Shown here: piece by piece, positions 1 to 48,246 of the stretch
How the letters are laid out: the number at the start of each line of letters is the position of its first letter
Numbering within the stretch: position 1 is the first letter of the stretch
Assembly (NCBI GenBank): GCA_002718035.1
Contig: PBCX01000016.1
Coordinates: 1 to 48,246, forward strand
DNA from: Flavobacteriales bacterium
Lineage (GTDB): Bacteria > Bacteroidota > Bacteroidia > Flavobacteriales > TMED113
Length of the DNA stretch: 48,246 nt
Reading direction: 5' to 3'
The notes under the pieces: model-generated
What the model was told of the DNA's origin: nothing
The model's input: only the letters and a program-made list of their open reading frames with translations
The model's database searches: none
Program-made: the position numbers and the translations under genes

Positions 1-357
1 TCAATATTAACTCATCACGTAGCAGCAGGTTCTGTATTTTCTACTGATCTTGCAGATGGTATGATGGTAACAACATTAAACGGAACCGAATTAATGGTTA
101 CAATCAATGAAAACGGTGTTATGATTGATAATGCAATGGTTACTATTGCAGATTATGAAGCAGATAACGGGGTTGTACATGTTATTGATGCTGTATTGAT
201 TCCTGAGTCATCAAATATCAACGAAAACTTATTAATGAATAATGATAGACTTTTATTCAGAGTGGATGAACTTGGTAGACAGACTAAATCTGATTATGGA
301 TTAATAATAGAGCTTTATGAATCAGGAAAAAATGTCAAAAAATATAAAATAAAATAG
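1..357 (+). CDS. Fasciclin (FAS1) domain secreted protein, 3' end only
   Basis: The reading frame is open from base 1, so the N-terminus lies outside the window. About 118 residues are visible. They hold the second half of a FAS1 domain: LTHHVAAGSVFSTDL, then TTLNGTEL, and the conserved closing NGVVHVIDAVLIP near residues 58-70. The last 40 or so residues (NDRLLFRVDELGRQT, then YESGKNVKKYKIK) match the pattern of Bacteroidota type A T9SS sorting tails, which end in a beta-strand hairpin with DxLGR. This indicates a surface-exposed or released adhesion-type protein. A duplicated palindromic element begins 10 bases after the stop codon. Family assignment is strong. The specific role is unknown. 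Confidence 0.85.
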   Translation, partial: SILTHHVAAGSVFSTDLADGMMVTTLNGTELMVTINENGVMIDNAMVTIADYEADNGVVHVIDAVLIPESSNINENLLMNNDRLLFRVDELGRQTKSDYGLIIELYESGKNVKKYKIK

Positions 358-367
358 GTAACATAAT

Positions 368-437
368 CTTGACCTCACTAAATTTTTCAAAATGGGGTAT
401 TCGTTAAACAGGTTTCTACAACCAAAGTGAGGTCAAG
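368..437. repeat. Palindromic repeat element, copy 1
   Basis: The 12-base arms CTTGACCTCACT (368-379) and AGTGAGGTCAAG (426-437) are perfect reverse complements around a 46-base loop. A second copy starts 101 bases downstream. The element lies just after the fasciclin gene stop codon. There is no T-run after the stem, so it is not a normal intrinsic terminator. Confidence 0.85.
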
Positions 438-468
438 AAAAAATAAAATATAAAATAAGTGATATAAT

Positions 469-539
469 CTTGACCTCACTATAATTTTTCAAAATGGGGT
501 ATTCGTTAAACAGGTTTCTATAACCAAAGTGAGGTCAGG
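469..539. repeat. Palindromic repeat element, copy 2
   Basis: This copy has the left arm CTTGACCTCACT (469-480) and a right arm with one base changed (AGTGAGGTCAGG, 528-539), which leaves a G-T wobble pair in the stem. The loop matches copy 1 almost base for base. The A-rich bases before each copy also match, including a string like the last codons of the upstream gene, so the whole 101-base unit looks like a tandem duplication. Confidence 0.85.
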
Positions 540-572
540 GTTAAATTATGTCAATTACTAGAATTTAAATTT

Positions 573-881
573 ATGAAAAAACTATTCTTTCTTTTTTTAA
601 TTTGCTCTTTTAGCCTACAGGCTCAAATAACTGTAGAAGAAAAATTACAAAAACCAGAAATAAATTTGAAAAAAAAACAAAATATTAATCAAGTTTGGGC
701 GAGTGGAAATTGGGAGAAATTTAATAACGAAATAATTTGGAAACGTGGTACTTGGGTCAACAAAAGACCGGGTTTTATTTTTATGCCAGGATATTGGAAA
801 AAAGTAAAACAAGGGTGGTCATGGGTCACGAGTGGATGGAAAAAAATAGATCTAAAACACTGGAACAAAATTTATTCCTGA
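573..881 (+). CDS. Small secreted WxxGxW-repeat protein
   Basis: A 102-residue protein with a clear N-terminal signal peptide (MKKLFFLFLICSFSLQAQ, cut expected after about residue 18). The mature part contains repeated Trp-Gly-Trp units: VWASGNW, IWKRGTW, FMPGYW and WVTSGW, spaced 14-18 residues apart. This is the pattern of the YXWGXW/WXXGXW repeat proteins found in secreted bacterial proteins of unknown function. It lies 13 bases before the next gene on the same strand, so it may share that transcript, although its content is unrelated. The family call rests on the repeat pattern. No enzymatic motif is seen. Confidence 0.7.
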   Translation: MKKLFFLFLICSFSLQAQITVEEKLQKPEINLKKKQNINQVWASGNWEKFNNEIIWKRGTWVNKRPGFIFMPGYWKKVKQGWSWVTSGWKKIDLKHWNKIYS

Positions 882-894
882 TCGATATTATTTA

Positions 895-1302
895 ATGGAT
901 CTCGCTACTTTAAATGTTTTATTAAACTCAATTTTAGTTGGAATTATATTAATAACTCAGTTTGTAAACTACCCTTTACTCAAAAAAATAGATCAAAATT
1001 TCGAAATAATTCACAAAGAATATACTAAAAAAATGGGGTACGTAGTAGCACCAATCATGACTCTTGAGGCTTTTGCTGTTTTTTCAATGTACATATATTA
1101 CCCTAAAAACAATAATTTAATACTTATTATGTGCTTAACATTAATTATTTGGTTAAGCACATTTTTTATTCAGGTACCAATACACAAAACGATATCTTTT
1201 AAAAAAAATTCTAAGAAAGTAAAGAAATTGATTACAACAAACTACATTAGGACTATTTCATGGTGCTTTAAATTATACCTTTCTATGTTACTTATTTCAT
1301 AA
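895..1302 (+). CDS. DUF1772-like integral membrane protein
   Basis: A 135-residue protein with about four hydrophobic segments (residues 5-28, 50-67, 76-94 and 117-134). Conserved-looking motifs are QVPIHKTI near residue 93 and NYIRTISWCFKLYLS near the C-terminus. This arrangement (F-QVP-H, then N-IRT-W) resembles small membrane proteins of the DUF1772/anthrone-oxygenase-like group. Its TAA stop shares one base with the next ATG (TAATG), so it is translationally coupled to the following conserved hypothetical. The downstream genes encode a flavin-reductase-like protein and a photolyase-type FAD protein, which suggests a role linked to flavin or light. That role is inference from context. Confidence 0.5.
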   Translation: MDLATLNVLLNSILVGIILITQFVNYPLLKKIDQNFEIIHKEYTKKMGYVVAPIMTLEAFAVFSMYIYYPKNNNLILIMCLTLIIWLSTFFIQVPIHKTISFKKNSKKVKKLITTNYIRTISWCFKLYLSMLLIS

Positions 1303-1724
1303 TGATAATTAATACAACTCATATCGATAAAGAAAAAAAGAAAATTATTAATAATTTGTCTGGTGAAGCCCTGTCCCTATGGGAAAGTTTATTTTTAAAA
1401 CACAAGGGGTCACATAGAATGATAATTGACTTAATGAGTAATGATTTTAAAATTCACATTAAGACCACAAACAACTTGTTATATGCAAATATAGAAATTA
1501 GAAAAAAAGGTATAATTATAAGAGTGCCTTTTAATAATGAGACCATATCGTGGATAATACCTTATCACAAATTAAACATTTATAACTCTAAAAGATTTAG
1601 TATTCATGCTGATGGTAATTTTCTAAAATTTAGAAAAGATAAATACTATGAAATAAATAAAGAATTCGTTCGATCTATTATAGATGAAAAAATAAATTAT
1701 TCTAAAAATTTAGATATACTTTGA
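1302..1724 (+). CDS. Conserved-type hypothetical protein in the flavin/photolyase operon
   Basis: A 140-residue soluble protein with no recognised domain. It is basic and beta-rich in its middle part (IHIKTTNNLLYANIEIRKKG, then the hydrophobic-aromatic string ISWIIPYHKL) and ends in a lysine-rich helix. There is no signal peptide or membrane segment. The start overlaps the preceding stop by one base, and the stop TGA overlaps the TTG start of the flavin-reductase-like gene by four bases. This places it firmly inside the four-gene overlapping set at 895-3276. Function unknown. I do not assign a family. Confidence 0.75.
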   Translation: MIINTTHIDKEKKKIINNLSGEALSLWESLFLKHKGSHRMIIDLMSNDFKIHIKTTNNLLYANIEIRKKGIIIRVPFNNETISWIIPYHKLNIYNSKRFSIHADGNFLKFRKDKYYEINKEFVRSIIDEKINYSKNLDIL

Positions 1725-2200
1725 AAAGAGTTTGGAACATTACAAATCCCGCAATTCATAGTTTAATTTCATTTGATAAAAAAGGAAATTTAAATGCTAA
1801 CATATGTTCCTATGTTAGTGTAATAAGTTTAAAGCCTAAACTTTATATGATTGCAATTGATAAAAAAAGTAAAACACACAGTAATTTACTAGAAAATGAT
1901 TTTTCTATCTTACAAGTTCTAAGCAGAAAAAATATTTCATTAATAAAAATACTAGGAAAAAAAAGCGGAAGAAATTTAAATAAGTTTAACTACTTGCTTT
2001 CTAAGAGATTACTTGGCCAATGGAATAAAAAAAATGTAATAAAAGATTCATGCGGTATTATTTTCTTAAATAAAATAAATGTTTTTGACACAATTGGAGA
2101 TCACACATTATTTGTTTTTAAAATTTTAAAAACAAAAACGATAAGTGAAAGTAATATTTTAACCTTCAATAAATTAATTGATGATAAAATAATTTTATGA
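1721..2200 (+). CDS. Flavin-reductase-like FMN-binding split-barrel protein
   Basis: A 159-residue protein that resembles the flavin reductase-like domain: a short N-terminal beta segment, then NANICSYVSVISLKPKLYMI (residues 25-44), which matches the FMN-binding stretch with small residues followed by a proline and a hydrophobic strand, then KSKTHSNL, corresponding to the usual phosphate-contacting T-N region. It starts at TTG inside the TTGA overlap with the upstream stop. The next in-frame ATG is about residue 43 and would remove the core. The stop overlaps the next gene by four bases (ATGA). The likely role is binding or reducing flavin for its FAD-binding neighbour. The exact substrate cannot be told. 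Confidence 0.65.
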   Translation: MKRVWNITNPAIHSLISFDKKGNLNANICSYVSVISLKPKLYMIAIDKKSKTHSNLLENDFSILQVLSRKNISLIKILGKKSGRNLNKFNYLLSKRLLGQWNKKNVIKDSCGIIFLNKINVFDTIGDHTLFVFKILKTKTISESNILTFNKLIDDKIIL

Positions 2201-3276
2201 AAACAACTTATTCGGAAATAACTAAACTATTAGAAAATATTGATGTAAGTCTTTATGCTAAAAATAGAAACTTTATAGATGGTAATGTAACAAGACTTTC
2301 TCCATATATTTCTAGGGGAATTTTATCAACTAAAGAAGTTTTTTTTGCATTGTTACAAAAAAATATTAACCCAAAAAAAATAGAAAAATTTATTCAAGAA
2401 TTAGCATGGAGAGACTATTGGCAAATAGTGTGGAAAAATAAAAATATTAATGAAGACATAAAAAGAAAACAAGAAGATGTAGAAAATATTGGCACACCAA
2501 AAAATATTATTCAAGCATCAACCGGGGTTAATGTAATTGACAACGCAATTAATGACTTATATGATACGGGCTACGTACACAATCATATCAGAATGTATAT
2601 TGCAAGTATTATTTGTAATATTGGCAAATGCCATTGGAAGGCGCCAGCCAAATGGTTTTATTTTCATCTAATAGATGGTGATTGGGGGAGTAATGCACTT
2701 AGCTGGCAATGGGTTTGTGGAACTAATAGTTCTAAAAAATATATTGCAAACCAAGATAATATTAATAAGTTTTGCTATGATAATCAAAAAAATACTTTTC
2801 TTGACAAAAATTATGCTGATTTATATAAATGTTTAATCCCAAAAGAACTTGAAAAAGTATCGTCACTAAATTTAAAAACCAAATTGCCTTTAAATAATAG
2901 TGTATCAATAGATCAAAAAAAACCTATAATGATATATAATTATTATAATTTAGATCCAGATTGGAGAAAAGAATTAAATGCAAATAGAGTATTGTTACTA
3001 GAGCCTAGTACTTTTCAGGAATATCCAATTAGTGAAAATGTTTTTAATTTTTTTATTAAACTTTCTAAAAATATTAAAAACATTAAAATTGTTGTTTCTG
3101 AGTATAAAGAATTTTATAAAAAATTCGAGAACTGTACAATTTATTATAAAGAACATCCATTAAATAATTATTATAGTGGAATATGTGATAAACGAGATTG
3201 GTTGTTTACAAACCAAAATTATTATCCATCTTTTTTTAAATTTTGGAACGCATCAAAAAAAGAACTATATATTTAA
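2197..3276 (+). CDS. Photolyase/cryptochrome-type FAD-binding domain protein lacking the usual N-terminal domain
   Basis: A 359-residue protein. Residues 20-195 match the helical FAD-binding domain of photolyases and cryptochromes: TRLSPYISRGILS (32-44), ELAWRDYW (68-75), HNHIRMYIAS (128-137) and LIDGDWGSNALSWQWVCGT (158-176). The usual N-terminal alpha/beta antenna-binding domain is absent, because the FAD domain begins almost at residue 1. Instead, residues 240-359 form a separate domain with predicted alternating strands and helices (NRVLLLEPS at 263-271, IKIVVSEYKEF at 296-306). It is the last gene of the overlapping set that also holds a flavin-reductase-like protein. DNA repair and light sensing are both possible. 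The FAD-domain call is firm. Confidence 0.85.
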   Translation: MKTTYSEITKLLENIDVSLYAKNRNFIDGNVTRLSPYISRGILSTKEVFFALLQKNINPKKIEKFIQELAWRDYWQIVWKNKNINEDIKRKQEDVENIGTPKNIIQASTGVNVIDNAINDLYDTGYVHNHIRMYIASIICNIGKCHWKAPAKWFYFHLIDGDWGSNALSWQWVCGTNSSKKYIANQDNINKFCYDNQKNTFLDKNYADLYKCLIPKELEKVSSLNLKTKLPLNNSVSIDQKKPIMIYNYYNLDPDWRKELNANRVLLLEPSTFQEYPISENVFNFFIKLSKNIKNIKIVVSEYKEFYKKFENCTIYYKEHPLNNYYSGICDKRDWLFTNQNYYPSFFKFWNASKKELYI

Positions 3277-3282
3277 ATAATA

Positions 3283-5685
3283 TTAAAATTCAACAATAAG
3301 ACCAATAGAGGGTAAAAATTGACCTTGTGTGTTATCAATATATTTAGGGACATAACGGTCTGGATTATTTGGGTCTTGTTCGGGAGTACCTGATTCATTT
3401 CTTTTAACAGTTATATAAGGGGATAAATAAGCAACTTTATTATACAGATTTTCTAAATCTAAATATAAATTTAATGACCAATTCTTAAAGTAATATTTTT
3501 TATCAATTCTTATGTCTAAGTGATGAAATGGTTTATTTCTCTCAGAATTTAAATTTTCATAATCTAGTAGTCCCTGACCAACAAGATCCCAATATAATGA
3601 GTTCATAGAAGAAATCTCATCATAGGGTGTATAAGGGTTTGCCGATGTATATCTCCATTTAAATCCGACTTCCCAGTTTCTCTTAAACTTTTTGGCAGCA
3701 CATATATTAATAATATGACGCTGATCCCATGAAGATGGAATATAATTTAAATTCTTATCCTTAAACTGACTCCAAGAAAGAGTGTAAGACAACAAACCAT
3801 AAATTCCATCAGTTAATTTTCTTTGTGCAAAAAACTCAATTCCATATGCCCTTCCACTAGAATTAGAAACAACCTCTTGGTCCCCAATAACACCAAAATC
3901 AGCCCCTAGATTAGCCAAAGAGACAGAATCTGGAATTAAAAAAGGATAATTAGAGTAGTGTTTATAAAAACCTTCTAATGTAATTTTAGTGTTTGAATTA
4001 GTTACATATTCAAAGCCTGTTACAATATGTTTTGACTGAATATAGGTAACATCATTTTCTTTATTTATTAGAACACCAGTATCGTCTCTGTAACCTAAAA
4101 CTGTATATGGTGGTAGTTGATAATAAACACCTGTGTTAATACTATATTTAAAATTAGAGTTTAGAAAATAAGCAACAGAAATTCTTGGTGAAAACTGTGA
4201 TAATGGATTTAAATTAATTTTGGAATAATTATTAAAATCTGTCCTTAATCCAATTGAAGTTATTAATCTTTCATTCAAAAAATTAGTAGTAAACTGTGAG
4301 AATAAATTAAATTTTTCAAAATTTAAATCAGAATTGTATTCATAAATAAATATTGAATCTCCATTTACACCCATGAATGGGAGAATAACAGGTTTATAGG
4401 TGTCATTTGTATATAAAGCATTTTCAATTCCAAATCCTAAGTTAATTTCTGATTTTTTATTGCCATAATTATATTCATACCTAAATTTATTTTCTATTTC
4501 CTCTGACAAATAATCTAATTCTATCTCATTGGTTTCTAAATCATTTTTTACAGCATTATTATTTAAATGATTTCTACTTAAAATAACAGTGTGGAATCCT
4601 TTATCGGAAAAATATTTATAATTTGCGCCCAATGTATAATTCCACTGCTTCTGAATTGGTATATAATCTAAAATGTATTGATTCCTCTCTATTGTTGCCA
4701 TGTCCTCAACCCCATCATTGGCTTGTTTATTTAGCGAAAAGTCATCAATAGCACCCAATCCAATTATTGTTAACTCACTTTTGTCACTTAATTTGTTTAA
4801 ATACTTAAACTGTATATCATTATATTCTGGTAGAAATGGTAATTGTAAAGCTTTAAATAGAAACTGCAAATATGATCTTCTAGCAGAAAGAATAAAACCA
4901 GAATTTTTTGAAATTGGACCATCAATTAATAAGGCTAAATCACTTGAGCCCAATGTAAGGCTTGTATTAAATTTTTCTCTATTTGGCCGTTTTTGTATAA
5001 ACTCAAAAACAGAGCTTAATGTATTTCCTCTGTTAGAGGGAAAAGATGCAGAAATAAAATCTACATTTTCAATTAAATCTACGTTGATTAATCCAACTGG
5101 TCCTCCGGAGGATCCTTGTGTTGAAAAATGGTTTATATTTGGAACTTCTATACCATCTAAATAAAAAACATTTTCATTCGGAGAACCACCTCTAATAATG
5201 ATGTCATTTCTAAAACTAATACTTGTGGCTACGCCAGGAAAAGATTGCATCACTTTAGAGATGTCTCTATTTCCTCCTGGGCTTCTCTTTATTTCAGAAA
5301 CCCCAATTGCTTTAAATGAAATTGGAGTTTCATCCGGTGAAAATTCTCTTGCAGAGACACCAACTTCTTCTAAATAATTACTTCCTTCTTCTAAAAGAAT
5401 TTTTTTATAAACTTTTCTAGAATTAGTAAGTTCGATCTCATATAAAATTCTTTTTTTATAACCAATAAATGATGCTTGTAAATTATATATACCCGGATTT
5501 AGATTATTTATTTCAAAATAACCTAACTCATCAGTAAATGTTCCAATACCCTCTCCTAAAATTGAAATATTTACAAACGGCAGAGGGGTATTTGTTAATT
5601 TATCTAAAACAATTCCTGAAATTTTGAGGTCTTGTGCAAGTCCTGAAAAAATACTTAGAAAAAAAGCAATAAATATTGTTTTCAT
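3283..5685 (-). CDS. TonB-dependent receptor with N-terminal carboxypeptidase-like domain
   Basis: An 800-residue outer membrane protein. After a signal peptide (MKTIFIAFFLSIFSGLAQ) comes a carboxypeptidase-regulatory-like beta-sandwich (KISGIVLDKLTNTPLPFVNI, then GTFTDELGYFEI). The plug follows, with RDISKVMQSFPGVAT, IIIRGGSPNENVFYLDGIEV and the NHF region. The remainder is aromatic-rich barrel strands. The ATG at 5685 is preferred over an in-frame TTG at 5700, because that TTG lies inside a promoter box (TAAATTTG, 5698-5705). No SusD-like partner is adjacent, so the substrate is not necessarily a glycan. The gene is divergent from the SDR gene at 5735. Confidence 0.9.
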   Translation of the reverse strand: MKTIFIAFFLSIFSGLAQDLKISGIVLDKLTNTPLPFVNISILGEGIGTFTDELGYFEINNLNPGIYNLQASFIGYKKRILYEIELTNSRKVYKKILLEEGSNYLEEVGVSAREFSPDETPISFKAIGVSEIKRSPGGNRDISKVMQSFPGVATSISFRNDIIIRGGSPNENVFYLDGIEVPNINHFSTQGSSGGPVGLINVDLIENVDFISASFPSNRGNTLSSVFEFIQKRPNREKFNTSLTLGSSDLALLIDGPISKNSGFILSARRSYLQFLFKALQLPFLPEYNDIQFKYLNKLSDKSELTIIGLGAIDDFSLNKQANDGVEDMATIERNQYILDYIPIQKQWNYTLGANYKYFSDKGFHTVILSRNHLNNNAVKNDLETNEIELDYLSEEIENKFRYEYNYGNKKSEINLGFGIENALYTNDTYKPVILPFMGVNGDSIFIYEYNSDLNFEKFNLFSQFTTNFLNERLITSIGLRTDFNNYSKINLNPLSQFSPRISVAYFLNSNFKYSINTGVYYQLPPYTVLGYRDDTGVLINKENDVTYIQSKHIVTGFEYVTNSNTKITLEGFYKHYSNYPFLIPDSVSLANLGADFGVIGDQEVVSNSSGRAYGIEFFAQRKLTDGIYGLLSYTLSWSQFKDKNLNYIPSSWDQRHIINICAAKKFKRNWEVGFKWRYTSANPYTPYDEISSMNSLYWDLVGQGLLDYENLNSERNKPFHHLDIRIDKKYYFKNWSLNLYLDLENLYNKVAYLSPYITVKRNESGTPEQDPNNPDRYVPKYIDNTQGQFLPSIGLIVEF

Positions 5686-5697
5686 TTTTTTTTGAAT

Positions 5698-5705
5698 CAA
5701 ATTTA
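5698..5705 (-). promoter_or_regulatory. Predicted -7 box TAAATTTG for the TonB receptor gene
   Basis: On the minus strand this reads TAAATTTG, matching the Bacteroidota sigma-A -7 consensus TAnnTTTG. Twelve bases separate it from the ATG at 5685, so the 5' leader would be only a few bases long. No clear -33 TTTG is seen. Confidence 0.5.
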
Positions 5706-5734
5706 TAACTAGTTTTAATTAAACAAAATTTATT

Positions 5735-6613
5735 TTGAAAAAATACAATGTACTAATCGCAGGAGGTTCTGGTTTAATAGGTCAGTGTTTAAAGACTTAC
5801 TTGATTAAATCTAATTACAATGTCAAAATTTTAAGTCGAAACAGAAAATCAAAATATTATTGGAATCCAAAAAAAAATGAACTTGATGCTTCAATTTTAT
5901 CAGAGATTGACTACGTAATTAATCTGTGTGGAAGCAAAATTGATAAACGATGGACAAACAAGGCAAAAAAGGAAATTTATACAAGTAGAATTAATTCTAC
6001 TAAATTTTTGATAAAAAAAATAAATTCAACAAAAACAAAAATTAAAAAATATATCGGTGCATCTGCAATTGGTTACTATGAATATGGTAGAAATTTAAAA
6101 AATGAAAATTCAAAAAAAGGAAGTCATTTTCTCTCTGATATATGTTTCAAATGGGAAAACGAACATAAAAAAATACAAAACATACCAATTTGTATTTTAA
6201 GAATTGGTGTGGTATTGTCGAAAGAAGGGGGAATGCTAAATAAATTACTCTTACCATTTTCATTAAATTTAGGGTCCTCATTAGGGGCTGGATCTCAAAA
6301 AATTTCATGGATTCATATTGAAGATTTATCAAAAATGATGTTTTTTTGTTTAAAAGATGAAATTACTGGAACATTTAATGCTGTTAGTCCAAAACCTGTT
6401 AGTAATCATTTTTTTTCTATAACATTGGCAAAAGTAAAATCTAAATATATATTACTACCAAATATTCCAACTTTTGTTATAAAGATAATCTTTGGAGAAA
6501 TGTCAACAATGATTTTAAACAGCTTGGAAATTTCTAGTAAAAAAATAGAAAATCAAGGATTTTCATTTACATATTCTGAATTAGAAACAGCCTTAAAAAA
6601 AATTATAACTTAA
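5735..6613 (+). CDS. TIGR01777-family NAD(P)-dependent epimerase (SDR)
   Basis: A 292-residue extended-SDR protein. The N-terminus carries the dinucleotide-binding motif LIAGGSGLIGQ (residues 7-17), followed by the family-typical NLCGSKIDKRW and NSTKFLIKKI, then the catalytic-region string ASAIGYYEYG, RIGVVLSKEGGML and GSGSQK-like GAGSQKISWIHIEDL. The C-terminal helical part (FNAVSPKPV, then LPTF-like IPTFVIKIIFGEM) matches TIGR01777 epimerases. It starts at TTG (TTGAAA), and there is no in-frame ATG before the glycine-rich motif. The substrate is not known for this family. The last four bases overlap the end of the convergent SH3-like gene. Confidence 0.88.
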   Translation: MKKYNVLIAGGSGLIGQCLKTYLIKSNYNVKILSRNRKSKYYWNPKKNELDASILSEIDYVINLCGSKIDKRWTNKAKKEIYTSRINSTKFLIKKINSTKTKIKKYIGASAIGYYEYGRNLKNENSKKGSHFLSDICFKWENEHKKIQNIPICILRIGVVLSKEGGMLNKLLLPFSLNLGSSLGAGSQKISWIHIEDLSKMMFFCLKDEITGTFNAVSPKPVSNHFFSITLAKVKSKYILLPNIPTFVIKIIFGEMSTMILNSLEISSKKIENQGFSFTYSELETALKKIIT

Positions 6614-7446
6614 TAAGACGTAGATTTCTTATAATTTTCTAAATCAGGTTTTGTTGGTTCTAATATTAGTTGAAAATTTTTCATCTTTCCGTCCTTTGTT
6701 AAAACCTTTTGATCAGAATTGTATCCACTTACATTTTTATAAAATTCTTTTATTGTGACACAGTTATCAAATATTTTTCCATATCCATCAATAAAACACA
6801 ACTCTTGTCTTGCAACACCTTGATAATAAAATATTTTAATTATTGCATTAATTCTTTCTCCAATCTTAAAGCATCTTTTTGTTTCTATAATTAATTCTTC
6901 TCCCAAAACTTCAAAAATATCATAATCAATAAAGGAAACCATGACAGGTCTCTCATATGCTTGTCCAAACATTACACTTTGCTCATTATCCTTATAAGAC
7001 ATTACATCTGGAAAATGAATTGGAGAAACATTCCACAATCTAAAAACAGACAATAAATACTTATCAATTAAAATGTTTTCAACATCCTTTTTATTCATAT
7101 ATGAAATTTTTTTAGATCTCGAGTCAATTTGAGCCTGTTTTCTTGCTCTAATTAAACTTTGTTTTAAAACGCTAATATTTACAGTATCCAATATTGCACC
7201 GTAATCATTAACTTGACTTGTTAATTTTTTATATATCCATCTTTTTTCTCCGGAAGGTACTTCAACTTGAACCCATTTTTTTGTACTCGATGTACTCAAA
7301 AAAATTTGACCAAACTCAGCTTGAGCAACTTTTTCTGAGTTTTGATCAGGATCAAATCTAATATTAACCAAATCTTTTTCTATTTGAATAAAATTTTGAG
7401 AATAAATCAAAAAGGGGACCAAGAATGAAAAGTATAAAAGTCTCAT
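6610..7446 (-). CDS. Secreted protein with N-terminal SH3-like domain
   Basis: A 278-residue protein with a signal peptide (MRLLYFSFLVPFLIYSQ). Residues 20-80 look like a bacterial SH3 (SH3b) domain: VNIRFDPDQNSEKVAQ, then FGQIF, KKWVQVEVPSGEKRWIYKK. The rest is a beta-rich region without a recognised domain (FIDYDIFEVLGEELIIETKR, CFKIGERINAIIKIFYY) containing a few cysteines. It is probably periplasmic. A TATATTTG box lies five bases before the ATG, so its message may be almost leaderless. Function unknown. Confidence 0.7.
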   Translation of the reverse strand: MRLLYFSFLVPFLIYSQNFIQIEKDLVNIRFDPDQNSEKVAQAEFGQIFLSTSSTKKWVQVEVPSGEKRWIYKKLTSQVNDYGAILDTVNISVLKQSLIRARKQAQIDSRSKKISYMNKKDVENILIDKYLLSVFRLWNVSPIHFPDVMSYKDNEQSVMFGQAYERPVMVSFIDYDIFEVLGEELIIETKRCFKIGERINAIIKIFYYQGVARQELCFIDGYGKIFDNCVTIKEFYKNVSGYNSDQKVLTKDGKMKNFQLILEPTKPDLENYKKSTSY

Positions 7447-7451
7447 AAATG

Positions 7452-7459
7452 CAAATATA
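7452..7459 (-). promoter_or_regulatory. Predicted -7 box TATATTTG for the SH3-like protein gene
   Basis: On the minus strand TATATTTG is followed by only five bases before the ATG at 7446. Transcription would start at or next to the start codon, giving a leaderless or near-leaderless mRNA. No convincing -33 element is visible. Confidence 0.5.
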
Positions 7460-7561
7460 ATTAAAAGCTAATAAAAAAAATTATTTTAGTTATTCGTTGA
7501 TTTTTGTATAGTTTTTTTAAAAATAAGTTATACAAATTAACTATTTAATGTATATTTTTTT

Positions 7562-7569
7562 TATATTTG
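7562..7569 (+). promoter_or_regulatory. Possible -7 box TATATTTG upstream of the lysyl-oxidase-like gene
   Basis: TATATTTG matches TAnnTTTG within a 188-base AT-rich gap between divergent genes. It lies 65 bases before the ATG at 7635, so the leader would be about 60 bases, longer than elsewhere in the window. This is a weaker call than the others. Confidence 0.35.
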
Positions 7570-7634
7570 TTAACTATTTTAGGTAATAAAAAATATCTTA
7601 AGATTATAGATTTTAATTAAATAAAAAACTGATT

Positions 7635-9881
7635 ATGAAAATAAAATTACTACTAATTGCAATTATGACAACAAGTTTTGGCTGGAGTCAATGTAATATT
7701 AATGATGCAACGGATTGTGTTTGTAAAGATTCTAACGAAATTGACTGCGACTTACTCCCAGATATACAGGCCTCATGGTACGGAATTTTAACCTATTCAA
7801 ACGGACCGAGTGAATATCCTCAGGAGGGGGCCGGTGAAAATAACGGTAGATTGCGTATTAGTGTATCAACGCCAAATACAGGATATGGACCACTAACTGT
7901 AAGAGGAGTTGATGATAATGGTTACGCATATTTTGTGTGCGATAATGATACAATTGCTGTACAAACCGGAGGTTCAATCGGAGGATATTACTGCGATGAT
8001 TCAGATGAGCCAGCGAAGCATCTCGCCATCCAGAGAATATACCATAGAAATGCTGACGGAAGTATGGGTTACTGGGACAGATTTGCTGGAACAATGACAT
8101 ACCACCCAACACACGGCCACATGCATTCAGATGAATGGGGTGTTTTCACACTAAGAAAACAAGATCCCAACGATCCAAATCCTTTAAATTGGCCTATAGT
8201 AAGTAATGGAGCAAAAATGGGATTTTGCCTGATGGATTACAATGATTGTGGTGACGATGCAGCATACGGTCATTGTAGAGATGAAAACAGATACAGTGAT
8301 CAATATTTAGAAGACTATCCCGAAATCGCTGAGCAGGGTTTTGATGGTGGAAATATTTTAACAGAAAATAGTCAGTTTCCTAATAATGGGCTTGGTGGTC
8401 AAAACTATGGATGTAGTGTAATAGAGCAAGGAATTACTGTAGGTTGGACAGATATATATAGTGAGTATCTAGATGATCAATGGATTGATATAGACCCTAG
8501 TTTATGTAATGGTGAATATTGGATAGTAGGTGAAATTGATAGAAACAACTTTTATTTAGAATCAAATAAAGAAAATAATTGGACAGCTGTTCCTATTACA
8601 CTTACTCAACAATTAGATTCACAAAATTTTGAAGTTGAGGTAATTCCAAGTTCAACACCAATTTTGTGTGAGGGCGAAACAATTACATTAACATCATCTG
8701 TTGAAAATTCAACTATGGAATACCTTTGGTCAAACGGCATGACAACTTCTAGTATTGTAGTTAATGAACCTGGAACTTATTACGTAGAAGTAACAAGTGA
8801 GTGCGGCAGCAACACTTCTGAAGCTATTGAAGTAACAACAACAGCTGTACTCTCACCAGATTCTGATAATGTAACGGTTGAAGAAGGTGAAAGCGCAATA
8901 TTAAATGCAACTGGGTCAGGAAATATTTTCTGGATTGATAATAATGGAGAATTAGTTGGAACAGGTGAAAACTTTACTACACCTGAGTTGTATGAAGATA
9001 CTTCCTACTTTATTTACCAAGAACAAGAAATAATTCCTGCGCCTGAGTATCTTAATACTGGAGAAGCTGATCATTTATGCGATGGAGGAGGAAGCTGTGA
9101 TTATAGTGGAAATATATACAATGGTGGACTAAGGTTTGAAGCAATTAATGATTTTACCCTTAATTCAGTAAAAGTTTATGCTGGCTTAGCGGGCACAAGA
9201 ACATTTGAGCTTAGAAATACTTCTTTAGATATAATATTTGAATCGACTACTTTAAATATTCCCGAAAGTGAAGATAACGGTTTTGAAGTTATTCTTGACT
9301 GGCTTGTCCCAGCTGGTGAATATATAATAACAACAAATTCAGATTTAAATAATCAAAACTTTGATGGAAACAATCCCCTTTTAAAAAGAACTACAGGTGG
9401 CTTAGCTTCTTTCCCACATACAATTGACGACATTGTTAATATTTCTGAAGGATACTATAACAATGAAGGGGATAATATTAATGGCGCTGGATTTAGCACG
9501 TCATACTATTATTATTTTTATGACTGGAAAATAAATAATGATTGGGGAATTGGAGAAGTTTCATGTATTAGTGAACAAACTGAAGTTGAAGTTTTTGTTA
9601 ATATTAATAATACCAATATTATTGAAGAAAATAGTATTGACTTTTCAATATTTCCAAATCCGGCAAGTAAACAATTAAGTTTGAAGCCTGAATCTAATTT
9701 CAACGAAGAGGAATCAATATTTATTTTAAATGAAGTTGGGGAAGAAATTGAAAAATTTAATATAGAAAAATTTACAAACGAATTAAAATTTGATATTGAA
9801 AAATATAGTAGTGGTTTATACTTCGTAAAGATTGAATCACTGAAGGGATCAATGACAAAGCCAATTATGTTTAATAAGTAA
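7635..9881 (+). CDS. T9SS-exported lysyl-oxidase-fold protein with Ig-like domains
   Basis: A 748-residue protein with a signal peptide ending near residue 19. Residues 40-325 resemble the lysyl oxidase family (PF01186): the histidine cluster YHPTHGHMHSDEW (H157, H160, H162, H164), then IEQGITVGWTDIYSEYLDDQ (263-282) and GEYWIVGEIDRNNFYLES with the following KENN. The domain has many cysteines. Next come two short Ig/PKD-like modules (about 335-403 and 405-465), then a module around residues 470-632 that I do not recognise. The final ~80 residues (IFPNPASKQLSL to the C-terminus) are a type A T9SS sorting tail. A strong intrinsic terminator follows the stop. Copper-dependent oxidase activity is plausible but not proven. 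Confidence 0.85.
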   Translation: MKIKLLLIAIMTTSFGWSQCNINDATDCVCKDSNEIDCDLLPDIQASWYGILTYSNGPSEYPQEGAGENNGRLRISVSTPNTGYGPLTVRGVDDNGYAYFVCDNDTIAVQTGGSIGGYYCDDSDEPAKHLAIQRIYHRNADGSMGYWDRFAGTMTYHPTHGHMHSDEWGVFTLRKQDPNDPNPLNWPIVSNGAKMGFCLMDYNDCGDDAAYGHCRDENRYSDQYLEDYPEIAEQGFDGGNILTENSQFPNNGLGGQNYGCSVIEQGITVGWTDIYSEYLDDQWIDIDPSLCNGEYWIVGEIDRNNFYLESNKENNWTAVPITLTQQLDSQNFEVEVIPSSTPILCEGETITLTSSVENSTMEYLWSNGMTTSSIVVNEPGTYYVEVTSECGSNTSEAIEVTTTAVLSPDSDNVTVEEGESAILNATGSGNIFWIDNNGELVGTGENFTTPELYEDTSYFIYQEQEIIPAPEYLNTGEADHLCDGGGSCDYSGNIYNGGLRFEAINDFTLNSVKVYAGLAGTRTFELRNTSLDIIFESTTLNIPESEDNGFEVILDWLVPAGEYIITTNSDLNNQNFDGNNPLLKRTTGGLASFPHTIDDIVNISEGYYNNEGDNINGAGFSTSYYYYFYDWKINNDWGIGEVSCISEQTEVEVFVNINNTNIIEENSIDFSIFPNPASKQLSLKPESNFNEEESIFILNEVGEEIEKFNIEKFTNELKFDIEKYSSGLYFVKIESLKGSMTKPIMFNK

Positions 9882-9884
9882 ATT

Positions 9885-9913
9885 AAAAGCCCTCTTTTAA
9901 GAGGGCTTTTTTA
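9885..9913 (+). terminator. Intrinsic terminator after the lysyl-oxidase-like gene
   Basis: Stem AGCCCTC (9888-9894) pairs with GAGGGCT (9901-9907) around a six-base loop, flanked by AAA on the left and TTTTTT on the right. It sits four bases after the stop codon and 8 bases before the next ATG, so the next gene needs its own promoter or read-through. Confidence 0.9.
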
Positions 9914-9920
9914 TTTAATT

Positions 9921-11204
9921 ATGTTTCTATTAATCATTTTATTTATTTCAATCCAGACATTTAGCCAATCAGGCTGGACAAATTTTAATACTGACAATTC
10001 TCAAATTCCCTATAATCAAGTGAATTCTATTGAATTTGGTAATTCACCAAATTCAAGCAATAATATTTTTATTGGAACGAATTACGGACTTGGTATTTTA
10101 GAACTAGATGATTTTAATCTACCTAATAATTCATGGATTTCAATATATGAATCGGACACACAATATGGACTCATGGGTAATGAAATTATTAATATACAAA
10201 AAGGTATTAATGACGAAATGTGGATATGTACAACAGAGGGCATATCAATACTAGATTTTGAATATTCACAAGGTGAAATAATTAATCAACAATGGTCATA
10301 CATAAACTCAAATAACTCCGAAATTCAGAGTGATATGGTAAAATCCATCTTATTTGAAGAAAATAATAAAACTTGGATTGGATCAACTGGAGGGTTAGCA
10401 CTAAAGGAGAATGAAAACTGGGAAACTTATTCTTTTGAAACTCAAGGTATTTATTCTAATAATATTAAAAGAATAATTAAAAATTATTTAACAAACGATA
10501 TTTATATTGGCACTTTAAATGGAGGTTTTCAATTATATAACAACAGTACTTTTGAATCATATAATAACACAAACTCTGGATTAATTGATAATACGATTAA
10601 CGATTTTGTTTTTGATAATAATAATAATTTGATTATTACTAGCCCTTATGGGGGGCTTGAAGTACTAACAAATAGTGGAAATTGGTTAACTCTAAATACA
10701 GGTACCTATCCTAACCTACCCTTCTATATAAATAGTCTAAATAATGTCATAGTAGATAATAATAATAACTTGTGGATCAGCACAGTAGAAAATGGGCTAA
10801 TTCAATATTCAGACGACAACTGGATATTTTACAACGAAGAAAATTCTGGCTTAACTGATAATAAGATTAATTGTTTAAAGTATGATTCTTTATATAATAG
10901 ATTATGGATCGGAACCGAAACTAAGGGATTGACAATACTAGACTTAAATTTTATATCTAATTCATCTACAAATCAAAAAATTAGAAAATTTAAACCATAC
11001 TTTACAAAAAATAATTTAATATTAAATAACAGCGAAATTGGAATTTGCAGAATTTATAATAGAATTGGGGAATTAATACATATTGAAAGAGTCACTGAAA
11101 AGAATACAACAATACACTTGCAAAATTTATATCCTGAAATTTACATTATTCAGCTTGTAACAATGGACAAAATTTTTACCAAAAGGTTAATTCGCACCAT
11201 ATAG
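9921..11204 (+). CDS. T9SS-exported Reg_prop beta-propeller protein
   Basis: A 427-residue protein with a signal peptide (MFLLIILFISIQTFSQ). The body contains repeats of the two-component-regulator propeller type: IFIGTNYGLGIL, MWICTTEGISIL, TWIGSTGGLAL, DIYIGTLNGGFQLY, LWISTVENGLIQY and LWIGTETKGLTIL, each with the W/Y-I-G-T...G-L signature, about 40-60 residues apart. After this propeller a type A T9SS-like tail follows (CRIYNRIGELIHIERV, then IYIIQLVTMDKIFTKRLI). No kinase or DNA-binding domain is present, so it is a surface or secreted propeller and not a hybrid sensor. Function unknown. Confidence 0.85.
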   Translation: MFLLIILFISIQTFSQSGWTNFNTDNSQIPYNQVNSIEFGNSPNSSNNIFIGTNYGLGILELDDFNLPNNSWISIYESDTQYGLMGNEIINIQKGINDEMWICTTEGISILDFEYSQGEIINQQWSYINSNNSEIQSDMVKSILFEENNKTWIGSTGGLALKENENWETYSFETQGIYSNNIKRIIKNYLTNDIYIGTLNGGFQLYNNSTFESYNNTNSGLIDNTINDFVFDNNNNLIITSPYGGLEVLTNSGNWLTLNTGTYPNLPFYINSLNNVIVDNNNNLWISTVENGLIQYSDDNWIFYNEENSGLTDNKINCLKYDSLYNRLWIGTETKGLTILDLNFISNSSTNQKIRKFKPYFTKNNLILNNSEIGICRIYNRIGELIHIERVTEKNTTIHLQNLYPEIYIIQLVTMDKIFTKRLIRTI

Positions 11205-11236
11205 AAATAATATGAATTTAAATAATTAATAAAAAT

Positions 11237-11563
11237 TTAATCCTCTCTCATAGATTGAGGAACATAATCCTTTTTTATTTCTTCTTTATTAAAATCTATT
11301 CTTAGACTTTGAGGGGTGTAGCCTGAATTATCTTGAGTTAAAATTATATCCTTTTTTTTAGATCTCTTCCTATTAATTTTGTTTACTTTAATATCCCTTG
11401 GAGAATTCTTTTCCTCTAATTCCTTATTAATATTTTCAATTCCCGGCTCAACTACAACTTCAACTTCAACTTTACTATTACTAAAAAACCACATTAGAAA
11501 ACCTGCAATACACAAAATAATAAATAATCTTTTTGGACTCATAGTTGATTTTTGATCTGACAT
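11237..11563 (-). CDS. Small single-pass membrane protein with C-terminal PQSxR repeats (paralog of 28909-29250)
   Basis: A 108-residue protein: short basic N-terminus, one membrane segment (LFIILCIAGFLMWFF, residues 13-27), an acidic then basic linker, and two copies of a short motif near the end: YTPQSLRIDF, and the terminal KKDYVPQSMRED. The protein at 28909-29250 has the same order and nearly the same last residues (EEIKKDY-PQS-RED). I do not recognise a named family. The tail is predicted cytoplasmic or periplasmic depending on topology, which the sequence does not settle. It converges with the propeller gene. Confidence 0.75.
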   Translation of the reverse strand: MSDQKSTMSPKRLFIILCIAGFLMWFFSNSKVEVEVVVEPGIENINKELEEKNSPRDIKVNKINRKRSKKKDIILTQDNSGYTPQSLRIDFNKEEIKKDYVPQSMRED

Positions 11564-11616
11564 AATTTAAAATTTAGTTACTTTATAAATGTAAATAATT
11601 TTTGTCAGGACTAAAG

Positions 11617-11889
11617 CTAATCATAAAATAAAATTTGTATTACTTGAGGAACAGATTTTTTTTCAATAAAATAAAAACTGTGTTTTCCTTTCTTATTTAA
11701 ATTAATTATGCTTTTACTTTTTAAAATCCCTAAATGTAGGGATATAACAGGTTGAGAAATTTTAAGTAATTGTTGTAAATGTGTTACTGAAAGTGTTTGG
11801 TGCTCATAAATTAAACGAATAATCTTTAGCCTAACAGGGTGACCTAATGATTTAAATATATCTGCAATATATTTTTCTTTATGACTCAT
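11617..11889 (-). CDS. ArsR-family winged-helix transcription regulator
   Basis: A 90-residue protein that is almost entirely one ArsR-type winged helix: FKSLGHPVRLKIIRLIYEH (helices 1-2), then LSVTHLQQLLKISQPVISLH (helix-turn-helix with recognition helix SQPVISLHL) and a wing KGKHSFYFI. It has no cysteine pair of the metal-sensing ELCVC type, so it is probably not a metal sensor. The ATG at 11889 is chosen: its first base is the last base of the sigma-54 gene's TGA stop (TGATG), which implies translational coupling. A TTG three bases earlier is also in frame. Its targets are unknown. Confidence 0.88.
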   Translation of the reverse strand: MSHKEKYIADIFKSLGHPVRLKIIRLIYEHQTLSVTHLQQLLKISQPVISLHLGILKSKSIINLNKKGKHSFYFIEKKSVPQVIQILFYD

Positions 11890-13343
11890 CAATTAGTTAA
11901 TTTCTTTCTTAATCTTGCCACTGGAAAATTCATTTGCTCTCTATATTTCGCAACAGTTCTTCTTGCAATATTATAACCTTTGACTTTTAATTTTTCTGTT
12001 ATACTTTGATCGTTAACAGGTTTTTCCGAATTTTCATTAGTAATTATTTCTTTTATAATATTTTTAATTTCTTTTACTGAAATACTTTCTCCATCTTTTT
12101 TTGTCATGGACTCAGAAAAAAAATGTTTAAGTGAAAAAACACCAAATAATGTGTCAACATATTTACTATTTATAACTCTTGAGACAGTTGAAATATCCAT
12201 ATTTATTTCACTAGCTATGTCTTTTAAAATCATCGGTTTTAAATCTTTTTCATCACCTGAAATAAAATAATTTTTCTGTTTTTTTATAATTGAAGACATC
12301 GTTAAAATTAATGTCTTTTGTCTTTGATGAATAGCATTTATAAACCATCTAGCAGAATCTAACTTTTGTTTAGCAAATAACAATGCTTGTTGTTGTTCTT
12401 TGCCAATTTTTCCTTTCTTCTCTTTATTAAGATGCAATAAGTTTTGAAATTCTTTACTCACCTTTAACATAGGCGCATTTCGTGAGTTTAAGGTAAAATC
12501 AATTTTATCATCATCATCAACATGAACTGTAAAATCCGGTATGATACTTTGAATATGACTGCTAGAATTGATACCTACGGCAGGTTTGGGATTCAATTTT
12601 TCAATTTCTGATATCGCAGATTTTAAATCTTCTTTATTTATATTCAACTTATGACACAACTTTTCATAATGTTTATTAACAAAGTATTCAAAACATTCGG
12701 TTAAAACTGTGATTGCTAAACTTATTTCCTCTTTTTTTTCTTTTCTTTTTAACTGAAGAATTAATGACTCTTTCAAATCTCGACCACCTGTACCTGGCGG
12801 ATCAAATGATTGAATAATGTTTAAGACCTCTAGTACTTCTTTAACTGAACAAACTAAATTTTTAGAAAAAATAAGATCTTCTGAAATTTCTTGAACATCT
12901 CTTTTTAAATAACCATCATCATTAATACAACCAATTATATATTCACCTATTTCATATGACTTTTCGTCAATTTTATGCTCTCTTAATTGATCCATAAGAA
13001 TCTCAATTAAATTTTTTCCAGTTGTTAGAAAATAATTTTGTTCTTCATCACTAGTTGAATTTTGTGAATATAATTTATAGTTTGGTATCTCATCATCACT
13101 CATATATTGATCTAAATTCATGTCTTTATCTTGGAAGTCTAGTTCATTTATATCATCATCCTCGAAAGAATCACGCTCCTCAATATCATTAATTTTCGCA
13201 TCTTCTAAAGCAGGATTCTCGCTTAGTTCTTCTTCAACACGATTTTCTAGCTCAACTGTAGATAGTTGAATTAATTTCATCAGTTTAATTTGTTGAGGTG
13301 ATAATTTTTGAAGTAACTTTTGTTGTAATGATTGTTTTGACAT
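11889..13343 (-). CDS. rpoN: RNA polymerase sigma-54 factor
   Basis: A 484-residue sigma-54 protein. Region I is glutamine- and leucine-rich (QSLQQKLLQKLSPQQIKLMK, then IQLSTVELE and EEELSENPALE). An acidic region II follows. The core-binding domain contains FDPPGTGGRDLKESLILQ. The DNA-binding domain has the helix-turn-helix part (MILKDIASEINMDISTVSRV) and ends with the diagnostic RpoN box ARRTVAKYRE. It directs transcription from -24/-12 promoters with activator ATPases. It starts one base after the asnS stop. I found no convincing -24/-12 sites in the window. Confidence 0.97.
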   Translation of the reverse strand: MSKQSLQQKLLQKLSPQQIKLMKLIQLSTVELENRVEEELSENPALEDAKINDIEERDSFEDDDINELDFQDKDMNLDQYMSDDEIPNYKLYSQNSTSDEEQNYFLTTGKNLIEILMDQLREHKIDEKSYEIGEYIIGCINDDGYLKRDVQEISEDLIFSKNLVCSVKEVLEVLNIIQSFDPPGTGGRDLKESLILQLKRKEKKEEISLAITVLTECFEYFVNKHYEKLCHKLNINKEDLKSAISEIEKLNPKPAVGINSSSHIQSIIPDFTVHVDDDDKIDFTLNSRNAPMLKVSKEFQNLLHLNKEKKGKIGKEQQQALLFAKQKLDSARWFINAIHQRQKTLILTMSSIIKKQKNYFISGDEKDLKPMILKDIASEINMDISTVSRVINSKYVDTLFGVFSLKHFFSESMTKKDGESISVKEIKNIIKEIITNENSEKPVNDQSITEKLKVKGYNIARRTVAKYREQMNFPVARLRKKLTN

Positions 13344-13344
13344 G

Positions 13345-14748
13345 CTAAAATTCTATGTTTTTAGGAGTTCTAGCAAAAGGAATAACGTCTCTAATGTTAT
13401 TCATTCCTGTAATAAATTGAACTAATCTTTCTAAACCTAAACCAAATCCACCATGGGGAACAGTACCAAATTTTCTTGTATCTAAATACCACCACAACTC
13501 ATCTTTAGAAATATTCATGCCATTCATTCTTTTTATTAAGTGATCTAATCGCTCTTCCCTTTGAGACCCGCCTACAACTTCTCCAATACCAGGCATTAAA
13601 ATATCCATAGCAGCTACAGTCTTATTATCATCATTCATTCTCATATAAAAAGCCTTTATTTCTTTAGGGTAATTAATTATTACAACAGGTTTTTTAAATT
13701 TCTTTTCAACTAAATACTTTTCATGTTCAGATTGCAAATCAACCCCCCAATCGTTAACCGGAAATTTAAACTTTCCTTTTTTATTATGCTTTGATTTCTT
13801 TAGTATTTCAATTGCATCACTGTATTCAATTATTTCGAAATCTTGATTTATAATATTGTTTAATTTTTCTAATAAGTTAAATTCATCCCTAGCTTCTTTT
13901 TTTAATTTTAACTGCTCTTTTATAGCTCTATCATTCAAAAAAATTAAATCTGACTTATAATTTTCTAAAACGTAGTTAATTATGTATTTAATCATTTCAA
14001 CTGCTAATTTTATAACATCATCAAGATCTGCAAAGGAAATTTCCGGCTCAATCATCCAAAATTCAGCAAGATGTCTTGATGTGTTAGAATTTTCTGCTCT
14101 AAATGTTGGGCCAAATGTATAAACCTTACCTAGGCCTAATGCACCTAACTCTGCCTCCAATTGACCAGAAACGGTTAAATATGTCTCTTTTCCAAAAAAA
14201 TCATTAGAATAATTTTTTTCTCCAGGTTTTAAATTAGTGACTCTAAACATTTCACCAGCACCTTCAGCATCTGAAGTAGTAATTAATGGCGTGTTTAAAT
14301 AATAAAAATTTCTTTCATTAAAAAATTTATGAACTGCAAAACTAATCGCATGCCTTATACGAAAAACTGAACTAAATGTTGTAGTTCTAAATCTCAAATG
14401 ACTATTTTCTCTTAAAAACTCTAAAGTATGAGCTTTAGGTTGTATAGGGTAAGATTCTGGGTTAGCCGAACCGATAAGTTCAATTTCATCTGCAATTAGT
14501 TCATATTTTTGACCACTTCCTTTTGACTCTTTGAGTTTTCCTGTAACCCTAACACTTGATCCTGTATTTATATTTTTTAAATCTTTTTCTAGTTCAGAAA
14601 CAACCTGAATATTTTCGAAACATGAGCCATCATTTACTGCTAAAAAAGTAATTTGTTTATTTCCTCTTTTTGACCTTACCCATCCGAAAATTGTATAAAC
14701 ACTATCTACATTGCCTAACTTAATTAAGTTTTGTACAGAAAATTTCAT
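13345..14748 (-). CDS. asnS: Asparaginyl-tRNA synthetase
   Basis: A 467-residue class II aminoacyl-tRNA synthetase that charges tRNA-Asn. An OB-fold anticodon-binding domain occupies residues 1-105 (FGWVRSKRGNKQITFLAVND). The catalytic core shows motif 2 (FGPTFRAENSNTSRHLAEFW) and motif 3 (GGFGLGLERLVQFITGM), and also SGQLEAELGALGLGKVYTF. The phrase AEFWMIEPEISF with a glutamate after W favours Asn over Asp. It leads a likely operon asnS-rpoN-arsR and is divergent from dxs. Confidence 0.97.
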   Translation of the reverse strand: MKFSVQNLIKLGNVDSVYTIFGWVRSKRGNKQITFLAVNDGSCFENIQVVSELEKDLKNINTGSSVRVTGKLKESKGSGQKYELIADEIELIGSANPESYPIQPKAHTLEFLRENSHLRFRTTTFSSVFRIRHAISFAVHKFFNERNFYYLNTPLITTSDAEGAGEMFRVTNLKPGEKNYSNDFFGKETYLTVSGQLEAELGALGLGKVYTFGPTFRAENSNTSRHLAEFWMIEPEISFADLDDVIKLAVEMIKYIINYVLENYKSDLIFLNDRAIKEQLKLKKEARDEFNLLEKLNNIINQDFEIIEYSDAIEILKKSKHNKKGKFKFPVNDWGVDLQSEHEKYLVEKKFKKPVVIINYPKEIKAFYMRMNDDNKTVAAMDILMPGIGEVVGGSQREERLDHLIKRMNGMNISKDELWWYLDTRKFGTVPHGGFGLGLERLVQFITGMNNIRDVIPFARTPKNIEF

Positions 14749-14771
14749 TTATATAATTATTTATTTTATAA

Positions 14772-14779
14772 CAAATTTA
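14772..14779 (-). promoter_or_regulatory. Predicted -7 box TAAATTTG for asnS
   Basis: The minus strand reads TAAATTTG, 23 bases before the asnS ATG, in the 95-base divergent region shared with dxs. This gives a leader of roughly 15-20 bases. No clear -33 TTTG. Confidence 0.5.
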
Positions 14780-14814
14780 ATTTATTAAATGAAAGTTTTA
14801 TGATTTAATAATTC

Positions 14815-14822
14815 TATTTTTG
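14815..14822 (+). promoter_or_regulatory. Predicted -7 box TATTTTTG for dxs
   Basis: TATTTTTG matches TAnnTTTG and ends 21 bases before the ATG at 14844. It argues that the in-frame TTG at 14820, which lies inside the box, is not the start. Confidence 0.5.
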
Positions 14823-14843
14823 CATATTAATTTATTAATAAAT

Positions 14844-16739
14844 ATGAAGGGAATTCTTTCTAAAATAAATGATCCAAAAGATTTAAGAAAATTAACCAAA
14901 AAAGAATTGGTAGTTTTATCGGAAGAATTACGACAATTTATTATTGATATTGTCTCTGTTAATGGGGGTCATTTCGGAGCTAGTTTAGGAGTTGTAGAAT
15001 TAACAGTTGCCTTGCATTATGTGTTTAACACACCCAAAGATCTATTGGTTTGGGATGTGGGTCATCAAGCATATGGACATAAAATATTAACAGGAAGAAA
15101 AAATATATTCCATACTAATAGAAAATGGAAAGGTATTAGTGGATTTCCAAAAAGAAAAGAAAGTAAATATGATACATTTGGTGTCGGTCATTCTTCTACA
15201 TCAATAAGTGCCGCGTTGGGTATGTCAATCGCTTCCAAAATTTTAAAAAGAAACAAAAATCATATTGCAGTAATTGGAGATGGAGCCATGACTGCTGGCT
15301 TAGCATTTGAAGGTCTAAACCACGCAGGTATTGAAAACTCGAATCTTTTAGTAGTACTAAATGATAACTGCATGTCTATTGACCCAAATGTAGGAGCTTT
15401 AAAGGACTATTTGCTGAAAATTAGTACTTCAAAAGTTTATAATGAAACAAAAAATGAAATTTGGTCTCTTTTAGGAAAACTTAGTAAATTTGGATCTAGC
15501 GCAAAAGAAATTGTAAAAAGAACTGAAAAAGCATTAAAAAGCAGTCTTTTAAAAAATAGTAATTTTTTTGAGTCTTTAAACTTTAGATATTTCGGACCTG
15601 TTGATGGTCATAATATTGAAAAATTAGTTGAAACTTTTGAAAAATTAAAATCCATCCCAGGGCCTAAAATTCTTCACTGCATCACCACTAAAGGAAAGGG
15701 TTATAAAATCGCGGAAAACAACCAAACAAAATGGCATGCGCCAGGAATCTTCGATAAAGATACTGGTATTATTAATTCTTCCAAAAAGATTGATGAACCT
15801 AAAAAATATCAGGATGTTTTTGGTAAAACAATTATTGAGCTAGCAAAAAAGAATAAAAAGATTGTTGGTATAACACCAGCAATGCCATCAGGATCATCTC
15901 TTAAATTTATGATGGAAAAAATACCCAAAAGAGCGTTTGATGTAGCAATAGCTGAACAACATGCAGTTACCTTTTCGGCAGGATTATCAACTGAGGGAAT
16001 TATTCCTTTTTGTAATATTTATTCCACTTTTCTTCAAAGAGCATATGATCAAGTTATCCATGATGTGGCTATACAAAATCTTCATGTGGTTTTTTGTATT
16101 GATAGGGGAGGTTTAGTTGGTGCAGACGGAGAGACTCATCAGGGAGTTTTTGATATTGCTTACCTTCGTTGCATACCCAATTTAATAGTTTCTTCACCTA
16201 TCGATGAAGAAGAATTGAGAAATTTAATGTTTACCGCTCAAAGTAAAAAACATGGTCCTTTCTGTATAAGATATCCTAGAGGTAAAGGTGTTATGAAAAA
16301 TACCAATACACCATTTAAAAAAATAAACATCGGAACTGGAGTTGAATTACTAAATGGTAAAACTATAGCCTGTATTTCATTTGGTCCTATTGGAAATGAT
16401 GTTTTTAATATCGCTAAAAAGCTAAAAGAAGAAAATATTAAAATTGGACATTATAATTTAAGATTTGTAAAACCAATTGATGAAAAGTTATTACACAAAA
16501 TTTTCAAATCTTATGATTGTATAATAACAATTGAAGATGGTTGTATTCTAGGTGGAATGGGGTCGGCTATATTAGAATTTGCGGCTCGTAATAATTACCT
16601 AAAAAAAATAATTAATCTTGGAATTCCAGATAAATTTATACAACACGGCGCACCTGATAAACAAAGAAAAGAATGTGGAATCGACTCAGAAAATATAACA
16701 AAAGTAATTATTGAAAATTTTAAAAAATTTAATACTTAA
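14844..16739 (+). CDS. dxs: 1-deoxy-D-xylulose-5-phosphate synthase
   Basis: A 631-residue thiamine-diphosphate enzyme that joins pyruvate and glyceraldehyde 3-phosphate to make DXP, the first step of the MEP isoprenoid pathway. Visible motifs: [36 protein letters not shown], the ThDP motif [18 protein letters not shown] with NDNCMSI, then [12 protein letters not shown] and [19 protein letters not shown] in the transketolase-like half, and the C-terminal domain ([13 protein letters not shown]). The ATG at 14844 is chosen over TTG 14820 because of the promoter box. Its end overlaps accC, which is convergent, by 11 bases. Confidence 0.97.
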
Positions 16740-18063
16740 AATCCTCTAAAAATTTTGTTGTATAATTTCCTTTACAAAAATCCTTATCATTCATCAGTTT
16801 TAAGTGAAAAGGAATAGTAGTTTTAATGCCTTCTATTACAAATTCATCTAAAGCTCTTTTCATTTTATGAATTGCCTCTTCTCTTGTTTGAGCAACTGTA
16901 ATTAACTTAGCAATCATGGAGTCATAAAACGGAGATATTGTATATCCACTATATACATGTGTATCTGTTCTTATACCGTGTCCGCCTGGGACATGGAAAT
17001 TAGTAATTTTACCTGGAGATGGCATAAAATCTTTTTTTGGATCCTCAGCATTTATTCTACATTCAATGGCATGTAACTCTGGTTCATAATTTTTTCCAGA
17101 GACACTAATACCCGCAGCCACTTTTATTTGTTCTCTTATAAGATCATAATTGATAACCTCTTCAGTTACTGGATGCTCCACTTGAATTCTTGTATTCATT
17201 TCCATGAAATAAAAGTTTCTGTCCTTATCAACTAAGAATTCTACTGTACCAACTCCCTCATACTTGACAGCTTTTGCTGCTAAAATAGCAGCTTCGCCCA
17301 TTTTTTTTCTTAATTCAGGGGTCATAAAAGGAGAAGGTGATTCTTCTACTAATTTTTGATGCCTTCTTTGTATAGAGCAATCGCGTTCTGATAAATGACA
17401 AACTCTTCCTCTTGAGTCACCGATTATTTGTATTTCAATATGTCTTGGATCAACAACAAATCTTTCCATATACATACTATCATTACCAAAAGATGCGTTA
17501 GCTTCACTTTTTGCACTATCCCATGCATTTGTTAGTTCTGACTCTTTGTATACAGCTCTCATTCCCTTACCCCCACCACCAGCAGTTGCTTTTAACATCA
17601 CAGGATATCCAATTTTTTTTGCAATTTTTTTAGCACTACTTATATCATTAATTATACCATCTGAGCCTGGAATTACAGGGACTCCTGCTTTTTTCATGGT
17701 TTCTATAGCCTTAGCCTTATCTCCCATTTGATTAATCATAACAGGATCGGCGCCAATAAACTTAATATTATTTTCAGTACATATTTTAGAAAATTGAGCA
17801 TTTTCTGATAAAAAACCATACCCTGGGTGAATTGCATCTGAATTTGTTATTTCAGCAGCAGAAATAATATTAGGTATAGATAAATATGACTGGTTACTAC
17901 TTGCAGGGCCAATACAAACAGCTTCATCTGCAAAACTAACAGGTAAACTTTCTTTATCAGCTTTTGAGTAAACAGCAACAGTTTTAATTCCCATTTCCTT
18001 ACAAGTTCTAATAACTCTAAGAGCAATTTCACCTCTATTTGCAATTAAAATTTTTTTAAACAT
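16729..18063 (-). CDS. accC: Acetyl-CoA carboxylase, biotin carboxylase subunit
   Basis: A 444-residue ATP-grasp enzyme that carboxylates biotin on AccB using ATP and bicarbonate. It begins [20 protein letters not shown] and has [16 protein letters not shown], the glycine-rich ATP loop [49 protein letters not shown] and [16 protein letters not shown]. The in-frame frame extends upstream to 18114 into accB, but the ATG at 18063 places the conserved start correctly and leaves 10 bases after the accB stop. Operon with accB. Confidence 0.97.
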
Positions 18064-18073
18064 TTTTAAAATA

Positions 18074-18610
18074 TTAAGATGGATCAATAAGAAACAAAGG
18101 TTGATCATATTCAACAGGACTCATGTCATCAACTAATACTTTAACAACAGTACCTGAGAATTCAGATTCAATTTCATTAAATAATTTCATGGCCTCAATT
18201 ATACATAATGGATCATTTACATTTATTTTATCACCAACATTTACAAAAGGTTCTTTTTCAGGACTAGATCTTCTATAAAATGTTCCAATGATGGGAGCCT
18301 TTACTGTAATATAGTTCTTATTATCTTCTTCATTTATTGAATTAACATTATCAGTAGACTCTGATATATTTGTTAATGCTGGTGGATTAACTTGCTGTGT
18401 TTGAGTAATTGGTTGGGGGGCAACAGGGGATTGAACAACAGGTTGCTGTAAAGGAATTACCTGAGTTGTTACAGCTTGTTCATTATTTTGCACCTTGCCT
18501 TTAGGTGGAGATTTTATTGACAACTTTACATCACCAATTTCTAAATCAACCTCAGTAGCGCCAGACTTAGCAACAAATTTAATTAATTCTTGTATTTGTC
18601 TTAGATTCAT
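18074..18610 (-). CDS. accB: Acetyl-CoA carboxylase, biotin carboxyl carrier protein
   Basis: A 178-residue carrier. The N-terminal helix-strand part ([20 protein letters not shown]) matches AccB. A flexible Pro/Gln-rich linker follows at about 40-95, then the biotinyl domain at 100-178 ([20 protein letters not shown]) with the biotinylation site [12 protein letters not shown] (Lys142). AccB is the substrate that AccC carboxylates. It is followed by accC. A 787-base spacer separates it from fabH upstream, so it probably has its own promoter. Confidence 0.97.
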
Positions 18611-19063
18611 AAATCATAAATTTTTATTAAAAAAAGTAATTTTAAATTTAAATAACAAAAAATAAACAAAAAAATAATTTTATTAATTTATTAATGAAAT
18701 AAAAAATATTCTAAATTTCTTTAAATTAAACACGTTTATTAGTGTTTTATTTACTAAATAAACTGAAAAATTCAATTTTTTTATTATTAATTTAATTTTT
18801 AGCGTAAAAAAAAATAATTTTTTACATTTTTATCCAAATTTAATATAAGTAATTTATTTAAAAGTTAATATTTAATATATATTAACTAAAAAAACAAATA
18901 TATTATAAAAAAAATATAGATGAGAAATATTTTAAAATTAAAATTAGTATCATTTATTATAAATAACCATGTATATAAGGTAAAATTTACTATTTTTTTA
19001 TATAAAATGATATTTTTATATTCATTTGATGAAAAAATTGTGTTTTTTAGTAAAAAATTGTAC

Positions 19064-19131
19064 ATTTTAATGAAAAAAATGAACTTTTTAATGAAAAAAA
19101 TGAACTTTTTAATGAAGAAATGAACTTTTTA
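19064..19131 (+). repeat. Short A/T-rich tandem repeat, about 3.5 units of 20-21 bases
   Basis: The string TGAACTTTTTAATGAA recurs with starts at 19080, 19101 and 19121 (period 21 then 20). More degenerate copies (GAAAAAATTGT-like) precede it from about 19030. Probably replication-slippage sequence in the fabH-accB spacer. Confidence 0.65.
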
Positions 19132-19342
19132 ATTAAAAAGTAAAATTTATTATATATAATGAGCATTTAAATTAAATAAGATGATCTTTTTTAATAGAAA
19201 ATTTAATAGTAGAGCAATTAAAATAAATTTTGATTAAAAGTTTTATTTATTTAGATAAATTTTCAGTTAAAGATTATTTATTAAAATTTTTTATATGATT
19301 TTTATATAAAATTGTTTTTTTTATAATTATTTATGCGCAAAA

Positions 19343-19368
19343 GCTTAAAATTTGAAGAATTTTTAAGC
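19343..19368 (-). terminator. Weak AT-rich hairpin downstream of fabH
   Basis: Arms GCTTAAAA (19343-19350) and TTTTAAGC (19361-19368) form an 8-base-pair stem with a 10-base loop, 29 bases past the fabH stop on the minus strand, followed by TTTT. It may end the yceD-rpmF-fabH message. AT-rich stems like this are only weak evidence. Confidence 0.35.
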
Positions 19369-19397
19369 AAAAATCATTTTTTTTAGTTTTTTTCAAA

Positions 19398-20402
19398 TTA
19401 TTTTGAATTATACGCCCACTTAATATAAATAGAACCCCATGTAAAACCACCACCAAATGCAGCTAAAATTATATTATCACCTTTTTTTAACTTTTTTTCC
19501 CAATCCCATAAACAAAGGGGAATTGTAGCTGCAGTTGTATTTCCATATTTTTGAATGTTAATCATGATTTTTTCACTACTTAATCCCATTCTTCTAGCAG
19601 TAGCATCAATGATACGTAAATTAGCTTGGTGGGGAACTAGCCATGAAACATCAGACGCTTTTAATTTATTTTTTTCCATTATTTGTGCTGCAACATCTGC
19701 CATTTTGCTTACAGCAAACTTAAAAACTGTTTTGCCATCTTGATAAATATAATGCTCTTTACTGCTCACTGTTTCTTTAGAAGCTGGTTTGAGAGAGCCT
19801 CCTGCAATTTGTTTTAAATACTCCTTTCCCGAACCATCAACTTTTAAAATTGAGTCTATAATTCCGAACTTTTCTTTTATGGGTTCTAAAAGAACAGCTC
19901 CTGCCCCATCTCCAAATATAACACATGTCTTACGGTCTGAATAATCTACAATTGAGGACATTTTATCAGATCCCACAACAATAACTTTTTTACACGAACC
20001 ACTTTCTATATAAGATGCCCCTGTTTTAAGTGCAAATAAAAAGCCAGAACATGCTGCAGAAAGATCAAAACCAAAAGCATTTTGGGCGCCAACTTCTTCA
20101 ATTATTATAGAAGCAGTGGATGGAAAAAGCATATCAGGCGTAACTGTTGCGCATATAATTAAATCAATTTCTTCAGGTTTTGTTTTAGATTTTAATAATA
20201 ATCTCCTGATGGCTTTTGATGACATATAAGCTGTCGCCTTATCACGATCTCTTAAAATTCTTCTTTCTTTGATACCTGTCCTAGTAGTAATCCATTCATC
20301 AGAAGTATCAACTAATTTTGTAAGATCTTTATTTGTTAATTTATTTTCTGGAACCCAACCAGCAACTGACGTAATTGCACAGTTCAACTTGTTTATAGAC
20401 AT
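19398..20402 (-). CDS. fabH: Beta-ketoacyl-ACP synthase III
   Basis: A 334-residue condensing enzyme that starts fatty acid chains from acyl-CoA and malonyl-ACP. It shows the N-terminal SDEWITTRTGIKERRI, the catalytic cysteine in DLSAACSGFLFAL (Cys118), the active-site histidine in WLVPHQANLRIIDA and the asparagine in KYGNTTAATIPL, ending with AAFGGGFTWGSIYIKW. It follows rpmF on the same strand (56-base gap), the classic yceD-rpmF-fab arrangement linking ribosome and membrane synthesis. Length is normal for the family. Confidence 0.97.
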   Translation of the reverse strand: MSINKLNCAITSVAGWVPENKLTNKDLTKLVDTSDEWITTRTGIKERRILRDRDKATAYMSSKAIRRLLLKSKTKPEEIDLIICATVTPDMLFPSTASIIIEEVGAQNAFGFDLSAACSGFLFALKTGASYIESGSCKKVIVVGSDKMSSIVDYSDRKTCVIFGDGAGAVLLEPIKEKFGIIDSILKVDGSGKEYLKQIAGGSLKPASKETVSSKEHYIYQDGKTVFKFAVSKMADVAAQIMEKNKLKASDVSWLVPHQANLRIIDATARRMGLSSEKIMINIQKYGNTTAATIPLCLWDWEKKLKKGDNIILAAFGGGFTWGSIYIKWAYNSK

Positions 20403-20458
20403 AAATTAATTTTAACATTTATGTCAATAAAGTTATAATTAAAGTCGTTTTTAAAAAA

Positions 20459-20635
20459 TTATTCTGAGAATAATTTTCCTTTATAATACATCTTACCCTC
20501 ATGTTTATATGCCCTATGGTAAACATGAGCTTCACCAGTCTCCTTGCAAATTGCAACAACTTCAGGGGAAGATTTATAATGAGTTCTTCTTTTATTTTTT
20601 CGAGTTTTTGATACTCTTCTTTTAGGATGTGCCAT
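20459..20635 (-). CDS. rpmF: Ribosomal protein bL32
   Basis: A 58-residue protein starting [20 protein letters not shown], which matches the conserved N-terminus of bL32 (MA-PKR--SK-R---RR-H). The rest ([20 protein letters not shown], then KGKLFSE) fits Bacteroidota L32 proteins. The zinc-binding cysteine pairs of some L32 forms are absent (one cysteine only). It starts 6 bases after the yceD stop, as in most bacteria, and is followed by fabH. It is a structural protein of the large ribosomal subunit. Confidence 0.97.
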
Positions 20636-20641
20636 ATTTAA

Positions 20642-21145
20642 TTATTTAAATTTTTCTTTAAAACTTTCTGGTAGTAATATTCTATTATTACTGTTACTTT
20701 TATTTAATGAATTTAGTTTTTCTATGACATCTATGTTACAATCATCTTCACGATGGACTCTTCTTTTAGGAATAATAAAAAAAAGAAGCTCTCTTAAAAT
20801 GTCATCAAGAATCAAAACATCAGACATGTGAGAAATAAAAACAACGTTATTTGTATTAACAAAATTTTCATCTTTTATTTTTACAAAATAACGATCTTTA
20901 CCCTTAACATTTAACTTTAAAAAATCACTACATCTATCACATTTTGTATTAATAGTCCCATATAAATCCGCATCTAACTGCCAAAAAGAGTTTTTTTTCA
21001 TTACAACTATATTAACATTAACATAGTAATCATCTATTAAAAAGTATTCAGAAAATTCAAAGAACTTTTTATCCAAATTAAAATTTGCTATTGTTTTTTT
21101 TTCAAAAAAAACAGGAAGGTTTATTTCAAATTTTGATCTTCCCAT
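20642..21145 (-). CDS. yceD: DUF177 (YceD) protein
   Basis: A 167-residue protein of the DUF177/YceD family, which sits upstream of rpmF in most bacteria and is tied to 23S rRNA or large-subunit maturation in known cases. It shows the CDRC pair (KCDRCSDFLKLNV, residues near 100), as in members with CxxC, and the acidic C-terminal end (PKRRVHREDDCN). A TATATTTG promoter box lies 23 bases before the ATG, so it leads the yceD-rpmF-fabH operon. The exact role is inferred from family context. Confidence 0.88.
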   Translation of the reverse strand: MGRSKFEINLPVFFEKKTIANFNLDKKFFEFSEYFLIDDYYVNVNIVVMKKNSFWQLDADLYGTINTKCDRCSDFLKLNVKGKDRYFVKIKDENFVNTNNVVFISHMSDVLILDDILRELLFFIIPKRRVHREDDCNIDVIEKLNSLNKSNSNNRILLPESFKEKFK

Positions 21146-21168
21146 ACATAAATTTTAAAATAGGATAG

Positions 21169-21176
21169 CAAATATA
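21169..21176 (-). promoter_or_regulatory. Predicted -7 box TATATTTG for the yceD-rpmF-fabH operon
   Basis: On the minus strand TATATTTG ends 23 bases before the yceD ATG, in a 47-base gap after pdxA. Expected leader about 15-20 bases. No clear -33 TTTG. Confidence 0.55.
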
Positions 21177-21192
21177 GTATTTTTATATATTT

Positions 21193-22200
21193 TCACACTA
21201 ATCTTGATTTATAAATTTTTTTTGCTAAAAGTATTGAGTTAATAAAAGACTTAGAGTTTATTTTATTAGTTCCAACAATGTCATAAGCAGGACCATGATC
21301 AGGTGAAGTTCTAATATAATCCATTCCTGCAGTAAAATTAACACCTTTGTTAAAAGATGTCATTTTATATGGAATTAATCCTTGATCGTGATACATAGAT
21401 AAAATAGCATCATATTTACTATAATTTTTTTTGCCAAAAAAAGCATCAGCTGAAAAGGGTCCATTTAAATCAAATCCTTTGTTACAAAGATATTTAACCA
21501 CCGGAGTAATTATTTCAATTTCCTCTCTACCCACTAATCCTGAATCTCCATTATGAGGATTCAAACCCAATACAGCAACTCTAGGGTCTTGTATTAAAAA
21601 ATCTTTTTTTAATGAATTTATTAAAATTTCTAATTTAGATATCAGTAGTTTTTTACTAATTACTGATGAGACTTGAGATATTGGAATATGATTAGTTGAT
21701 GTTGCTATTTTTAAATTATTATTAATTAATAACATTAATGTTTCTTTTGATCTCGTTTTATCTCTTAAATACTCAGTATGTCCAACAAAATATTCTTTAT
21801 TTTTAAAAAAAATATTTGACTTATTAACTGGCATTGTAACAAGTGCATCTATTTTTTTTTGAATTAGGTGTTTGGTACCGTGACTTAACGACTCTCCAGC
21901 CCCTATACCAGCATCTTTTGTAATTAGTCCTGGCCGCACAACTAAATCAGATTGGATACAGTCAAAAATATTAATAATACCCTTTTTAGCATCACATATT
22001 TTATTAATTACATTGTACCGTAAATTTTTTATTGTTAAAAAACTTAAATAAAAATTCCATACAGAAATAGAGGAAAAAACAATTGGAACTATTTCTTTAT
22101 TTGACTTTAATATATCATTAGTATAGCGAATAATCAATTGTAAACCAACACCGTTAATATCCCCAGTGGTTATGCCAACTTTAAATAACCGTTCTATCAT
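21193..22200 (-). CDS. pdxA: 4-hydroxythreonine-4-phosphate dehydrogenase
   Basis: A 335-residue NAD-dependent dehydrogenase of the DXP-dependent pyridoxal phosphate pathway; it oxidises 4-phosphohydroxy-L-threonine. Motifs: VGITTGDINGVGLQLI at the start, DALVTMPVNKSNI, FVGHTEYLRDKT, VLGLNPHNGDSGLVGREE, SADAFFGKKN, SMYHDQGLIPYK and the C-terminal TSPDHGPAYDIVG. Metal-binding histidines appear in GHTEYL, YHDQG and the SPDHG region. It overlaps the pepA end by 20 bases, so they form an operon pepA-pdxA. The dxs gene in this window makes its other precursor. Confidence 0.96.
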   Translation of the reverse strand: MIERLFKVGITTGDINGVGLQLIIRYTNDILKSNKEIVPIVFSSISVWNFYLSFLTIKNLRYNVINKICDAKKGIINIFDCIQSDLVVRPGLITKDAGIGAGESLSHGTKHLIQKKIDALVTMPVNKSNIFFKNKEYFVGHTEYLRDKTRSKETLMLLINNNLKIATSTNHIPISQVSSVISKKLLISKLEILINSLKKDFLIQDPRVAVLGLNPHNGDSGLVGREEIEIITPVVKYLCNKGFDLNGPFSADAFFGKKNYSKYDAILSMYHDQGLIPYKMTSFNKGVNFTAGMDYIRTSPDHGPAYDIVGTNKINSKSFINSILLAKKIYKSRLV

Positions 22201-23524
22201 TAGCTATACTACTTAAAATTTCGGTTAATAATCTCACTCCCGCACCTGTTCCACCTTTGGGGTGTAGAAAAAATTCTGTTTTGAGAAATGCAGAACCAGC
22301 AATGTCTAAATGCACCCACGGATAAGAGCTTTTTCCATTTTCTTTAGTGAAATGCTCTAAAAACTTTCCTGCAGTAATGTGACCTGCCTCTGGAGAGCCA
22401 ATGTTTTTTAAATCTGCAATATCTGAATCTAATTCTTTAGCATAATCATTCCAGAAAGGCTGAAAAGCAACTCTTTCAGATGTTTGATTACCACATTTCT
22501 CAAATAAGTCTTTTGTTTTTTTATCGGCATTACCCATAGCAACAATCCCATATTTACCAACTGCTCTAACTGCAGAACCAGTTAATGTTGCTACATCGAT
22601 TACTAATTTGGGGTTATATTTTTTAGCATAATGTAAAGCATCGGCAAGGATCATTCTGCCCTCTGCATCAGTATTTAAAACTTCAACTGTACTTTTATTC
22701 ATCATAGTTACAATATCACCTGGAACATATGCATTACCACCTGGTCTATTTTCAACAGCGGGGATTAAACCAATTATATTTATATTCAACTTCATTTTAG
22801 AAACTGCATATATAGTACCTATAACAGTTGCAGCACCACCCATGTCACTTTTCATTAAATCCATAGAGTTTGGAGTTGGTTTTAAACTTAGACCACCCGT
22901 ATCATACATAACTCCCTTACCAACTAGTACAATTGGCTTCATGTTAGTTTTTTTTGGCAAATAACTAATTATATTGAATGTTGGGGGGTTTATCGATCCT
23001 TTATTAACGCTTAAAACCCCTCCCATTGAAAGAGACTCCATCTTTTTTTGATTAAAAACTTTCAATTTATATGATGAGATTTTTGAAAATTTTTTTATTT
23101 CTTTTGATAACTGAACTGCAGTTAAAAATGACAATGGCTCATTTACCAAATCTCTTGCTAAAAAAACACCTTCGATTATTTCTTTTTTAAAATATTTATT
23201 CTTTTTAAATAAGAATTTAAATCTATGCTTTTTTAATTTTTTATACTTATCAAATTTATAGTTCATTAAATGAATACTCTCTAAGAAAACTGAAACATTT
23301 TTTTCATTAGAAGTTTCATCAATTATTTTAATGACAAGCGAGTATTTCTCACCTATTTTTTTATTATTAGTAATTTTATTTTTCTCTTCAATAAATTGAA
23401 GCCAATTGTAGGTTTTTATTGCCTCTTCTCTTATTTCTTGCAATGATTTAGGTAAACAAATATACTCTTCATCATTTTTTATTTTTAAATTATTTTTTTT
23501 ATCCAACAAATGTATTTTAATCAT
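22181..23524 (-). CDS. pepA: Leucyl aminopeptidase (M17)
   Basis: A 447-residue M17 metallopeptidase that removes N-terminal residues from peptides in the cytoplasm. The C-terminal catalytic domain carries LVGKGVMYDTGGLSLKP, LMKSDMGGAATVIGT, ENRPGGNAYVPGDI, and the signature NTDAEGRMILADAL, with the usual two-metal Asp, Glu and Lys ligands. The N-terminal domain (residues 1-150) is Lys-rich and short compared with E. coli PepA, as is common for Bacteroidota forms. The gene is divergent from ribE and overlaps pdxA. Confidence 0.95.
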   Translation of the reverse strand: MIKIHLLDKKNNLKIKNDEEYICLPKSLQEIREEAIKTYNWLQFIEEKNKITNNKKIGEKYSLVIKIIDETSNEKNVSVFLESIHLMNYKFDKYKKLKKHRFKFLFKKNKYFKKEIIEGVFLARDLVNEPLSFLTAVQLSKEIKKFSKISSYKLKVFNQKKMESLSMGGVLSVNKGSINPPTFNIISYLPKKTNMKPIVLVGKGVMYDTGGLSLKPTPNSMDLMKSDMGGAATVIGTIYAVSKMKLNINIIGLIPAVENRPGGNAYVPGDIVTMMNKSTVEVLNTDAEGRMILADALHYAKKYNPKLVIDVATLTGSAVRAVGKYGIVAMGNADKKTKDLFEKCGNQTSERVAFQPFWNDYAKELDSDIADLKNIGSPEAGHITAGKFLEHFTKENGKSSYPWVHLDIAGSAFLKTEFFLHPKGGTGAGVRLLTEILSSIANDRTVI

Positions 23525-23588
23525 AATCTTATTAGTAAATTTAAACCCTAAAGTAATTATTTATTATTAATAAAAGAAGGCTAATTAA

Positions 23589-24188
23589 ATGTTCTCAGGA
23601 ATTGTAGAATCAATTGGAGAAATTATTAACGTTGAAAACAATATTAATAATTTTAACATTGACATAAAATCAAATTTTCGAAACGAGCTCTCAATTGGAG
23701 AAAGTGTTGCTCACAATGGTGTTTGTTTAACCGTAACTCACATACATAATGAAACTTACAGAGTTAATTGTGTTAAAGAAACTTTAGATAAAACTAACTT
23801 AGGTAAATTGAAAATCGGTGATAAAATAAATTTAGAAAGAAGTTTAAAAGTAAATGATCGTAATAGTGGGCATTTTGTTCAAGGTCACGTTGATTGCTCA
23901 GCCAAATGTACTCATATTAATAAAGAAGATGGTAATATTTATTTCAAGTTTAAATACCCGAAAAAATTCATGAGATTAGTTTTTCAAAAAGGATCAATTT
24001 GTATTAATGGTGTTAGTTTAACCCTTGCTAAAATAGAGGACAAAGGCCCCTCTTTTGAAGTTTATATTATTCCCCATACATTTAATGAAACTACATTTAA
24101 ATATTTGCAATTAAATGAATTTGTAAATATTGAATTTGACATGATTTCAAAACAAATTGATAGAAGTGTCAGTCTTTTAAAATTGTGA
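23589..24188 (+). CDS. ribE: Riboflavin synthase, alpha chain
   Basis: A 199-residue protein with two lumazine-binding barrels in tandem. It begins MFSGIVESIGEI, with SVAHNGVCLTVTHI in the first barrel and KGSICINGVSLTLAKI in the second, the duplicated NGVxLTV pattern typical of the family. It makes riboflavin from two 6,7-dimethyl-8-ribityllumazine molecules. A GAAGG element 9 bases before the ATG looks Shine-Dalgarno-like, unusual here. Its last 20 bases overlap the end of the convergent T9SS type B gene. Confidence 0.96.
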   Translation: MFSGIVESIGEIINVENNINNFNIDIKSNFRNELSIGESVAHNGVCLTVTHIHNETYRVNCVKETLDKTNLGKLKIGDKINLERSLKVNDRNSGHFVQGHVDCSAKCTHINKEDGNIYFKFKYPKKFMRLVFQKGSICINGVSLTLAKIEDKGPSFEVYIIPHTFNETTFKYLQLNEFVNIEFDMISKQIDRSVSLLKL

Positions 24189-26943
24189 CATAGCCTGTAT
24201 AAACTTCCTTTTGCTTATGAGCTTCATTATATACATCCAAAACATAATAATAAATTCCATCTTCAATATAAGTACTTTCCTGATTTTCCGAATAATCTCT
24301 TATGTAACTATCAAAAATAACCTCACCATCCCACCAATTTTCACCAGAATCTAAGCCATAATTAGATTTTACATAAACAACGGACCCCCACCTGTTAAAA
24401 ATGGTTAATAAAGAATTTGAATATACATCTGTAGTCAAGCCCTCAACTATAAACTGATCATTAATTCCGTCACCATTAGGAGTAAAAATATTTGGTAAAA
24501 TTAATTCACAAGAAAAACCCACACTAACAGTTTGTTCAATGTCACAAGCAGAATACTGAAATGTATAAATCCCATAATTTGGAACTGTCACTTCAGTCTG
24601 AGGTGACCATAAATCAGAAAAGCTTGCATCGTAAGGGCCATCGATTTGAGTCCATGGTCCACCACTCTCGGCCTCAGTATAAACAATTAAATCTGCATTT
24701 AAACTGCAATCCAGATGCGAAGGTGCAATGATAAAAGGTTCGTCGGGTGAAAAAACAACCGAAACTAGATCAGATGAATTACAAGTCTCAAACATAAATT
24801 GATAAGTTCCGTATTGATCAACAATTACATTAGTACTTGAATTGTCAGGTGTTTCCAAGTAAACAGATGAGCCAGAGGGGCTAGAAAAAAGTGACCAACC
24901 ATTACTATTTTCAATATTAATTAAATCTAAATTATTTTGAGTTAACTCTAAATTTGCTTGAAAGTCACAATAAACAGTTTCTAGTTCTTGAATTTCTGGA
25001 GATGCAGTTAAAAATTCCACAGTTACAATATCAGATGAATTACAAGTTTCAAACATAAATTGATATGTTCCATATTGATCAACTAATACGTTAGTATTGA
25101 AATTATTTGGCGAATCAAACAATACTGTTGATGAATTGGGGCTTGAAAAAACTGTCCAACCTATTGAACTTCCTAAATCAAACAATTCTAAATTATTTTG
25201 TGATAGTTGTAAATTTGTTTGTAAATCGCAATATATAGGATCTAAATCCAAAATTTCTGGAGAAGCAGTTAGGAATTCTACAGAAAAGTTTTCACTACCT
25301 GAACAACCTGTAACAGAAAAATTATATGTTCCGTACTGATCAACGGTAACATTAGTTGATAACTCATTTGGTGAAGAAAAATTAATATTACCAGGACCTG
25401 TTCCTGACCAAATGATTACATCTCCTTCTAAACTAGCACTAAAACTAGTTGTAAACGAACACGGGGTAGGGTTTAACAGCTCAGTAATGACAGGATTTCC
25501 ATCTAAAACAGTAATGGTAATTTGATCCGAATTAACTCCACACTCATTAATCACGTTCCATTGAAAAATGTTTTCGCCTATTGAAAGATTTGAAACTATT
25601 GAATTTGGATTATTAATATCATTAATAACTCCACTGCCTGAAACCAGCTCCCATTCGCCAAAATTATCAATTGTCACAGGGTTGGTTGCACTTAAGTTAG
25701 TAGAATTTGAACATATTACTGAATCAGCACCGGCATCTGCTTCTTCAGGCATAATGCCATCCATTTCTACTACAACTATTGCTTCATCTAAACAGCCTTG
25801 GGGAGTTGATACATTAAGATAATATGTCCCAGGGGGAATATTTTCTAATGTATCTGAGTTTTGTGAAAGAGTTTCTTGAACTAAAATTCCTGCATCATTA
25901 GTCCAAAAAAAGTCAAATGGTCCAGTCCCAGTAGGATTTGAAATAATTTGCCCATCTGGCTCAGATTCCCAACTACATGACGCGGGAATTGACTCATAGT
26001 TAACTGATATGTTTTCAAAAATTATATTTACTCCATCCTCAACAGTTCCTCCCCCGAATCCAGCACATCCACCACCTTCACATAATTGTGCTTGAGCAAA
26101 ATAAGTAGTACTTTCAGTAGGATTAACTGTCACAGTATTTCCAGAGCCAATGATGTTACCATCAATATCTAACCAGGTTACTGTATTTCCAGTTATAACA
26201 GGCTGATATTCAATTTGATCAATTATATAGTCATTATTACCATTAGGAGTAAATCTATATCCATCTTCCAGAGCAGTCCACTGATTTGGAAAATTTCTTA
26301 TTACACCATCTGGACCAGTAACAACATTTGCAATAGTACCATTGTTATTATGAAGAGCATGAATAGCTGCACCACCATTCCAAGTTGCACATAATGGTTT
26401 CTCAGAGATGTGAGTTTCAATAACATTAGTCGTTTCAAATAATTTAATTTGACTAGTGTAACATATGTCCGTACATGAAAACATTGGAATTGCACAAAAA
26501 GTAACTGTAAATACTCTATTGGGCGCAACTCCTGAAAGACTATATTGTATATTTCCCCCTATTCCAGGATTGATATCTTGCCATGGACACAAAATCGCAT
26601 TTAAAGGTGCATCAAAATTATTTGGAACCGCCGCACCAATATTCCAACCTGAATAACCGTTAGCGTTACCGATTTCAAATGATAAATAATTATTAGAAGA
26701 AATTACACATTGATTATATGTGTTGCCATAAAATTCGAAATTAAAACCAATATTAATAACACCTCCGAATATATCATCACTTGAAATACCTGTATTTGTT
26801 CCATCGGTACCATCAGCGGTTGCTTCCAACACAACCTCAGTTGGTGCGCATAAATAAATGTCATCAGACGCAACAATTTGACCAAAAGAAAATTTAGAAA
26901 AAAATATTATAAATAAAAATACTGCCTTACAAAAAAAACTCAT
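24169..26943 (-). CDS. Large cell-surface protein with T9SS type B sorting domain
   Basis: A 924-residue secreted protein with a signal peptide (residues 1-21) and then a beta-rich N-terminal module with many aromatic-glycine turns (SSNNYLSFEIGNANG). Several Ig/PKD-like modules follow, including two tandem copies of an 87-residue unit at about 550-724, visible in DNA as a 261-base period (24770 and 25031). The C-terminal 100 residues are a gliding-motility (CHU_C) type B sorting domain: LPNIFTPNGDGINDQFIVEG, TIFNRWGSVVY, GIYYYVLDV and the final YTGYVTILKD. It is probably anchored or released through the type IX system. The role is adhesion- or surface-type, not specific. Confidence 0.9.
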   Translation of the reverse strand: MSFFCKAVFLFIIFFSKFSFGQIVASDDIYLCAPTEVVLEATADGTDGTNTGISSDDIFGGVINIGFNFEFYGNTYNQCVISSNNYLSFEIGNANGYSGWNIGAAVPNNFDAPLNAILCPWQDINPGIGGNIQYSLSGVAPNRVFTVTFCAIPMFSCTDICYTSQIKLFETTNVIETHISEKPLCATWNGGAAIHALHNNNGTIANVVTGPDGVIRNFPNQWTALEDGYRFTPNGNNDYIIDQIEYQPVITGNTVTWLDIDGNIIGSGNTVTVNPTESTTYFAQAQLCEGGGCAGFGGGTVEDGVNIIFENISVNYESIPASCSWESEPDGQIISNPTGTGPFDFFWTNDAGILVQETLSQNSDTLENIPPGTYYLNVSTPQGCLDEAIVVVEMDGIMPEEADAGADSVICSNSTNLSATNPVTIDNFGEWELVSGSGVINDINNPNSIVSNLSIGENIFQWNVINECGVNSDQITITVLDGNPVITELLNPTPCSFTTSFSASLEGDVIIWSGTGPGNINFSSPNELSTNVTVDQYGTYNFSVTGCSGSENFSVEFLTASPEILDLDPIYCDLQTNLQLSQNNLELFDLGSSIGWTVFSSPNSSTVLFDSPNNFNTNVLVDQYGTYQFMFETCNSSDIVTVEFLTASPEIQELETVYCDFQANLELTQNNLDLINIENSNGWSLFSSPSGSSVYLETPDNSSTNVIVDQYGTYQFMFETCNSSDLVSVVFSPDEPFIIAPSHLDCSLNADLIVYTEAESGGPWTQIDGPYDASFSDLWSPQTEVTVPNYGIYTFQYSACDIEQTVSVGFSCELILPNIFTPNGDGINDQFIVEGLTTDVYSNSLLTIFNRWGSVVYVKSNYGLDSGENWWDGEVIFDSYIRDYSENQESTYIEDGIYYYVLDVYNEAHKQKEVYTGYVTILKD

Positions 26944-26974
26944 CTACGCTATATTAATAAATTAAATCTATTAA

Positions 26975-26982
26975 CAAATATA
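26975..26982 (-). promoter_or_regulatory. Predicted -7 box TATATTTG for the T9SS type B gene
   Basis: The minus strand reads TATATTTG, 31 bases before the ATG at 26943, in the 119-base divergent region with lepA. Confidence 0.45.
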
Positions 26983-27036
26983 GTTATATTGACATAAATA
27001 TTTATTTTCATAAGAGAAAATATAGAATTAAAGAAT

Positions 27037-27044
27037 TAAATTTG
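27037..27044 (+). promoter_or_regulatory. Predicted -7 box TAAATTTG for lepA
   Basis: TAAATTTG ends 18 bases before the lepA ATG at 27063. It lies in the 119-base divergent region; -33 element not clear. Confidence 0.5.
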
Positions 27045-27062
27045 TAATGATAATTAATAATT

Positions 27063-28865
27063 ATGTCAAAAAAACAAAATTATATTAGAAACTTCTGTAT
27101 TATAGCTCATATAGACCACGGTAAAAGTACTCTTGCCGACAGACTTTTAGAATACACAAAAACTATTGAAAAAAAAAATTTACAAAATCAGCTTCTTGAT
27201 AATATGGATTTGGAAAGAGAACGTGGAATTACAATTAAAAGCCATGCAATTCAAATGAACACTTTATATAATGAAAAAGAATACTGCCTAAATTTAATTG
27301 ACACACCAGGTCACGTAGATTTTTCTTATGAAGTTTCTAGATCAATAGCTGCTTGTGAAGGAGCCCTCTTAGTAGTTGATGCCGCTCAAGGAATTCAAGC
27401 TCAAACCATTTCAAACCTTTACTTAGCTCTAGAAAACGACTTAGAAATCATTCCAGTTCTCAACAAAGTAGATCTTGATAGCGCTAACCCAGAAGAGGTG
27501 TCAGATCAAATAATTGATCTACTTGGATGTATGAAAGATGATATAATTTGGACATCTGGTAAAACTGGCCTTGGAATTGAAAAACTTATTGATTCGATAA
27601 TTAAAAACATTCCACATCCAAGTGGATGTGAAAGCAAACCACTTCAAGCATTGATTTTTGATTCTGTTTTTAATCCATTTAGAGGTATTGAGGCCTATTT
27701 TAAAGTTGTTAATGGAAAAATTAATAAAGGGGATAAAGTTAAATTTTTTGCAACTGATAAAACATACATTGCAGAGGAAGTAGGTATATTAAAATTTAAA
27801 CAAGAAAAATGTGCATCAATTAGCTCTGGAAACGTTGGTTATATTATTTCTGGAATAAAAGATGCTAATGAAGTGAAAGTTGGTGATACTATTACTACTG
27901 TTGATGATTCCTGTGAAAAGCCAATTGAAGGTTTTGAAAACGTAAAGCCCATGGTTTTTGCTGGTATTTATCCTGTAGATACGGATGATTATGAGGAACT
28001 TAGAAGCTCAATGGAAAAATTAAAATTAAATGATGCTTCTTTAACTTTTGAACCTGAATCTTCAATGGCGCTTGGTTTTGGTTTTAGATGCGGGTTTTTA
28101 GGTATGTTACATATGGAAATTATTCAAGAACGTTTAGATAGAGAGTTTAATATGAATGTAATTACCACGGTTCCTAATGTTTCTTATTATGCATATACGA
28201 AAAAAAAAGAAACCATACTTATTAATAACCCCTCTGACTTACCAGAGGCTAATCATTTAGATAGAGTAGAAGAACCATTTATAAAAGCTCAAATAATTAC
28301 GGATAGCAAATTTATTGGGCCTATTATGAATCTGTGTATTGAAAAAAGAGGAATATTAAAAAATCAAGTTTATATAACAACTGATAGAGTTGAAATTACA
28401 TTAGAAATGCCTCTTTCTGAAATTGTATTTGATTTTTATGATAGACTAAAAAGCATCTCCAAAGGATATGCTTCTTTTGACTATCAACCGCTAAACATGC
28501 AATGTACCAACTTAACAAAAGTTGATATTTTATTGAATGGTGAGCAAGTCGATGCACTATCCTCACTAATTTACCGAGACAATGCTTATAATATTGGGAA
28601 AAAAATGTGTGTCAAATTAAAAAGTCTTATTCCAAGGCAACAATTTGACATCGCAATACAAGGCGCTATTGGCTCTAAGATAATTGCAAGAGAAACAGTC
28701 AAAGCTTTAAGAAAAGATGTTACTGCAAAATGTTATGGTGGTGATATAACAAGAAAAAGAAAATTGTTAGAGAAACAAAAAAAGGGAAAGAAAAAAATGA
28801 AACAACTTGGAAATGTTGAAATACCACAATCTGCTTTTTTAGCTGTGCTGAAATTAAATGAATAA
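27063..28865 (+). CDS. lepA: Elongation factor 4 (LepA)
   Basis: A 600-residue ribosome-binding GTPase. G motifs are [10 protein letters not shown] (G1), [14 protein letters not shown] (G2), [14 protein letters not shown] (G3) and NKVDL (G4). The EF4-specific parts are visible: [20 protein letters not shown] in domain III/V and the C-terminal LepA domain ending [20 protein letters not shown]-like [19 protein letters not shown]. It promotes back-translocation or initiation quality control. A small membrane protein gene follows 43 bases later. Full length for the family. Confidence 0.97.
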
Positions 28866-28875
28866 TTTAATTTAT

Positions 28876-28883
28876 TATATTTG
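28876..28883 (+). promoter_or_regulatory. Predicted -7 box TATATTTG for the small membrane protein gene at 28909
   Basis: TATATTTG ends 25 bases before the ATG at 28909, within the 43-base gap after lepA. It suggests that the small gene, and maybe yebC and purD after it, are transcribed apart from lepA. Confidence 0.5.
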
Positions 28884-28908
28884 AAAACTAATCACAAAAA
28901 AAAATAAA

Positions 28909-29250
28909 ATGGCAACTAAAAGAAAAACATCTACACAAAAAAAGAAAACAATAAGAAAAGCTAAGCCGATTGTTGAGCCAGAAATAGAAACAAGTTCTAA
29001 CGGTAGAAGAATTGCTATTTTAGTAATTATTGTACTTGGAATTTTGATATTAATGGGAAGAGGAGATGAAGAGAAAAAAGTAGAAAATAATAAAACAAAA
29101 ACTAAGAAAGTAAAAGTCATTAAAACTAAAGCAAAAAATTTAAATTCATCCAACAGTGATCTAGAATATATTCCTCAAAGTCAAAGAACAGAAAATAAAG
29201 AAGAGGAAATTAAAAAAGACTATACTCCACAATCACAAAGAGAAGACTAA
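28909..29250 (+). CDS. Small single-pass membrane protein with C-terminal PQSxR repeats (paralog of 11237-11563)
   Basis: A 113-residue protein: basic N-terminal tail (residues 1-30), one membrane segment (IAILVIIVLGILIL, 35-48), a charged linker rich in Glu then Lys, and two short motifs, EYIPQSQRTE and the terminal KKDYTPQSQRED. It shares layout and the last residues with the gene at 11237-11563. I do not recognise a named family. It sits 3 bases before yebC, so it may be in one transcript with yebC and purD. The conserved tail suggests a binding site for a partner; this is inference. Confidence 0.8.
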   Translation: MATKRKTSTQKKKTIRKAKPIVEPEIETSSNGRRIAILVIIVLGILILMGRGDEEKKVENNKTKTKKVKVIKTKAKNLNSSNSDLEYIPQSQRTENKEEEIKKDYTPQSQRED

Positions 29251-29253
29251 ATT

Positions 29254-29979
29254 ATGGCAGGCCATAGTAAGTGGGCAAATATAAAACATAGAAAAGGGGC
29301 ACAGGACAAAAAAAGAGGTAAATTATTTACTAGATGTATTAAAGAAATACATGTTGCCGTTAAAGAAAGTGGTGATGACATTAACTCAAATCCCAGATTA
29401 AAAACTGCGATTCAAAATGCAAAAGGGGCGAATATGCCTAAAGACACTATTGAAAGAGCAATAAAAAAAGCAGCCTTAAGCGACTCCGAATCTTATGCAG
29501 AAGTTAACTATGAGGGATATGGCCCTTATGGAGTGGCTTTTTTTATTGAATGCACAACAGATAATATCAATAGAACTGTTGCCAATATTAGGGCAATATT
29601 TAATAAATATGATGGAGAATTAGGGAAAAATGGATCCTTAGAATTTTTATTTAATAGAATAGGTGTTTTTGAAATTGATGAAAATATTGGAAATATTTCA
29701 AAAGAAGAATTAGAAATGGACTTAATTGATGGTGGGTTAGAGGAGTTTCATAATTTGCAAGATTCTTATATTATTACAACTAATTTTGAAGATTTTGGTT
29801 TGATGCAAAAAAAACTTGAAGATTTAAGCATCACGCCGAAAAGTTCCAAGGTAGAAAGAATAGCGCTAAACTTGAAAAAAGTTAAAGATGAAAGCGCCAA
29901 AACCATCTTTAAAATGATAGAGAAATTTGATGATGATGATGATGTAAAAGAGGTATATCATAACTTAGAAATAATATAA
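29254..29979 (+). CDS. yebC: YebC/PmpR-family DNA- or ribosome-associated regulator
   Basis: A 241-residue TACO1/YebC protein. The N-terminus MAGHSKWANIKHRKGAQD and then the conserved stretch NMPKDTIERAIKKA are diagnostic; the middle (YEGYGPYGVAFFIECTTDN) and the acidic end complete the three-domain fold. Members act as transcription regulators in some bacteria and, in others, as factors that help ribosomes pass polyproline stretches. It lies between the small membrane protein gene (3 bases) and purD (10 bases), probably cotranscribed. Confidence 0.95.
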   Translation: MAGHSKWANIKHRKGAQDKKRGKLFTRCIKEIHVAVKESGDDINSNPRLKTAIQNAKGANMPKDTIERAIKKAALSDSESYAEVNYEGYGPYGVAFFIECTTDNINRTVANIRAIFNKYDGELGKNGSLEFLFNRIGVFEIDENIGNISKEELEMDLIDGGLEEFHNLQDSYIITTNFEDFGLMQKKLEDLSITPKSSKVERIALNLKKVKDESAKTIFKMIEKFDDDDDVKEVYHNLEII

Positions 29980-29989
29980 ATACTATATC

Positions 29990-31267
29990 ATGAATATTTT
30001 ATTGTTAGGTTCGGGTGGAAGGGAACATGCAATTGCGTGGAAAATTTCAAAAAGTAAAGATTTAAAAAAGTTATTTATTGCTCCTGGAAATACTGGCACA
30101 TCCTTAATTGGAGAAAACATAAATTTAAATACTACTAATTTTGAAGAAATAGAAGTATTTATTAGAATGAAAAAAATTGATATTTTAATAGTTGGTCCTG
30201 AAAACATAATTGTAAAAGGAATTTATGACTATTTAAAACCAAAATTTAGTGATTTGGTGATCATTGCGCCTTCAAAAGAAGCCAGTTTATTAGAGGGTAG
30301 TAAAAAATTTGCCAAAGCATTCATGCAAAGAAATCATATTCCGACTGCAAAGTACAAATCTTTTCAACAACACGAATTAAAAGAAGCATTCAGTTATTTA
30401 GAGTCAATGGAGCCCCCATATGTTATTAAAGCTGATGGACTTGCAGGGGGAAAAGGAGTAGTTATCTTAGACACAATTACAGAAGCCAAAAGTGAAATAA
30501 AAAATATGCTTGAAAGAAAAAAATTTGGTAAAGCAAGTGAGCAAATTTTGATTGAAGAGTTTATGTCAGGAGTTGAGCTTTCAGTATTTATATTAACAAA
30601 CGGATTAGATTATAAATTACTTCCCTGTGCTAAGGATTATAAAAGAATTGGTGAGGGTGATAAAGGATTAAATACAGGGGGTATGGGGGCAGTTTCACCG
30701 GTACCTTTTGTAAATTCAGAATATATAAATAAAATTGAAAAAACGATTATAAAACCAACAATTGAAGGTTTTAAAAAAGAAAACATAAACTATACAGGTT
30801 TTATTTTTTTTGGATTAATAGATGTAAAAGGAACCCCTAAAGTAATTGAATATAACGTTCGTTTAGGTGACCCTGAAACACAAGTAGTTTTACCAAGAAT
30901 TGAATCTGATTTAGTTGAAATTTTAAAAAAAATCAACACAAATGAGTTTAAATCATGTGATTTAAAAATAAAAAAAAGTTATTGTACAAGTGTGATTTTA
31001 ACATCAAACGGTTATCCTGAAAAATATAAAACTGGCTATCAAATAAGTGGCTTAGATTCTTTTACCGAAACTGACTTGTTATTTCATGCAGGAACTAAAA
31101 TTAATAAAGATAAAATTACGACAAACGGTGGAAGAGTTTTAGCAGTTAGTAGCTATGGTGAAAAGTTAGAAGAAAGTATAAATAAGGCATATAAGAAAGT
31201 GGACAAAATTTATTTTGAAGGAATGTACTTTAGAAAAGATATAGGCTTAGACTTAATAGTTAAATAA
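29990..31267 (+). CDS. purD: Phosphoribosylamine-glycine ligase
   Basis: A 425-residue ATP-grasp enzyme that makes glycinamide ribonucleotide in purine synthesis. Motifs: LLGSGGREHAIAWKIS at the N-terminus, then PPYVIKADGLAGGKGVVI in the ATP-grasp loop, DYKRIGEGDKGLNTGGMGAV, YNVRLGDPETQVVLPR and the C-terminal GGRVLAVSSYGE. Length normal. It ends in an 8-base overlap with a small membrane protein gene on the other strand. purQ follows about 240 bases downstream. Confidence 0.97.
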   Translation: MNILLLGSGGREHAIAWKISKSKDLKKLFIAPGNTGTSLIGENINLNTTNFEEIEVFIRMKKIDILIVGPENIIVKGIYDYLKPKFSDLVIIAPSKEASLLEGSKKFAKAFMQRNHIPTAKYKSFQQHELKEAFSYLESMEPPYVIKADGLAGGKGVVILDTITEAKSEIKNMLERKKFGKASEQILIEEFMSGVELSVFILTNGLDYKLLPCAKDYKRIGEGDKGLNTGGMGAVSPVPFVNSEYINKIEKTIIKPTIEGFKKENINYTGFIFFGLIDVKGTPKVIEYNVRLGDPETQVVLPRIESDLVEILKKINTNEFKSCDLKIKKSYCTSVILTSNGYPEKYKTGYQISGLDSFTETDLLFHAGTKINKDKITTNGGRVLAVSSYGEKLEESINKAYKKVDKIYFEGMYFRKDIGLDLIVK

Positions 31268-31400
31268 ACTTTTTTGCAGAAATAATAAATGCAACGCAAG
31301 CCAAAAAAATAAAAAAATAATTTGCATAGTTTCCTAAGATAGGTAATATTTCAAATGATTTTTCAAAAATATTAGCAACCGTATTGAAAAATTCAGTCAT
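31260..31400 (-). CDS. 46-residue membrane protein, DUF6341-like
   Basis: A 46-residue frame starting MTEFFNTVANIFEKSFEILP, then a hydrophobic helix (residues 28-42, YFFIFLACVAFIISA) and a lysine-rich end. In many Bacteroidota a short membrane protein of this kind (DUF6341) lies beside purD, and the charge pattern here agrees. A TATTTTTG box is 20 bases before its ATG, and it overlaps the end of purD on the opposite strand by 8 bases. Length and context support a real gene. Function unknown. Confidence 0.6.
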   Translation of the reverse strand: MTEFFNTVANIFEKSFEILPILGNYANYFFIFLACVAFIISAKKFI

Positions 31401-31420
31401 GTAGTTAATTTTTTATAAAA

Positions 31421-31428
31421 CAAAAATA
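31421..31428 (-). promoter_or_regulatory. Predicted -7 box TATTTTTG for the 46-residue membrane protein
   Basis: The minus strand reads TATTTTTG, 20 bases before the ATG at 31400. It supports that small frame being expressed. Confidence 0.45.
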
Positions 31429-31510
31429 AGTTTTTTATAAATATGTACAAGTAAAAAGTTGTTTTACTAAAAATCTATTTTAACTTCATAGTAATTTAAA
31501 TTATAAAAAA

Positions 31511-32197
31511 ATGAAATTTGGTGTTGTAGTTTTTCCTGGTTCGAATTGTGATCAAGATATGTTTTACACTTTAAAAAAAACACTAGATCAAAGAGTAGAA
31601 TATTTATGGCATAAAGAAAATAATTTAAAAAATTGTGACTTTATTGTACTGCCTGGTGGTTTTTCTTATGGGGATTATCTTAGGTCTGGAGCAATTGCTA
31701 AATTTTCTCCAATTATGAAATCAGTAATTGAACATGCAGAAAATGGAGGATATGTTTTGGGTATATGTAACGGATTTCAAATTTTATGTGAATCCAAACT
31801 TTTGCCTGGTACATTATTGAGAAATATAAACCAAAAATTTATATGTAAAAATTTATATGTAAAAACTAGTAACTCTTGTTTACTAACTAATCATATTAAC
31901 TCAAAAAAAACACTTCAAATTCCTATTGCGCATGCTGAAGGAAGGTTTTACGCAGATCCTAGTACAATAGGATCTATTACTACAAATAAACAAATAATAT
32001 TTAAATATTGTAATGAAAATGGGGATGTAAATACGGAACATAACCCAAATGGATCTTTAAAAAATATTGCTGGTATTTGCAACAAGGAAAGAAATATTTT
32101 TGGAATGATGCCTCATCCTGAAAGAGCTTGTGATCAAAATTTAAATAACCTCGATGGGAAATTAATTTTTGAATCAATTATTAAAAGTATTAAATAG
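31511..32197 (+). CDS. purQ: Phosphoribosylformylglycinamidine synthase, glutaminase subunit
   Basis: A 228-residue class I glutamine amidotransferase that supplies ammonia to PurL in purine synthesis. N-terminus KFGVVVFPGSNCDQDM; nucleophile elbow LGICNGFQIL (Cys near residue 87), then the catalytic pair in MPHPERACD near residue 204. The separate PurQ means that PurL and PurS should be encoded elsewhere as small subunits, not as the single large PurL. A long hairpin lies directly after the stop codon. Confidence 0.96.
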   Translation: MKFGVVVFPGSNCDQDMFYTLKKTLDQRVEYLWHKENNLKNCDFIVLPGGFSYGDYLRSGAIAKFSPIMKSVIEHAENGGYVLGICNGFQILCESKLLPGTLLRNINQKFICKNLYVKTSNSCLLTNHINSKKTLQIPIAHAEGRFYADPSTIGSITTNKQIIFKYCNENGDVNTEHNPNGSLKNIAGICNKERNIFGMMPHPERACDQNLNNLDGKLIFESIIKSIK

Positions 32198-32251
32198 GAA
32201 AGCAGAATACAAAAACATAGTAGCACCTAATTTTTTTTGTATTCTGCTTTC
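32198..32251. repeat. Perfect 18-base inverted repeat after purQ
   Basis: Left arm 32198-32215 (GAAAGCAGAATACAAAAA) and right arm 32234-32251 are perfect reverse complements, around an 18-base loop. It starts directly after the purQ stop, in the convergent gap with nadD. There is no T-run after the stem, but in either direction the stem contains a run of five T or A, so it may end transcription of both convergent genes or protect mRNA ends. Confidence 0.85.
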
Positions 32252-32299
32252 ACACCCCAATACTATCTGTCTTAAATTATACAAAAATCGTGCCAAATG

Positions 32300-32860
32300 C
32301 TAATATAAATTTTTTCTATTTATATATTTAAACACATCATGATTCAAATATTGAACCACATCTTTAACTTCTTTTTTAAATTTATTTCTAATTAAAGTAG
32401 ATGAAATTTCCATTTCATCCAAATCTAAAATTGTTGTATCCCCTTCTATTTTTTTAATAATATAATCTTTTCTAGGGTAAACATAAATTTTATTTTTAAA
32501 CACATCTTTAGCACGTAACCAAGATCCTACAGTTAAATAACTATCTGAGCCCATAATTATTGAAAAATTATTTTTTGAATATTTTTTTTTTAAATAATCT
32601 AAAGTTATTGCTGTATAATTGGGCTCATTTAAAGAAAACTCAACATCACTAACAATAACTTTTTTATAATTTGCAAATGCAATTTCAAGCATATGATATC
32701 TATCATTTTTATCTATTAAATTATATTTTTTATGAGGACTCCTTGGAGATAAAATAATCCATATTTGATCAAATAATTTTTGCTGTAATATATTAGAAAT
32801 AATTTTAATATGACCTAAGTGAACGGGGTTAAAAGTGCCAAAAAACAAACCTATATTCAT
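32300..32860 (-). CDS. nadD: Nicotinate-nucleotide adenylyltransferase
   Basis: A 186-residue nucleotidyltransferase that makes deamido-NAD from nicotinate mononucleotide. It shows GLFFGTFNPVHLGHIKI with the HxGH motif, SPRSPHKKYNL, MGSDSYLTVGSWLRAKDVF and the C-terminal SSTLIRNKFKKEV (the ISSTxIR motif). It begins one base after the gmk stop, giving the order yicC-gmk-nadD common in Bacteroidota. Length normal. Confidence 0.95.
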   Translation of the reverse strand: MNIGLFFGTFNPVHLGHIKIISNILQQKLFDQIWIILSPRSPHKKYNLIDKNDRYHMLEIAFANYKKVIVSDVEFSLNEPNYTAITLDYLKKKYSKNNFSIIMGSDSYLTVGSWLRAKDVFKNKIYVYPRKDYIIKKIEGDTTILDLDEMEISSTLIRNKFKKEVKDVVQYLNHDVFKYINRKNLY

Positions 32861-32861
32861 T

Positions 32862-33434
32862 TTATTTTTTTAAAAAATTTTCCACACATTTTTTTGCTTT
32901 TTCTTTTGCTTCATGCAAATCTAAATTTTCAATAATAACATCAAAATTTATTTTACTTAAACTCTCTTGCTTTATTTTTTCTAATCTTAATATAAGATCT
33001 TTATTAGTTTCTGTATTTCGTTCACTTAAACGTTGTTCAATAATATTTATCGGAGCATCTATATAAATAGAACATGAATCTTTACCAAAATGTTTTTTTA
33101 AAGACATTGCACCTTTTACATCAATATCAAATAAAATATTATAACCTAATTTCAAATTATACTCAACATCTTTTTTAAGTGTACCATAAAAAGAATTAAG
33201 ATAAACCTCTTCCCACTCTAAAAAATTATTTTCTTTAATATTTCTTTTAAAGTCATCTGTCTTTAAAAAGAAGTAGTCTACACCATGTATTTCGTTTTTT
33301 CTTTTTTCTCTAGTACAGGCTGATATAGAAAATTTTAAATTAAATTTTTGTTTTAATAAATATCTGGCTATTGTTGTTTTTCCAGATCCACTAGGCGCAG
33401 AAATAATTATTACTTTTCCTTTTTTAAAGTACAT
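32862..33434 (-). CDS. gmk: Guanylate kinase
   Basis: A 190-residue kinase that phosphorylates GMP to GDP. P-loop ISAPSGSGKTTIARYLL near residues 10-26, then FSISACTREKRKNEIHGVDYFF (GMP-binding S-x-T-R region), FDIDVKGAMSLKKHFG and RLSERNTETN. It overlaps yicC by 11 bases and is one base from nadD, so the three genes are likely one operon. It is slightly short at the C-terminus but complete. Confidence 0.96.
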   Translation of the reverse strand: MYFKKGKVIIISAPSGSGKTTIARYLLKQKFNLKFSISACTREKRKNEIHGVDYFFLKTDDFKRNIKENNFLEWEEVYLNSFYGTLKKDVEYNLKLGYNILFDIDVKGAMSLKKHFGKDSCSIYIDAPINIIEQRLSERNTETNKDLILRLEKIKQESLSKINFDVIIENLDLHEAKEKAKKCVENFLKK

Positions 33435-34278
33435 TTTGAATTTGCTCTTTAATTTTCTCTAAGTTTTCTTTAATTACAACAACACATTTTTGTAATTCAA
33501 AATCATTAGATTTTGAACCTATCGTATTAACTTCTCTATTCATTTCTTGAACCAGAAAATTAATTGTTTTTCCAATTTCATGATCATTTTTAACAATTTC
33601 ATGAAAGTAATTAATCTGATGATTTAATCTAACGATTTCTTCCTCAATATCTAATTTTTCTATGTAATAGATAACCTCTTCCTCTAATCTTTTTTTATCA
33701 GGATTTTTAATCAATTCGTTTAAGTTATTTTTTAATTTCTTTTTTTTTTGGTGTATTCTTTTTTTATCTCTTTTTTTAATTTTATTTAGTTGTACAGAAA
33801 TTTGTTTTAAATATTTAAATATCTCTTTTTGTAATGAGGAACCTTCTTTTTTTCTAAAGTGTACTATGTCTTCTAATGATTTATTGATAAGTAAAAACAA
33901 CTTTTTTTTATAAATCTCTGAAACTTTATTAAATTTAATTTGATTTAACTTTGGTGTAAGAAGCGATAAATGCATTAACTTGTCCCTAGATGTATCTGGT
34001 GAAATGCTTTTTAAAATATTCATTTTATAATTAATATCATTAATAATTTCGTGATTATTCGCTTTGAAAACATTCTTTTTTAACCTGATTTCAATCTTAC
34101 CTCTTTTTAGTTTCTTTTTTACAATTTTTTTTACATCATTTTCTATTTGAAAAAAAATATCAGGCGCCTTAAACGAAAAATCAAAATATTTACTGTTTAA
34201 ACACCTAACTTCAATAAATACTAAATCCTTGGCTATTTGAGATGAATTTAGCGAATAACCTGTCATTGAATAAATCAT
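33424..34278 (-). CDS. yicC: YicC/YloC-family endoribonuclease
   Basis: A 284-residue protein of the YicC family, linked to RNA turnover in E. coli. N-terminus MIYSMTGYSLNSSQIAKD, matching the family MIRSMTGFG start, then VEVRCLNSKYFDFSFK (N-terminal domain), and the C-terminal part with EEEIVRLNHQINYFHEIVKN and FLVQEMNREVNTIGSKSND (the DUF1732 signature). The ATG at 34278 is chosen. The frame extends to a TTG at 34305, but that would add nine residues before the conserved start. Lys-rich, as other proteins in this window. First gene of the yicC-gmk-nadD set. Confidence 0.94.
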   Translation of the reverse strand: MIYSMTGYSLNSSQIAKDLVFIEVRCLNSKYFDFSFKAPDIFFQIENDVKKIVKKKLKRGKIEIRLKKNVFKANNHEIINDINYKMNILKSISPDTSRDKLMHLSLLTPKLNQIKFNKVSEIYKKKLFLLINKSLEDIVHFRKKEGSSLQKEIFKYLKQISVQLNKIKKRDKKRIHQKKKKLKNNLNELIKNPDKKRLEEEVIYYIEKLDIEEEIVRLNHQINYFHEIVKNDHEIGKTINFLVQEMNREVNTIGSKSNDFELQKCVVVIKENLEKIKEQIQNVL

Positions 34279-34372
34279 AAAATAAATTTTGAATGCAATA
34301 TACAAAAAGTGAATTTTGTTAAAAAAATGATGGCGAAATTATGGTAAATCATCTTTATCAAATAATTAATTA

Positions 34373-34405
34373 TTGACATAAATTAGTTAATTTCAACTAA
34401 ATTTG
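34373..34405 (+). promoter_or_regulatory. Predicted promoter of the trans-sulfuration enzyme gene
   Basis: ATTG at 34372-34375 serves as -33 and TAAATTTG at 34398-34405 as -7, with 22 bases between. Only five bases separate the -7 box from the ATG at 34411, so transcription may begin at the start codon (leaderless). It is the best two-part promoter seen here. Confidence 0.6.
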
Positions 34406-34410
34406 TTCTT

Positions 34411-35562
34411 ATGAAGTTAAGTACTAAAATAATTCACTCTGGTCTTGGGGGTGATCAAAAGCCAACCGGATCTGTTATTACACCAATTTTTCAAACATCT
34501 ACTTACGTTCAAAAAAGTCCAGGTAAAAATTTAGGATATGAGTACTCTAGAAGCGCAAACCCGACAAGGAAAGCACTAGAAAAAAATATAAGTAGTATTG
34601 AAAATGCAAGATATGGATTTTGCTTTGGAAGCGGTATGGCTGCAATTGATGGAATATTAAGATTACTGAGGCCTGGGGATGAGATAATTTGCTCTAACGA
34701 TATTTATGGTGGAACATTTAGATTATTTAACCAAATTTATGCAAAACAGCAGTACAAATTCATTTTTTCTGACTTACAATCTACTGTTGAACTAGAAAAA
34801 TTACACAATAAAAGAACTAAAATGATATGGATAGAAACCCCATCCAATCCAATGATGAATATCATTGACATTAAGATGGTTACTGATTTTACAAAAAAGA
34901 AAAAAATATTAACTGTTGTTGATAATACTTTTGCTAGTCCATTTCTTCAAAATCCAATTGACTATGGGGCGGACATAGTCACGCATTCTGCAACAAAATA
35001 TTTAGGAGGGCACTCCGACGTAGTACTTGGTTCCGCTGTAACAAATAAAAAAAAGATTGCAGATGAACTATATTTAATACAAAAAAGTTGTGGTGCAATT
35101 CCTGGTCCAATGGACTGTTTTTTAACTCTAAGAGGAATCAAAACTTTACACATAAGAATGGAAAGACATTGTTACAACGCAAAAAAAATTGCTGAATTTC
35201 TAACCAATCATAAAATGATAGAAAAGGTCTTTTGGCCAGGTTTAAAATCGCATCCAAATCACAAAATTGCAAAAAAACAAATGCGTGACTTTGGTGGAAT
35301 GATATCATTCAAACTAAAGAAGAACTCTCTTTCCCTAGCTAAAAAATTTCTGTCCAATCTCAAATTATTTACATTAGCTGAATCTTTAGGGGGTGTTGAA
35401 TCTCTCATCTCCCACCCTTCATCAATGACACATGCAAGTTTATCTGATGATCTAAAGGAAAAAAATAATATTACAGATTCACTCATCAGAATTAGTGTTG
35501 GAATAGAGAATCATGAGGATCTAATAAACGATTTATCAAAATCTTTTAATAAATTGAAATAA
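34411..35562 (+). CDS. Trans-sulfuration PLP enzyme (cystathionine gamma-synthase or gamma-lyase)
   Basis: A 383-residue Cys/Met metabolism PLP-dependent enzyme. Motifs: TPIFQTSTYVQ, YEYSRSANPTRKALE, the region FCFGSGMAAIDGIL, WIETPSNPMMNIID, the PLP lysine in HSATKYLGGHSDVV (Lys196) and VESLISHPSSMTHAS near the end. These fit both cystathionine gamma-synthase (MetB) and gamma-lyase (MetC/CTH type); sequence alone does not separate them safely. A -33/-7 promoter lies almost on the start codon. The RCK-domain gene follows 11 bases later on the same strand. Confidence 0.93.
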   Translation: MKLSTKIIHSGLGGDQKPTGSVITPIFQTSTYVQKSPGKNLGYEYSRSANPTRKALEKNISSIENARYGFCFGSGMAAIDGILRLLRPGDEIICSNDIYGGTFRLFNQIYAKQQYKFIFSDLQSTVELEKLHNKRTKMIWIETPSNPMMNIIDIKMVTDFTKKKKILTVVDNTFASPFLQNPIDYGADIVTHSATKYLGGHSDVVLGSAVTNKKKIADELYLIQKSCGAIPGPMDCFLTLRGIKTLHIRMERHCYNAKKIAEFLTNHKMIEKVFWPGLKSHPNHKIAKKQMRDFGGMISFKLKKNSLSLAKKFLSNLKLFTLAESLGGVESLISHPSSMTHASLSDDLKEKNNITDSLIRISVGIENHEDLINDLSKSFNKLK

Positions 35563-35573
35563 ATCTAATAAAT

Positions 35574-36257
35574 ATGAAAAATAAATTTGCTATTATAGGG
35601 CTTGGACAGTTTGGAATGACCATTGCTAAAACCCTTTCTAAAAAGGGGGCAGAAGTTATTGCAATTGATAAAGACATAGATAAAGTAGAGCACATTAAAG
35701 AATATGTTTCATACGCTGTATCATTAGATGCAACAGACAAACAAGCTCTACTTAATCAAAATATAGAGGAAATGGACGCTGTAATAATTGCAATTGGCGA
35801 AGACTTTAAATCAATGATTTTGTGTGCTAATATTCTTACTGAGTTATCTATAAAAAGAATAATTGGTAGAGTAATGGGCGAAAATGAAAGATTAATTCTT
35901 AAAAAACTTGGCATAAGTGAAATTTTATCTCCTGAAGATGAAATTGGAAAAAATATTACAAATAGTTTATTAAACCCAAATATAGTTTTTAGCCTCGAAC
36001 TTCCTGATAATTTTTTGATTGCTGAAATAAAATCGCCTGAAAAATTATGCGGAGAAAAACTTGGTGAAATAAAATTACGTGAAGATTTCGGACTAAACTT
36101 AATAACAATTTTGAGAGGAACAATCGACTCAAATAATGAAATTAATCATAACATCTTCGGTATTCCCTCTGCAGACACAATTATAAATAAAGATGATATA
36201 CTTATTTTATTTGGCTCATCAACTGATATTAAAAAATTTGTTGAAATTAATAGTTAA
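35574..36257 (+). CDS. ktrA: TrkA/KtrA-type RCK subunit of potassium uptake
   Basis: A 227-residue RCK protein. The N-terminal Rossmann domain starts NKFAIIGLGQFGMTIAKTL (GxGxxG with a trailing G) and continues VIAIDKDIDKVEHIKEY and VSLDATDKQALLNQNIEE; it binds NAD(H) or ATP. The C-terminal TrkA_C domain (about 137-227: IAEIKSPEKLCGEKLGEI, DDILILFGSSTDIKKF) completes the gating ring. It controls a KtrB/TrkH membrane subunit, but none is next to it in this window. It lies 11 bases after the trans-sulfuration gene. Confidence 0.9.
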   Translation: MKNKFAIIGLGQFGMTIAKTLSKKGAEVIAIDKDIDKVEHIKEYVSYAVSLDATDKQALLNQNIEEMDAVIIAIGEDFKSMILCANILTELSIKRIIGRVMGENERLILKKLGISEILSPEDEIGKNITNSLLNPNIVFSLELPDNFLIAEIKSPEKLCGEKLGEIKLREDFGLNLITILRGTIDSNNEINHNIFGIPSADTIINKDDILILFGSSTDIKKFVEINS

Positions 36258-36534
36258 TTGGTCTAATATTTAACGAAAAATAATATTTCTGAAACTTCAC
36301 CACATTTTTTTCTTTTTTTTATAAAAAAATTTAATTAAAACGTTGATTTACAATTACTTATAAACCTTTTTTTTAATTCACGTTTTGTTGTTGATAAATA
36401 AGACAAATAATTATTTATAAGCTAATAATTAACAGAGGTTTTAACATGAAAAAAAAAATATATTAGATAAAAATAAAAAATTTTAAAAATGAACTTAAAT
36501 TTTAGATAATTTAGAAAAATAGATCATTACTATA

Positions 36535-36542
36535 TAAATTTG
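36535..36542 (+). promoter_or_regulatory. Predicted -7 box TAAATTTG for the first 74-residue membrane protein
   Basis: TAAATTTG ends 27 bases before the ATG at 36570. An in-frame TTG at 36540 lies inside this box, so the ATG is the better start. The 282-base region upstream (36258-36539) is AT-rich, and no other gene was seen in it. Confidence 0.5.
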
Positions 36543-36569
36543 AAATGTTTAACCAAAAAAACGAATGCT

Positions 36570-36794
36570 ATGAATTCAGTATTTAAATCATTTGGCGACT
36601 TTATTTCTGGCCTTGCCGGATTATTTATGTCGCTTTTAGGGCTAGGAATAATAGCTCAAGTTTTATTAGGAGATGCAATGGGCGCTGGTATGGATGTAAT
36701 TGGTAATATCCAAGGATTTGTTACCGATTTCGCTAACGGTGGTTTTGCAGGACTAGTAACACTAATTGTTGTTCTGTCATTAATCAAAAAATAA
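36570..36794 (+). CDS. 74-residue two-helix membrane protein, first of a tandem pair
   Basis: A 74-residue protein with two hydrophobic helices (residues 13-36 and 55-71) and a short loop with the motif GDAMGAGMDVIGNI. It shares length, helix layout and the loop signature (G-x-x-x-DV-GNI) with the protein at 36856. The ATG at 36570 is used; a TTG at 36540 gives ten further residues but sits in the promoter box. It is followed by a strong terminator. It has no named domain I recognise. Confidence 0.75.
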   Translation: MNSVFKSFGDFISGLAGLFMSLLGLGIIAQVLLGDAMGAGMDVIGNIQGFVTDFANGGFAGLVTLIVVLSLIKK

Positions 36795-36812
36795 TTTTGA
36801 TTATTACTTAAT

Positions 36813-36838
36813 AAACCCGCCGTAAAAGGCGGGTTTTT
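36813..36838 (+). terminator. Intrinsic terminator between the two 74-residue membrane protein genes
   Basis: Stem AAACCCGCC (36813-36821) pairs with GGCGGGTTT (36828-36836) around a six-base loop GTAAAA, followed by TT. The GC-rich stem stands out in this AT-rich region. It separates the two related genes. Confidence 0.92.
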
Positions 36839-36855
36839 AAGTTAAACATAACTCT

Positions 36856-37080
36856 ATGAAAAATATATTAATAAAATTTAAAGAAATTATTAATGAAGTA
36901 ACACCCCTTGCATTTGCTTTTCTTTGTTTTGGAATTACAATTCAATTAATTGTAGGAGAGCCAATTTTAGGATGGGATGTTGTTGGAAATATTTCCAAAG
37001 CTATAGGGAGACTAGGTCAAAATACATTTATTGGTATCGCTTCCTTATTATTTCTTTATACTATCCTAAATAAAAAATAA
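36856..37080 (+). CDS. 74-residue two-helix membrane protein, second of a tandem pair
   Basis: A 74-residue protein with two hydrophobic helices (residues 17-34 and 57-72) and the loop GEPILGWDVVGNISKAIG, parallel to GDAMGAGMDVIGNIQGFV in the upstream copy. Aligned with a one-residue shift, many small and hydrophobic residues agree, so the two are likely paralogs. It begins 18 bases after the intrinsic terminator and no clear promoter box was found there. Its last bases form an inverted repeat with the end of polA. Function unknown. Confidence 0.75.
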   Translation: MKNILIKFKEIINEVTPLAFAFLCFGITIQLIVGEPILGWDVVGNISKAIGRLGQNTFIGIASLLFLYTILNKK

Positions 37081-37087
37081 GGATAGT
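37060..37087. terminator. Hairpin between the 74-residue membrane protein and polA ends
   Basis: ACTATCCT (37060-37067) pairs with AGGATAGT (37080-37087) around a 12-base A-rich loop. It lies across the stop of the plus-strand gene and just before the polA stop, so it could act as a weak bidirectional terminator. Confidence 0.4.
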
Positions 37088-39814
37088 TTAATGAGCTTCT
37101 AGCCAATTTTTGCCAAAACCAAACTCTACTCTTAGTGGTATTGAAGTGTCATAAACCCCCTCCATTTTTGTTTTAACTATCATCTTTACTATATCCTTTT
37201 CAGATGGTAAAACATCAAAAATCAGCTCATCATGAACTTGTAAAATCATTTTAGATTTTATTTTTAAAGAATCAAATTCATTGTGAATTTCAATCATGGC
37301 TTTCTTAATTAAATCAGCAGCAGATCCCTGTATTGGTGCGTTAATAGCATTTCTTTCCGCATGACTTCTCAATAGTGCATTTCTTGAGTTAATATCTTTT
37401 AGGTGTCTTTTTCTACCTAAAATAGTTTTAACATAACCATGATCTCTAGCAAATGATATTTGATTATTCATATATACTTTTAATTGTTTATACTGATCAA
37501 AATATGTTTTAATTAATTCAGCGGATTCTTTTCTATTTAAATTTGTTTGTTGACTTAACCCAAAAGCAGACACACCATATATAATACCAAAATTAACTGT
37601 TTTAGCATTTGATCGCATTTCTCTTGTCACTTCTTCAAAAGGAACTTTAAATAGCTTTGATGCTGTAATTGAATGAATATCTTTATTTTCTAGAAAAGCT
37701 TTTTTCATAGTTGGCTCTGAACTAAATTCAGCAATTAAACGTAACTCAATTTGTGAATAATCCGCAGCAAACAAAATTTGGTTATTAGATGGGATAAAAG
37801 CTCTTCGTATTTCTTGCCCATATTTTGTTCTAATTGGGATATTTTGAAGGTTTGGTGACTTTGAACTTAACCTTCCGGTTGCTGCAACTGCTTGATTAAA
37901 AGTGGTATGTATTTTCTTTGTTTTATTATTGACTAAATTAGGTAGGGCCTCTACATAAGTTGAGTATAATTTTTCAAGCGATCTATACTTTAAAACATGA
38001 TCAATTATGGGATGATTTTTTTTTAGTCTTTGAAGATTCTGTTCAGATGTAGAGAACTGACCTGTTTTAGTTTTTTTTGCATTTTTTTCTAAGCCTAAAT
38101 CTAAAAATAAAACTTCTCCAAGTTGTTTAGGTGATGATATATTGAACTCTTTTCCAGAAATATCAAATATGATTTTCTTTATTTCATCAACTTCTATTAT
38201 TAACTTTTTAGAAAAATTTTGTAGTGAGTTAATATCCAAATTAAAACCTTGATTCTCCATTTTGAATAATATAGATGTTAAGGGTATTTCAAGCTGATTT
38301 AACAAATCAATGTTCTCGGACTTATCTAAAATTTTTATTAGTTCTTCTCTTAATTTAAAATTTAATACAACTAAATTTGAAATATGATTGTCTCCTTGTT
38401 TATCAAGAGTGTTTTCATCTTTCAATAAGTCTATATTTAATATCTTATTAATTAAAATGTATTGCTCATTTCTTTCATCAGAATTAGCTAAATATGCGGC
38501 TAACATAATATCAAACATGTTCTGAGGAACAAATTCATCAAGATTTAAACCAATTGTTCTCCACTGATTTTTAAAATCGTATGACAATTTTAATAAATTA
38601 GAAACAAACAAGTCTCTTATAAATTCTTGAATTTTTTGCATGGGAATTTGCTGTTGCAGTTCATGAATTATGAATACATTATTTCTATCAAAGGACAAAT
38701 ATAAAGAGTGAATATTCTGATTATTTTTTTTTACATAAAACGATACTTCTTTCTGACTCAATAATTTAGATTTTAAATTATTAATATCATTTAAATTATT
38801 TATAATAGTTTGTTTTTTATAAAATTGCGGTGAACTTGACTCATGTGTATTATTGATAATTTGAGAAAAAAGATCTGTCTGAACACCAATGTTTTCTGAT
38901 TTTATCTGATTTTCTTTACTAGAAGAATTAAATATTTTTTTCACTCGATTTAAAATTTGTTTGAATTCTAATAATTCAAACAAATTTTCAATTTCACTAA
39001 AATTAGGTTTTGTTAATTTAAATTCACTAATAGAAAATTCTACGGGAGCATCTATTGAAATTGTAACCAAGTCTTTAGATAAGAATGCATCTTCTCTTGC
39101 ATTTAATAGCTTTTCTTTTAACTTCCCTTTTACATCTTCAATATTTGCGTAAACATTTTCTATTGAACCGTACTCTGTAATTAATTTTTGCGCAGTCTTC
39201 TCACCAACACCAAAAACACCTGGAATATTATCTGAGGAATCGCCCATAATACCTAAAAAATCTATAAACTGATTTATATTATTTAGTCCATATTTTTCAC
39301 AAACTTCTTTTTCTCCCATAACTTTAGGTCCACTAAATCGAGATCCAGGTTTATATATAAACGTATTATTTGTAACTAACTGACCAAAATCCTTGTCAGG
39401 TGTTACCATGTATGTTTGAAATCCCTCCTTTTCAGCATGTTTACTTAAAGTTCCAATTATATCATCTGCTTCATAGCCCTCCAAAGAAACCTGAGGAATA
39501 TTTAATGCTTCCAAAGATTTCTTTATATATGGTATTGCCCCAGAAATACCCTCTGGCATTGCATCTCTATTTGCTTTATAAGCTGGGTATTTTTCATGTC
39601 TAAAAGTTGGACCTTTTAAATCAAAAACAGCAGCTAGATGAGTAGGCTTTTCTTCTCTTACTAATTCTAATAAACTATTTAAATATCCATAAATTGCTGA
39701 AGTGTCAAGTCCTTTAGAATTTATTCTAGGATTTTTAATAAATGCAAAATACGCTCTGTATATTAAAGCATATGAATCTAATAAAAATAGTTTTTTTGTT
39801 CCTTGGGTTATCAT
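37088..39814 (-). CDS. polA: DNA polymerase I, with degenerate proofreading domain
   Basis: A 908-residue PolA. Residues 1-290 form the 5' nuclease (LLDSYALIYRAYFAF, EGYEADDIIGTLS, MGDSSDNIPGVFGVGEKTA). Residues 335-510 occupy the 3'-5' exonuclease position, but motif I, where DTE would be, reads FYVK at 359-362, so the key acids are missing; the Exo III acids are also not visible. The polymerase domain is intact: ADYSQIELRL (motif A), RSNAKTVNFGIIYGVSA (motif B) and QVHDELIFDV (motif C). It repairs and fills gaps; proofreading is probably lost. Confidence 0.96.
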   Translation of the reverse strand: MITQGTKKLFLLDSYALIYRAYFAFIKNPRINSKGLDTSAIYGYLNSLLELVREEKPTHLAAVFDLKGPTFRHEKYPAYKANRDAMPEGISGAIPYIKKSLEALNIPQVSLEGYEADDIIGTLSKHAEKEGFQTYMVTPDKDFGQLVTNNTFIYKPGSRFSGPKVMGEKEVCEKYGLNNINQFIDFLGIMGDSSDNIPGVFGVGEKTAQKLITEYGSIENVYANIEDVKGKLKEKLLNAREDAFLSKDLVTISIDAPVEFSISEFKLTKPNFSEIENLFELLEFKQILNRVKKIFNSSSKENQIKSENIGVQTDLFSQIINNTHESSSPQFYKKQTIINNLNDINNLKSKLLSQKEVSFYVKKNNQNIHSLYLSFDRNNVFIIHELQQQIPMQKIQEFIRDLFVSNLLKLSYDFKNQWRTIGLNLDEFVPQNMFDIMLAAYLANSDERNEQYILINKILNIDLLKDENTLDKQGDNHISNLVVLNFKLREELIKILDKSENIDLLNQLEIPLTSILFKMENQGFNLDINSLQNFSKKLIIEVDEIKKIIFDISGKEFNISSPKQLGEVLFLDLGLEKNAKKTKTGQFSTSEQNLQRLKKNHPIIDHVLKYRSLEKLYSTYVEALPNLVNNKTKKIHTTFNQAVAATGRLSSKSPNLQNIPIRTKYGQEIRRAFIPSNNQILFAADYSQIELRLIAEFSSEPTMKKAFLENKDIHSITASKLFKVPFEEVTREMRSNAKTVNFGIIYGVSAFGLSQQTNLNRKESAELIKTYFDQYKQLKVYMNNQISFARDHGYVKTILGRKRHLKDINSRNALLRSHAERNAINAPIQGSAADLIKKAMIEIHNEFDSLKIKSKMILQVHDELIFDVLPSEKDIVKMIVKTKMEGVYDTSIPLRVEFGFGKNWLEAH

Positions 39815-39878
39815 GTCGCTAGTTACTAAATTTAATAAAAATCAATACATTAGTTGTATAATTTAATTAAATATTGAT

Positions 39879-41213
39879 TTGAAAATTATTCAAAATAAAT
39901 TAAGTAAAGATATTTCTGGTGTTACAATATCCATATTCAGGATTGTTTTGGGGGGAATACTTTTACTACAAAGTAGTTATTGGATTATCACTGGGTTTAT
40001 TCAAAAAAACATAATTGAGCCAACTTTTTTATTCCCATTTATTAACGAATTAAATCCACTTAATGATTTATTAATGAATTATGGATTAAATGCTCTTTTA
40101 TTATTCAGCTCAGCGCTAATTATCACTAATAAATATTCAAGAATTGGTTTAGTTTTATATTTTTTTTCATTCACTTATTTATGGCTACTTTGCCAGGGCT
40201 ACTTTAATAATCACTACTATCTAATTTCAATTCTATGTTTTTTATTAATATTTAATAAAGTTCCTTTTTCTAAATTTGAAAAAATTCGTGTCCCTTATCT
40301 TAATTTGTTGATATTAAAGTATTTTATTGTCGTTATTTATTTCATTGCTGGATTAAATAAAATAAACCCTTATTGGTTAGTTGATCTTCAACCGATGACA
40401 TATATTTTATCAAAAATTGGAATAAATGAACACTCAATTATTATTCCTTTTTTTTCATATACAGGACTATTATTTGATTTATTAATCGGTCCTCTTTTAC
40501 TTATTAATAAAACACGTATAATTGCTATTGCTGTTTCAATTATATTTCACATGTCAAACTTTATTATTTTTATTTTAATTGGAGGAGAAATTGGTTTCTT
40601 TCCCTTCATTATGATTGCAACATTAATATTATTTATTAGTCCTGAAAAAATAGAAGAACACTATTTTAAGAAAAATGCACGTATAGCCAGTAGACAGAAA
40701 TACAATTCTAAAGTAGCTGTTTTTTTAATTTTCTTTATAATATCTCATATTCTTCTACCATTTAGACATTATCTTTTCGATGGTTATGTTGATTATAATG
40801 GTATCGGTCAAAGGTTTTCTTGGAGGTTAAAGAATATGTACAAAGAACCTAAAACAACTGGATTAATAGAATTTGTTGTTTTATCTTCTAAAAAAGATAC
40901 AGTATCAACCTTCAATCTTTATAATGTAGATAAGGCAAAGGTAATTTTAACAAATCGGCAAAAAACAAACCTAATTTACTATCCAAATATGATACCTCAA
41001 TTTGCAATGAAAATAGAAAAGCATTTTCAAAAGATGATTAAAAAATCTAATTTCAACTTTGTGATTAAGGGGGAGTGCTTAATTGGATTTATGGGTAGAG
41101 AGCCTCAGTTATTATTTGATAAAAATATAGATTTAACTAATGTTGATAAATCTTCATATAAAACTAACACATGGCTAAATAAACTTGAGCGAAAGCCGTG
41201 GGATATTAAATAA
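39879..41213 (+). CDS. HTTM-domain membrane protein (vitamin K-dependent carboxylase-like)
   Basis: A 444-residue protein with several membrane helices in the first 260 residues (FRIVLGGILLLQSSYW, ILKYFIVVIYFIAGLNKINP, FHMSNFIIFILIGGEIGF FP-type) and a C-terminal soluble part. The strings YFIAGLNKINPYW and GIGQRFSWRLKNMYKEPK resemble the HTTM/gamma-carboxylase family, whose members have an aromatic-rich RFSWR motif before a conserved lysine. It starts at TTG, and the next in-frame ATG is far inside the first helices. Carboxylase activity is not shown; the family is diverse. Confidence 0.8.
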   Translation: MKIIQNKLSKDISGVTISIFRIVLGGILLLQSSYWIITGFIQKNIIEPTFLFPFINELNPLNDLLMNYGLNALLLFSSALIITNKYSRIGLVLYFFSFTYLWLLCQGYFNNHYYLISILCFLLIFNKVPFSKFEKIRVPYLNLLILKYFIVVIYFIAGLNKINPYWLVDLQPMTYILSKIGINEHSIIIPFFSYTGLLFDLLIGPLLLINKTRIIAIAVSIIFHMSNFIIFILIGGEIGFFPFIMIATLILFISPEKIEEHYFKKNARIASRQKYNSKVAVFLIFFIISHILLPFRHYLFDGYVDYNGIGQRFSWRLKNMYKEPKTTGLIEFVVLSSKKDTVSTFNLYNVDKAKVILTNRQKTNLIYYPNMIPQFAMKIEKHFQKMIKKSNFNFVIKGECLIGFMGREPQLLFDKNIDLTNVDKSSYKTNTWLNKLERKPWDIK

Positions 41214-41214
41214 A

Positions 41215-42201
41215 CTATTCACTGTATATTACCTCAATTACAGTTTGACCAACAGCGTTTAAAGTTTCTTTTGAAATATTATTCATCCCATCACCATGAG
41301 TGTGCCAAAATTTATTAAAATTACTTTTAGTTGATGGGTCATATTCTATTATATCAATAGTTGGAATCTTAATTATTTCATTAATTGGCACATGATCATC
41401 AATAATTCCTGGAGTTACTTCAAAAGAAAAATAATCAGAAAATCCAGATTCTATTGCCTTATTCCAACATTTGTCTACAACTTCTTTTGCATATTCAACT
41501 GAATACCCTTCTTTCGTAAATACAGCATTAGGCCCACCAACCATATCTAATAAAATTCCATAATTTGCATAATAATCTTTTTTGTGAGGGGTTTTGGACC
41601 AAAACTGTGAACCTAAACACCAACTTAATGCATTTCCCGAGCCACCATCACCCTGGTCTTCTAAATCAAAGAAAGCAATATCAATTCCTATATTGGGTTC
41701 TTTTAATGAAATTTGTCTTGCGATTTCTAAAAGAACACCAACACCACTAGCGCCATCATTTGCACCTGAAATTGGTTCTTTAACTCTAACTGTATCATGA
41801 TCCGCAGTAAATCTAGAATCCCAATGGGCACATAATAATATACGTTCTTTTTTTTCAGTAGAAAAAGAGCCAATTATATTTTTCATCATTAATTTTTTAC
41901 CATCATACCTAGTTTCTACTGACTCTTGAATATAGGTCTCTGCTCCATACCTTTCTAACAGAGAAATTAAATAATTCCCACATTTTCTGTGGGCATCAGA
42001 GTTTGGTGAACGTGAACCAAATAAAACTTGTTTTTCCACAAAAAAGTATGCAGAATCTGAATTAAAATTTGGGACATTTATTTTAATTACTTCTTCATTA
42101 GATACTTGAGTTTTCTCAGATTTTTTTTCTTTTTTACAAGAAAAAAAACAAAAAATAAAAATTATAATTAAACTATTTTTTATAACTCCAACTTGTACCA
42201 T
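41215..42201 (-). CDS. M28-type lipoprotein peptidase or glutaminyl cyclase-like enzyme
   Basis: A 328-residue protein with a lipoprotein-type signal ending in FFSC (Cys22 from the ATG at 42201), so it is likely membrane-anchored. The catalytic domain is M28-like: LLCAHWDSR (first zinc ligands), [29 protein letters not shown] and the last His-containing HTHGDGMNN. The set WDSR...DGASG...E is shared with glutaminyl-peptide cyclotransferases, so either a peptidase or a cyclase is possible. The ATG at 42201 avoids a longer, more overlapping start at 42222. It overlaps cysS by 29 bases. Confidence 0.85.
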
Positions 42202-43639
42202 CTTTTGTATCTTTAATTTCAATATTTAAGTTGTTAAGCCTATCTCTAATCTTATCTGCTATTTCCCAATCTTTTTTTTCTTTTGAATTCTGTCTAAGTT
42301 CTAAAATAATAGACATTATTCCCTCTACATCTGTTGGGTCACTATCCTCCTCACTATTACAAAGACCGAAAATAGAAACTGTATATTTTTCAAATAATTT
42401 TTTTAATTCATTGATATCCTTTATTGACAAATCTTGTTTTCCTTCATAAGTTGAATTAATTATTTTAACTAAATCAAATAAATATGATAAAACTATAGGG
42501 GTGTTCATATCATCGTTCATAGCCAAATCACATTTTGAACTAAATGGAGAGATGTCAACCGTAGATTTTTCTTTTGGTTTTAATTTATTTAATATTTTTA
42601 TAGCATTAAATAGTCTTATTAAACCCTTTTCTGCAGATTGCAGAGCAGTATTTGAAAAATCAATTGTGCTTCTATAATGAGCTTGAAGAAGAAAAAACCT
42701 AATTACCATCGGGTGATAAGCTTGATCTAGTTTATCATGTGAACCGTTAAAAAACTCATCAAGTGTAATGAAATTACCCAATGATTTTCCCATTTTTTGA
42801 CCAGAAATAGTAATCATGTTATTGTGCATCCAATATTTTGCTCCTTTATTATTGTTTGCGGCACAACATTGAGCGATTTCTGCTTCATGATGTGGAAAAA
42901 CCAAATCCATACCACCACCATGTATATCAAATTCTTCTCCTAAATATTTACAACTCATTGCTGAACACTCTAAGTGCCATCCTGGAAAACCATCACCCCA
43001 GGGTGAGGGCCATCTCATGATGTGTTCAGAAGATGCTTTTTTCCATAGGGCAAAATCTACTTTATTTTTTTTATCAGATTGCCCATCTAGATGTCTGGAA
43101 CTATCCATCAAATCTTCAATTTTTCTTCTGGAAAGAATTCCATAATCATTTGACTCATTATATTTTACGACATCAAAATAAACTGAGCCATTAACTTCAT
43201 AACCAAAACCATTATCTATGATTTTTTTTATCATTTCTATTTGTTCAATAATATGGCCTGATGCAAGCGGTTCAATACTTGGATTTTCGATATTTAGCTT
43301 GTAAAGTGACTCATGATATTTTTTTGTATAAAAATTAGCAACCTCCATAGGTTCCAATTTTAAAGCTTTTGCTTTTTCACCAATCTTATCCCCACCCTCA
43401 TCAGCATCGTTTAATAAATGACCAACATCAGTAATGTTTCTTACATATCTCACTTTATAACCCAAGTGTTTAAGATACCTAAATAAAATATCAAAAGTTA
43501 AAGCTGGACGCGCATGTCCTAAATGGGGCTCCCCATACACAGTTGGACCACAAACATACATTGTTACAATATTAGGATTGATCGATCTAAAAATTTCTTT
43601 TTTTCCAGATAAGGTATTGTATATTTTAAAATACTGCAT
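42173..43639 (-). CDS. cysS: Cysteinyl-tRNA synthetase
   Basis: A 488-residue class I synthetase that charges tRNA-Cys. It shows [18 protein letters not shown] (a HIGH-like site with the zinc cysteine), [18 protein letters not shown], the zinc-binding stretch [32 protein letters not shown] in short pieces, [12 protein letters not shown] (the KMSKS site) and [13 protein letters not shown]. The C-terminal helical domain follows. It starts directly after the tdh stop and is followed by the M28-type gene, so three genes form an operon. Confidence 0.97.
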
Positions 43640-44602
43640 TTAAACTTTTTTTTTTGAATATTTTTTGTTCAAATTTAATATAATATCACTTACCATATGC
43701 GATAAATTATAATTTGGCTTCCATCCCCAATCTTTTCTAGCATAATCATCATTAATTGACTGAGGCCAGCCTGCCGCTAAATTATCTCTTTCATCAGGTT
43801 CATATTTAACCTCAAAATTTTCAATATGTTTTTTTATCTCTGACTCAATTTGTTTAGGACTAAAACTTAATGAAGATAAATTATAAGAAGTTCTTATTTT
43901 AATTTTTTCTGAGGGCGAATCCATAATACTAATTGTTGCATTAATTGCATCATCCATATACATCATTGGTAATATTCTATTCTCTGATAAAAAACAAGAA
44001 TACTTACTTTTTTTTATTGCTTCATGAAATATATCAACAGCATAATCTGTTGTTCCACCACCGGGCATTGATTTCCAACCTATTATTCCTGGATATCTAA
44101 TACTTCTAACATCAATGTCAAACTTATTATAGTAATAATTACATAAAGCTTCACCAGCTAATTTACTAACACCGTAAATCGTGACAGGTTCTGTTTTATC
44201 ATACTGTTTAACATCATTTTTAGGAGTAGTTGGACCAAATACAGCAATTGAACTAGGCCAAAAAATTTTTTTTATTTTTTCTTCTTTAGCAAAATTTAAA
44301 ATATTTAATAATCCATTTATATTTAAATCCCATGCTTGATTTATATTTTTTTCACCTTTAGCAGAAAGGTATGCAGCTAACAAGTAGACATCTGTTATTT
44401 TGTACTTATCAATGATTTGTTCTAATTTATCCTTATCCAAAACGCTGCATAGTTCAAAAATAAATTTAATTTGTTTATCTGGATGTTTTAAGTCACTTCC
44501 TATTACATTTTCATAACCATATTTTTCACATAGTGTTTTTATTAAAACAGTACCTATTTGACCGTTTGATCCAATTACTAAAATTTTTTTATGTGACAAC
44601 AT
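43640..44602 (-). CDS. NAD-dependent L-threonine 3-dehydrogenase (SDR type)
   Basis: A 320-residue extended-SDR enzyme. Motifs: ILVIGSNGQIGTVLIKTL (nucleotide-binding GxxGxxG), YLLAAYLSAKGEKN, WPSSIAVFGPTTPKND, catalytic YGVSKLAGEALC (YxxxK), RSIRYPGIIGWKSMPGGGTT and RILPMMYMDDAINATI. These strings fit the SDR-type threonine dehydrogenases that oxidise L-threonine to 2-amino-3-ketobutyrate, rather than a UDP-sugar epimerase, although both share the fold. A TATATTTG box lies 17 bases before the ATG. It is the first gene of the operon with cysS and the M28-type gene. Confidence 0.86.
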   Translation of the reverse strand: MLSHKKILVIGSNGQIGTVLIKTLCEKYGYENVIGSDLKHPDKQIKFIFELCSVLDKDKLEQIIDKYKITDVYLLAAYLSAKGEKNINQAWDLNINGLLNILNFAKEEKIKKIFWPSSIAVFGPTTPKNDVKQYDKTEPVTIYGVSKLAGEALCNYYYNKFDIDVRSIRYPGIIGWKSMPGGGTTDYAVDIFHEAIKKSKYSCFLSENRILPMMYMDDAINATISIMDSPSEKIKIRTSYNLSSLSFSPKQIESEIKKHIENFEVKYEPDERDNLAAGWPQSINDDYARKDWGWKPNYNLSHMVSDIILNLNKKYSKKKV

Positions 44603-44619
44603 ATATATTAATATTGTAA

Positions 44620-44627
44620 CAAATATA
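44620..44627 (-). promoter_or_regulatory. Predicted -7 box TATATTTG for the tdh-cysS-M28 operon
   Basis: The minus strand reads TATATTTG, 17 bases before the ATG at 44602, in a 53-base divergent gap that also holds a plus-strand box for trhO. Confidence 0.5.
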
Positions 44628-44639
44628 TAATCTATTAAT

Positions 44640-44647
44640 TATCTTTG
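44640..44647 (+). promoter_or_regulatory. Predicted -7 box TATCTTTG for trhO
   Basis: TATCTTTG ends only 8 bases before the ATG at 44656. ATTG at 44613-44616 may serve as -33 with a 23-base spacer. The leader would be very short. Confidence 0.5.
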
Positions 44648-44655
44648 GATTTAAG

Positions 44656-45717
44656 ATGAGGAAAAAAACTGAAATTTTACACAATAAATTTGGAAGAATA
44701 GATCTAGAAAAACAATTAGCTGTTGAAAATTTTGAAAGAATAACTCTCTCGTTCTACAAATATGTTATTATTAATGACCCCATTACCTTAAGAGAAAAAC
44801 TTTTTATCGAATGGGACACGCTAAAAGTAAAAGGAAGAATTTACATTGCACATGAGGGAATTAATGCACAATTATCGTGCCCTAAACCCATCTGGGATAA
44901 GTTTATAAGATCAGTTAAATCAATAAAAGGATTTGAAGATATGCCATTTAAAATTGCCGTAGAAGAAAATCTAAATTCTTTTTTGAAATTAGTAATCAAA
45001 GTAAAAAAACAAATTGTTGCAGATGGTTTAAATGAAAATGAATATGATGTAACAAATGTTGGAAAACACTTGTCTGCTAAAGAATGGAACAAGTGTATTA
45101 ATAATGGTGCAACTGTAGTTGATGTCAGAAATCATTATGAGAGTAGAATTGGGCATTTTAAAGGAGCCTTAAGGCCTGATGTTGACACATTTAGAGAAGA
45201 ATTACCACTTATTAAAGAAAAATTAAAGGATAAAAAAGATGATAAAATTTTACTTTATTGTACTGGTGGAATTAGATGCGAAAAAACAAGTGCTTATTTA
45301 AAACATCATGGATTTAAAGATGTAAATCAACTGCACGGAGGAATCATAGATTATGCTAAGCAAATCAATGAAAACAATTTAGAAAATAAGTTTATTGGTA
45401 AAAATTTTGTGTTTGATGATCGCTTGGGAGAAAAAATTTCTAATGATATAATTGGCACATGTGATCAATGTGGTAGGCCATGCGATGATTATACAAATTG
45501 TAATTATATAGACTGCAATTTACTTTTTATACAATGTAATAAATGCGAGGAAAAATATGAAGGTTGTTGTAATAACAACTGTCAAAAAATGTATAAACTT
45601 CCTGAAAATGAACAGAAAAAAATTAGGAAAGCTAGAAAAAGACCATCACAGACTTCATTTAAAAAAAGTATTCGACCACAAGAAAATATTGCTGAAAGAA
45701 ACATAAACTCTCGATAA
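44656..45717 (+). CDS. trhO: tRNA uridine(34) hydroxylase TrhO (rhodanese family)
   Basis: A 353-residue protein of the YceA/TrhO family, which oxygen-dependently hydroxylates uridine 34 in tRNA wobble positions. N-terminal domain with LSFYKYVIINDP, KGRIYIAHEGINAQLS; then a rhodanese domain with VVDVRNHYESRIGHFKGALRP and the active-site loop LLYCTGGIRCEKTSAYLKHH (Cys about 202). A C-terminal Cys-rich zinc-like part (CDQCGRPCDDYTNC, CNKCEEKYEGCC) completes it. It follows a divergent promoter pair and lies upstream of hmgA. Confidence 0.95.
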   Translation: MRKKTEILHNKFGRIDLEKQLAVENFERITLSFYKYVIINDPITLREKLFIEWDTLKVKGRIYIAHEGINAQLSCPKPIWDKFIRSVKSIKGFEDMPFKIAVEENLNSFLKLVIKVKKQIVADGLNENEYDVTNVGKHLSAKEWNKCINNGATVVDVRNHYESRIGHFKGALRPDVDTFREELPLIKEKLKDKKDDKILLYCTGGIRCEKTSAYLKHHGFKDVNQLHGGIIDYAKQINENNLENKFIGKNFVFDDRLGEKISNDIIGTCDQCGRPCDDYTNCNYIDCNLLFIQCNKCEEKYEGCCNNNCQKMYKLPENEQKKIRKARKRPSQTSFKKSIRPQENIAERNINSR

Positions 45718-45746
45718 TAATTATATTTACAAATAATAATTAAACT

Positions 45747-46904
45747 ATGCCTTTTTATCATAAACTAGGTGACATACCAAATAAAAGACACACTGTGTTT
45801 AAATCAGAATCTGGTAAACACCGCTACGAAGAATTATTTGGAACAATTGGATTTGTAGGAATGTCATCACTTGTATATCATACGCAAAGACCAACGCAAG
45901 TTAAAGAAGTTCTTAAAAAAGAAAATATGCAACCTGAAATTGCGGTTGAAAAAAATATAAAATCAAGACTTTTAAAAGGTTTCGATTTACCAAAAGGAAA
46001 AAGTTATTTAGAAAGCCGAACACCTATTCTTATAAATAATGATTGTCATATTTCACTAGCTGCACCAAGTGACTCAATGACAAAAAACTTTTATAAAAAT
46101 ACTGATGCTGATGAGTTACTTTTTGTTCATAAAGGATCTGGAACTTTAAAAACAATGCTTGGGAATTTAAATTTTTCATATGGTGATTATCTTTTAATTC
46201 CACGAGGAATTATTTATCAAATAGAATTTAATGATAAGGATAATAGATTGTTTATTGTTGAATCTTTTCATCCTATGTATACCCCTAAGAGATATAGAAA
46301 TCATTTTGGCCAATTATTAGAACACTCTCCGTATTGTGAAAGAGACATAAGAAGACCAAAAGATTTGATTACAAAAGATGAAAAAGGTGATTTTTTAATG
46401 ATGATAAAAAAAGAGGGGATGGTGCATCACGTAATATACGGATCTCACCCTTTTGACGTTGTGGGTTGGGATGGTTATAACTATCCGTATGCATTTTCAA
46501 TTCATGACTTTGAACCAATTACTGGAAGAATACACCAACCTCCACCTGTACATCAAACTTTTGAAACAGATGCTTTTGTTGTTTGTTCTTTCTGCCCTAG
46601 ATTATATGATTATCACCCAGATTCAATACCAGCTCCATATAACCATAGTAATATAGATTCAGACGAAGTTTTATATTATGTAGATGGTGATTTTATGAGT
46701 AGAAACCATGTAGAGAAAGGTTACATTAGTTTACACCCAGCCGGAATTCCACATGGACCACACCCTGGTGCTATGGAAAGATCTATAGGGCAAAAAGAAA
46801 CTCAAGAATTAGCTGTAATGGTTGATACTTTTAGACCTCTAAAATTAACCAAAGCTGCAATGAATTTAGATGATGGGAAATATTATAAATCTTGGATAAA
46901 GTAA
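45747..46904 (+). CDS. hmgA: Homogentisate 1,2-dioxygenase
   Basis: A 385-residue iron enzyme that cleaves homogentisate to maleylacetoacetate in tyrosine breakdown. It starts MPFYHKLGDIPNKRHTVFKS, with GIIYQIEF and FIVESFHPMYTPKRYRNHFG, and the C-terminal cupin with iron ligands: SDEVLYYVDGDFMSR, the H and E region near YISLHPAGIPHGPHPG. It overlaps the hppD start by one base (TAATG), so the two form a coupled pair. A near-consensus TATATTTA lies upstream. Confidence 0.96.
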   Translation: MPFYHKLGDIPNKRHTVFKSESGKHRYEELFGTIGFVGMSSLVYHTQRPTQVKEVLKKENMQPEIAVEKNIKSRLLKGFDLPKGKSYLESRTPILINNDCHISLAAPSDSMTKNFYKNTDADELLFVHKGSGTLKTMLGNLNFSYGDYLLIPRGIIYQIEFNDKDNRLFIVESFHPMYTPKRYRNHFGQLLEHSPYCERDIRRPKDLITKDEKGDFLMMIKKEGMVHHVIYGSHPFDVVGWDGYNYPYAFSIHDFEPITGRIHQPPPVHQTFETDAFVVCSFCPRLYDYHPDSIPAPYNHSNIDSDEVLYYVDGDFMSRNHVEKGYISLHPAGIPHGPHPGAMERSIGQKETQELAVMVDTFRPLKLTKAAMNLDDGKYYKSWIK

Positions 46905-48031
46905 TGAGCAAAAAGTTGAAAAAAATATTTCCTAAAGCGCAGGATTTTCTACCTTTAAAAGGTACCGATTACGTGGAGTTTTATGTGGGTAATGCTAAAC
47001 AAGCAGCTCATTTTTATAAAACCGCATTTGGATTTCAATCACTAGCATACTCAGGCTTAGAAACCGGAGATTTAACTAGAACTTCTTATGTTTTGGTTCA
47101 AGATAAAATACGAATAGTGTTAACAACACCAATGGCTGGTAATACTGAACTTGAGGAGCATATTACTAAACATGGTGATGGTGTTAAGGTTATTGCTCTT
47201 TGGGTTGATGATGCAAAAAAAGCTTGGGAAGAGACTACTAAAAGAGGAGCAAAGTCTTATATGAAGCCTAAAAAAATTGAGGATGAAAATGGCTTGGTTA
47301 TTCGTTCTGGAATTCATACTTATGGTGACACTGTACACGTATTTGTAGAAAGAAAAAATTACAACGGCATTTTTCTACCTGGATTTGAAAAATGGGAGTC
47401 TTCATATAATCCAGAGCCAATTGGGTTAAAGTATATAGACCACATGGTTGGTAATGTTGGTTGGAATGAAATGAATGTATGGGAAGATTTTTATCGTGAC
47501 GTGATGGGTTTTGCAAATTTAATTACTTTCGATGATAAAGATATATCTACTCAATTTACTGCTTTAATGAGCAAAGTAATGACAAATGGTAATGGTAGAA
47601 TAAAGTTTCCAATCAATGAGCCCGCTGAAGGTGCAAAAAAATCTCAAATCGAAGAATATTTAGAATTCTATAATGGTCCCGGCTGTCAACATATTGCCAT
47701 TGCAACTGATGATATTATTGATACAGTAAGAAAAATGCAAGCCAGAGGTGTTGAATTTTTACACGTACCAAAAACATATTACGACACTGTTCTTGATCGA
47801 GTTGGTGAGATTGATGAAGATATAATTAAATTACGTGATTTAAGTATTTTAGTTGACCGAGACGAAGAAGGATATTTACTGCAAATTTTTACAAAACCAG
47901 TTGAAGATAGACCAACCTTATTTTTCGAAATTATTCAAAGAAAAGGGGCGCAGTCATTCGGTAAAGGAAACTTTAAAGCCTTGTTTGAAGCAATTGAAGC
48001 AGAACAACAAAGAAGGGGGACTTTAATTTAG
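46904..48031 (+). CDS. hppD: 4-hydroxyphenylpyruvate dioxygenase
   Basis: A 375-residue iron dioxygenase that turns 4-hydroxyphenylpyruvate into homogentisate, the substrate of HmgA. The N-terminal half has LKGTDYVEFYVGNAKQAAHF and the C-terminal half the iron ligands in IDHMVGNV, GCQHIAIATDDII and the last glutamate in TLFFEIIQRKGAQSFGKGNF. The ATG at 46904 overlaps the hmgA stop by one base. A TTG 12 bases upstream is in frame but less likely. A tRNA-like 3' fragment follows the stop codon at once. Confidence 0.97.
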   Translation: MSKKLKKIFPKAQDFLPLKGTDYVEFYVGNAKQAAHFYKTAFGFQSLAYSGLETGDLTRTSYVLVQDKIRIVLTTPMAGNTELEEHITKHGDGVKVIALWVDDAKKAWEETTKRGAKSYMKPKKIEDENGLVIRSGIHTYGDTVHVFVERKNYNGIFLPGFEKWESSYNPEPIGLKYIDHMVGNVGWNEMNVWEDFYRDVMGFANLITFDDKDISTQFTALMSKVMTNGNGRIKFPINEPAEGAKKSQIEEYLEFYNGPGCQHIAIATDDIIDTVRKMQARGVEFLHVPKTYYDTVLDRVGEIDEDIIKLRDLSILVDRDEEGYLLQIFTKPVEDRPTLFFEIIQRKGAQSFGKGNFKALFEAIEAEQQRRGTLI

Positions 48032-48055
48032 GTTATAATCCTGCTACCCCGACAA
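48031..48055 (+). other. tRNA-Pro-like 3' end fragment, possible attachment site remnant
   Basis: The bases GGTTATAATCCTGCTACCCC (48031-48050) and the following GACAA resemble the T-arm and acceptor end of Bacteroidota tRNA-Pro, which usually reads GGTTCGAATCCTGCCACCCC then GAC. There is no 5' half here. It directly follows hppD. Integrative elements often leave such 3' tRNA copies at their edge. The loop differs from TTCGAAT, so it is an altered copy. Confidence 0.45.
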
Positions 48056-48187
48056 CTTTCCTTAATTTTTAGGAAATTAACAGATTTGGACTCTTATTTC
48101 ATCTAATTTTTTTCATCCCGCAACATTTTATTTTTTAAAATAATTTTTTTAGCCTCTAAACCTGTTATGAGGATCTTAAAAAATTAT

Positions 48188-48211
48188 AAGCGGTGAAAAA
48201 AGCGGTGAAAA
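48188..48211. repeat. 12-base tandem direct repeat AAGCGGTGAAAA
   Basis: AAGCGGTGAAAA occurs twice in a row (48188-48199 and 48200-48211) just before a possible integrase start. Such short repeats could be recombinase-binding sites. The function is not established. Confidence 0.5.
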
Positions 48212-48213
48212 AA

Positions 48214-48246
48214 ATGGGTTCGTTTTTTTTAGTCAAATCACCCAAA
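48214..48246 (+). CDS. Possible start of an integrase-like gene, cut by the window end
   Basis: An ATG at 48214 opens a frame running to the window edge: MGSFFLVKSPK, 11 codons. Tyrosine recombinases of Bacteroidota often begin with a similar arm-binding segment (F-L---PKS). Together with the tRNA-like fragment and 12-base repeats upstream, it may be the start of an integrase gene. Eleven residues are too few for certainty. Confidence 0.3.
   Translation, partial: MGSFFLVKSPK

Follow-up and report, generated by a model that had tools for sequence, protein, structure and literature searches.

The SPL gene of the window (the whole 48,246-nucleotide stretch of DNA analyzed here) most plausibly encodes a CPD photolyase of the short photolyase-like (SPL) class whose two ordinary domains stand in reversed order, a reading to which we assign a probability of roughly 0.7. 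The gene is a single open frame of 359 aa (ATG at 2197, stop codon at 3274-3276). Its product belongs to the cryptochrome/photolyase family (CPF), as seen from a match to Pfam FAD_binding_7 (PF03441; residues 65-182; E = 2.5e-22; 79.7 bits against a cut-off of 27) and from structural search with Foldseek. The features discussed below are as follows, all on the forward strand.

1302..1724, +: ORF of 140 aa that matches no Pfam family and overlaps the flavin reductase gene; its family occurs near the SPL gene in 13 of 80 loci
1721..2200, +: flavin reductase gene (PF01613, E = 1e-15), likely a co-translated partner, sharing 4 bases (ATGA) with the start of the SPL gene
2185..2187, +: in-frame stop codon TAA, 12 bases ahead of the SPL ATG (from the sequence; open frame of 362 aa)
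2197..3276, +: SPL gene, 359 aa, putative permuted two-domain photolyase (open frame, orthologues, AlphaFold2)
2197..2841, +: FAD/catalytic domain, residues 1-215 (PF03441, Foldseek alignment to photolyases over ~205-219 columns, residue conservation)
2842..2919, +: variable linker, residues ~216-241 (alignment, AlphaFold2 secondary structure)
2920..3267, +: C-terminal alpha/beta domain, residues ~242-357, proposed to be a relocated PF00875-type domain, with an FFKFW helix at its end (fold, profile links)

Domain architecture and distribution

The earlier note had placed the FAD domain at the very start of the protein, and this was borne out: the domain begins within the first 20 residues, with an in-frame stop codon upstream, and the same arrangement was found in 159 ORFs of relatives. 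When the protein was aligned to NCBIfam photolyase models, model positions ~218-223 fell on residues ~6-20, indicating that the usual first ~200 residues are absent from the N terminus. A domain encoded upstream through a frameshift, which had been named beforehand as one of two findings that would speak against this architecture, is ruled out by the TAA at 2185-2187 and the overlapping PF01613 flavin reductase gene at 1721-2200, which occupy that place.

AlphaFold2, run with 75 native sequences, gave a two-domain model of high confidence (mean pLDDT 95.8, pTM 0.93) in which residues 5-210 are all-helical, residues 244-356 form five strands plus helices, and both domains together make up a single rigid body. 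Modeled in isolation, the C-terminal domain scored 92.1. Residues 240-359 thus constitute a real, separate alpha/beta domain, as the earlier note had proposed. In a Foldseek comparison of the full-length model with photolyases (E = 1.6e-7), the FAD domain alone was aligned, as would be expected of a sequential aligner if the domains are permuted.

Full-length relatives were common in 99 related genomes, with 44-66% identity across residues 1-357. Because the C-terminal domain is conserved over its full length among these relatives, the architecture is neither a chance product nor an assembly error. The genome collection yielded 542 confirmed candidate stretches encoding a relative, the best 80 of which were essentially full length, and at least 90 residues followed the FAD domain in 158 of the 159 SPL ORFs sampled. 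What had been taken for an unusual arrangement is instead found widely across the SPL class. More distant relatives, annotated "FAD-binding domain-containing protein," were present in plasmid records; a search for viral relatives found none. The window genome (1.26 Mb, 86.8% complete) carries one further photolyase-family gene, of conventional architecture. SPLs 50-53% identical to that of the window were also seen on contigs L051, L057, L070, L082, and L090, whose titles name Opitutales, Rhodobacteraceae, Opitutaceae, Gammaproteobacteria, and Verrucomicrobia. When the phylum around the L090 genome was searched, Bacteroidota genomes came up, so some of these titles may be wrong or the bins contaminated.

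Identity of the C-terminal domain

The SPLs of a sister clade, comprising Deinococcus and split-gene members, bear on what the C-terminal domain is. PF00875 matched C-terminal to the FAD domain in the sister SPLs P0005 (residues 300-395, E = 7e-4) and P0008 (E = 1e-3) and in the stand-alone C-domain protein P0007 (E = 2.3e-4), all three under the curated Pfam cut-off of 26.6 bits. In hhalign comparisons, Deinococcus-type C-domains scored 95.7% against the N-terminal domains of 63 photolyases (E = 9.7e-9, 135 columns), and 0 of 100 column shuffles came near the real score. The top three matches in an hmmsearch of PDB sequences with these domains were the N-terminal domains of the photolyase/cryptochrome entries 8p4x, 1owl, and 1tez; with a larger sister set, most top matches were again photolyase N-terminal domains. 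An HMM of sister-clade C-domains (A7), run in six frames on 399 Pseudomonadota genomes, matched 23 of them. At 19 of the 20 loci examined, the match was to a photolyase, in front of its FAD domain, and the remaining locus was a split-type C-domain already used in building the HMM. These sequence comparisons make a firm case that the sister-clade domain is the photolyase N-terminal domain placed at the C terminus. Separately, five loci (L208, 564-2913; L212, 522-2904; L216; L217; and L220) contained open photolyase frames 585-794 codons in length, in which the photolyase domains are preceded by a long N-terminal stretch; these may be fusions or open frames in G+C-rich DNA.

The window clade is more diverged than the sister clade, and its C-domain is minimal (~116 residues). 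Its profile scored 37.5% against the 63 photolyase N-terminal domains (E = 3.5e-4, a pairwise hhalign value that, like the others for this clade, assumes one comparison and is not a database E-value). Against a family of three separately encoded C-domains, it scored 85.3% over 106 columns, and against A7 and A5, 50.9% and 42.7%, each over ~105 columns running into the terminal F..FW helix; unrelated families reached at most 2.2%. No single comparison rose above 95%, and trimming shifted the score (6.3% in one version); 0 of 100 column shuffles reached the real scores. Three families that had seemed to be "decoys" with high scores were in fact CPF members or split C-domains. A PF04244 (DPRP)-type identity, the second resemblance that the earlier note had suggested checking, was rejected (hhalign, 0.6%). 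No direct Pfam match to PF00875 was obtained for the window-clade C-domain.

Structure prediction and structural search gave a divided answer: the separate alpha/beta domain was modeled, with an order of elements compatible with photolyase N-terminal domains, but a Foldseek search of the PDB with the isolated domain returned no significant match (best E = 0.08) and no photolyase in the top 50. Taken on the profile comparisons, the window-clade domain is probably the PF00875-type N-terminal domain of photolyases moved to the C terminus. The original suggestion of a relocated antenna domain is therefore firm for the sister SPLs and moderately supported for the window clade. In the window protein, the domain would dock where the N-terminal domain of photolyases normally docks.

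The strongest competing explanation is that the C-domain is an unrelated HUP- or Rossmann-like fusion with some other role, for example, nucleotide or partner binding, and that the alpha/beta domain is truly absent, in line with published descriptions. The best Foldseek neighbors of the isolated domain were indeed nucleotidyltransferase and USP-type folds (NadD/PPAT/USP), all with insignificant E-values, and an hmmsearch of PDB sequences with the window-clade profile found no photolyase. Nor did this profile give any signal against the C-domains of alphaproteobacterial SPLs (0.3%), whose own profile returned chance-level Rossmann matches only from the PDB. Nevertheless, we consider an unrelated fusion unlikely, since the best links outside the domain's own family are to CPF N-terminal domains and to the C-domains of sister SPLs, with a register that stays consistent through to the terminal F..FW helix, and since those sister C-domains are themselves photolyase N-terminal domains and the FAD domains of the SPL clades have a common ancestry.

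Split genes and the history of the SPL class

The SPL class, which includes S. elongatus SePhrC (H6G84_03645) and an R. fascians protein, has been described as lacking the alpha/beta domain, and iron-sulfur cysteines have been reported for an SPL (PMC9178010, PMC9649867). In the published scenario, the family is rooted on SPL as the ancestor (PMC9649867, PMC9178010). The seeming lack of an antenna-type domain in SPLs led to the proposal that they are living ancestors of all photolyases and cryptochromes. Judged from its sequence, the window protein is an SPL by the defining features of the class, not by clustering with published SPL sequences. In a tree of FAD domains, SPLs grouped into a single clan (support 0.97; two DPRP-type sequences fell inside it and one sequence fell outside) containing Bacteroidota, alphaproteobacterial, and Deinococcus-plus-split subclades, and the FAD domain comes first in all three. 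On the simplest reading, the domain-order swap probably arose once in the SPL ancestor, either as a fusion of separate genes in the order FAD-alpha/beta or as a permutation of an already fused gene.

In three members, each from a different phylum, an FAD-domain gene and a PF00875-type domain gene were found as a pair with a 4-base overlap (ATGA/GTGA):

956-2190, −: split pair in a Bacteroidota genome (L120)
1396-2687: split pair on a Deinococcus QL22 plasmid (L150)
around 2257, reverse complement: split pair in a Pseudomonadota genome (L155)

Such pairs are rare (1 of 396 Bacteroidota genomes), and sequencing frameshifts are conceivable; however, a 4-base overlap occurring independently in three cases speaks for genuine gene pairs. 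The pairs suggest a natural two-subunit photolyase, in which omitting one subunit could show what the alpha/beta domain contributes (antenna, DNA binding, or stability).

We lean toward the broader view that all members of the SPL class are circularly permuted photolyases, some of them made as catalytic and antenna-type subunits from two overlapping genes, and that the rooting of the family needs revisiting. If so, the proposed domain-poor ancestors would not be domain-poor. The chief structural reason for regarding SPLs as primitive would lose weight if the domain sits at the opposite terminus, and domain order would become a usable character for rooting. The opposite history, in which SPLs keep an ancestral FAD-only state, ordinary photolyases gained the N-terminal alpha/beta domain later, and the SPL C-domain was added independently from a photolyase N-terminal domain, would agree with the published rooting (PMC9649867, PMC9178010), and the split pairs can be read as independent domain recruitment. 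We judge it improbable given that every SPL sampled has a C-terminal domain or is accompanied by a second gene encoding one, none being plainly FAD-only, and that, with a homologous domain on either side of the FAD domain, an order swap is simpler than two recruitments. The SPL class itself is already known (Xu et al. 2021, doi 10.1093/molbev/msab191). Permuted photolyases, the identity of the SPL C-domain, and split pairs were not found in the open-access literature; subscription papers, including the founding SPL paper, lay outside the scope of this search.

Active site, gene neighborhood, and known systems

Residues of the window SPL were mapped by alignment onto the Anacystis photolyase 1tez, whose E283, W286, N349, M353, D380, D382, N386, W392, W367, and W390 correspond to E68, W71, N129, M133, D160, D162, N166, W172, W147, and W170, respectively. 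We take these 1tez residues to serve in FAD binding, in CPD binding and splitting, and in the Trp triad (W367 and W390 being the inner triad Trp). All of the mapped positions were invariant or nearly so across 138 Bacteroidota SPLs, and they were conserved in the other SPL clades too. The FAD- and substrate-binding residues of the window protein are thus class I/III CPD-like. Two positions differ: R350 is replaced by a conserved histidine (H130) in almost every SPL, and the distal triad Trp W314 is lost, being V95 in the window protein. The faint resemblance to iron-sulfur photolyases that had been noted did not hold up, as the CxxC...C cluster cysteines are absent from the window clade; they are present in Deinococcus and split-gene members, and the SPL class does not require them.

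These conserved residues, together with established photolyase chemistry, lead us to propose that blue/UV-A light would excite the reduced FAD, which would pass an electron to the cyclobutane dimer; the dimer would split and the electron would be returned. As the photoreduction chain lacks its distal Trp, it may be mainly the flavin reductase from the gene just upstream that keeps the flavin reduced. Binding of an antenna chromophore by the minimal C-domain of the window clade is doubtful. That the protein is a light sensor or cryptochrome-like regulator instead of a repair enzyme, as its incomplete Trp chain and its frequent sharing of an operon with full-length photolyase-family proteins might hint, is very unlikely, given that the CPD-binding and catalytic residues are all invariant, that no gene for a signaling partner was seen nearby, and that SPLs have been described as CPD repair enzymes (PMC9649867).

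Of 80 related loci, 30 had a flavin reductase gene on the same strand no more than 3 kb from the SPL gene, and 43 had a DPRP-type photolyase gene downstream on the same strand. PF04244, the domain of prokaryotic 6-4 photolyases, was matched by a representative DPRP partner at E = 1.8e-46; SPLs are thus often paired with a DPRP-type (6-4-like) photolyase, and such an operon would cover both major UV lesions. A PF00875-type partner was present in 34 loci (on the same strand in 32 and within 60 nt in 31). Genes for DUF2805 (34/80 loci) and DUF2452 (15/80) proteins also recur beside SPL/photolyase genes. Elsewhere in the window, positions 895-1302 encode a membrane protein with weak similarity to anthrone oxygenase (PF08592, under the cut-off), and 8 of 80 loci have a member of its family near the SPL gene. 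A gene for a TIGR01777 oxidoreductase (5735-6613) also lies near the SPL gene.

Compared with known systems, the window protein resembles the SPL class in being short, in its class I/III CPD-like catalytic residues, and in having no alpha/beta domain at the N terminus. Unlike SPLs as described, it has a C-terminal alpha/beta domain, apparently that same domain relocated, and unlike the SPL with reported iron-sulfur cysteines, its clade is without them. It shares the FAD fold and catalytic residues of class I/III CPD photolyases (PF00875 plus PF03441; 1owl, 1tez, and 4u63) but differs from them in its reversed domain order, H130 in place of R350, the missing distal triad Trp, and a C-domain of ~116 residues. 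The FeS-BCP/prokaryotic 6-4 photolyases (PF04244, DPRP) are of the same superfamily; however, the window protein has neither a PF04244-like domain nor the four cluster cysteines, and its active-site residues are CPD-type, not 6-4-type. Photolyase N-terminal domains belong to the same broad fold class as HUP domains. HUP-class domains (PPAT/NadD, UspA) are the best Foldseek neighbors of the isolated C-domain, although these matches are insignificant and come with no link in sequence.
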